From Anaerolineae bacterium (GTDB lineage Bacteria; Chloroflexota; Anaerolineae; Anaerolineales; DRMV01), in the NCBI GenBank assembly GCA_011176535.1, contig DUEP01000117.1, positions 1-34,653 on the forward strand: 34,653 nt of DNA, in the 5' to 3' direction. Shown in pieces: positions 1 to 34,653 of this stretch. A model generated the notes under the pieces. That model was given only the letters and a program-made list of their open reading frames with translations, did no database searches and was not told where the DNA came from. A program made the position numbers and the translations under genes. Within the stretch, counting starts at the first letter, position 1, and the number at the start of each line of letters is the position of its first letter.

Positions 1-48
1 CACACCCTCTCCGAGCGATGGTCAGGGAGGGCCCAAAGGATGGACGGG

Positions 49-77
49 ATTATAACACAACGCCCACCTGTTTTCTA
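49..77 (-). promoter_or_regulatory. Candidate divergent sigma70-type promoter reading left
   Basis: On the minus strand there is a TATAAT box (plus positions 49-54) and a TAGAAA -35-like box (plus positions 72-77) at 17 bp spacing, allowing one base of register. It would drive a gene that lies left of the window. The -10 match is perfect and the -35 is moderate. Confidence 0.4.
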
Positions 78-97
78 TGAATTTTCTCATACTAACC

Positions 98-126
98 TTG
101 CTGCCCGCACGCCCCTCTGGTATAAT
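98..126 (+). promoter_or_regulatory. Promoter of the iron permease gene
   Basis: TTGCTG (98-103) and TATAAT (121-126) are separated by 17 bp, and a TGG precedes the -10 as an extended element. Transcription would start near 133, leaving a leader of about 95 nt before the start codon at 227. The leader contains a short GC hairpin (CCCCG...CGGGG near 170-188) but no clear terminator tract. Confidence 0.7.
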
Positions 127-226
127 GCGCACACAACGGCGTCAAGCCGTGCACGCTTACATGTGACACCCCCGTCTTCCGCCGGGGCCGTGTTCTGAAC
201 CTGCAACCTCATCCAAGGAGAGATGT

Positions 227-1054
227 ATGTTCCCTGCGCTCCTGCTGGCCCTGCGCGAAGGGCTTGAAGCCGCCCTGGTCATCGGCATCCTGCTGGGCAC
301 CCTGCGGCAAATCCGGCGCAACGATCTGCGCCCGGCGGTCTGGCAAGGGTTGCTGGCCGCCCTCCTGGTGGCCCTGGGGGCCGGAGGGCTTCTGTATGCC
401 CTCAGCCTGCCTTTAGAGGGAGCAGCCGAGAAAATCTACGAGGGCGTGACCATGCTCCTGGCCGCCAGCGTGCTCACTTGGATGATCTTCTGGATGCAGC
501 ATCACGCCGCCTCCCTCAAAGAAAGCCTAGCCACTAAGGTGCGCCGTGATGCCCTCTCGGGTGGCCGCCTGCCCCTGTTCCTCATCGCCTTCTTCGCCGT
601 GGTGCGTGAAGGGCTGGAGTTGGCTTTGTTTCTCACCGCCACCACCCTCACCGAAGGCCTCTCGGCCACCCTGGTGGGCGCCCTGCTGGGCCTTATCGCC
701 GCCGCCGCGCTGGGATGGGGCCTTTTTGCCAGCCTGATCCGCCTCGACCTGCGGCGCTTTTTCGTGATCACCGGCGTGCTGCTCACCCTGTTTGCCGCCG
801 GGCTGGTGGCCCACGGCATGCACGAGTTCATCGAGTTGGGCTGGCTTCCCACCCTTCTCGATCCCGTTTGGAACACGAACCCCCTGCTGCCCGAACAGAG
901 CCCCCTGGGCCGGCTGCTCACCGCCCTTTTCGGCTACAACGGCAACCCCTCGCTGACCGAAGTGCTGGCCTACTGGGGCTATCTGCTGCTCATCGCGCTC
1001 CCTTTCCTGCACACGAAAAGACGGGGAATGGCTACCACCCCCGGTCGGGCTTGA
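227..1054 (+). CDS. FTR1/EfeU-family iron permease
   Basis: This 275-residue integral membrane protein carries the family's two REGLE iron-binding motifs, at residues 10-14 and 127-131, each inside a predicted transmembrane helix. About seven hydrophobic segments can be seen. The family imports iron across the cytoplasmic membrane; in EfeUOB systems it works with the periplasmic EfeO and EfeB, and in yeast with a multicopper oxidase. No EfeO, EfeB or oxidase gene is visible nearby, and the protein has no long extracytoplasmic extension, so its partner is unknown. The ATG at 227 follows an AAGGAGAG ribosome site at good spacing. The gene has its own promoter and is followed by a new promoter that overlaps its stop codon, so it is probably monocistronic. 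Confidence 0.88.
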   Translation: MFPALLLALREGLEAALVIGILLGTLRQIRRNDLRPAVWQGLLAALLVALGAGGLLYALSLPLEGAAEKIYEGVTMLLAASVLTWMIFWMQHHAASLKESLATKVRRDALSGGRLPLFLIAFFAVVREGLELALFLTATTLTEGLSATLVGALLGLIAAAALGWGLFASLIRLDLRRFFVITGVLLTLFAAGLVAHGMHEFIELGWLPTLLDPVWNTNPLLPEQSPLGRLLTALFGYNGNPSLTEVLAYWGYLLLIALPFLHTKRRGMATTPGRA

Positions 1055-1081
1055 CAGAGCGCCCCCCTGAGGGGCTATAAT
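1051..1081 (+). promoter_or_regulatory. Promoter of the NAD-salvage gene pair
   Basis: A consensus TTGACA (1051-1056) overlaps the stop codon of the permease gene. A perfect TATAAT lies at 1076-1081. The 19 bp spacing is longer than optimal; reading CTATAA as the -10 gives 18 bp. Confidence 0.6.
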
Positions 1082-1099
1082 AGAAATGCTTCGACACGC

Positions 1100-1127
1100 A
1101 GCGGGCTTTCACGGCCCGCTCCCTTTT
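1100..1127 (+). terminator. Hairpin followed by a T-rich run in the leader
   Basis: AGCGGGC (1100-1106) pairs with GCCCGCT (1114-1120) around a 7-nt loop, followed by CCCTTTT. It lies downstream of the promoter at 1051-1081. It could therefore end read-through from the permease gene or act as an attenuator in the leader of the hydrolase gene. Confidence 0.45.
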
Positions 1128-1138
1128 CCGCATCATTT

Positions 1139-1155
1139 AGTGTAAAGAAAACACT
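1139..1155 (+). promoter_or_regulatory. Short palindrome upstream of the nicotinamidase-like gene
   Basis: AGTGT (1139-1143) and ACACT (1151-1155) form an inverted repeat with an A-rich 7-nt centre. It lies just before the ribosome site of the gene at 1173. It could be an operator for a regulator of NAD metabolism, but no regulator gene is nearby and the arms are short. Confidence 0.25.
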
Positions 1156-1172
1156 TACCCAAGGAGAGCGCC

Positions 1173-2201
1173 ATGCCCCCATCCACTTTACCCGTCCCAC
1201 CTCATTTTGACCCTGAACGGGTCGGCAAGGTCTGGAAGGTGGATTACGAGGCCCGCGCGCGCGAGGCCCGCGCCTGGGCGCAGCAACACGCCATCCCGCC
1301 AGCGGCGCAGGACTCCCCCCGCATCGCCCTGGTGCTCATTGACCTGCAAAACACCTTCTGCCTCCCCGACTTCGAACTTTTCGTCGCCGGGCGCTCGGGT
1401 CACGGCGCGGTGGAGGACAACATCCGTCTCTGTCGCTTCATCTACCAGAACCTGCACCACATCACCCACATCGTCGCCACCCTGGATACCCATCTCCCCA
1501 TGCAAATCTTCCACGCGCCCTTCTTAGTGGACGCCGAAGGGAACCACCCCGCCCCCTTCACCATGATCAGCGCCGAAGATGTGGCCGCCGGCCGCTGGCG
1601 CTTCAACCCCCACCTGGCTCCGGTGTTGGGGCTAACCCCCGAGGAGGGGCAGGCCCATCTGGAACACTATGTGCGCACCTTGGCCCAGAAAGGCAAATAT
1701 CAGCACACCATCTGGCCCTTCCACGCCATGCTGGGCGGCATCGGCCACGCCTTAGTGCCCGCCGTCGAGGAGGCTGTCTTCTTCCACAGCATCGCGCGCT
1801 ACGCCCAGCCGGAGCACATCATCAAAGGCAACCATCCCCTCACCGAGCATTACTCGGCCCTCGGCCCGGAGGTGAACACCGACCCCCACGGCCACCCGCT
1901 GGTGCCGCCCAATGAACGCCTGGTGCAACTCGTGAAGGAGTACGATGCCGTCATCATCACCGGCCAGGCCAAGAGCCACTGCGTGGCGTGGACGGTCAAC
2001 GACCTGCTGGACACCCTGGAGCAACGCGGCCAGGGTCACCTGGCCCGGCGCATCTACCTGCTGGAAGACACCACTTCCCCTGTGGTGGTCCCCGGGGCGG
2101 ACTTCACCGACGCCGCCGATGAGGCCTACGCCCGCTTCGCCCGGCGCGGGGCCCATCGGGTGACCACCGAGCAGCCCCTGGACACGTGGGGCATCGCCTG
2201 A
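1173..2201 (+). CDS. Isochorismatase-family cysteine hydrolase, probable nicotinamidase
   Basis: The protein has the features of a nicotinamidase (nicotinamide to nicotinate plus ammonia). The catalytic triad can be placed as Asp57 (in LIDLQNTF), Lys218 (in IIKGNHP) and Cys270 (in KSHCVAWT). The metal-binding D-x-H...H set is Asp105, His107 and His114. A WPFH segment near 181-184 matches the WPxHC region of the family, with Ala in place of the usual Cys. At 342 residues it is far longer than typical PncA (about 180-220). The extra length is an N-terminal extension of about 50 residues and an insertion around residues 118-175. The gene is followed by nicotinate phosphoribosyltransferase, which uses nicotinate, and this supports the substrate. 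The ATG follows an AAGGAGAG site. Another amidase of the same superfamily remains possible. Confidence 0.78.
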   Translation: MPPSTLPVPPHFDPERVGKVWKVDYEARAREARAWAQQHAIPPAAQDSPRIALVLIDLQNTFCLPDFELFVAGRSGHGAVEDNIRLCRFIYQNLHHITHIVATLDTHLPMQIFHAPFLVDAEGNHPAPFTMISAEDVAAGRWRFNPHLAPVLGLTPEEGQAHLEHYVRTLAQKGKYQHTIWPFHAMLGGIGHALVPAVEEAVFFHSIARYAQPEHIIKGNHPLTEHYSALGPEVNTDPHGHPLVPPNERLVQLVKEYDAVIITGQAKSHCVAWTVNDLLDTLEQRGQGHLARRIYLLEDTTSPVVVPGADFTDAADEAYARFARRGAHRVTTEQPLDTWGIA

Positions 2202-2207
2202 CCCCAG

Positions 2208-2290
2208 GGAGGGGAACCCACCCCGAGGTTCTGCCTGCCCCCGGCCGCATCCGGGAGGGGCGCACCTCCGGGGTGGGGCTCCCCCCTCCA
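2208..2290 (+). repeat. Long imperfect inverted repeat between hydrolase and pncB
   Basis: The left arm (about 2208-2235, AGGGAGGGGAACCCACCCCG then AGGT) matches the reverse complement of the right arm (about 2264-2290, ACCTCCGGGGTGGGGCTCCC then CCCTCC) with a few mismatches. The loop is about 30 nt and is itself GC-rich. The transcript could fold into a long stem just before the pncB ribosome site. No T-tract follows, so a processing or stability role is more likely than termination. Confidence 0.5.
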
Positions 2291-2333
2291 TCTCCTGCCG
2301 ACTCCACGCCATCTTTTCAAAGGAGGCCTCACC

Positions 2334-3674
2334 ATGAGCATCTTCGACGGGCAGCGGCTGGACGCATCCGCCCTTCACCTGGATTGGGAAGGCATTCGCC
2401 GCCAGCGCTATAGCGACAAATACTTCGTCAACATCGCCCGCCTGCTGGGCGCATTGAACGCCCAGGGCTACACCTACGCCGGAAGCCACGGTCGGCTGCC
2501 CGCGGAACAAAGCCATGGCCTGCCCATCGGCGATATGGAAGTCGAGATGCAATGGTTCACCCGCCGCCGGGGTACCACGGTGGTGGCCGGAGTGGATGTC
2601 GCTCTGGCCGTGCTACGCCGGGCAACGGGCTACTGGGAGGGCGAACGCTTTATCCCCACCGCCGACCGCCTGCAGGTCTGGGCCGTTCAGGACGGCGACA
2701 CCGTGGCCTACCACGGCGACCCCCTGCAGGTGCAGCCGGTGCTGCGGGTGCGGGGCCGCTACCGCGATTTCGGTCCCCTGGAAACCGTGACCCTGGGCTT
2801 CCTCACCCGCGCCAGCCGCATCGCCACCAACACCTACCAGATCCTCCAGGCCAGCGGGGGCAAGCCGGTGCTCTTCTTCCCCGCGCGGTTCGATTTGCCC
2901 TCCGTGCAGGCGCTGGACGGCTACGCCTACTTCATCGGCGTGCAACGCTACAATCACGATTTCGACGCCCAGGTGCAGCCTTTCATCTCCACCGACGCCC
3001 AGGGCGAATGGTGGGGCGGCGTGGGCGGCGGCACCACGGCTCACGCCTTTCTGGCCTGCTTCCTGGGCGACATCCCCGAGGCCATGGTGACCTTTGCCCG
3101 CCATCTGCCGCCGGAGGTGCCGCTCATCGCCCTGGTGGACTTCAACAACCATTGCGCCCGCGACGCCGTCACCGTGGCCTGGACCATGTTCCAGCACTAC
3201 CGCGCCGCCTTAGAGGCCAACAAGCCCGAAGAAGCCCGCAAGTTCAAACTCTTCGGCGTGCGGCTGGACACGGCCGGCGACCTGCGCGACGCCTCCATCC
3301 CTCCGCTGGGCTCTCCCGAACTGGACCTGGGCGTGAACCCCCGGCTGGTCTTCGCCGTGCGGGAAGCCCTCGACCACGCCTGGGAACACTGGGACCTGCC
3401 GCCCCGCTGGCGCGAGGAGGCCCGCCGTTACTGCCAGGAGATCAAGATCGTGGTCTCCGGCGGCTTCAACCCGGAGAAAATCACCCGCTTCGAAAAGTTA
3501 GGCGTGCCGGTGGATTTCTACGGCGTCGGCTCCTGGTTCTACAACAACCACGGCCCCACGGTCACCGACTTCACCGCCGACGTGGTGCGTGTCAAAGTCG
3601 GCGATCGCTGGGTGGACATGGCTAAGGTGGGCCGCCGCGCCTGCGACAATCCCCGCCTGGAGCGTGTGTGGTGA
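2334..3674 (+). CDS. pncB: Nicotinate phosphoribosyltransferase
   Basis: This 446-residue protein matches the NAPRTase family, which condenses nicotinate and PRPP to nicotinate mononucleotide in the Preiss-Handler route to NAD. Visible family segments are FGVRLDTAGDLRD (substrate and phosphate contact region), VSGGFNPEKITRFEKLGVPV, and the GVGS turn followed by DFTADVVRVKVG near the C terminus. The ATG at 2334 follows a strong AAAGGAGGC site. The gene lies 132 bp after the nicotinamidase-like gene with no terminator between, so the two are probably one transcript that recycles nicotinamide to NaMN. The length fits the roughly 440-residue form found in many bacteria and archaea. Confidence 0.9.
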   Translation: MSIFDGQRLDASALHLDWEGIRRQRYSDKYFVNIARLLGALNAQGYTYAGSHGRLPAEQSHGLPIGDMEVEMQWFTRRRGTTVVAGVDVALAVLRRATGYWEGERFIPTADRLQVWAVQDGDTVAYHGDPLQVQPVLRVRGRYRDFGPLETVTLGFLTRASRIATNTYQILQASGGKPVLFFPARFDLPSVQALDGYAYFIGVQRYNHDFDAQVQPFISTDAQGEWWGGVGGGTTAHAFLACFLGDIPEAMVTFARHLPPEVPLIALVDFNNHCARDAVTVAWTMFQHYRAALEANKPEEARKFKLFGVRLDTAGDLRDASIPPLGSPELDLGVNPRLVFAVREALDHAWEHWDLPPRWREEARRYCQEIKIVVSGGFNPEKITRFEKLGVPVDFYGVGSWFYNNHGPTVTDFTADVVRVKVGDRWVDMAKVGRRACDNPRLERVW

Positions 3675-3696
3675 CGGCCCAGGCGACTGAAGACAG

Positions 3697-3734
3697 CACC
3701 CCACCGTTGACAACGGGGGTGAATGCTTTAAAAT
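3697..3734 (+). promoter_or_regulatory. rnpB promoter with a flanking inverted repeat
   Basis: TTGACA (3707-3712) and TAAAAT (3729-3734) are spaced by 16 bp and place the start at about 3741, the first base of RNase P RNA. The -35 sits in the loop of an inverted repeat (CACCCC...CGTT at 3697-3708 against AACGGGGGTG at 3712-3721). That repeat could fold at the end of the pncB transcript, so it may act as a compact pncB 3' end overlapping the rnpB promoter. Confidence 0.65.
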
Positions 3735-3740
3735 GGAGTC

Positions 3741-4194
3741 GGAGAGAGGAGGCCGGCCGGGTGGTCGCGGCGCAGCGCAGGCTGCGTCGAGGAAAGTCCG
3801 CACTCCACAGGGCAGGGAGCCGGGGAAAACCCGGGCGGGGGTAACCTCGCGCACAGGGCCACAGAAACAGACCGCCAGCGACCTGCGCTTCGCGCGCAGG
3901 TGCGGGCAAGGGTGAAAAGGTGGGGTAAGAGCCCACCGGCGCGTCGGGTAACCGGCGCGGCCAGGCAACCGCCTCCCGGAGCAAGGCCGAGCAGGGGCGA
4001 AGGCGGCTTGTCCGCCGGGGTGTGGCCCGCACCCCTGGAGCCCCGGGTAGGCCGCACCGCCTGCGGGCGGGCGCGTGGCACCCCCACGCGCAGACAGATG
4101 ACCACCCAGGCGGGCCGCGGGCGGGAAGACGCCATGGCGTAAACCGTCCGCCCCGTCGGACAGAATGCGGCTTACAGGCCGACCTTCTCTCTCC
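3741..4194 (+). ncRNA. rnpB: RNase P RNA, bacterial type A
   Basis: This is the catalytic RNA that trims the 5' ends of tRNA precursors. The diagnostic conserved blocks are present: GAGGAAAGTCCGCACTCC near 3790-3807 (CR-I region), ACAGGGCAG near 3808-3816, CAGAAACAGACCGCC near 3862-3876, and GCGGCTTACAGGCC near 4167-4180 before the 3' end. The two ends pair as helix P1: GGAGAGAGGAGGCCGGC (3741-3757) against GCCGACCTTCTCTCTCC (4178-4194). The length of about 454 nt is slightly above the usual 350-420, as expected for a GC-rich type A RNA with extended helices. It has its own promoter. The protein subunit gene rnpA lies 9 kb away in the same window. Open frames across this stretch are not genes. 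Confidence 0.96.
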
Positions 4195-4219
4195 GCGTAT
4201 CTTCCTTCGCCAGGCGCTT

Positions 4220-4858
4220 ATGCATCCTGCTCCCACCCATCTGCTCCTCGACCTGGACGGCACCCTTTACCCCGAGGCTGTGGGCCTCTGGCCGGCCATC
4301 AAGGAACGCATCGGCCGCTACCTCACCGAACGCCTGGGCCTTTCGCCGGTCGAGGCCCAGCGCCTGCGCCGGGAGTATGTGCAGCGCTACGGCACTACCC
4401 TGCGCGGGCTGCAACTCCACCACGGGGTGGACCCCCAGGACTTTTTGGCTTTTGTCCACGACCTCCCTATCGAGGAGATGCTCCAGCCCGATCCCCGCCT
4501 GCGCGCTATCCTCGAGGCGGTGTCGCAACCCAAATGGGTGTTCACCAACGCCGATGAACCCCACACCTGGCGCGTGCTGCGGCGCCTGGGCATCGACGAC
4601 CTCTTCGCCGGCATCATCGACCTGGTCGCCACGGACTTCCATCCCAAGCCCCACCCTCACGCCTTCGCCGTGGCCCTGACGCGTCTAGGGCATCCACCCG
4701 CCCGCTCCGTGGCGGTGCTCGACGACCTCCCCCGCAACACCCGCGCCGCACGCCAGTTGGGCTTCCTGAGCGTGCTCGTCGGCAGCGAACCGGCCCAACC
4801 CGACGATGCCCACTTCTTTCTCCCCAACATTTATCATCTCCCCACCCTTTCCTTCTGA
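4220..4858 (+). CDS. HAD-superfamily hydrolase, pyrimidine 5'-nucleotidase-like
   Basis: The four HAD motifs are visible in this 212-residue protein: DLDGTLYP with Asp11 (nucleophile) and Asp13, FTNA with Thr109, Lys143 in KPHPHAF, and Asp168/Asp169 in LDDLPRNT. A helical cap of about 75 residues sits between motifs I and II. The DLDGTLYP and FTNA wording is typical of the SDT1-like pyrimidine 5'-nucleotidase group, which dephosphorylates nucleoside monophosphates, but substrate cannot be settled from sequence. I chose ATG 4220 because the upstream frame runs through rnpB. The ribosome site before it is weak. It is the first of a run of plus-strand genes, closely followed by a small membrane protein. 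Confidence 0.82.
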   Translation: MHPAPTHLLLDLDGTLYPEAVGLWPAIKERIGRYLTERLGLSPVEAQRLRREYVQRYGTTLRGLQLHHGVDPQDFLAFVHDLPIEEMLQPDPRLRAILEAVSQPKWVFTNADEPHTWRVLRRLGIDDLFAGIIDLVATDFHPKPHPHAFAVALTRLGHPPARSVAVLDDLPRNTRAARQLGFLSVLVGSEPAQPDDAHFFLPNIYHLPTLSF

Positions 4859-4869
4859 CGGAGGCCCTC

Positions 4870-5136
4870 ATGTGGACCAAAATCCTGCTGGCCCTGGCCG
4901 CCACCGTGCTCATCACCGCCGGCGTGATCCTCTTCGCCTGGGCCATAGCCCAAACCTGGGGCGATTTCAGCCTGCTGTTCCAACGCCTGCGCCAGCGCGC
5001 ACGCAACCCCTGGGAAGACGAAGACAAGGCCCTGGAAGCCCTCCAGGACCGAGTGCGTCGCCTGGATCCGGATTTACTTCCCCCCTCCAGGGAGACACCC
5101 GAAGGAGACGCCTCCCCGCCCGCTGAGGCATCCTGA
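4870..5136 (+). CDS. Small single-pass membrane protein, unknown function
   Basis: I do not recognise this 88-residue protein. It has one strong hydrophobic segment (residues about 5-27), then a basic stretch (RLRQRARN), a charged helix around residues 48-67 (EDEDKALEALQDRVRRLDPD) and a Pro/Ser/Glu-rich tail. The topology is probably a short outside N terminus or signal anchor with a cytoplasmic tail. A GGAGG site lies before the ATG, only 11 bp after the HAD gene, so they are probably co-transcribed. Confidence 0.65.
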   Translation: MWTKILLALAATVLITAGVILFAWAIAQTWGDFSLLFQRLRQRARNPWEDEDKALEALQDRVRRLDPDLLPPSRETPEGDASPPAEAS

Positions 5137-5289
5137 GCCCACTGTTTTCTTACGAAACCTTTACATCGCTCTTATGCGACACTCATTTTCTTGTGCTAAA
5201 GTACATTTTTGGGCGGTGGCGTCTTTCGGCCCAAGGGCGCTCGGGCCCGGCCACCACCATCCTGGGAAAACCCTTTCAAGGAGACCGTG

Positions 5290-6582
5290 ATGAACCGCTG
5301 GGTGAAAGCATTGCTCATTCTCCTGGTCGGCGTGGTGATCGTCGGGGGTGCCTTTGCTGCGGGTGCCCTGGTAGGCTACGGCTGGGGCCGCCACCAAAGC
5401 CCGGCTTTGCCTACCCCGTCCGCCTCCACCCTCATCCCCACCACACCGGCCCATCCTTCGGCCTCGGCCCCCACGACCGAAGCCACCCCCCAAGACCTCA
5501 ACGCGCTCTTCGCGCCTTTCTGGGAGGCCTGGCGCATCGTCCACGACCAGTATGTGGATCAGCCGGTGGACGATGTGAAACTCATGCGCGGCGCCATCCG
5601 CGGCATGCTGGACTCCCTGGGCGACCCTCATACTGACTACATGAACCCCGACGACTACAAAGAAGCCACCACCATGCTGGAAGGCGAGTACGAGGGCATC
5701 GGTGCCTGGGTGGACATCTCCGGCGACTATCTCACCATCATCAGTCCCATGCCCGGCTCCCCGGCCGAGAAGGCCGGCCTGCAACCGGGCGACCAGATCA
5801 TCGCCGTGGACGGCGATGATGTGAGCGGCGTGGCCCCTGAGGTGGTGCGCAAACGCGTGCTGGGGCCGGCCGGCACCCAGGTCCGCCTGACCATCCGCCG
5901 GGAGGGCGTCGAGGAGCCCTTCGATGTGGCCATCACCCGGGCCCACATCACCATCCCCAGCGTGGAAGGCCGCATGCTGGATAACAGCGTCGCCTATGTG
6001 CAGATTTACACCTTCGGCGAGAAGACCGGCCAGCAGTTGCACGAAATCCTCCAGGACCTGCTGGCCCAAAACCCCAAAGGGCTGATCATCGACCTGCGCA
6101 ACAACGGCGGCGGCTACCTGAGCACAGCCATCCAGGTAGCCTCGGAGTTTCTGCCCGAGGGCACGGTGGTGATGTACGAGCGCTACGGGGACGACACTCA
6201 ACAAGTTTACAAGGCCCAGGCCGGTGGGCTGGCGACCGACATCCCCCTGGTGGTGCTCATCAACGAAGGCTCGGCCTCCGCTTCGGAAATCGTGGCCGGA
6301 GCCATCCAGGACCACGGTCGCGGCCTGCTGGTGGGTACCGTCTCCTACGGCAAAGGCTCCGTGCAGAACTTGATCCCGCTGCAGAACGACCAGGGCGCCG
6401 TGCGGGTTACCGTGGCCCGCTGGTACACCCCCAAAGAGCGCCTGATCAGCGGTCAGGGGTTGACGCCGAATGTCACCGTCGAGTTGACCAAAGAGGACAT
6501 CCAGGCCAAGCGCGACCCACAACTGGACAAAGCCGTGAAACTCATCCTCCAGGGGAAAGCACCCTCCGGGGTCAACAAATAG
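5290..6582 (+). CDS. S41-family C-terminal processing peptidase (CtpA/Prc type)
   Basis: This 430-residue exported serine protease starts with a signal anchor (residues about 6-30), then a Pro/Ser/Thr-rich linker (39-65). A helical N-terminal domain follows, then a PDZ domain (about 130-215) and the S41 catalytic domain. The catalytic Ser330 (in GSASASE) and Lys355 (in SYGKGSVQ) are 25 residues apart, as in the family. Such enzymes cleave protein C termini on the outer face of the membrane, in protein quality control or signalling. I chose ATG 5290, preceded by CAAGGAGA, because the upstream extension reads through non-conserved sequence. A yugP-like gene follows at 30 bp and an htrA-like gene comes next, forming a block of three envelope proteases. 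Confidence 0.92.
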   Translation: MNRWVKALLILLVGVVIVGGAFAAGALVGYGWGRHQSPALPTPSASTLIPTTPAHPSASAPTTEATPQDLNALFAPFWEAWRIVHDQYVDQPVDDVKLMRGAIRGMLDSLGDPHTDYMNPDDYKEATTMLEGEYEGIGAWVDISGDYLTIISPMPGSPAEKAGLQPGDQIIAVDGDDVSGVAPEVVRKRVLGPAGTQVRLTIRREGVEEPFDVAITRAHITIPSVEGRMLDNSVAYVQIYTFGEKTGQQLHEILQDLLAQNPKGLIIDLRNNGGGYLSTAIQVASEFLPEGTVVMYERYGDDTQQVYKAQAGGLATDIPLVVLINEGSASASEIVAGAIQDHGRGLLVGTVSYGKGSVQNLIPLQNDQGAVRVTVARWYTPKERLISGQGLTPNVTVELTKEDIQAKRDPQLDKAVKLILQGKAPSGVNK

Positions 6583-6612
6583 CCCACGGGAGAGGCCAAT
6601 CAGGAGGTGGCT

Positions 6613-7308
6613 ATGTTCTGGTTCGACCCGTATTACCTGATCTTCATGGCGCCTGCCTTCATCTTGATGATGTTGGCTCAGTGGTATGTGAGTTCGGCCT
6701 TTCGCAAATGGAGCCGTGTGCCCGTGCGCACGGGGCTATCGGGAGCCGAGGCCGCCGAACGCCTCATCCGCCACGCCGGACTCTACGGCGTGACCATTGA
6801 GATGACCGGCGGCATGCTCAGCGACCACTACGACCCGCGCAACAAGGTGTTGCGTCTTTCGCCCGGCGTGTATCAGGGGCGCTCCGTGGCCTCGGTGGCC
6901 GTGGCCGCCCATGAACTGGGCCACGCCCTGCAGGATCAGGAGGGCTATGCCGCCTTACGGCTGCGCACGGCCATGGTGCCGGCAGTGAACTTCGGCTCCT
7001 ACCTGGGCTGGATCCTCATCCTCCTGGGCCTGTTCCTCCACCTGACCAATCTGGCCGTGGTAGGGCTGGTCATCTTCTCCCTGGGCGCGGTGTTCGCCCT
7101 GATCACCCTGCCCGTGGAGTTCAACGCCTCGGCGCGGGCCAAGCGCCTGCTCCAAACCGCGGGCATCGTGCAGACCGAAGACGAAGCGCGGGGCGTGAAC
7201 ACCGTCCTCAACGCCGCAGCCCTCACCTATGTGGCCGCCCTCATCACCGCGGTGATGCAAGTGCTCTACTACGCCTTGCTCATCTTCGGCGATCGACGCC
7301 GCCGCTAA
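6613..7308 (+). CDS. YugP-family membrane zinc metallopeptidase
   Basis: This 231-residue membrane protein has the HELGH zinc motif at residues 100-104 (VAAHELGHALQDQEGY), flanked by an N-terminal hydrophobic segment (8-26), two central ones (about 120-165) and one near the C terminus (about 205-225). This is the layout of the YugP/DUF2227-like neutral zinc metallopeptidases, whose natural substrates are unknown. AGGAGG at 6602-6607 overlaps an in-frame GTG at 6607, so the ATG at 6613 is the real start. It lies 30 bp after the S41 protease gene and is followed by a terminator-like hairpin. Confidence 0.85.
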   Translation: MFWFDPYYLIFMAPAFILMMLAQWYVSSAFRKWSRVPVRTGLSGAEAAERLIRHAGLYGVTIEMTGGMLSDHYDPRNKVLRLSPGVYQGRSVASVAVAAHELGHALQDQEGYAALRLRTAMVPAVNFGSYLGWILILLGLFLHLTNLAVVGLVIFSLGAVFALITLPVEFNASARAKRLLQTAGIVQTEDEARGVNTVLNAAALTYVAALITAVMQVLYYALLIFGDRRRR

Positions 7309-7316
7309 CACCACCA

Positions 7317-7351
7317 GGGGCGCTCGGCCAGCGGGCGCCCCCTCTCGTTTT
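7317..7351 (+). terminator. Intrinsic terminator after the YugP-like gene
   Basis: GGGGCGC (7317-7323) pairs with GCGCCCC (7335-7341), followed by CTCTCGTTTTC. The T-run starts a few bases after the stem, so termination may be partial and let some transcripts reach the htrA-like gene. Confidence 0.5.
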
Positions 7352-7389
7352 CTCCCTCTTCCCATCCTCCTTCGACGCGGAGATGACCC

Positions 7390-8541
7390 ATGAAAGCCCG
7401 AAACATCCTGCTAGCCCTGCTTTGGGTTGTCACCGCTTGTGGAGCGGCGGCCATCGGGGGCGCCCTTGGCGGCTGGTGGATCGCCCGACACCAGACCGTC
7501 CCCGCGCCCGCGGTGGCCACGGCCGAGCCTATCGCTTCCGCCGGCCAGCCCCAAAACACCGGCGTGCTCCGCGTGAGCAGCACCGAGATCGAGACGGCCA
7601 TCACCCAGGCGGTGGAAAAGGTCAGCCCGGCCGTGGTCACGGTGGTGGGCCGCATCCCGGGCCAGATGACCTTCTTTGGCCCCACACCCGACCGTCAGGT
7701 GAGCGGTTCGGGGGTGATCATCTCCGAGAAGGGTTACATCCTGACCAACAACCATGTGGTGGAAAACACCGACCGCCTGCGGGTGATCTTCGCCGACGGC
7801 AGCGAACAGACCGCCCAACTGGTCGGCGCCGATCCCTTTGCCGACCTGGCCGTGCTCAAAGTACCCGGCCCGGTGCCCGCCGTGGCCACCCTGGGCAACT
7901 CCGACCTCCTCAAACCCGGCGAGACGGTCATCGCCATCGGCTCGCCGCTGGGCGCCTTTCGCAACACCGTCACCGTGGGCGTGGTCAGCGCCACCGGGCG
8001 CAACCTGGATACCGGCAAGGGTTACCAACTAGAAGGCCTCATCCAGACCGATGCGGCCATCAACCACGGCAACTCGGGCGGGCCATTGGTCAACCTGGCC
8101 GGGGAGGTGGTGGGCATCAACACCCTGATCGTCCGCGGCAGCGGCCTGAGCGGCGATGTGGCCGAAGGGTTGGGCTTCGCTATCCCCTCCAACACCGCCC
8201 GCGCCGCGGCCGAGCAGATCATCACCAAAGGGTATGTCTCCCGCCCCTACCTGGGCATCGGCTGGCAAAGCATCACCCCGGCCATCGCCCGCCGCTACGG
8301 CCTGCCCGCCGAATGGGGCGTCTATGTGGCCCAGGTGGAGCCCAACAGCCCGGCCGCCAAAGCCGGCCTGCAACAGGGCGACATCATCGTCCAGATCAAC
8401 GACACCCCTCTGAACAAGGAACACAACTTCATCAATGTGCTCTTCGACCATCAACCCGGCGAGACAGTCACCCTCAAAGTGTATCGCAGGCAGCGGTTGA
8501 TGGAAATTCAAGTCACCTTAGGCGAGCGACGCATCCAGTAA
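7390..8541 (+). CDS. HtrA/DegP-type serine protease with one PDZ domain
   Basis: This 383-residue membrane-anchored trypsin-like protease carries the full catalytic triad: His122 (in TNNHVVEN), Asp152 (in FADLAVLKV) and Ser229 (in GNSGGPL). One PDZ domain covers about residues 280-375. The N terminus has a hydrophobic anchor (about 6-31). It contains VTAC, a marginal lipobox, but the hydrophobic run continues after the Cys, so a signal anchor is more likely than a lipoprotein. HtrA proteins degrade or refold damaged proteins outside the cytoplasm. ATG 7390 is the first Met of the frame. A strong terminator ends the gene. Confidence 0.93.
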   Translation: MKARNILLALLWVVTACGAAAIGGALGGWWIARHQTVPAPAVATAEPIASAGQPQNTGVLRVSSTEIETAITQAVEKVSPAVVTVVGRIPGQMTFFGPTPDRQVSGSGVIISEKGYILTNNHVVENTDRLRVIFADGSEQTAQLVGADPFADLAVLKVPGPVPAVATLGNSDLLKPGETVIAIGSPLGAFRNTVTVGVVSATGRNLDTGKGYQLEGLIQTDAAINHGNSGGPLVNLAGEVVGINTLIVRGSGLSGDVAEGLGFAIPSNTARAAAEQIITKGYVSRPYLGIGWQSITPAIARRYGLPAEWGVYVAQVEPNSPAAKAGLQQGDIIVQINDTPLNKEHNFINVLFDHQPGETVTLKVYRRQRLMEIQVTLGERRIQ

Positions 8542-8548
8542 CCCCCGG

Positions 8549-8583
8549 CCCGGCTGGACGCCACAGGTCCAGCCGGGCTTTTT
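8549..8583 (+). terminator. Strong intrinsic terminator after the HtrA-like gene
   Basis: CCCGGCTGGAC (8549-8559) pairs perfectly over 11 bp with GTCCAGCCGGG (8567-8577), followed by CTTTTT. The tract lies immediately upstream of the extended -10 box of the next gene. Confidence 0.9.
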
Positions 8584-8596
8584 GATGGCAGCCTCT

Positions 8597-8605
8597 TGGT
8601 ATAAT
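8597..8605 (+). promoter_or_regulatory. Extended -10 promoter of a leaderless gene
   Basis: TGGTATAAT (8597-8605) is a perfect extended -10. The A of the start codon is 7 bases after its last T, which is where transcription should start, so the mRNA would have no leader. No good -35 is seen; a T-rich stretch from the upstream terminator lies in that area. Confidence 0.65.
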
Positions 8606-8611
8606 GGCGGC

Positions 8612-9631
8612 ATGCGCAAATTACTTTTTCCCCTGCTCCTGCTCCTCGGGGTTCTATTCATCATCAGCCGCCTCGCCGAACTGGAAACCATAGGCCGAAC
8701 GCTACGCCAGGCCAACCCGCGTTACTTAGTGCTCGCCTTCGGGGTGCAGATGCTGTGGTTCCTCAACGCAGGTCTCAATCTCCGCTGGATTTATCGCGCC
8801 CTGGGGCTGAAGGAATCCCTGCTCCGGCTGACGCTGCTCAGCGTGGCCGCCAGTTTCACCAATGTAGTCGCCCCAGCCGGCGGCATGACCGGCATGGCCG
8901 TGTATGTCTCCGAAGCCCAGCGCCAGCGCTATTCCCCGGTCCGCGCCACCGTGGCCGGGATGCTTTACTTCTGGAGCGAATATGTGGGCTTCCTGGCCGT
9001 CCTGGCTCTGGGGATCATTGTGCTGATTCGGCGCAACAACCTCCACACCCCGGAAATCGTGGCCTCGGCGCTCATGGGCTTGCTCGTGTTCGGACTGGGG
9101 ACCCTGCTTTACCTGGGCATGCACTCCGCCCGGCAACTAGGCGCGGTGCTGGCCTTTGCCGCCCGCGCCATCAACGCCGTGCTACGCCCTTTCCTTCACC
9201 GCCCCTACCTCTCCGAGGAACGCGCCCATCACTTCGCCCATGATGCCCAGGCCGGTTTGCGCACCCTGGGCCAGAAGCCCAAAATCATGCTGGTTCCCCT
9301 GCTTTTGGGGCTGACCAGCAAACTGCTGTTGCTGCTTGTCCTCTTGCTCTCGTTCAGGGCCTATCAGGTCCCCTACTCCCCCGGGACCATCGTGGCTGGA
9401 TTCTCCATCGCTTACCTTTTCCTCATCATCTCGCCCACCCCATCGGGGATCGGCGTGGTCGAAGGCCTGCTCACCGTGGGGCTGAATTCGATGTATGTTC
9501 CTCTGGGGCAGGCCGCCATCGTGGCCCTGACTTATCGCGCTGTGACCTTTTGGGTGCCGTTGCTGCTCGGCCCGGCCGCCTTTCGCCTGTTGGACCACCT
9601 CCCCGGCCCCGGCCCCACCCTCTCCCGATGA
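8612..9631 (+). CDS. Flippase-like membrane protein (LPG synthase TM / UPF0104 family)
   Basis: This 339-residue polytopic membrane protein has about eight hydrophobic segments. The family's conserved segments are visible: SFTNVVAPAGGMTG near residues 85-98 and ISPTPSGIGVVEG near 272-284. The domain is the membrane part of lysylphosphatidylglycerol synthase (MprF flippase domain) and also occurs alone, where its cargo is usually unknown, probably a lipid. There is no soluble synthase domain here. I chose ATG 8612 because the promoter's -10 box lies directly before it, so longer versions would start upstream of the transcript. The start appears leaderless. The gene stands alone between a terminator and a regulatory gap. 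Confidence 0.82.
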   Translation: MRKLLFPLLLLLGVLFIISRLAELETIGRTLRQANPRYLVLAFGVQMLWFLNAGLNLRWIYRALGLKESLLRLTLLSVAASFTNVVAPAGGMTGMAVYVSEAQRQRYSPVRATVAGMLYFWSEYVGFLAVLALGIIVLIRRNNLHTPEIVASALMGLLVFGLGTLLYLGMHSARQLGAVLAFAARAINAVLRPFLHRPYLSEERAHHFAHDAQAGLRTLGQKPKIMLVPLLLGLTSKLLLLLVLLLSFRAYQVPYSPGTIVAGFSIAYLFLIISPTPSGIGVVEGLLTVGLNSMYVPLGQAAIVALTYRAVTFWVPLLLGPAAFRLLDHLPGPGPTLSR

Positions 9632-9669
9632 CTCCCCAAGAACTTGGCCCCAACACGCCCCCTTTACCT

Positions 9670-9766
9670 CACTTCGTGGCAAGATAACGCGGCCACGGAG
9701 GCGTTTGGGCGCTCCCAGCCCAGCGCACCCCATCGCACTTCGTGGTAAGATAAAAAGGTCACGGAG
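9670..9766 (+). repeat. Pair of 31-nt direct repeats upstream of the kimA-like gene
   Basis: Copy 1 (9670-9700) and copy 2 (9736-9766) match at 26 of 31 positions, with a period of 66 nt. The blocks CACTTCGTGG, AAGATAA and CACGGAG are identical. Each copy ends in a small hairpin around the loop ACGGA: a 3-bp stem in copy 1 (GCC/GGC), and 5 bp in copy 2 (AGGTC/GACCT). One stem pair differs by a compensating change. Copy 2 also contains TGGTAAGAT, an extended -10-like element. The pair could be tandem operators, a promoter with repeats, or an RNA element. Confidence 0.7.
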
Positions 9767-9776
9767 ACCTGCTCTG

Positions 9777-9801
9777 CCCCCTGCCCGTCAGGGGGTTTGT
9801 T
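9777..9801 (+). terminator. Intrinsic terminator in the leader of the kimA-like gene
   Basis: CCCCCTG (9777-9783) pairs with CAGGGGG (9789-9795) around a CCCGT loop, followed by TTTGTT. It ends 24 bp before the start codon of the permease gene. It could stop read-through from upstream. Since the direct repeats precede it, it could instead be the expression platform of an attenuator. Confidence 0.65.
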
Positions 9802-9825
9802 ATGCCTTGAATCCAGGAGGCGTTT

Positions 9826-11697
9826 ATGGCAAACCGTTCCTTCAGCCTGCGGCGTCTGCTTCTCGGCGACCCGCTGGCCACCTGGCAGGCTAAACATGAG
9901 CGGCTCACCAACGCCAAGGCGCTGGCCATATTCTCGTCCGACGCCCTTTCCTCAGTCGCCTATGCCACCGAAGAAATTCTCTTCGTCCTCCTCCCCGCGG
10001 GGATGGCCGGGCTGACCCTCTCCATCCCCATTTCCTTAGCCATCGCCATCCTGCTCTGGATCGTCGGCACTTCCTACTACCAGACCATCCACGCCTACCC
10101 CCAAGGGGGCGGCTCATACATCGTCACCAAGGACAACTTGGGCACTCTGCCCGGCCTGGTGGCCGCCGGCGCCTTGTTGACCGATTATGTGCTCACTGTG
10201 GCCGTGTCCATCGCCGCGGGCGTCAGCGCCCTCTACTCCTTCTCCCCCCCGCTCTATCCTTACCGCGTGTACCTGGGCGTGGCGGGGATCGCCCTGATCA
10301 CCATCATCAACCTGCGCGGCGTCCGGGAATCGGGCACCATCTTCTCCATGCCCACCTACATGTTCATCGGCAGCATCCTGGCCTTGCTGGCCGTGGGCTT
10401 CTACCGCTACTTCACCGGCCAACTGCACCCCATCACGGTCACCGGCGCGGAAGTCCCGATCACCCCTACCCAGGCCATCACCCTCTTCTTTGTGTTGCGC
10501 GGCTTTTCGGCCGGGTGTACGGCCCTCACCGGCGTGGAAGCCATCAGCGACGGCATCCCCGCCTTCAAGCCCCCCGAGGCGAAAAACGCCGGCCAGACGT
10601 TGCTCATCATGATCTCCCTGCTCACCACCATGTTCCTGGGGATCACCTTCCTGGCCCATCAGGTCGGCGCGGTGCCCACACACGAAGAGACCGTCCTTTC
10701 CCAAATCGCCCGCGCCGTCTTCGGCGAAGGGATCGGGCATGCCATCATCCAGGGAGCCACAGCGCTCATCCTCTTCCTGGCGGCCAACACGGCGTTCTCC
10801 GACTTTCCCCGGCTGAGTTACTTCCTGGCGCGCGACCGCTTCATGCCGCGCCAGTTCGCCAACTTAGGCGACCGTCTGGTGTATTCCAACGGCATCCTCA
10901 CCCTGGGCACCCTGGCCTCGCTGCTGCTCATCCTCTTCCACGGCGACACCCATCATTTGCTGCCCCTCTATGCCGTGGGTGTGTTCATCGCCTTTACCCT
11001 CTCACAGAGCAGCATGGTTGTGCGCTGGTGGCGCTTGCGCACACCGGGCTGGCAACACTCCCTGTTCTTCAACGCCATCGGCGCTCTATCCACCTTCATC
11101 GTTCTGGGTGTGATCCTGATCACCCGCTTTACCCGCGGGGCCTGGATCGTGGCCTTGCTGATCCCCATTCTGGTCCTCATCTTCCTGCGCATCCACCGCC
11201 ATTACGAATTCGTGGCGGCTCACCTCTCGCTGGAGCGCTTCGGATCACCACCGCACATTCGCCGCCACCGCGTCATCGTGCCCATCGGAGGGGTTCACCG
11301 CGGCGTGATGCATGCCCTGCATTACGCCCGCACCCTCTCGCCGGATGTCACCGCCGTCCTGGTGGATGTAGACCCCACGGAAACCCAAAAAGTGCTTCAG
11401 AAATGGGAGAAATGGGGAGATGGCATCCGCCTGAAGGTGTTGCCTTCCCCCTATCGGTCCATCATCGGCCCGTTCCTGGAGTATCTGGACACCCTGGAGG
11501 CCGAATCCCTGCCCCAGGACATGATCACCGTGGTACTCCCGCAATTCGTGCCCGCCCGCTGGTGGGAAAACCTGCTCCACAACCAGACCGCCTTGCTGTT
11601 GCGCATGGCGCTGATTTTCCGCCGGGGCACTGTGGTGACCGATGTCCCTTACCACCTGGGCCTCGTGAGTCAAAACAACGGAGGGAATCAGCCATGA
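9826..11697 (+). CDS. KimA-like APC-superfamily permease, probable K+ transporter
   Basis: This 623-residue protein has about 12 transmembrane segments in residues 40-455 and a soluble C-terminal domain (about 465-623) with a Rossmann-like, USP-type flavour (HRVIVPIGGVHRGVMHALHYA). The N-terminal block SSDALSSVAYATEEIL and the YPQGGGSYIV segment are typical of KimA (formerly YdaO), a high-affinity K+/H+ symporter in Bacillus, and of related APC permeases. Two TrkA/RCK genes follow, the first overlapping by 4 bp, which supports potassium as the substrate. The ATG follows AGGAGG. The leader holds direct repeats and a terminator. An amino acid permease is a less likely alternative. Confidence 0.82.
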   Translation: MANRSFSLRRLLLGDPLATWQAKHERLTNAKALAIFSSDALSSVAYATEEILFVLLPAGMAGLTLSIPISLAIAILLWIVGTSYYQTIHAYPQGGGSYIVTKDNLGTLPGLVAAGALLTDYVLTVAVSIAAGVSALYSFSPPLYPYRVYLGVAGIALITIINLRGVRESGTIFSMPTYMFIGSILALLAVGFYRYFTGQLHPITVTGAEVPITPTQAITLFFVLRGFSAGCTALTGVEAISDGIPAFKPPEAKNAGQTLLIMISLLTTMFLGITFLAHQVGAVPTHEETVLSQIARAVFGEGIGHAIIQGATALILFLAANTAFSDFPRLSYFLARDRFMPRQFANLGDRLVYSNGILTLGTLASLLLILFHGDTHHLLPLYAVGVFIAFTLSQSSMVVRWWRLRTPGWQHSLFFNAIGALSTFIVLGVILITRFTRGAWIVALLIPILVLIFLRIHRHYEFVAAHLSLERFGSPPHIRRHRVIVPIGGVHRGVMHALHYARTLSPDVTAVLVDVDPTETQKVLQKWEKWGDGIRLKVLPSPYRSIIGPFLEYLDTLEAESLPQDMITVVLPQFVPARWWENLLHNQTALLLRMALIFRRGTVVTDVPYHLGLVSQNNGGNQP

Positions 11698-12377
11698 AAC
11701 TCATCATTGTGGGATGCGGACGCCTGGGGAGCGCCCTGGCGTTGAGCACGGCCCGCGCAGGTCACGAAGTGACCGTGGTGGACCGCTCGGCGCAGGCCTT
11801 CGACCGGCTAGGCGCCGATTTCCACGGTCGCACCATCCAGGGCGAAGTGCTCCACCAGGAGGTGCTGCGCCGCGCCGGCATCGAGGAAGCCGACGGCTTG
11901 GCCGTGGTCACCCCCGACGACCATGTCAACCTGGTGGTGGCCCGGATCGCCGTGCTGCGCTATGGCGTACCCAATGTGGTGGTCCGCGTGTACGGTCTGC
12001 GCCACCGCCCCCTCTTCGAGGAACTGGGCGTGCAAACCGTGGCCAGCGCCCTTTGGGGCGCCCAGCGGCTGGAACAACTGCTGACGCACCCCGGCCTCTC
12101 CACCCTGGGCACCTTTGGCCACGGCGAAGTCTCCCTGGTGGAGGTTCGCGTGCCTGCCTCCTGGGAAGGGCAGACCCTGGACGCGCTTTACGCCGAGGAG
12201 GCCATCCGACCGGCGGTGGTGGTACGTGGCGGCCAGGCCCTGCTGCCCACCCAGGCCCATTTCGTGCTCCACGAAGGGGATCTGCTGGTGCTGGCCGTCT
12301 CCCGCCAAGCCATGAAACGCCTGAGCGACTTCTTCCGCCACCCGCAAAACGCCGAAGCATCCGCGAAACCGCAGTAA
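11694..12377 (+). CDS. TrkA/KtrA-family RCK protein (first of two)
   Basis: This 227-residue cytoplasmic protein has an RCK_N Rossmann domain with the nucleotide motif GCGRLGS (residues 7-13) and an acidic residue at the end of strand beta2 (VVDRS, near 30). An RCK_C-like domain follows from about residue 145. RCK proteins bind NAD(H), ATP/ADP or c-di-AMP and gate K+ channels and transporters such as KtrB and TrkH. Here the gene overlaps the permease stop by ATGA, so expression is coupled and the permease is the likely partner. No TrkH or KtrB gene is in the window. Confidence 0.87.
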   Translation: MKLIIVGCGRLGSALALSTARAGHEVTVVDRSAQAFDRLGADFHGRTIQGEVLHQEVLRRAGIEEADGLAVVTPDDHVNLVVARIAVLRYGVPNVVVRVYGLRHRPLFEELGVQTVASALWGAQRLEQLLTHPGLSTLGTFGHGEVSLVEVRVPASWEGQTLDALYAEEAIRPAVVVRGGQALLPTQAHFVLHEGDLLVLAVSRQAMKRLSDFFRHPQNAEASAKPQ

Positions 12378-12387
12378 GGAGGGCGTT

Positions 12388-13062
12388 ATGTTCGTCATTG
12401 TTGCTGGCGGCGGTCGGGTAGGCTCCACCCTGGCCGAGCGCCTGCTGGAAGGCGGCCACAAGGTGCGCCTCATCGAACACCGGCCGGCCGTGTTGGAGCG
12501 CCTGCACCGCGAACTGCCCACCGAGGTGATCGTGGTGGGCCAGCCTACCGACCCGGACCTGCTGGAGCGCATCGGGGTGCGTCAGGCCCAGGCCTTGGCC
12601 ATCGTGCTCTCCGACGACGCGCAGACCCTTTCGCTGGCCTCGCTGGCCCGCTTCCGTTATCAGGTGCCGCGGATCATCGCCCGCGTGAACGACCCGCGCA
12701 ACCGCTGGCTCTTCGAGCAAGATATGGGTGTGGATGTAGCCCTCAACCAGGTGGAGATTTTCACCAGCCTGGTCGCCGAAGAGATTTCCCTGGGCGATAT
12801 GATGACCCTGCTCAAACTCCGGCGGGGCAAGTACATGCTGGTCGAGGAAAAAATCCCCCCGGGCGCGCCGGTCATTGGCCAGCCCATCAAAGACCTCGAC
12901 CTGCCACAGCAGTGCGTCATCGCCGCCATCATCCGCCACGGTGAAATCGTGGTGCCCCGTGGCATGACGGCGCTGGAGGTGGAAGACGAGGTGCTGGCCA
13001 TCACCGACGCCCAGGGCGCCGAGGCCCTGCATCGGCTGTTCACGCCCAAGAGCCAGGCCTGA
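12388..13062 (+). CDS. TrkA/KtrA-family RCK protein (second of two)
   Basis: This 224-residue protein has an RCK_N domain (GGGRVGS at residues 7-13, IEHRP near 30) and an RCK_C domain (about 140-220; KYMLVEEKIPPGAPVIGQPI). It is clearly a paralogue of the preceding protein but not a close duplicate. Paired RCK proteins next to an APC permease resemble the CeoB/CeoC pair of mycobacteria, which may form a hetero-oligomeric gating ring. The ATG follows AAGGAGG, 10 bp after the preceding gene, so the three genes form one operon. No clear terminator follows before the rpmH promoter. Confidence 0.87.
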   Translation: MFVIVAGGGRVGSTLAERLLEGGHKVRLIEHRPAVLERLHRELPTEVIVVGQPTDPDLLERIGVRQAQALAIVLSDDAQTLSLASLARFRYQVPRIIARVNDPRNRWLFEQDMGVDVALNQVEIFTSLVAEEISLGDMMTLLKLRRGKYMLVEEKIPPGAPVIGQPIKDLDLPQQCVIAAIIRHGEIVVPRGMTALEVEDEVLAITDAQGAEALHRLFTPKSQA

Positions 13063-13089
13063 GCGCCCTGGACGACCCTCCCTTTTTCT

Positions 13090-13118
13090 TTGACCAATGG
13101 GGCCAAGTGAGGTATAAT
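13090..13118 (+). promoter_or_regulatory. rpmH operon promoter
   Basis: TTGACC (13090-13095) and TATAAT (13113-13118) are spaced by 17 bp, near consensus. The leader of about 100 nt has a GC hairpin (GCGCCCC near 13125-13131 against GGGGCGC near 13142-13148). No DnaA boxes are seen in this gap. Confidence 0.8.
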
Positions 13119-13224
13119 CGGCCCGCGCCCCCAGAGAGGCAGGGGCGCCCTTTAGTGTTGCCCATAAGGGTTCCTCCGCCACGCGCGGGAGACCACCCTT
13201 CATCCTACGCGACGAGGGAGAACG

Positions 13225-13404
13225 ATGCCAAAACGCACTTACCAACCCAAGATCCGCCGCCGGTTACGCCGGCATGGCTTCCGCGCCCGCATGGCTACGC
13301 GTGGCGGGCGGAAAGTGCTCAAGCGCCGCCGCCTGAAGGGCCGCCATCGCCTGACAGTGCGCATGAACAACCATGTGAAACGCATCAACTGGAAATCCCA
13401 CTAA
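13225..13404 (+). CDS. rpmH: 50S ribosomal protein L34
   Basis: The 59-residue product starts [19 protein letters not shown] and contains the [22 protein letters not shown] core of L34, a very basic protein of the large ribosomal subunit. Most bacterial L34 proteins have about 44-50 residues. Here the extra length is a C-terminal tail after the core ([19 protein letters not shown]). A GAGGGAG ribosome site precedes the ATG. It is the first gene of the rpmH-rnpA-yidD cluster, as in most bacteria. Confidence 0.95.
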
Positions 13405-13436
13405 GCCCCCCGCGGGAAGGCGCCTTTGGAGTTTGG

Positions 13437-13811
13437 GTGAACCGTCGCTTTCGTCTCAAGCGAGCCTCTGATTTCCAGCGGGTGCGGCGCGAGGGACGTT
13501 CCTTTGCCCACCCGCTGGTTGTCTTAGTCGTCGCCCCCAACACGGAGGGTAGGGTGCGGGTGGGAGTGGCCGCCGGACGAACCATAGGCAAAGCCGTGGC
13601 CCGCAACCGAGCCAAGCGGCGCCTGCGGGAGGTCATACGGCCTCTCCTCCCCCTCCTCCCCCCAGGGTGGGATTTGCTGCTCATCGCCCGTCATCCGCTC
13701 AACCAGGCCCCCTTTGCCGACCTGCGGCAGGCTGTGTATCTTTTGCTGCGCCGCGCCGGGCTGCTTCCCCCACCTGCTGCGCCTTCCCCGCGTCGAGAAA
13801 ATCTCTCATGA
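13437..13811 (+). CDS. rnpA: Ribonuclease P protein component
   Basis: This 124-residue basic protein binds RNase P RNA and helps it hold the pre-tRNA leader. The family signature [14 protein letters not shown] (RNR motif) is at about residues 59-72, and the N terminus has the usual [13 protein letters not shown] segment. I chose the GTG at 13437 because it gives the normal length and N terminus; a longer frame upstream would overlap rpmH. A weak GGAG lies before it. The gene follows rpmH by 32 bp and overlaps yidD by 4 bp. Confidence 0.93.
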
Positions 13812-14131
13812 CCTCTCATCAGCATCCGCACGACCATCCTCCGCTGGATTTCGCGCTCCGTCCCCCAAATCCGCCTCAATCCCCACTGAAAGACCTACCG
13901 CGCACGCCGCGCTACTGGCCGCGCTGGGTGCTTTTGTTGCTCATCCGGCTTTACCAAAACACCTTTTCCCGGGCGCTGCCGGTCAACACCTGCCGCTTTT
14001 ACCCCACCTGCTCCCACTACGGGTACGAAGCCATCTACAAATACGGCGTGCTTAAAGGAGGATGGCTGGCGCTCTGGCGTGTGCTGCGCTGCAACCCCTT
14101 CAACCCCGGCGGCTACGACCCGGTCCCCTGA
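13808..14131 (+). CDS. yidD: Membrane protein insertion efficiency factor YidD
   Basis: The 107-residue product has the YidD core: IRLYQNTFS, then [19 protein letters not shown], then [24 protein letters not shown]. The family is a small amphipathic membrane-associated protein that aids YidC/Sec insertion. It has an N-terminal extension of about 35 residues rich in His and Pro ([12 protein letters not shown]), which is not usual. It starts at the ATGA overlap with the rnpA stop, so translation is coupled. Confidence 0.93.
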
Positions 14132-14168
14132 CCCCCGTCGGGGCATCTTTGCTTGTTGGATTGGAAAC

Positions 14169-15245
14169 ATGATGATCAAACGCTTTCGTCGCACGATCTT
14201 CTTCCTGGTGCTCCTGGCCTTCGCGCTGAGCGCCTGCTCCGGCGCCTACGCGCACAGTTCGGGCTGGCCAGGGCTGAGTGTGCAGGACACCACGGCTTAC
14301 CTGAGTTACAACAACGGCGTCTACGCCGTGGATATCGAAAAAGGCCAGGTGCTCTGGCAATTCCCCGAGGAAGCCAGCCGCGACCAGACCTTCTACGCCG
14401 CCCCCGTGCTCACCCCAGACGGCAAGCAACTCCTGGTCGGCTCGTACGACCACAAACTCTACAGCCTGGACCCGGCCAGCGGCCAACTCCTCTGGGACTT
14501 CAAGGAGGCCAAGAGTTACTACATCGGCGCCCCGCTGGCCACCGAGGCGGCCATCTACGCCCCCAACGCCGACGGCGTGCTCTACGCCCTGAGCCTGGAC
14601 GGCCAACGCCGCTGGACCTTCCACAGCGACCGCGCCCTCTGGGCCACCCCGGCCACCGATGGTCAGCGGCTCTATCTGCCGGCCATGGATCACCGGCTGT
14701 ACGCGCTGAACCCCGACGACGGCCAGGTCCTCTGGCAGACCGACCTGGGAGGTGCCATGGTGAGCGCTCCTGCTCTGGCCAAGGGCGTGCTCTACCTGGG
14801 CACCTTTGCCGACAAAGTGGTCGCCGTGCGGGCCGAGGACGGCCAACCCTTGTGGGAAGCCTCCACCAGGGGCTGGGTCTGGAGCACGCCCGCCTACGCT
14901 CAGGGACGCCTGTTCTTCGGCGATGTGGAGGGTGCTTTCTACGCCCTGGATGCCCGCGACGGCTCCCTGCTCTGGTCCATCCAACCCGACGGCCCTATCG
15001 TAGACACCGCGGCCGTCGACCAGGGCACCGTGTACTTCACCACCGAACAAGGCACCCTCTACGCCGTCAGTGCCGAAGACGGCACCGTGCGTTGGACCTA
15101 CAACGCCGGGGCCACTTTGCAGACCGGCCCGGTGCTCACCCCCGGCGGCATCGTCCTCATCGCCCCCACCGACGGGAGCGACCTGCTCCAGGCGCTCAAC
15201 GCCGCCGACGGGCAACCCCGCTGGGCCATCCAACCCGCCAAGTAA
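14169..15245 (+). CDS. PQQ-like beta-propeller lipoprotein (BamB-like fold)
   Basis: This 358-residue protein has a lipoprotein signal (basic start, hydrophobic core, lipobox LSAC with the lipidated Cys near residue 21). It is followed by about seven repeats of a PQQ-type blade, each with patterns such as LYALNPDDGQVLWQTDLGG. Such propellers include BamB and Pqq-dependent enzyme domains. The active-site residues of a quinoprotein dehydrogenase cannot be recognised and there is no cytochrome domain, so a binding or scaffold role outside the membrane is likely. It sits between yidD and yidC, inside a cluster for membrane protein insertion. ATG 14169 (with ATG 14172 next) has only a weak ribosome site. 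Confidence 0.82.
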   Translation: MMIKRFRRTIFFLVLLAFALSACSGAYAHSSGWPGLSVQDTTAYLSYNNGVYAVDIEKGQVLWQFPEEASRDQTFYAAPVLTPDGKQLLVGSYDHKLYSLDPASGQLLWDFKEAKSYYIGAPLATEAAIYAPNADGVLYALSLDGQRRWTFHSDRALWATPATDGQRLYLPAMDHRLYALNPDDGQVLWQTDLGGAMVSAPALAKGVLYLGTFADKVVAVRAEDGQPLWEASTRGWVWSTPAYAQGRLFFGDVEGAFYALDARDGSLLWSIQPDGPIVDTAAVDQGTVYFTTEQGTLYAVSAEDGTVRWTYNAGATLQTGPVLTPGGIVLIAPTDGSDLLQALNAADGQPRWAIQPAK

Positions 15246-15290
15246 TCGCAGCCTGGCTGCACATCCTCTGCTGGATACGGATAAGACACC

Positions 15291-16061
15291 ATGTGGAACC
15301 AATTTGTTGTTGACCCCATGCTCAATGTTCTGCTGGCCATCTACAACTTGCTGGGCGGGAACTTTGGGTTGGCCATCATTCTCTTCACCATCCTTATTCG
15401 CCTGATCATCTACCCCCTCAGCCGCCAGCAAATACAAAGCGCCGAGGCCATGCAGAAACTGCAACAGGACCCGCGCTGGAAGAAAATCCAGGAAAAGTAC
15501 AAAAACAACCGGGAGAAACTGGCCCAGGAGCAGATGCGGCTTTACCAGGAACTGGGCGTCAACCCCTTTGCTTCCTGTCTGCCCTCCATCATTCAGATTC
15601 CCATCATCTTTGGCCTTTACCAGGCCATCATCAAGGCTCTGGCCAGCACCCCCACTCAGATGCTGGACCTGACCCGGCACATCTACCCCATGTTCGACAT
15701 CGCCTCCCTCATCCCGCTGAACAGCCACTTCCTGTGGATGGACCTGGGGCAGCCCGAGCGTCTCTTCATCCCCGGATTGAACTTCGGCATCCCGGTACTG
15801 GCCATTCTAGTGGGCATCACCACCTACCTGCAGTCCAAGATGATGCCCACCACCAGCACAGGCGGCGGCCAGGGAGAGATGATGGGCCAGATGATGACCA
15901 TATACATGCCCCTGCTACTCTTCTACTTCACCATGGCCTACGCCGCCGGGTTGGGCCTGTACTTCTTCACCAGCAACCTGGTCACCATCGCCCAATACGC
16001 CCTGATGGGCAAACTGGACTGGCAAAGCCTGTTCGGCGGAAAAGCAAAAGCATCACGTTGA
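15291..16061 (+). CDS. yidC: Membrane protein insertase YidC/Oxa1 (short form)
   Basis: This 256-residue insertase has about five transmembrane segments and lacks the large periplasmic domain of proteobacterial YidC. The conserved charged residue of the hydrophilic groove is probably Arg37 (in FTILIRLIIYPL). The first cytoplasmic loop is a charged hairpin (about 45-85; QKLQQDPRWKKIQEKYKNN). YidC inserts membrane proteins alone or with Sec. It lies in the usual order after yidD and before jag. The ribosome site is weak (GGATAAG). Confidence 0.94.
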   Translation: MWNQFVVDPMLNVLLAIYNLLGGNFGLAIILFTILIRLIIYPLSRQQIQSAEAMQKLQQDPRWKKIQEKYKNNREKLAQEQMRLYQELGVNPFASCLPSIIQIPIIFGLYQAIIKALASTPTQMLDLTRHIYPMFDIASLIPLNSHFLWMDLGQPERLFIPGLNFGIPVLAILVGITTYLQSKMMPTTSTGGGQGEMMGQMMTIYMPLLLFYFTMAYAAGLGLYFFTSNLVTIAQYALMGKLDWQSLFGGKAKASR

Positions 16062-16067
16062 ACCCCT

Positions 16068-16095
16068 CGACGCGCGGTGGGATCACCGCGCGTCG
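16068..16095 (+). promoter_or_regulatory. Perfect 12-bp hairpin between yidC and jag
   Basis: CGACGCGCGGTG (16068-16079) pairs perfectly with CACCGCGCGTCG (16084-16095) around a GGAT loop. No T-run follows, so it is not a standard terminator. It may tune the level of jag, mark an RNA processing site, or act as a Rho-independent pause. Confidence 0.7.
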
Positions 16096-16131
16096 GTCTA
16101 TCCCCGCCCATCACGGAAAGTGAGGCCTGCC

Positions 16132-16905
16132 ATGAACGAACAATCGCAAATCAGTATTGAAGTCATCGCTCCGACCGTGGACGAAGCCGTGCAGCGCGGG
16201 CTGGAGCAGTTGGGCCTGATGCTGGACGAAGTGGAGGTGGAAATTCTGGATCGAGGCGGGCGCGGTCTCTTTGGTTTGCTGGGCCGCCGCCAGGCCCGAG
16301 TGCGCCTCACGGTCAAGAAGCCCCAGGAAGAAGCCGCGGCCCCGGCGCCCTCTCATCCCCGCCGCGAGGCCGCCCAACCCTCCGCCCCGCCGGCCCGCGA
16401 AAAACCTGCCGCCTCTCAGCCCACCGTGACCGACGAGACTCTGCAAGTTGTGGAAGCCACAGTGCGCGAGTTGCTGGACAAACTTCAGGTGCGGGCACGG
16501 GTCTCCACCCGATACGGCGAAGCCGAAGGCAACGGCCCTGCCCCGGTCATGGTGGACATCCGTGGGCGCGACCTGAGCATCCTCATCGGACGCCGCGCCG
16601 AGCGTCTCAATGCCCTGCAGTTCATCACGCACCTTATCGTGGGAAAAGAATTGGGGCGCAATGTACCCATCATCGTCGATGTGGAAGGCTACCGCAAGCG
16701 CCGCGAGAAGCAACTGCAGCGCATGGCACGGCGCATGGCCGACCAGGCCGTGCGCACCGGGCGTCGCGTGGTCATGGAACCCATGCCCGCCAACGAACGC
16801 CGCATCGTCCACATCGCCCTGCGCGATGACCCACGGGTGACTACCAAGAGCATCGGTGAGGAGCCCCGCCGCAAGGTCACCATCATCCCCGTCAAAAAAG
16901 CCTGA
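16132..16905 (+). CDS. jag: Jag/KhpB RNA-binding protein
   Basis: This 257-residue protein has the three Jag parts: a Jag_N domain (residues 5-60), a Pro/Ala/Glu linker (62-100), a KH domain (about 137-185, with an IGRRAERL GxxG-type loop near 152-159) and an R3H domain (about 190-250, with the NERRIVH motif at 221-227). Jag/KhpB binds RNA and, with KhpA, affects cell elongation and division in firmicutes. It follows yidC as in many bacteria. I chose ATG 16132; an in-frame GTG at 16120 lies inside the probable ribosome site (GTGAGG). Confidence 0.92.
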   Translation: MNEQSQISIEVIAPTVDEAVQRGLEQLGLMLDEVEVEILDRGGRGLFGLLGRRQARVRLTVKKPQEEAAAPAPSHPRREAAQPSAPPAREKPAASQPTVTDETLQVVEATVRELLDKLQVRARVSTRYGEAEGNGPAPVMVDIRGRDLSILIGRRAERLNALQFITHLIVGKELGRNVPIIVDVEGYRKRREKQLQRMARRMADQAVRTGRRVVMEPMPANERRIVHIALRDDPRVTTKSIGEEPRRKVTIIPVKKA

Positions 16906-16928
16906 TGGCGTCGCGACCTCTGCCTTCG

Positions 16929-16959
16929 ACGCGGAGGGCCTGCGGGCTCTCCGCGTTTT
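16929..16959 (+). terminator. Intrinsic terminator after jag
   Basis: ACGCGGAG (16929-16936) pairs with CTCCGCGT (16949-16956), with further pairing inside (GGCC/GGGCT), followed by TTTTC. It ends the rpmH-jag transcription unit just before the promoter of the kinase gene. Confidence 0.85.
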
Positions 16960-16978
16960 CCTTTCCCGTCAGGGTTTC

Positions 16979-16987
16979 GGGTATAAT
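16979..16987 (+). promoter_or_regulatory. TATAAT promoter of a leaderless gene
   Basis: GGGTATAAT (16979-16987) carries a perfect TATAAT. The start codon begins 7 bases after its last T, the same distance as at 8605/8612, so the mRNA should start at or next to the ATG. No convincing -35 is seen. Confidence 0.6.
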
Positions 16988-16993
16988 TTGGAC

Positions 16994-17833
16994 ATGACCA
17001 CATTGCGTTACAACCCCGTGGATTACCTGGTGGTGGGCCACCTCACTAAGGATCTGACCCTTTCAGGCCCCCGCCTGGGTGGTACGGCGGCCTACGCGGC
17101 GCTGACGGCCCGCGCTTTGGGCCTGCGGGTGGGGATCGTCACCGCCTGGGCGGGCGATCTGGACGCCTCGCCGCTGGCTGGCATCCCCCTCGCCGGGCCA
17201 CCCTCCGAGGTGACCACCACCTTCGAAAACCGGGAAACCCCTCAAGGGCGCCAGCAAACCCTGCACGCCCTGGCCCCGTCCCTGGCCCTCTACCACACCC
17301 CGGAGCCCTGGCGTCGGGCCCCCATCGCCCACATCGGGCCAGTGGCGCAGGAAGTCGAGCCGAACGTGCTCCCCGGGCTGCACGCCAGCCTGCTCGGCAT
17401 CACCCCCCAGGGTTGGCTCCGCCAGTGGGACGCCCAGGGCCAGGTGCACCCCGGCGAATGGCCCGAAGGGTCCGTGGTGCTCCGCCAGGCGCATGCCGCC
17501 GTGCTGAGCATCGAGGACCTGGGAGGCCACGAGGAGCGCATCCCCGAACTGGCCTCGGCCTGCCGGGTGCTGGTCATTACCCGGGGCGCCCAGGGGGCCG
17601 ACCTCTACTGGCAAGGGGAAGTGCACCACTTCGACGCCCCCCAGGTGCCTGAACGCGATGCCACCGGCGCAGGCGACATCTTCGCCGCGGCCTTCTTCGT
17701 GCGGCTGTACCAAACCCGCGACCCATTGGAAGCCGCCCGTTTCGCCACGCTGCTCGCCGCCGACTCGGTCACGCGGGTGGGCCTGGACGGCGTCCCCTCC
17801 ATGGAGCGCATCTTCACCCTCCTGCGGCATTAA
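16994..17833 (+). CDS. PfkB-family (ribokinase-like) carbohydrate kinase
   Basis: This 279-residue protein has the PfkB C-terminal signature DATGAGDIFAAAFF, with the GAGD anion hole at residues 225-228 and catalytic Asp228. The N terminus has the family's GGTAAYAALTARALG segment (29-43). PfkB kinases phosphorylate sugars, nucleosides or related alcohols; I cannot name the substrate. The protein is a little shorter than usual (300-330). I chose ATG 16994 because the -10 box is right before it, so the earlier frame is not transcribed from this promoter. The parA gene starts 12 bp later with no terminator between, so the kinase and parAB may share a transcript. Confidence 0.82.
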   Translation: MTTLRYNPVDYLVVGHLTKDLTLSGPRLGGTAAYAALTARALGLRVGIVTAWAGDLDASPLAGIPLAGPPSEVTTTFENRETPQGRQQTLHALAPSLALYHTPEPWRRAPIAHIGPVAQEVEPNVLPGLHASLLGITPQGWLRQWDAQGQVHPGEWPEGSVVLRQAHAAVLSIEDLGGHEERIPELASACRVLVITRGAQGADLYWQGEVHHFDAPQVPERDATGAGDIFAAAFFVRLYQTRDPLEAARFATLLAADSVTRVGLDGVPSMERIFTLLRH

Positions 17834-17845
17834 CCCGGAGGCAAC

Positions 17846-18682
17846 ATGGCCCGTGTGTACACTCTGGTCAACCAGAAAGGCGGGGTGGGCAAAACCACCA
17901 CCGCCATCAACCTGGGCGCGTATCTGGCCTACTACGGCCAGCGGGTGCTGCTCATCGATTTGGACCCGCAGGCAAACGCCACTTCCTGCCTGGGGGTGGA
18001 CAAACACCAGGTGCGCGGCGGCACCTATGAGGTCCTGTTGGGCGCCTCGCCGGCTGCTTCGCTCATCCTGCACAATCCCAGGCTCAAACTTTCTCTGTTG
18101 CCTTCAGCACCCTCCCTGGCAGGCGCCGAGGTGGAACTGGTCAGCGAACTGGCCCGGGAAAGCCGCCTGCGGCAGGGCATCGCCCCCATCCTAGAACGCT
18201 ACGATTACATCCTCATCGACTGCCCGCCTTCCCTGGGCCTGCTCACCCTGAACGGCCTGGTGGCGGCTCAGGACGGCGTGATCATCCCCGTGCAGACGGA
18301 ATACCTGGCCTTAGAGGGATTAGGGTTGCTCTCGCAGACCCTGGAGCGGGTGCGGCGGGCCCTGTTCCCCGACCTGGGCATCCGTGGCGTGGTGCTCACC
18401 ATGTACGACCCGCGCACCAATCTGGCCAACGATGTGGTGCGCGAGGTGCGGCAGTTCTTCGGCGGGCGGGTGTTCCAGACCATCATTCCCCGGAGTGTGC
18501 GTCTGGCCGAAGCCCCCTCCTACGGTCTGCCCATCCACGCTTACGCCCCCAATTCGCGCGGCGCCAAAGCCTACGCGGCGCTGGCCAGGGAAATCCTTCA
18601 AGGAGACGGCCTCACCGTGCCCGAGGTGGAACCCACCCAGGCGGACCTCTCTCCCGCCACCTTCACCCCCGACGCCCAGTAG
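17846..18682 (+). CDS. parA: Chromosome partitioning ATPase ParA/Soj
   Basis: The 278-residue product has the deviant Walker A motif KGGVGKTT (residues 11-18), the switch region LIDLDPQANAT near 36-46 and YILIDCPPSLG near 120-130. ParA binds DNA as an ATP dimer and is released by ParB, moving the origin region during segregation. It lacks the N-terminal helix-turn-helix of plasmid type Ia ParA proteins, as expected for a chromosomal Soj. A GGAGG site precedes ATG 17846 and parB follows by 27 bp. Confidence 0.93.
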   Translation: MARVYTLVNQKGGVGKTTTAINLGAYLAYYGQRVLLIDLDPQANATSCLGVDKHQVRGGTYEVLLGASPAASLILHNPRLKLSLLPSAPSLAGAEVELVSELARESRLRQGIAPILERYDYILIDCPPSLGLLTLNGLVAAQDGVIIPVQTEYLALEGLGLLSQTLERVRRALFPDLGIRGVVLTMYDPRTNLANDVVREVRQFFGGRVFQTIIPRSVRLAEAPSYGLPIHAYAPNSRGAKAYAALAREILQGDGLTVPEVEPTQADLSPATFTPDAQ

Positions 18683-18709
18683 ATTCAACCTGCCAAGGAA
18701 AAGTTGACC

Positions 18710-19582
18710 ATGACGCCCAAGCGACGACCCGGCCTCGGCAAAGGACTGGACGCGCTCATCCCCGGTGGCGACGCCTCCGCTTCCGGCGGCGGAGTGCAGT
18801 ATGTGCCCATTCATGCCATTCGCCCCAATCCGCGCCAGCCCCGCTCCCATCTCGATGAGGAGAAATTAGAGGAACTGGCCCAGTCCATCCGCGAACATGG
18901 CGTGCTCCAGCCCCTCATCGTCACCCAGGGGGAAAGCCCGGGGCAATACCTGCTCATCGCTGGGGAACGGCGCTGGCGGGCTGCCCAACGGGCCGGGTTG
19001 CAGCGGGTGCCGGTCATCGTGCGTGAGGCCACCGACCAACAGCGTCTGGAACTGGCGCTGATCGAAAACCTGCAGCGCGACGACCTGGACCCCCTGGAAA
19101 CCGCCGAAGCCTACCGCCAACTGCACGAAGAGTTCGGGCTCTCCCACGAAGCCATTGCCCAACAGGTGGGCAAAAGTCGCGTGGCCGTGAGCAACGCTTT
19201 GCGGCTGCTCAAACTTCCCGCCGAGGTGAAACGGGCCTTGCAGCGTGGCCACATCAGCGAGGGCCATGCGCGGGCCCTGCTGGGCCTGCCCTCGGCCGAG
19301 GCTCAGGTGGCTGCCTTGCAGGAAGTGCTCAGCCGGGGCCTGACGGTGCGGCAGACCGAGGACCTGGTGCGCCGCCAGACGGGGCAGGGGGCGCCCTCCC
19401 GTGGCCGACCGAAGCGGGCCGCCGCCCAGCCCGCCGAACTGCGTGACCTGGAAAACCGCCTCCAAAGCCACCTGGGGACCAAAGTGCGCGTGCGCGGCAA
19501 TGCGGCACAGGGGACCATCGTCATCCACTACTATTCGGCTGAAGAACTGGAAGCCATCCTGGCCCATTTGCTGCCCGAATAA
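18710..19582 (+). CDS. parB: Chromosome partitioning protein ParB/Spo0J
   Basis: This 290-residue protein starts with the typical RRPGLGKGLDALIPG segment (residues 5-19), used by ParB proteins to stimulate ParA. It has the CTP-binding motif GERRWRAA (85-92), the ENLQRDDLDPLE motif (119-130), a helix-turn-helix (about 145-166, VGKSRVAVSNALRLL) for parS binding and a C-terminal dimer domain (about 245-290). I chose ATG 18710; a TTG at 18704 is too close to the AAGGA site. No canonical 16-bp parS was found in this window. Confidence 0.93.
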   Translation: MTPKRRPGLGKGLDALIPGGDASASGGGVQYVPIHAIRPNPRQPRSHLDEEKLEELAQSIREHGVLQPLIVTQGESPGQYLLIAGERRWRAAQRAGLQRVPVIVREATDQQRLELALIENLQRDDLDPLETAEAYRQLHEEFGLSHEAIAQQVGKSRVAVSNALRLLKLPAEVKRALQRGHISEGHARALLGLPSAEAQVAALQEVLSRGLTVRQTEDLVRRQTGQGAPSRGRPKRAAAQPAELRDLENRLQSHLGTKVRVRGNAAQGTIVIHYYSAEELEAILAHLLPE

Positions 19583-19644
19583 ACCCAAGGGCCGCCGTCT
19601 TCCCTTTCGCCCCCAAAAGCGCACCACCCGCAGGCTGTTCCCGA

Positions 19645-19673
19645 TTGCAAACCCCACCGGTTTGTGATACAAC
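19645..19673 (+). promoter_or_regulatory. rex promoter
   Basis: TTGCAA (19645-19650) and TACAAC (19668-19673) are spaced by 17 bp; both boxes match the consensus in four of six places. A TGTG sits just before the -10. The start would be at about 19680, inside the operator described next. Confidence 0.5.
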
Positions 19674-19677
19674 AGAT

Positions 19678-19695
19678 CTGTGAAGGATTCCACAA
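19678..19695 (+). promoter_or_regulatory. Rex-like operator (ROP) over the rex start site
   Basis: The site CTGTGAA-GGAT-TCCACAA matches the Rex consensus TTGTGAA-N4-TTCACAA at 12 of 14 fixed positions. It lies immediately downstream of the predicted -10, so bound Rex would block its own promoter. This is autoregulation released when NADH is high. Confidence 0.68.
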
Positions 19696-19711
19696 AACCA
19701 AGGGAGAGCGC

Positions 19712-20335
19712 ATGGAACACAAACCCGTCCCTCGCGTCGTCGTCAAGCGTCTGCCGATCTACCTCCGCGAACTTTACTACGCCGCCGAAGAGGGCTACAC
19801 CTATATCTCCTCCCAGGAGTTAGGCCAGCGCCTGGGGTACACTGCGGCGCAAATTCGCAAGGACCTGTCCACCTTGGGGGAATTCGGCAAGCAGGGGGCC
19901 GGTTACCCCGTGGCCAGCCTGATCAAAGAACTGGAGGCCATCCTTCATGTCAACCGCACCTGGGATGTGGCTCTTGTTGGCGTGGGCGATTTGGGCCACG
20001 CCCTGATCCACTACCAGGGTTTTCACCCCCGCGGGTTCCGCATCGTGCTGGCCTTTGACAACAACCCCGCCAAAATCGGCAAACTGGTGGGCGATTTGAT
20101 CATCCATGATGTGCAATACCTGGAAGAAGAAATCCGCCAGGCCGGCATCCGGATCGGGATGATCACCACCCCGGCCTCCGTAGCCCAGGAGATCGCCGAG
20201 CGCCTGGTCGAGGCCGGCGTGCGGGGCATCCTCAACTACGCCCCCGTACACCTCAACCTGCCGGCGGAAATCGAGGTGGAATACATCGACCCGGTCATTC
20301 ACCTGCAACGGATGACCTTCTTCCTGGGTGGATGA
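19712..20335 (+). CDS. rex: Redox-sensing transcriptional repressor Rex
   Basis: This 207-residue repressor senses the NADH/NAD+ ratio. It has an N-terminal winged helix (about 8-75; VVKRLPIYLRELYYA, then SSQELGQRLGYTAAQIRKDLS) and a Rossmann domain with GVGDLG at residues 90-95. A C-terminal swapped helix follows. The length and both family motifs fit. Rex represses fermentative and respiratory genes under low NADH. A Rex-like operator overlaps its own promoter. ATG 19712 follows AAGGGAGAG and is preferred to the earlier frame, which runs over the promoter. It converges on the mreB-like gene. Confidence 0.94.
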   Translation: MEHKPVPRVVVKRLPIYLRELYYAAEEGYTYISSQELGQRLGYTAAQIRKDLSTLGEFGKQGAGYPVASLIKELEAILHVNRTWDVALVGVGDLGHALIHYQGFHPRGFRIVLAFDNNPAKIGKLVGDLIIHDVQYLEEEIRQAGIRIGMITTPASVAQEIAERLVEAGVRGILNYAPVHLNLPAEIEVEYIDPVIHLQRMTFFLGG

Positions 20336-20354
20336 ACCTCCCCCGAAAACCAAA

Positions 20355-20388
20355 GCGGACGCCAAACGATGGCGTCCGCCTCGCTTTT
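20355..20388. terminator. Bidirectional terminator between rex and the mreB-like gene
   Basis: GCGGACGCCA (20355-20364) pairs perfectly with TGGCGTCCGC (20370-20379) around AACGA. The plus side is followed by CTCGCTTTT and the minus side by TTTGGTTTTC, so it can end both converging transcripts. Confidence 0.85.
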
Positions 20389-20405
20389 CCGCCGGAACAA
20401 GGGGG

Positions 20406-21413
20406 TTAGACCGCGCCCACCAGGCTACGGCGCACCACGGGCAGGATGTCCAACGCCCGGGCCGCGCCAATGGCCGCGCAATTCAGAGGGTCGTCCACCA
20501 GATAGGCCGGCACGCCCAATTCCTTGGTCATCAGTCGATCCAGCCCGCGCAGCAGGGCCGTCCCGCCCGCCAGGGCAATGCCGCGGTCGATGATCTCCGA
20601 GACCAACTCTGGCGGGGTCTTCTCGATGACGCCGCGCACCATTTCCAGGATGTCGCCCAGGGGGTCTTGCAGGGCCTCCACCACCTCGGAGGTGGTCAGG
20701 GTGAAGGTCTGGGGCAACCCGGTGACCTGATGCTGCCCCTGGAGTTCGAGGGCCAACTCCTCGTCCAAAGGCACCGCCGCCCCGATTTCCAGTTTCACCC
20801 GTTCGGCCGTCGGCTGCCCGATGATCAGGCCGTACTTGCGGCGCACATACTGGATGATGGCCTCATCCAGGTCCAGGCCGCCCAGACGCAAGGTTTCGGC
20901 CGCCACGATGCCGTGCATGGAGATGACCGCGGCCTGGGTGGCGCCGGCGCCTAAGGTCACCAGCATGTTGCCACTGGGCGTGCCAATGGGCAGGTCGGCC
21001 CCGATGGCCGCCGCCAACGGCGTGGGGATGAGGTACACTTCACGGCTGCCGGCCTGCAGCGCTGCCTCCTGAACCGCGCGATGCTCCACGCTGGTGGCTC
21101 CATACGGCACGGTCATCATCACCCGCGGGCGGAAGAGCCACGAACTCCCCGCCTTGCGGAATAGATGAGCCAGCAACCGCTCCGTGACTTCGTAATAAGC
21201 CACCACGCCATGCTGGAGCGGGCGTATGACCTCCAGGGTTTCGGGCACGCGACCGTACATCTGCTCGGCCTCTTCGCCGACCGCGACGATTTTCCGCTCC
21301 TCTACAGCCACCACCACTAAGGTGGGCTCATCGAGGAGCGTCTGACCATTTTCGGCCACGCGCACCCGTTCGGTGCCCAGGTCCACGCCCAGATTATGCG
21401 AAAACAACGGCAT
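20406..21413 (-). CDS. MreB-like actin homologue lacking ATP-hydrolysis residues
   Basis: This 335-residue protein aligns with MreB along its length: DLGT (11-14, first phosphate loop), IRPLQHGVVAYYEVTE (63-78), PLAAAIGADLPI (132-143), a second phosphate loop (153-160) and IEKTPPELVSEIIDRGIALAGGTALLRGLD (263-292). But MreB residues needed to hydrolyse ATP are replaced. The Glu before Pro in the EPMAAAIGAG motif is Thr131; the DIGGGTTE loop reads TLGAGATQ, so Asp is Thr153, the first Thr is Ala158 and Glu is Gln160. It may still polymerise or bind nucleotide. It lies 11 bp after atpC, so it is in the ATP synthase operon. No mreC, mreD or rod genes are near. The ribosome site is weak. Confidence 0.85.
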   Translation of the reverse strand: MPLFSHNLGVDLGTERVRVAENGQTLLDEPTLVVVAVEERKIVAVGEEAEQMYGRVPETLEVIRPLQHGVVAYYEVTERLLAHLFRKAGSSWLFRPRVMMTVPYGATSVEHRAVQEAALQAGSREVYLIPTPLAAAIGADLPIGTPSGNMLVTLGAGATQAAVISMHGIVAAETLRLGGLDLDEAIIQYVRRKYGLIIGQPTAERVKLEIGAAVPLDEELALELQGQHQVTGLPQTFTLTTSEVVEALQDPLGDILEMVRGVIEKTPPELVSEIIDRGIALAGGTALLRGLDRLMTKELGVPAYLVDDPLNCAAIGAARALDILPVVRRSLVGAV

Positions 21414-21424
21414 AGGCTACCCCG

Positions 21425-21877
21425 TCAGTCCTCGCCGCCCGATTCCATGCTGGGCCCGGGGCGGCGCACGCGGCGATAGCGGCGCACCGCCTCAAGGCGC
21501 AGGCTGGCCCGGCGCAGCGCGGCTTGGATGCGCAGGTAGGTTTCTGGGTCAGGGGGTGGCCCTTTCTTCAACAACTCCTCTGCTCGCCGGCGGGCCGCTT
21601 CGGCGCGCTGCTCATCGATTTCATCCACATGCTCGGCCACATCGGCCAGCACGGTCACCCGATCCGGACGTACCTCGGCCACCCCGCCTGCCACGGTAAA
21701 GATCTCCTCCTGCTTACCGCGGCGAACCCGGAGAAAACCATAACGCAAAGTGGTCAACAGGGGCGCGTGGTTGGGTAGAATCCCCAAATCGCCGCTGGTG
21801 CCGGGGATGACCACCATGTCGGCCTCCCCCGACCACACTGAGCGATCTTGGGCCACAATCTCGCAATGAACGGGCAT
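21425..21877 (-). CDS. atpC: ATP synthase F1 epsilon subunit
   Basis: This 150-residue subunit has the N-terminal beta-sandwich (MPVHCEIVAQDRSVWSGEADMVVIPGTSGDLGILPNHAPLLTTL) and a C-terminal helical part, here long and rich in Ala, Arg and Glu. The helix regulates rotation and the sandwich joins the gamma stalk to the c-ring. The common length is 130-140, so the C terminus is extended by about 10-15 residues. It follows atpD by 11 bp. Confidence 0.93.
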   Translation of the reverse strand: MPVHCEIVAQDRSVWSGEADMVVIPGTSGDLGILPNHAPLLTTLRYGFLRVRRGKQEEIFTVAGGVAEVRPDRVTVLADVAEHVDEIDEQRAEAARRRAEELLKKGPPPDPETYLRIQAALRRASLRLEAVRRYRRVRRPGPSMESGGED

Positions 21878-21888
21878 CTAAGCGCCTC

Positions 21889-23337
<1,449 letters not shown>

Positions 23338-24285
23338 CTATGCCGCGGCCTGCGCTTTGGTGGCTTCTTCGGCCTTGACTGCCTGCGCCTTGGCCTTCGC
23401 CAAAGCCTGAGCCAGCGCCTCGGCACCACCGGCAATGTCCAGCATCTCACTGGTGATGCTTTGCTGTCGGGCCTTGTTGTACTCCAGTTGCAGGGCATGG
23501 GCCAACTCGGTGGCGTTGTCCGTGGCGTTCTTCATGGCCACCATGCGCGCCGCGTGCTCGCTGGCCCGCGACTCCAACATCGCCTGGAAAATCTGGAGTT
23601 GCGTGAATCGCGGCACGATCTCGTCCAGCAACTCCTGCTCCCCGGGCTCGTAGATGTAAGTGGCCGTGGCCCCAGGCAAAGCGTAATCCATCACCCGCTC
23701 TTCGCTCTCCAGGCTCAAGGGGAGCAGTTTCTTGATGCGGGGCTCCTGGCGCAACATGTTGATGAAATCGGTGTACACCACATAAACCTCATCCACCTGC
23801 TCGGTGAGGAAAGCATCCACCACCAGCCGCCCCACGGGCGAAATGTCGGTAAAGGTGGGAGGATCGGGCACAGGGCTGAAATCGGCCACGATGTTCAGCC
23901 CCCGGCGGTAGAGAATGTCCCGCCCCTTGCGCCCCAGCGTCACAAATTGCACCGGTACCGCATAATTGCCAAACCGCCGCAAAGTGTGGCGGATGATGTT
24001 CGTGTTGTAGGGGCCGGCCAGGCCACGATCGGCGGTGATGAGCACCACCATCACCTGGCTCACCTGGTCGCGGGTGGCCAGCAGAGGGTGCATATTGGCC
24101 CGCCCCGGCTGGGTAGCCAGATGGGTCAACACCTCCCAGGCTTTGGTCGCATAAGGGCGCGTGGCCTCCAAAGCCTGGGTCGCCCGCTGCACCTTGCTGG
24201 CGCTCACCGCCTGCATGGCGCGGGTGATGTGCGAGATGTTCTTGACGCTCTTAATTCGCTGTTTGACTTCGCGTGCCGTCGCCAT
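23338..24285 (-). CDS. atpG: ATP synthase F1 gamma subunit
   Basis: This 315-residue rotor subunit has the N-terminal helix (REVKQRIKSVKNISHITRAMQAVSASK) and a C-terminal helix (LEYNKARQQSITSEMLDIAGGAEAL). These form the coiled coil in the F1 centre. It also has an Ala/Lys-rich tail of about 20 residues. It lies 14 bp after atpA. Confidence 0.94.
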   Translation of the reverse strand: MATAREVKQRIKSVKNISHITRAMQAVSASKVQRATQALEATRPYATKAWEVLTHLATQPGRANMHPLLATRDQVSQVMVVLITADRGLAGPYNTNIIRHTLRRFGNYAVPVQFVTLGRKGRDILYRRGLNIVADFSPVPDPPTFTDISPVGRLVVDAFLTEQVDEVYVVYTDFINMLRQEPRIKKLLPLSLESEERVMDYALPGATATYIYEPGEQELLDEIVPRFTQLQIFQAMLESRASEHAARMVAMKNATDNATELAHALQLEYNKARQQSITSEMLDIAGGAEALAQALAKAKAQAVKAEEATKAQAAA

Positions 24286-24299
24286 AGTTTATCTCGCCT

Positions 24300-25967
24300 T
24301 TAGTGCCAGGTTGTCATGAAGCCCTGAATGGCCTCTTCCAGTTTGGCCTCCAACTCGGGCGAAATCTTCTTTTCGGTGGCAATGGCCTTGACCAGGTCGG
24401 AATGCACGGTATCCATGTGACGCAGCAAGGCCTGCTCCCATTCGGCCATCCGGTCCAGGGGCACATCATCGGCGTAGCCTCGCGTGCCGGCAAAGATCAC
24501 GATGACCTGATGCTCCATGGACATGGGGGAGTATTGCGGCTGCTTGAGGATCTCCTGCATGTGCAAACCGCGGTTCAACTGGGCCTGGGTAGCCTTATCC
24601 AGGTCCGAACCGAATTGAGCAAAGGCCGCCAACTCGCGGAAGGCCGCCATGTCCAGGCGCAGGCGGCCCGCCACCTGCTTCATCGCCTTGGTCTGCGCAT
24701 CGCCACCCACGCGCGATACCGAGATACCCACATTGATGGCCGGGCGGATACCGGCGTAGAACAGGTTGCTTTCCAGGTAAATCTGGCCGTCGGTAATGGA
24801 AATCACATTGGTGGGGATGTAGGCGGACACATCGCCGAGCAAGGTTTCGATGATGGGCAGGGCCGTCAGCGAGCCGCCACTCCCGCGCACCTTGATGATC
24901 TTGTACTGGTCGGCGTTCTCCAAGGCCTCCAACGCCTGCTCGGCGTCGTGCTTGGCCAGCGGGCCATCGTACATCTTGCCGTCCACCCCGTCTTCGGGGT
25001 CGGCCATACCGTCTTCGCTGCTGAAGGCCTTGGGCACGATGACGAATTTATCGGCCAGACGCGCCGCGCGCTCCAACAGGCGGGAGTGCAGGTAGAACAC
25101 ATCGCCCGGATAGGCTTCGCGGCCCGGCGGACGGCGCATGAGCAAGGAGACCTCGCGATAGGCCCAGGCGTGCTTGGAGAGGTCGTCGTACACGATGAGG
25201 GCGTCCTTGCCCTGCTCCATGAACTCCTCACCGATGGCGCACCCGGCGTAGGGCGCGATGTACTGCAAAGCCGCCGGCTCGTCGGCCGCGGCCGCCACCA
25301 CCACGGTGTAGTCCATGGCGCCGTATTTCTCCAGCGTGGCCACCGTGCGGGCCACCTGGGCCTTCTTCTGCCCAATGGCCACATAAATGCAGATGACATC
25401 CTGGCCCTTCTGGTTGATAATGGTGTCAATAGCAATGGCCGTCTTCCCCGTCTGGCGGTCGCCGATGATCAATTCGCGCTGTCCACGGCCAATGGGGATC
25501 ATGGAATCGATGGCCTTGATGCCCGTCTGCAAAGGCGTATCCACATCCTTGCGCTCCACCACCCCGGGGGCGATGCGCTCGATGGGGCGATAGCGGTCGG
25601 CCTTGATGGGGCCTTTGCCGTCGATGGGCTCGCCCAGGGCGTTGACCACCCGCCCGATCAGGGCATCCCCCACGGGCACCGAGGCGATGCGACCGGTGGT
25701 GAACACCTGCATCCCCTCGCTGATTTCCGCGTAATCGCCCATGATGATGATGCCCACATTGTCCTTCTCCAGGTTGAAGGCAATGCCCATCACTCCGTTT
25801 TCAAAGCGCACCAACTCCTGGGAGCGCACATCGGCCAGCCCGGTCGCCCGCGCAATGCCATCACCAGCCTCAATCACCGTGCCGACATTACGCACTTCCA
25901 GGCTGGGCTCGAATTCCTCGATCTGCTTTTGCAGATCCTCGGTGAGTTTCTTGACTACATCAGCCAT
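24300..25967 (-). CDS. atpA: ATP synthase F1 alpha subunit with an insertion
   Basis: The 555-residue protein has the P-loop [10 protein letters not shown] (169-178), the arginine-finger region ([10 protein letters not shown]), and the [11 protein letters not shown] block. It is longer than usual (about 500-515) because an extra segment lies between LLERAAR (near 296-302) and [11 protein letters not shown] (near 364). This stretch is 61 residues against 18 in E. coli and fewer in Bacillus, so roughly 43-54 residues are inserted; they are rich in Asp, Glu and Lys. The start is ATG 25967 with GATGGAGGCG before it. The gene begins 24 bp after the M42 peptidase gene. No atpB, E, F or H (F0 or delta) genes are in the window. 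Confidence 0.96.
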
Positions 25968-25991
25968 TTCGCCTCCATCTCCCTGGGGGGA

Positions 25992-27062
25992 TTATGCCGT
26001 CAACGAAGCCACCGTCGGGGCGTCCAGCCGCTTGAGCACGGCGACCAACAACTGCACGGCATGGTCAAAATCGTCGCGATGAATAATGGAACTGTGAGAA
26101 TGGATGTGACGGGCCGCCACGCCCAGCACCACCGTGGGCACGCCCGTCTTGAACCGATGGATCACCGACCCATCGGTCGCCCCGCCTTCGATGTAGGAAA
26201 GTTGCACCGGGATGCCTTCGGCCTCCGCCGTGTCAAGGACGAAGTCCCGCAACGCAAGGTTGGGGATCATGGCCCGATCGTAAATCACCACCGTCGGCCC
26301 CTGGCCCAACTTCACGCTGGACTGCTCCGGGGTGATTCCGGGCACATCCCCCGCGATATCCGATTCCAGAATAATGGCTACATCGGGCTCCACCACCCAC
26401 ACACTGGTGGAGGCCCCGCGCACCCCTACCTCCTCCTGCACCGTGACCGCGCCGTAAACCGTGTTGGGATGCTCCTGCTCCTGCAACGCCCGCAACGCCT
26501 CAATCAACACGGCCACCCCAACCCGGTCGTCAAACGCCTTGGCCAGGTAACTTTTGCCGTTGGCCAGAGAAACAAAATCCGCCCTGGGGATCACCGGATC
26601 GCCAGGGCGTACCCCGGCGGCTTCCACTTCTTCCTTGGAAGTCGCCCCAATGTCAATGTACATTTTGTCTTTGGTGACCACCTTGCTCCGCTCGTCGGGG
26701 GGCAAAAGGTGAGGCGGCTTTGCCCCGATGACGCCCACCACATCCCCCTTGCGCGTTTTGAGGATCACCCGCTGGCCCAACAGCACCTGGTCAAACCAGC
26801 CACCCAAAGGCAGGAACTTGATGAAGCCCTCTTTGGTGATGTGTTTGACCAGGAAACCGATTTCATCCATGTGGGCGGCCAGCATCACCCTTGGGCGCTC
26901 GGCGCGGCCCACCCTGCGGCAGATCACGCTGCCCATTTTGTCCTGGGTGAGTTCCCCCAACGGCTCCAGGTACTTTCGTATCACGGCCCGCACCGGGGCC
27001 TCATAGCCGGGAACGCCATGAGCCTCGGTCAGTTCCTGTAACAATTTTGCCGTAGCATCCAT
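25992..27062 (-). CDS. M42-family aminopeptidase/endoglucanase-like metallopeptidase
   Basis: The 356-residue protein has the M42 metal ligands: His64 (LAAHMDEIGF), Asp178 (AKAFDDRVGV), Glu210/211 (VTVQEEVGVRG), Asp235 (ILESDIAGD) and His near 318-322 (RHIHSHSSI). M42 enzymes form large tetrahedral complexes and trim peptides from the N terminus using cobalt or zinc. Some are annotated as cellulase, which is historical. Its own promoter precedes it, and it is followed by atpA at 24 bp, so it is the first gene of the ATP synthase transcript here. Confidence 0.93.
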   Translation of the reverse strand: MDATAKLLQELTEAHGVPGYEAPVRAVIRKYLEPLGELTQDKMGSVICRRVGRAERPRVMLAAHMDEIGFLVKHITKEGFIKFLPLGGWFDQVLLGQRVILKTRKGDVVGVIGAKPPHLLPPDERSKVVTKDKMYIDIGATSKEEVEAAGVRPGDPVIPRADFVSLANGKSYLAKAFDDRVGVAVLIEALRALQEQEHPNTVYGAVTVQEEVGVRGASTSVWVVEPDVAIILESDIAGDVPGITPEQSSVKLGQGPTVVIYDRAMIPNLALRDFVLDTAEAEGIPVQLSYIEGGATDGSVIHRFKTGVPTVVLGVAARHIHSHSSIIHRDDFDHAVQLLVAVLKRLDAPTVASLTA

Positions 27063-27101
27063 AAAATCATCCCTTTAAATTGACCTATTCCAAGTGTCCA
27101 A

Positions 27102-27130
27102 ATGATACCCGAAAGCCTAGAACTTGTCCA
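27102..27130 (-). promoter_or_regulatory. Promoter of the peptidase-ATP synthase operon
   Basis: On the minus strand TGGACA (plus 27125-27130) and TATCAT (plus 27102-27107) are spaced by 17 bp. The start is near 27095, giving a leader of about 33 nt. An inverted repeat GAACT...AGTTC (plus 27120-27137) surrounds the -35 and may be an operator. This appears to be the only promoter before atpA. Confidence 0.6.
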
Positions 27131-27146
27131 GGAGTTCACAATCTCG

Positions 27147-27998
27147 TTACCTCTCCCGGGGCGAATGGGGGCTGGCGTCCTGGCCCAACTCCCGGGCTCG
27201 CTCATAGGCCGCCCACACCGCCCGTGAAATGGCCGTGCGGAAGCCGGCTTTTTCCAGGTAGTACAGGGCTGCCGCCGAGGTTCCGCCCGGTGAGGTGACC
27301 TGGTTGCGCAGGTGGGCCAGATGCACCTGACTCTGCTTCTGGCGGTAAAAGGCCGCCGACCCCAACACCGTCTGCGCCACCAGTTGCTCGGCCACCCGCC
27401 GGGGGAACCCCAAATGCACCCCGGCATCGACCAGGGCTTCCATAAAAAGGAAGACATACGCCGGGCCGGTGCCCGAAAGCGCCGTGGCCATATCCAGATA
27501 ATCCTCGTCTTCCAGATACACGGTCTCGCCCAGCGCGCCAAGGATGCGCTCGGCCACCTGATGCTGTTCGGGGGTCACTGCCTCAGTGGCCGTCCAGACG
27601 GTGATGCCCTGACCAATTTGGGCCGGAGTGTTAGGCATGGCCCGCACCACAGCCGGACGCCCTAGGCGTTCGACAATCAACCCCATGGGCGCACCCGCCA
27701 CGATGGAAAGCACCAGCGCCCCTTCAGGCAGGGCCTGGCCGATCTGCGAGAGGGCCTGTCGCAGCCGTTGAGGCTTCACCGAAAGCACCAGCACATCGGC
27801 CTCACGAGCCGCCTCAGCGTTGTCGGAGGTGGTGTGAATGCCGTAACGCTGCGCCAGTTCGTGCAGCCGTTCTTCTCTTGGGCCAGCGGCCCACAAAGCC
27901 TCGGCCGGGGCGACGCCCTGCTGCAGCAAGCCGGCAATCATCGCCTCGGCCATCACGCCGGGCCCGATGAAAACAATGTGTTGGGTGAGCGGCCTCAT
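27147..27998 (-). CDS. proC: Pyrroline-5-carboxylate reductase
   Basis: The 283-residue enzyme reduces 1-pyrroline-5-carboxylate to proline with NAD(P)H. The Rossmann glycine motif is VFIGPGVMAEAM (9-20). The C-terminal substrate region shows ALSGTGPAYVFLFMEAL and NQVTSPGGTSAAALYYLEK, both family signatures. I chose ATG 27998, preceded by TGGAG; the frame extends nine codons upstream without support. It is the last gene of the yebC-ruvC-ruvA-membrane protein-proC run. Confidence 0.94.
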   Translation of the reverse strand: MRPLTQHIVFIGPGVMAEAMIAGLLQQGVAPAEALWAAGPREERLHELAQRYGIHTTSDNAEAAREADVLVLSVKPQRLRQALSQIGQALPEGALVLSIVAGAPMGLIVERLGRPAVVRAMPNTPAQIGQGITVWTATEAVTPEQHQVAERILGALGETVYLEDEDYLDMATALSGTGPAYVFLFMEALVDAGVHLGFPRRVAEQLVAQTVLGSAAFYRQKQSQVHLAHLRNQVTSPGGTSAAALYYLEKAGFRTAISRAVWAAYERARELGQDASPHSPRER

Positions 27999-28021
27999 CG
28001 CGGTACTCCAAAATGGGATAG

Positions 28022-28044
28022 GCACCCCGTATGGGGCGCGGAAG
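28022..28044 (-). promoter_or_regulatory. Weak hairpin upstream of proC
   Basis: On the minus strand GCGCCCC and GGGGTGC (plus about 28023-28040) form a 7-bp stem with one G-U pair around ATAC, followed by CTATCCCATTTTGG. It may be a partial terminator after the small membrane protein or an RNA feature of the proC leader. Confidence 0.35.
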
Positions 28045-28075
28045 GTCCCCCGAGGTCCAGCCCAGGCCCCAAGGA

Positions 28076-28414
28076 CTATTCGCGCGGCCCGCGAGTGTTT
28101 TCCTCGATGTCCAGCAGGATTTCCAAAATGTAGGCCAAAGCCTCGAAGACCACCACGGCCATGAACAAAGAGGCAAAGCCCACATACTGGCCCACCAGGG
28201 TGCGCACCATATCCATCACGCTGGCCCTCTGCACGCGGGAGAAGACATCCCAGCCCACGAGAAGCACGGTGACGACGATCAACACTAGAAAGACGCGCGC
28301 GGCCACCCGGGACCAGAAAGCCAGGCGCACCACTTTGGTCGGATTGTGCCAGGTCTCCACCACGGGGGTTTCCTGTTCCATCTCAAGGGAGGGTTGCATG
28401 GTTTGCTTGCTCAC
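28076..28414 (-). CDS. Two-pass membrane protein of unknown function
   Basis: I do not recognise this 112-residue protein. It has an acidic/polar N terminus (residues 1-30), a first hydrophobic segment (about 39-56; RVFLVLIVVTVLLVGWDVF), a polar loop (RVQRASVMDMVRTLV) and a second hydrophobic segment (about 73-95; VGFASLFMAVVVFEALAYILEI). A short charged tail follows. The start is a GTG at 28414, six bases after AAGGAG, so the GTG is well supported. It lies 21 bp after ruvA. Confidence 0.7.
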   Translation of the reverse strand: MSKQTMQPSLEMEQETPVVETWHNPTKVVRLAFWSRVAARVFLVLIVVTVLLVGWDVFSRVQRASVMDMVRTLVGQYVGFASLFMAVVVFEALAYILEILLDIEENTRGPRE

Positions 28415-28435
28415 GGTGCACTCCTTTGAAAAAGA

Positions 28436-29014
28436 TTAGCGGCTGAAGTATCGCAGCGCCAGCCGCAAGCGCTCTTCCACATCCGGAGGGGCTTCTTTGG
28501 GCAGGCTTTGCAGCGCCGCCTGGGCCTCGACTACACTGTACCCCAGGGCCACCAGGGCATCAAGCACGGACGCATCCACCTCGGCCAGGGCCGCCACCTC
28601 GCCCAGGGCCTCCTCCGGTTGCAACGCATCTTGTAAATGAAGCAAAATCTTCTGGGCGGTCTTGCGCCCCACGCCAGGGACGCGGTGGAACACTTCGGGC
28701 TGCTCCTGAAACACCGCCCGCCGAATGGCTGCCGGGGTAAGGGCCGAAAGGATGCCCAACGCCAGGCGGGGGCCAACGCCGTTCACGCCCAGCAGGGTCA
28801 CGAAGAGGTCGCGCTCCTCGGCCGTGGCAAAGCCGTAGAGGGTGAGGGCGTCTTCTCGCACCACCAGGTGCGTCGGGCCAGCCCACGCCTCCCCCACCGC
28901 GGTCTGCTCCCACAAGGGGCGCGGCACGGAGACCCACACCCCCACCGGCCCAACCATGACCAGCAAGCGGTCGCCTTGCTTGGCGCTCACCCGTCCTTCG
29001 AGAAACCCGATCAT
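28436..29014 (-). CDS. ruvA: Holliday junction DNA helicase subunit RuvA
   Basis: The 192-residue protein has the N-terminal OB fold (MIGFLEGRV...GPVGVWVSVP) and the helix-hairpin-helix repeats (GVNGVGPRLALGIL and RVPGVGRKTAQKIL), and a C-terminal domain III (about 145-192) that contacts RuvB. RuvA binds four-way junctions for branch migration. Start ATG 29014 overlaps the ruvC stop as ATGA; a longer frame upstream would overlap ruvC. No ruvB is present in the window. Confidence 0.95.
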   Translation of the reverse strand: MIGFLEGRVSAKQGDRLLVMVGPVGVWVSVPRPLWEQTAVGEAWAGPTHLVVREDALTLYGFATAEERDLFVTLLGVNGVGPRLALGILSALTPAAIRRAVFQEQPEVFHRVPGVGRKTAQKILLHLQDALQPEEALGEVAALAEVDASVLDALVALGYSVVEAQAALQSLPKEAPPDVEERLRLALRYFSR

Positions 29015-29511
29015 GGCTCTCCGCGGCTCAGCGCAGCGAAGCGGGCATGTTGGGCGTGGCACAGCGCCACGGCCAGGGCGTCGGCCGCATCATCGGGGCG
29101 CGGGCGCTCGGCCAAGCGCAACAGCGCCTGCACCATGCGCTGCACCTGTTGTTTGTCGGCGCTGCCGTAACCCGTCACCGCTTCTTTGACCTCGTTGGGG
29201 GCATATTCGGCCACCGGGATCTCGCCCATGGCCAACGCCAGCAACACCACACCCCGCGCCTGTCCCACGGCCATGGCCGTGGTCACATTGCGCTGAAAAA
29301 ACAATTTCTCCACCGCCGCCTGTGCGGGGCGATGGAGGGAGAGAAGGTCTTGCAACGCGGTGTAAAGTTGCCGCAAACGCTCCGGCAACGGCTGCCGGGC
29401 CGGAGTGCGCACCACCCCGTAACTCACCACGCACACCTCCCCGCCCGGCGCAAGGTCAATGACCCCATAGCCAGTGATGGCCGTTCCAGGATCCAGGCCC
29501 AGGATGCGCAT
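29011..29511 (-). CDS. ruvC: Holliday junction resolvase RuvC
   Basis: The 166-residue nuclease has the four acidic catalytic residues: Asp7 (LGLDPGT), Glu68 (AAVEKLFF), Asp140 or Asp141 and Asp144 (RPDDAADALA). RuvC cuts Holliday junctions as a dimer. It overlaps ruvA and follows yebC by 6 bp, an order conserved in many bacteria. Confidence 0.95.
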   Translation of the reverse strand: MRILGLDPGTAITGYGVIDLAPGGEVCVVSYGVVRTPARQPLPERLRQLYTALQDLLSLHRPAQAAVEKLFFQRNVTTAMAVGQARGVVLLALAMGEIPVAEYAPNEVKEAVTGYGSADKQQVQRMVQALLRLAERPRPDDAADALAVALCHAQHARFAALSRGEP

Positions 29512-29517
29512 GACGTC

Positions 29518-30273
29518 CTAAGCGGCCTCCATTTTGGCCAGGGCTTCCTCGGTGATGTTCAGGTTGCTGTACACTTCCTGAACATCGTCCAGTTCTTCCA
29601 GCGCCTCAATGACCTTGAGCACCTGCACGGTGGCATCGGGGTCCAGGGTCATTTCCTGGGTGGGGATCATCTTCAACCCCGCCTCGTCGGGCTGGATGCC
29701 TGCCTGGGCCAACTGCTCGCTGATGCTCCTGAAGTTCTCCGGCTCGGCGAAAATCTCAATGACTTCATCGTCGAACTTCACGTCGTCGGCACCGCCTTCC
29801 ACGGCCAACTCAAAAATCTTATCCGGGTCGTTGTCTTTAGCAGGCAGAGCGAAGTAGGCCATGCGCTTGAACTGCCAAGCCACCGAGCCGCTCTCGCCAA
29901 GGCTGCCGCCGTAGCGATTGAGCACATGGCGCACATCGGACACGGTGCGGTTGCGGTTGTCGGTGACGCAGTGAATCATCAGGGCCACGCCGTGGGGCGC
30001 ATACCCTTCGTAAAAGATTTCTTCTAGGGCGCCGCCGCTCTTGTCCTCACCCGTGCCGCGCTTGATGGCCCGCTCGATGTTGTCTTTGGGCATGTTGGCC
30101 GCTTTGGCCCGCTCGATGGCCAGCCGCAAACGCACATTGACCTCGGGATCCCCCCCGCCTTCACGGGCCGCGATGGTAATTTCACGGGCCAGACGGGTGA
30201 ACAGTTTACCGCGCTTCGCATCCTCGGCCGCTTTCTTGCGCTTGATGGTTGACCATTTCGAATGTCCGGACAT
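29518..30273 (-). CDS. yebC: YebC/PmpR-family (TACO1) protein
   Basis: The 251-residue product starts MSGHSKWSTIKRKKAAEDAKRGK, the family's signature, and has GGSLGESGSVAWQFKR near 130-145. The family is described as a transcription factor in some bacteria, and recent work links members to translation of polyproline stretches. Its job here cannot be told from sequence. It is the first gene of the ruvC-ruvA-proC run, with a promoter upstream (30332-30340), and its ATG follows GGAGAGGAG. Confidence 0.94.
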   Translation of the reverse strand: MSGHSKWSTIKRKKAAEDAKRGKLFTRLAREITIAAREGGGDPEVNVRLRLAIERAKAANMPKDNIERAIKRGTGEDKSGGALEEIFYEGYAPHGVALMIHCVTDNRNRTVSDVRHVLNRYGGSLGESGSVAWQFKRMAYFALPAKDNDPDKIFELAVEGGADDVKFDDEVIEIFAEPENFRSISEQLAQAGIQPDEAGLKMIPTQEMTLDPDATVQVLKVIEALEELDDVQEVYSNLNITEEALAKMEAA

Positions 30274-30331
30274 AGCAACTCCTCTCCATTGAAAAACACC
30301 GGCCCCCTACCCATGATGCCTGGCTGGGGAA

Positions 30332-30340
30332 ATTATACCA
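30332..30340 (-). promoter_or_regulatory. Extended -10 promoter of the yebC-ruvCA-proC run
   Basis: On the minus strand TGGTATAAT (plus 30332-30340) is a perfect extended -10, about 60 bp before the yebC start. No good -35 box is seen. The motif matches the extended -10 used at 8597-8605. Confidence 0.6.
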
Positions 30341-30365
30341 TGGGTCGGTGCTGGCGCTTCCGGAC

Positions 30366-30391
30366 CCGGGGAGCGCCCGCCGGGCTCCCGG
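30366..30391 (-). promoter_or_regulatory. GC hairpin in the alcohol dehydrogenase-yebC gap
   Basis: CCGGGGAGC (from 30366) pairs with GCTCCCGG (to 30391) around a short GC loop. It lies after the dehydrogenase stop codon in the minus-strand direction but has no T-run, so it is a weak terminator candidate. The remainder of the 187-bp gap (30274-30460) shows only the yebC promoter. Confidence 0.35.
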
Positions 30392-30460
30392 TTCCATCCT
30401 TCCCCATAGCCCTTACCTTCTCCCAGAAATGCTCGGGGGCCTGCCTCCAAACCAGGAGGA

Positions 30461-31465
30461 CTACGCCTCACCGATACGCAACACCGCCTCACCCGTCACA
30501 CGGCTGTGCTTCAAATCCTCCAGCGCCTCGTTGGCCGCCTCAAAGGGGTACGCCTGCACCGTGGTGCGCACCGGAATCTCGGCGGCCAAACGCAAGAAAT
30601 CCACCCCATCCTGATAGGTGGCGTTGGCCACGCTGCGCACCGTCTTCTCCCAATAGATCAAGTCATAGGGCATCTCGGGAATCGGGCTCATGTGGATGGC
30701 GTTGATGGCGACAGTACCGCTACGACGCAAGTTATGTAAGGCGTAATGCACCACCACCCCCGCCGGGGCGAAAATGAGGGCGCGATCCAGAGGCTGAGGT
30801 GCCTGCTCGTGCGGCTGCCCCACCCACGCGGCCCCCAGTTCCTCGGCATGGCGCTGATGGTTGGCCGAACGAGTGAACACATAGACCTCACAACCCCAGT
30901 GGCGCAGCACCTGAATGGCGATGTGGGCGCTGGCCCCAAAGCCGAACAACCCCACTCGTTCTCCGGGCTGCACTTCGGCCTGGCGGATGGTGCGGTAACC
31001 GATGATGCCTGCGCAAAGCAACGGAGCCGCGTGCAGGTCGTCCATCGAGTCGGGCAGGGGCAGCACGTACCTCGCCTCGGCCAGCATGTACTCGGCATAG
31101 CCCCCGTCCACATGAAACCCGGTGAAGCGGGCGTTGGGGCACAGGTTCTCCTGGCCGCGTTGACAATACTCGCATTCCCCGCAGGCGTCGTAGAACCAGG
31201 GCACCCCGACCCGGTCGCCCAGCTGCACCTGGGTTACGCCCTCGCCCAGGGCATCCACCACCCCCACCACCTGATGGCCGATGGTGATGGGCAAGTGGGG
31301 CGGATGAATGTCGCCCTCCACGGTGTGCAAATCGGTGTGGCACACACCGCAAGCCAGAATGCGCAGCCGCACCTGACCGGGTCCGGGCTCCGGCCTGGAC
31401 ACCTCTTCCAGGCGCAGCGGATGGCTTTCTATCGGCGCATGGGCATACAGTCGATAAGCACGCAT
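30461..31465 (-). CDS. Zinc-dependent alcohol dehydrogenase (MDR family, AdhA-like)
   Basis: The 334-residue protein has the catalytic zinc ligands Cys42, His64 and Cys151 and the structural zinc cluster Cys95, Cys98, Cys101 and Cys109. The Rossmann motif is GLFGFGASAH near 172-181. The GHE motif of many ADHs reads GHQ. It oxidises alcohols or reduces aldehydes with NAD(P)(H). The wording is close to propanol-preferring AdhA-type enzymes, but the substrate is uncertain. AGGAGG precedes ATG 31465. A terminator lies just upstream (31495-31519), so it needs its own promoter, which I could not place in the short gap. Confidence 0.91.
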   Translation of the reverse strand: MRAYRLYAHAPIESHPLRLEEVSRPEPGPGQVRLRILACGVCHTDLHTVEGDIHPPHLPITIGHQVVGVVDALGEGVTQVQLGDRVGVPWFYDACGECEYCQRGQENLCPNARFTGFHVDGGYAEYMLAEARYVLPLPDSMDDLHAAPLLCAGIIGYRTIRQAEVQPGERVGLFGFGASAHIAIQVLRHWGCEVYVFTRSANHQRHAEELGAAWVGQPHEQAPQPLDRALIFAPAGVVVHYALHNLRRSGTVAINAIHMSPIPEMPYDLIYWEKTVRSVANATYQDGVDFLRLAAEIPVRTTVQAYPFEAANEALEDLKHSRVTGEAVLRIGEA

Positions 31466-31489
31466 GGCAAGCCTCCTTCACCAACCAAG

Positions 31490-31519
31490 GTGAAACCAAA
31501 CGGCCCCTGGAGGGGCCGT
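31490..31519 (-). terminator. Intrinsic terminator after inositol-3-phosphate synthase
   Basis: ACGGCCCCT (31500-31508) and AGGGGCCGT (31511-31519) form a perfect 9-bp stem with a GG loop; on the minus strand it is followed by TTGGTTT. It separates the ino1-like gene from the dehydrogenase gene. Confidence 0.8.
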
Positions 31520-31527
31520 GAGGGTGC

Positions 31528-32619
31528 TTACGCCGTGGGGTACTCCTCCCCGCGGATGAACGCCTCGGTCATCTCCCGGGCCACATCGTCGCGGAACTGC
31601 TTGGGCGGCGTCTTCATGAAATACGCCGAAGGCCCGATGATCGGCCCGGCCAACCCGCGGTCCTTGGCGATCTTGGCGCAGCGAATGGCGTCGATCATCA
31701 CCCCGGCCGAGTTGGGCGAATCCCACACCTCCAGTTTGACCTCCACATTCAGCGGCACCTCGCCAAAGGTGGTGCCTTCCAGCCGGATGTACGCCCACTT
31801 GCGGTCCGTCAGCCAGGGCACATAGTCGCTGGGGCCCACATGGATGTTGTCTTTGGGGGTCTCGTAAGGAAGGGTACTGGTCACCGCCCCCGTCTTGGAG
31901 ATCTTCTTGGACTCCAGACGCTCCCGCTCCAACATGTTGAGAAAGTCAGTGTTGCCGCCGAAGTTGAGCTGGTAGGTACGATCCAGACGCACACCACGAT
32001 CCACAAAGAGGGTGGTCAAAGCCCGGTGGAGGATGGTCGCCCCCACCTGGGACTTGATGTCATCGCCGATCACCGGGAGCCCGGCTTCCTTGAAGCGTTT
32101 GGCCCAGTATTCGGAACTGGCGATGAACACCGGGATCCCGTTGACAAAGGCCGCACCCGCGTCCAGAATCTGTTCCACATACCACTTGGTAGCCATCTCA
32201 GACCCCACGGGCAGGAAGTTGATCACCACATCGGTCCCGGTATCCCGCAGGATTTTCACGATGTCATCGGTGGGGCCAGGCGCCTTGCGTACTACGCTTT
32301 GCAGGTATTTCCCCAGACCGTCGTGCGTCATCCCCCGGTACACCTTGACCCCCATGTGGGGCACCTCGGCAAATTTGTAGGTGTTGTTGGGATAAGCGAA
32401 GACGGCCTCGGAGAGATCCTTGCCCACCTTGGTGTCCACCACATCGAAAGCGGCGGTAAATTCGATATCCGAAATGTGGTAGCCACCCAGGTTGACATGC
32501 ATCAAACCGGGCACAACTTCATCTTCGCGGGCGTTGCGGTAGAAATGCACGCCCTGAACCAGGGCCGAGGCGCAGTTGCCTACGCCAATGATGGCCACCC
32601 GCACCTTTTTGTCTCCCAT
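31528..32619 (-). CDS. ino1: Inositol-3-phosphate synthase
   Basis: The 363-residue enzyme converts glucose 6-phosphate to L-myo-inositol 3-phosphate with NAD+. Family segments include [16 protein letters not shown] (NAD-binding, 8-23), [31 protein letters not shown] and [12 protein letters not shown]. The length (about 360) fits the shorter form found in actinobacteria and archaea, not the 500-residue eukaryotic form. Products may feed inositol lipids or, in thermophiles, di-myo-inositol phosphate as a solute; the window does not show which. I chose ATG 32619, preceded by GAGGAGGA; the longer frame upstream runs over the divergent promoter region. Confidence 0.94.
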
Positions 32620-32643
32620 GACTTCGTCCTCCTCACAAAAGAT

Positions 32644-32661
32644 CATCGCTGATCGGCGATG
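32644..32661. promoter_or_regulatory. 18-bp palindrome in the ino1-kinase divergent gap
   Basis: CATCGC (32644-32649) and GCGATG (32656-32661) form perfect 6-bp arms around TGATCG, which itself contains GATC. It sits just upstream of the plus-strand -10 and in the early leader of the ino1 transcript, so a bound protein could affect both genes. Confidence 0.5.
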
Positions 32662-32670
32662 TGCTATACT
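32662..32670 (+). promoter_or_regulatory. Extended -10 of the histidine kinase gene
   Basis: TGCTATACT (32662-32670) is a TGn-type extended -10 with TATACT. The -35 position falls within the palindrome and has no clear TTGACA. The leader would be about 35 nt. Confidence 0.5.
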
Positions 32671-32673
32671 TTT

Positions 32674-32682
32674 ACCATACCA
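32674..32682 (-). promoter_or_regulatory. Candidate -10 of the ino1 gene
   Basis: On the minus strand TGGTATGGT (plus 32674-32682) is an extended -10 with four of six bases of TATAAT. It would give a leader of about 48 nt containing the palindrome at 32644-32661. Confidence 0.35.
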
Positions 32683-32711
32683 CTCCGACCGAGGCCAAGG
32701 GGTTTTTGCCC

Positions 32712-33995
32712 ATGACCGAAGAAGCACGCTTACAGGAACATTTACGGCGTCTGGAGCGCTTGCTGGAAGTCAACCGCTCCATGAGCGCCATTCTGGATTT
32801 GAAAGACCTGCTCCACCACATCCTGGAGGTTGGCGCGGAACTGGTGGATGCGGAGAGCTGCTCTATTTTACTCTATGACGAAGAGAGCCAACAACTATAT
32901 TTTGCCGCCGGGCCGCCATCTTTGCTTTCGCGAGCACAAAACATCCCCGTTCCTCTGGACAACAGCCTGGCGGGCTGGGTCTTCACCCACAATGAGCCGC
33001 TCATCACCCATGATGCCCCGCAGGACCCGCGCTACTTTCCGGGGATCGACCGCAACCTGCAACACCAGACCGTCTCTCTGGTCGCCGTGCCCTTACGCCT
33101 GCAGGACCGGGTGACAGGCGTGTTGGAGGCGATCAACAAACGCCACGGTTACTTCAACCAGCAAGACATCGAAACGCTGGAAATTCTCGCCGCCCAGGCC
33201 GCCATTGCCATCCACAATGCCCAGATGCTGCAAAAAGCGCAGACGGCTTACGAGGAACTCCAGCGTCTGGATAAGATGAAGTCCGACTTCATCGCCATCA
33301 CCTCTCATGAACTGCGCACACCCTTGAGCCTGATCCTGGGCTTTGCCACTCATCTGCGGGAAATCCTGGACGGCGACGCCCAGCGTTACATTGAGATGAT
33401 CATCCGCAACGCCTTACGCCTCAAGGAACTGGTGGAGGACCTTTCCCACCTGGAAAACTTCCAGCGACGCTCCTCCGTGGTGCAACGCCGGCCGTTCAAT
33501 GTGGTGCTCACCCTGCGGGAACTCGTCCAGGAACTGAGCGCCCTGGCCGATACCCACGGCGTTACCCTGGAATTCAAGGCCCCAGACACCATCCCCTTGA
33601 TCGAGGGCGACCGCAAGAAAATCGCCCTGGCCCTGCGTCAGGTGGTCAAAAACGCCATTCAGTTCAACCGTCCCGAAGGGAAGGTATGGATTCACCTGCA
33701 TTCCATCCCCGGCTTTGTGAAAATCACCGTGGAGGACACCGGCATCGGGATCCCTGCCAAAGACCTTCCCCATATTTTCGAACGGTTCTACCAGGTGGAG
33801 AGCCATCTCACCCGCCGCCATGGAGGGATGGGACTGGGGCTTTCCATCGCCAAAACGATGATCGAGGCTCATGGTGGCCAAATCTGGGCCGAGAGCGAGG
33901 AGGGCAAAGGGAGCGTGTTTTCCATCGTATTGCCCGTGACTCAACGCCAGGTCAATGCGGGCCAGGTGTTGCTCCCGCCCGATCCCACGGCATAG
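32712..33995 (+). CDS. GAF-domain sensor histidine kinase (orphan)
   Basis: The 427-residue cytoplasmic kinase has a short N-terminal coil (5-25), a GAF domain (about 28-172) and a HisKA dimer domain with phospho-acceptor His199 ([10 protein letters not shown]). The HATPase domain (about 295-410) shows the N-box (Asn314 in NAIQFN), G1 (DTGIGIP, 342-348) and G2 (GMGLGLS, 372-378). There is no transmembrane segment, so it senses a cytoplasmic signal or works with a membrane partner. No response regulator gene is in the window, so it is an orphan here. ATG 32712 is chosen because the -10 lies inside the longer frame. The ribosome site is AAGGGG at 10 bp. Confidence 0.92.
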
Positions 33996-34011
33996 AACAC
34001 CCCGCTGCGTC

Positions 34012-34040
34012 TTGCCAAAGGGGGGAGGCTTTGTTATAAT
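34012..34040 (+). promoter_or_regulatory. tRNA-Pro promoter
   Basis: TTGCCA (34012-34017) and TATAAT (34035-34040) are spaced by 17 bp, with transcription starting near 34047, five bases before the tRNA. Confidence 0.75.
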
Positions 34041-34051
34041 CAGCGCGCCGT

Positions 34052-34126
34052 CGGGGCGTGGCTCAGCCCGGTTAGAGCGCACGGTTCGGGTCCGTGAGGT
34101 CGGCGGTTCAAATCCGCCCGCCCCGA
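34052..34126 (+). tRNA. tRNA-Pro (anticodon CGG)
   Basis: A full cloverleaf can be drawn. The acceptor stem is CGGGGCG (34052-34058) with CGCCCCG (34119-34125) and discriminator A34126. The D stem is GCTC/GAGC. The anticodon stem is CACGG/CCGTG with loop TTCGGGT (anticodon CGG at 34087-34089, reading proline CCG). The T stem is GGCGG/CCGCC with loop TTCAAAT. The 3' CCA is not encoded, so it must be added by the CCA enzyme. Confidence 0.96.
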
Positions 34127-34166
34127 CTGCAATTATCCAAAATCATCTTCGCGGGCTTCGCCCCGC

Positions 34167-34211
34167 AACGCCTGCAACGCGCCCCCGGCGAAGGCCGCGG
34201 GCGTTCGTGTT
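34167..34211 (+). terminator. Candidate terminator after tRNA-Pro
   Basis: AACGCCTGC (34167-34175) pairs over 9 bp, with one G-U, with GCGGGCGTT (34197-34205); the loop is GC-rich and CGTGTTTATC follows. A smaller hairpin (GCGGG...CCCGC) lies at 34151-34166. The T-run is short. Confidence 0.45.
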
Positions 34212-34232
34212 TATCTCCTCGAGGAGCCTTCC

Positions 34233-34653
34233 ATGGCTACGCTCCCTATTACTCAAACCGCATCCCCTTTCCGATTCCTCACTTTGGATGAAGCGGCCCT
34301 TGAGACCGGTTACACAAAGGACAATTTGCTAAAGCGTGCTAAGGAAGGTAGAATTCTGGCAGGTATGTTCGACGGCACGCTGAGGGTCGCGGTGACCGAG
34401 AACGGAGAACTTGTGGAGATTGCCCCACTTCCCCAAAACGGCAACGAAGACGACATCAACGCCCGCCTGCGCCAAATCCGGCGGGAGGACTTCGCGCATT
34501 TGGAGGGGGTGAAGATTACCGTTTCCGAGGCGGAACAACGGTATGGTATCAACCGGCGCACAATTATTGCCTGGAAACAAAGGGGATACATCAAAACGCT
34601 GAAAACAGGATACCGAATGGAACTAAATGAGGCAGATGTGGCTTACTGCGCAA
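34233..34653 (+). CDS. Partial helix-turn-helix protein, runs off the window end
   Basis: The reading frame is open for 140 codons from ATG 34233 to the window edge with no stop. It starts MATLPITQTASPFRFLTLDE. Two segments resemble excisionase/MerR-like helix-turn-helix modules: LTLDEAALETGYTKDNLLKR (about 16-35) and VSEAEQRYGINRRTIIAWKQ (about 97-116), the second followed by a wing-like strand (IKTLKTGYRMELNEADV). The domain order suggests a DNA-binding regulator, possibly of a mobile element. GAGGAG precedes the start at 7 bp. Codons are richer in A and T than in the genes upstream, and the gene lies right after tRNA-Pro, both consistent with acquired DNA. The function is not established. 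Confidence 0.7.
   Translation, partial: MATLPITQTASPFRFLTLDEAALETGYTKDNLLKRAKEGRILAGMFDGTLRVAVTENGELVEIAPLPQNGNEDDINARLRQIRREDFAHLEGVKITVSEAEQRYGINRRTIIAWKQRGYIKTLKTGYRMELNEADVAYCA

Follow-up and report, generated by a model that had tools for sequence, protein, structure and literature searches.

The 194-nt gap upstream of the kimA-like gene in this Anaerolineae genome is probably an ordinary control region that has been locally duplicated, rather than a new RNA sensor. The gap (9632-9825) lies in the window, by which we mean the whole 34,653-nt stretch analysed (contig C117 of a 2.27-Mb genome that is 97% complete), between a gene of the lysylphosphatidylglycerol (LPG) synthase transmembrane family (8582-9631, + strand) and kimA (9826-11697, +), and it contains two 31-nt copies (9670-9700 and 9736-9766, both +) and a terminator-like hairpin. 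The duplication is real and locally unique. The interpretation that we modestly favour is that the copies are tandem promoter cassettes driving a kimA-trkA-trkA operon, and that the hairpin leader between them and the gene is a fixed or regulated attenuator.

The two copies are identical at 26 of 31 positions (84%) with a start-to-start spacing of 66 nt, exactly as had been claimed from a reading of the sequence alone. When the 194-nt gap was shuffled 3000 times with its dinucleotide content preserved, no ungapped 31-nt self-match exceeded 22 positions, a value reached in two shuffles, so the match is beyond chance and the duplication is confirmed. Searching the genome with the full 31-nt pattern, allowing up to three mismatches, gave no further site, and a looser version of the pattern gave 14 matches against 9 for the reversed control. 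The pattern CGTGGNAAGATAAN{2,6}GNCACGGAG was not found in exact form in either GTDB r220 or IMG/VR, from which the genome's own record may be absent, and a first set of kimA orthologue loci contained only chance-like partial matches to the repeats. In the family's other 17 genomes there was no KimA orthologue at E 1e-100, the sole match being a distant one in genome G003 (E 1e-11). A dispersed repeat was thus rejected, as the genome holds just these two copies. A recent and neutral small duplication, or the insertion of a repeat-family member without function, would agree with the searches, which found the pair in no other genome, but identity between the copies falls to background directly outside the 31 nt while the 31-mer itself is still at 84%. 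This suggests constraint on the 31-mer, and a neutral origin seems to us improbable.

What the copies have in common is a core, TGGYAAGAT, which we read as an extended -10 element. In copy 2 a TGn followed by a TAnnAT-like hexamer is present (TGGTAAGAT at 9743-9751), in agreement with the earlier suggestion of an extended -10-like element there, and we propose this as promoter P2; the counterpart in copy 1 (TGGCAAGAT at 9677-9685) has no T at the first position of the -10 and would be a weaker promoter, P1. The block of identity spans about -20 to +9 relative to such a promoter. Neither copy has a -35 box, and a consensus promoter scan of 9400-9950 returned no promoter at all. Elsewhere in the genome the motif does appear at gene starts, in small numbers and partly as judged by eye. 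TGGTAAGAT occurs nine times, whereas the reversed word used as a control was found just once (forward 0, reverse 1). Four of the nine sites have, as judged by eye, a hexamer resembling a -35 (TTGACG, TTGACA, TTGAAA or TTGTCT) 17-18 nt upstream, and at six an ORF start is listed no more than 250 nt away on that strand, one of these (L267) being doubtful. The more general TGnTAnnAT, counted with crude gene calls in 102 gene-upstream gaps of the window and ten other stretches (197 kb), gave a small total of 10 sense and 3 antisense sites, 5.5 times the overall density. These counts and contexts fit best with the alternative, also raised in the sequence-only reading, that the copies are DNA elements in tandem that include an extended -10.

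We therefore picture each cassette, on the strength of the motif and its contexts, as an extended -10 plus the sequence flanking it upstream and at the start site, possibly overlain by the binding site of a regulator, with the pair driving the operon from within the gap that follows the LPG-synthase gene. Transcription from P2 would begin at about 9758, inside copy 2. The RNA would then lack the 5' half of that copy, and the repeat would act chiefly as DNA. RNA polymerase would then have to pass the terminator-like hairpin of a short leader, and that hairpin would act as the fixed or regulated attenuator. The arrangement resembles tandem extended -10 (TGn) sigma-70 promoters in its TGGTAAGAT core, its position before a gene and the use of the motif before other genes of the genome, but the predicted promoters are without a -35 and the conservation over 31 nt exceeds what a -10 needs.

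A separate locus of the same genome (L177, near 9866 on the - strand) carries an inverted repeat, TTAGCACTC..GAGTGCTAA, directly 3' of a GGTAAGAT -10 and followed by GGGAGG and ATG; it is similar to CIRCE, the operator of HrcA. It is like the kimA copies in being an inverted repeat beside a TAAGAT -10, but the sequence differs and the kimA arms are not CIRCE.

The conserved arms could also be explained if the 31-mers were tandem operators only, sites for a dimeric regulator with the promoter elsewhere or overlapping by chance. The outer arms, with CTTCGTG and CACGGAG as putative half sites at a distance of 22 bp, are indeed conserved at a spacing of about two DNA turns, and the flanks are not conserved. 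However, by a rough estimate half-sites matching at 6 of 7 positions are not rare by chance in a 31-mer, the upstream arm may be the promoter's own TRTG-like stretch, and no regulon was found in the genome. A regulon defined by the arm spacing (CTYCGTG-N15-CACGRAG) was tried and rejected: exact matches were found only at both copies and at C1:20391, and although up to two mismatches gave 75 sites against 34 for the reversed control, this excess may be due to composition. Operators alone are thus an unlikely account of the pair.

A point against the promoter reading is that the arms would suit an RNA hairpin equally well. The pair had been presented as a tandem RNA leader, each copy ending in a hairpin with an ACGGA loop, and both hairpins do exist: GGTC-ACGGA-GACC at 9757-9769 (+), which as a fold would form the predicted 5' end (first 13 nt) of the P2 transcript, and its copy 1 counterpart GGCC-ACGGA-GGC(G) at 9691-9702 (+), which is absent from the lowest-energy folds. 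One pair changes from C-G to U-A between them, but as covariation this is weak because it is a single event in only two copies. When each copy was folded alone the energy model favoured an alternative, CUUCGUGG...(C/U)CACGGAG, at -13.6 and -6.9 kcal/mol. A new tandem RNA element, either a riboswitch or a protein-binding leader transcribed from an upstream promoter and controlling the terminator with both copies folded, would be consistent with the compensating change, with the stability of these copy folds (CUUCGUGG/CCACGGAG; only 0.45% and 3.75% of mononucleotide shuffles were equally stable), with a whole-leader folding z of -2.0 and with a terminator directly downstream of copy 2. Against this, 9400-9670 has no promoter-like site, the copy 2 motif resembles a promoter element elsewhere in the genome, the folds made did not oppose an antiterminator to the terminator, no Rfam family matched, and the pattern used was found in no other genome. 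If copy 2 is the promoter, the RNA would start inside it, and a tandem RNA leader formed by the pair is not supported. An RNA sensor here is without independent support, and we regard this explanation as quite unlikely. Guanidine-II (mini-ykkC) riboswitches are tandem hairpins with ACGR loops, and the window is like them in that a transporter gene is preceded by a pair of small hairpins whose loops resemble ACGG, but its loop is the five-base ACGGA and no Rfam match to guanidine-II was obtained even at E 10.

Returning to the promoter reading, the leader downstream of P2 carries the hairpin at 9776-9796 (+), which has eight pairs, a loop of five and the tail TTGTTATG. It lies about 10 nt past copy 2 and before the gene, where an intrinsic terminator had been claimed, and it combines a GC-rich stem with a U-rich tract, albeit an imperfect one (TTTGTTAT). 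The ribosome-binding site CAGGAGG follows at 9814-9820 (+). As the consensus scan found no promoter between the hairpin and kimA, the gene would be transcribed by read-through of the hairpin. The hairpin was present in every leader fold made and no competing antiterminator fold was found. The leader is like known attenuators with a promoter-proximal intrinsic terminator in having a read-through hairpin between promoter and ribosome site, but differs in having neither an alternative antiterminator fold nor a visible sensor.

A c-di-AMP riboswitch of the ydaO type had been expected before kimA, with the reservation that the repeats did not look like one; the reservation was justified, and the expectation proved reasonable for other phyla but not for the organism's own order. 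The comparison with Rfam models suggested in the sequence-only reading gave no family for 9632-9825 at gathering level, a relaxed search gave only a chance match to mir-149 (E 3.5, other strand), and the ydaO covariance model (RF00379) found nothing in the window. The same riboswitch was found at none of the 20 kimA loci scanned from the order. In a scan of 18 loci it was present before kimA-like genes in L074 and L075, which are records of other phyla, showing that such a riboswitch is detectable by the search used. With strict filters, ydaO was found in 1 of 61 genomes of relatives and not in the organism's own; this sole example is at L212 (G046:C140:117747-117878). The leader therefore shares with the ydaO/yuaA class (RF00379) its position upstream of a kimA-type gene and the presence of a terminator, but has no match to it in sequence or structure. 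A diadenylate cyclase, on the other hand, is encoded in 56 of the 61 genomes, this one included. The c-di-AMP pocket residues of B. subtilis KimA include Arg337, His579, Asn580 and Gln581 (PMC10284832). All four are kept in the KimA of the window, with Thr replacing Ser582 (from an alignment, counted by eye). With pocket residues kept and a cyclase present, control by c-di-AMP at the protein level is plausible, and any such control would more likely act on KimA itself.

The assignment of the gene is firm: the earlier kimA-like label can be replaced by that of a true KimA, as the 623-residue product, a K+/H+ symporter, matches the solved KimA structure (PDB 6s3k) at E 1e-172 over residues 7-611. 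A trkA-like gene (11694-12377, +) overlaps the end of kimA and a second follows at 12388-13062 (+). Further downstream, a gene that we take to be rpmH (ribosomal protein L34; 13225-13404, +) is nested, in a different reading frame, within an open frame (13107-13811, +) that runs into rnpA, the RNase P domain beginning only at residue 112; a similar nested rpmH/rnpA arrangement occurs in Thermus. The window also contains an RNase P RNA gene (RF00010; 3749-4190, +) with TTGACA-16-TAAAAT just upstream, so that genes for both RNase P subunits are present in it, and a tRNA gene at 34052-34126 (+).

Synteny was checked at 135 loci with a kimA match, a set that includes repeat fetches of the window and others, and in which the LPG gene would have escaped notice wherever no more than about 600 nt of upstream sequence was included. 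This gene precedes kimA at six other loci (L006, L010, L015, L049, L050 and L065), and four of the six gaps have the order TTGAC-17-TAnnAT promoter, 10-15 nt, GC-rich hairpin, U-rich tract, then kimA. For reference, the kimA gene of Leptolinea sp. HRD-7 (Anaerolineales) aligned over its whole length with those of L057 and L054, loci from the organism's own order, at 70% of nucleotides. Among 149 kimA leaders with a length of 150 nt or more, a strict scan for a promoter followed by a hairpin picked out 12, against two weak cases in the controls (20 control stretches plus the window). Ten of these 12, with L027 and L083 left out and L009 and L012 added by eye, gave the 12 leaders of model R1. 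At E < 0.01, R1 recognised 13 of 87 kimA orthologues of the order, 12 of which were its own training set; outside it L152 passed (0.0074) and L136 reached 0.018. The leader set omits 4 of 66 loci (L097, L117, L124 and L128) whose matches were fragmented or cut short at their beginning. The window scored 1.9 bits (E 0.24 on 199 nt), which is not significant, and consequently we claim a similarity of layout and not membership. Helix covariation in the 12 leaders was within that of shuffles (a single pair had changes in both partners, and 307 of 500 shuffles were as high). The kimA leaders were not clearly more structured after the promoter than controls (mean z -0.65, 9/59 below -2, against -0.53, 5/35), in a comparison that omits the window's own leader because its promoter is below the cut. 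A structured leader specific to kimA was thus rejected as a rule.

R1 was also applied to 400 genomes from the order, with the 11 best candidates in each genome scored. Among these, matches beyond kimA were found in leaders (L226, L227, L229 and L230) of what is presumably secD, in one (L234) before a frame that by eye starts like ribosomal protein L32, at three regions of a presumed glmS, where the hairpin is upstream of the likely promoter, and at one further, ambiguous place, L228; the names secD, glmS and L32 are putative assignments. In 27 secD upstream regions the order was mostly TATAAT, hairpin and a GGAGG-type ribosome site. Several secD leaders of the order (L226, L229, L230, L236, L237, L239, L255 and others) show TATAAT, a GCCAGCC..GGCTGGC hairpin, a TTTGT-type tail, GGAGG and the start codon. 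In the window's family, including its own genome (L252), the secD hairpin has no U-rich tail, which speaks against termination there. Taken together, the secD leaders exceed the controls in structure (mean z -1.69, 7/23 below -2, against -0.53, 5/35); MAFFT misplaced the hairpins when these leaders were aligned. No Rfam family covered the secD leaders in the 11 loci scanned, and no such leaders were found, at record level, in the literature on leader motifs in Chloroflexi or Anaerolineales. The secD hairpin leaders are a more unusual lead than the repeats of the window. It is conceivable, though doubtful, that kimA and secD (perhaps also rpmF) share an undescribed type of attenuator leader in the Anaerolineales; the kimA leader of the window would then be a divergent example whose promoter has been duplicated. 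Such a leader would consist, again as a long shot, of a strong promoter, about 5-25 nt, a GC-rich hairpin followed by a UUUGU-type tail, and then the ribosome site.

For the order, these results mean that the c-di-AMP riboswitch expected before kimA is replaced by another layout, in which the cyclase and the protein pocket are present and the riboswitch is absent. If the kimA and secD hairpin leaders are one regulated attenuator, they would add a novel regulatory element to a phylum that has received little study.
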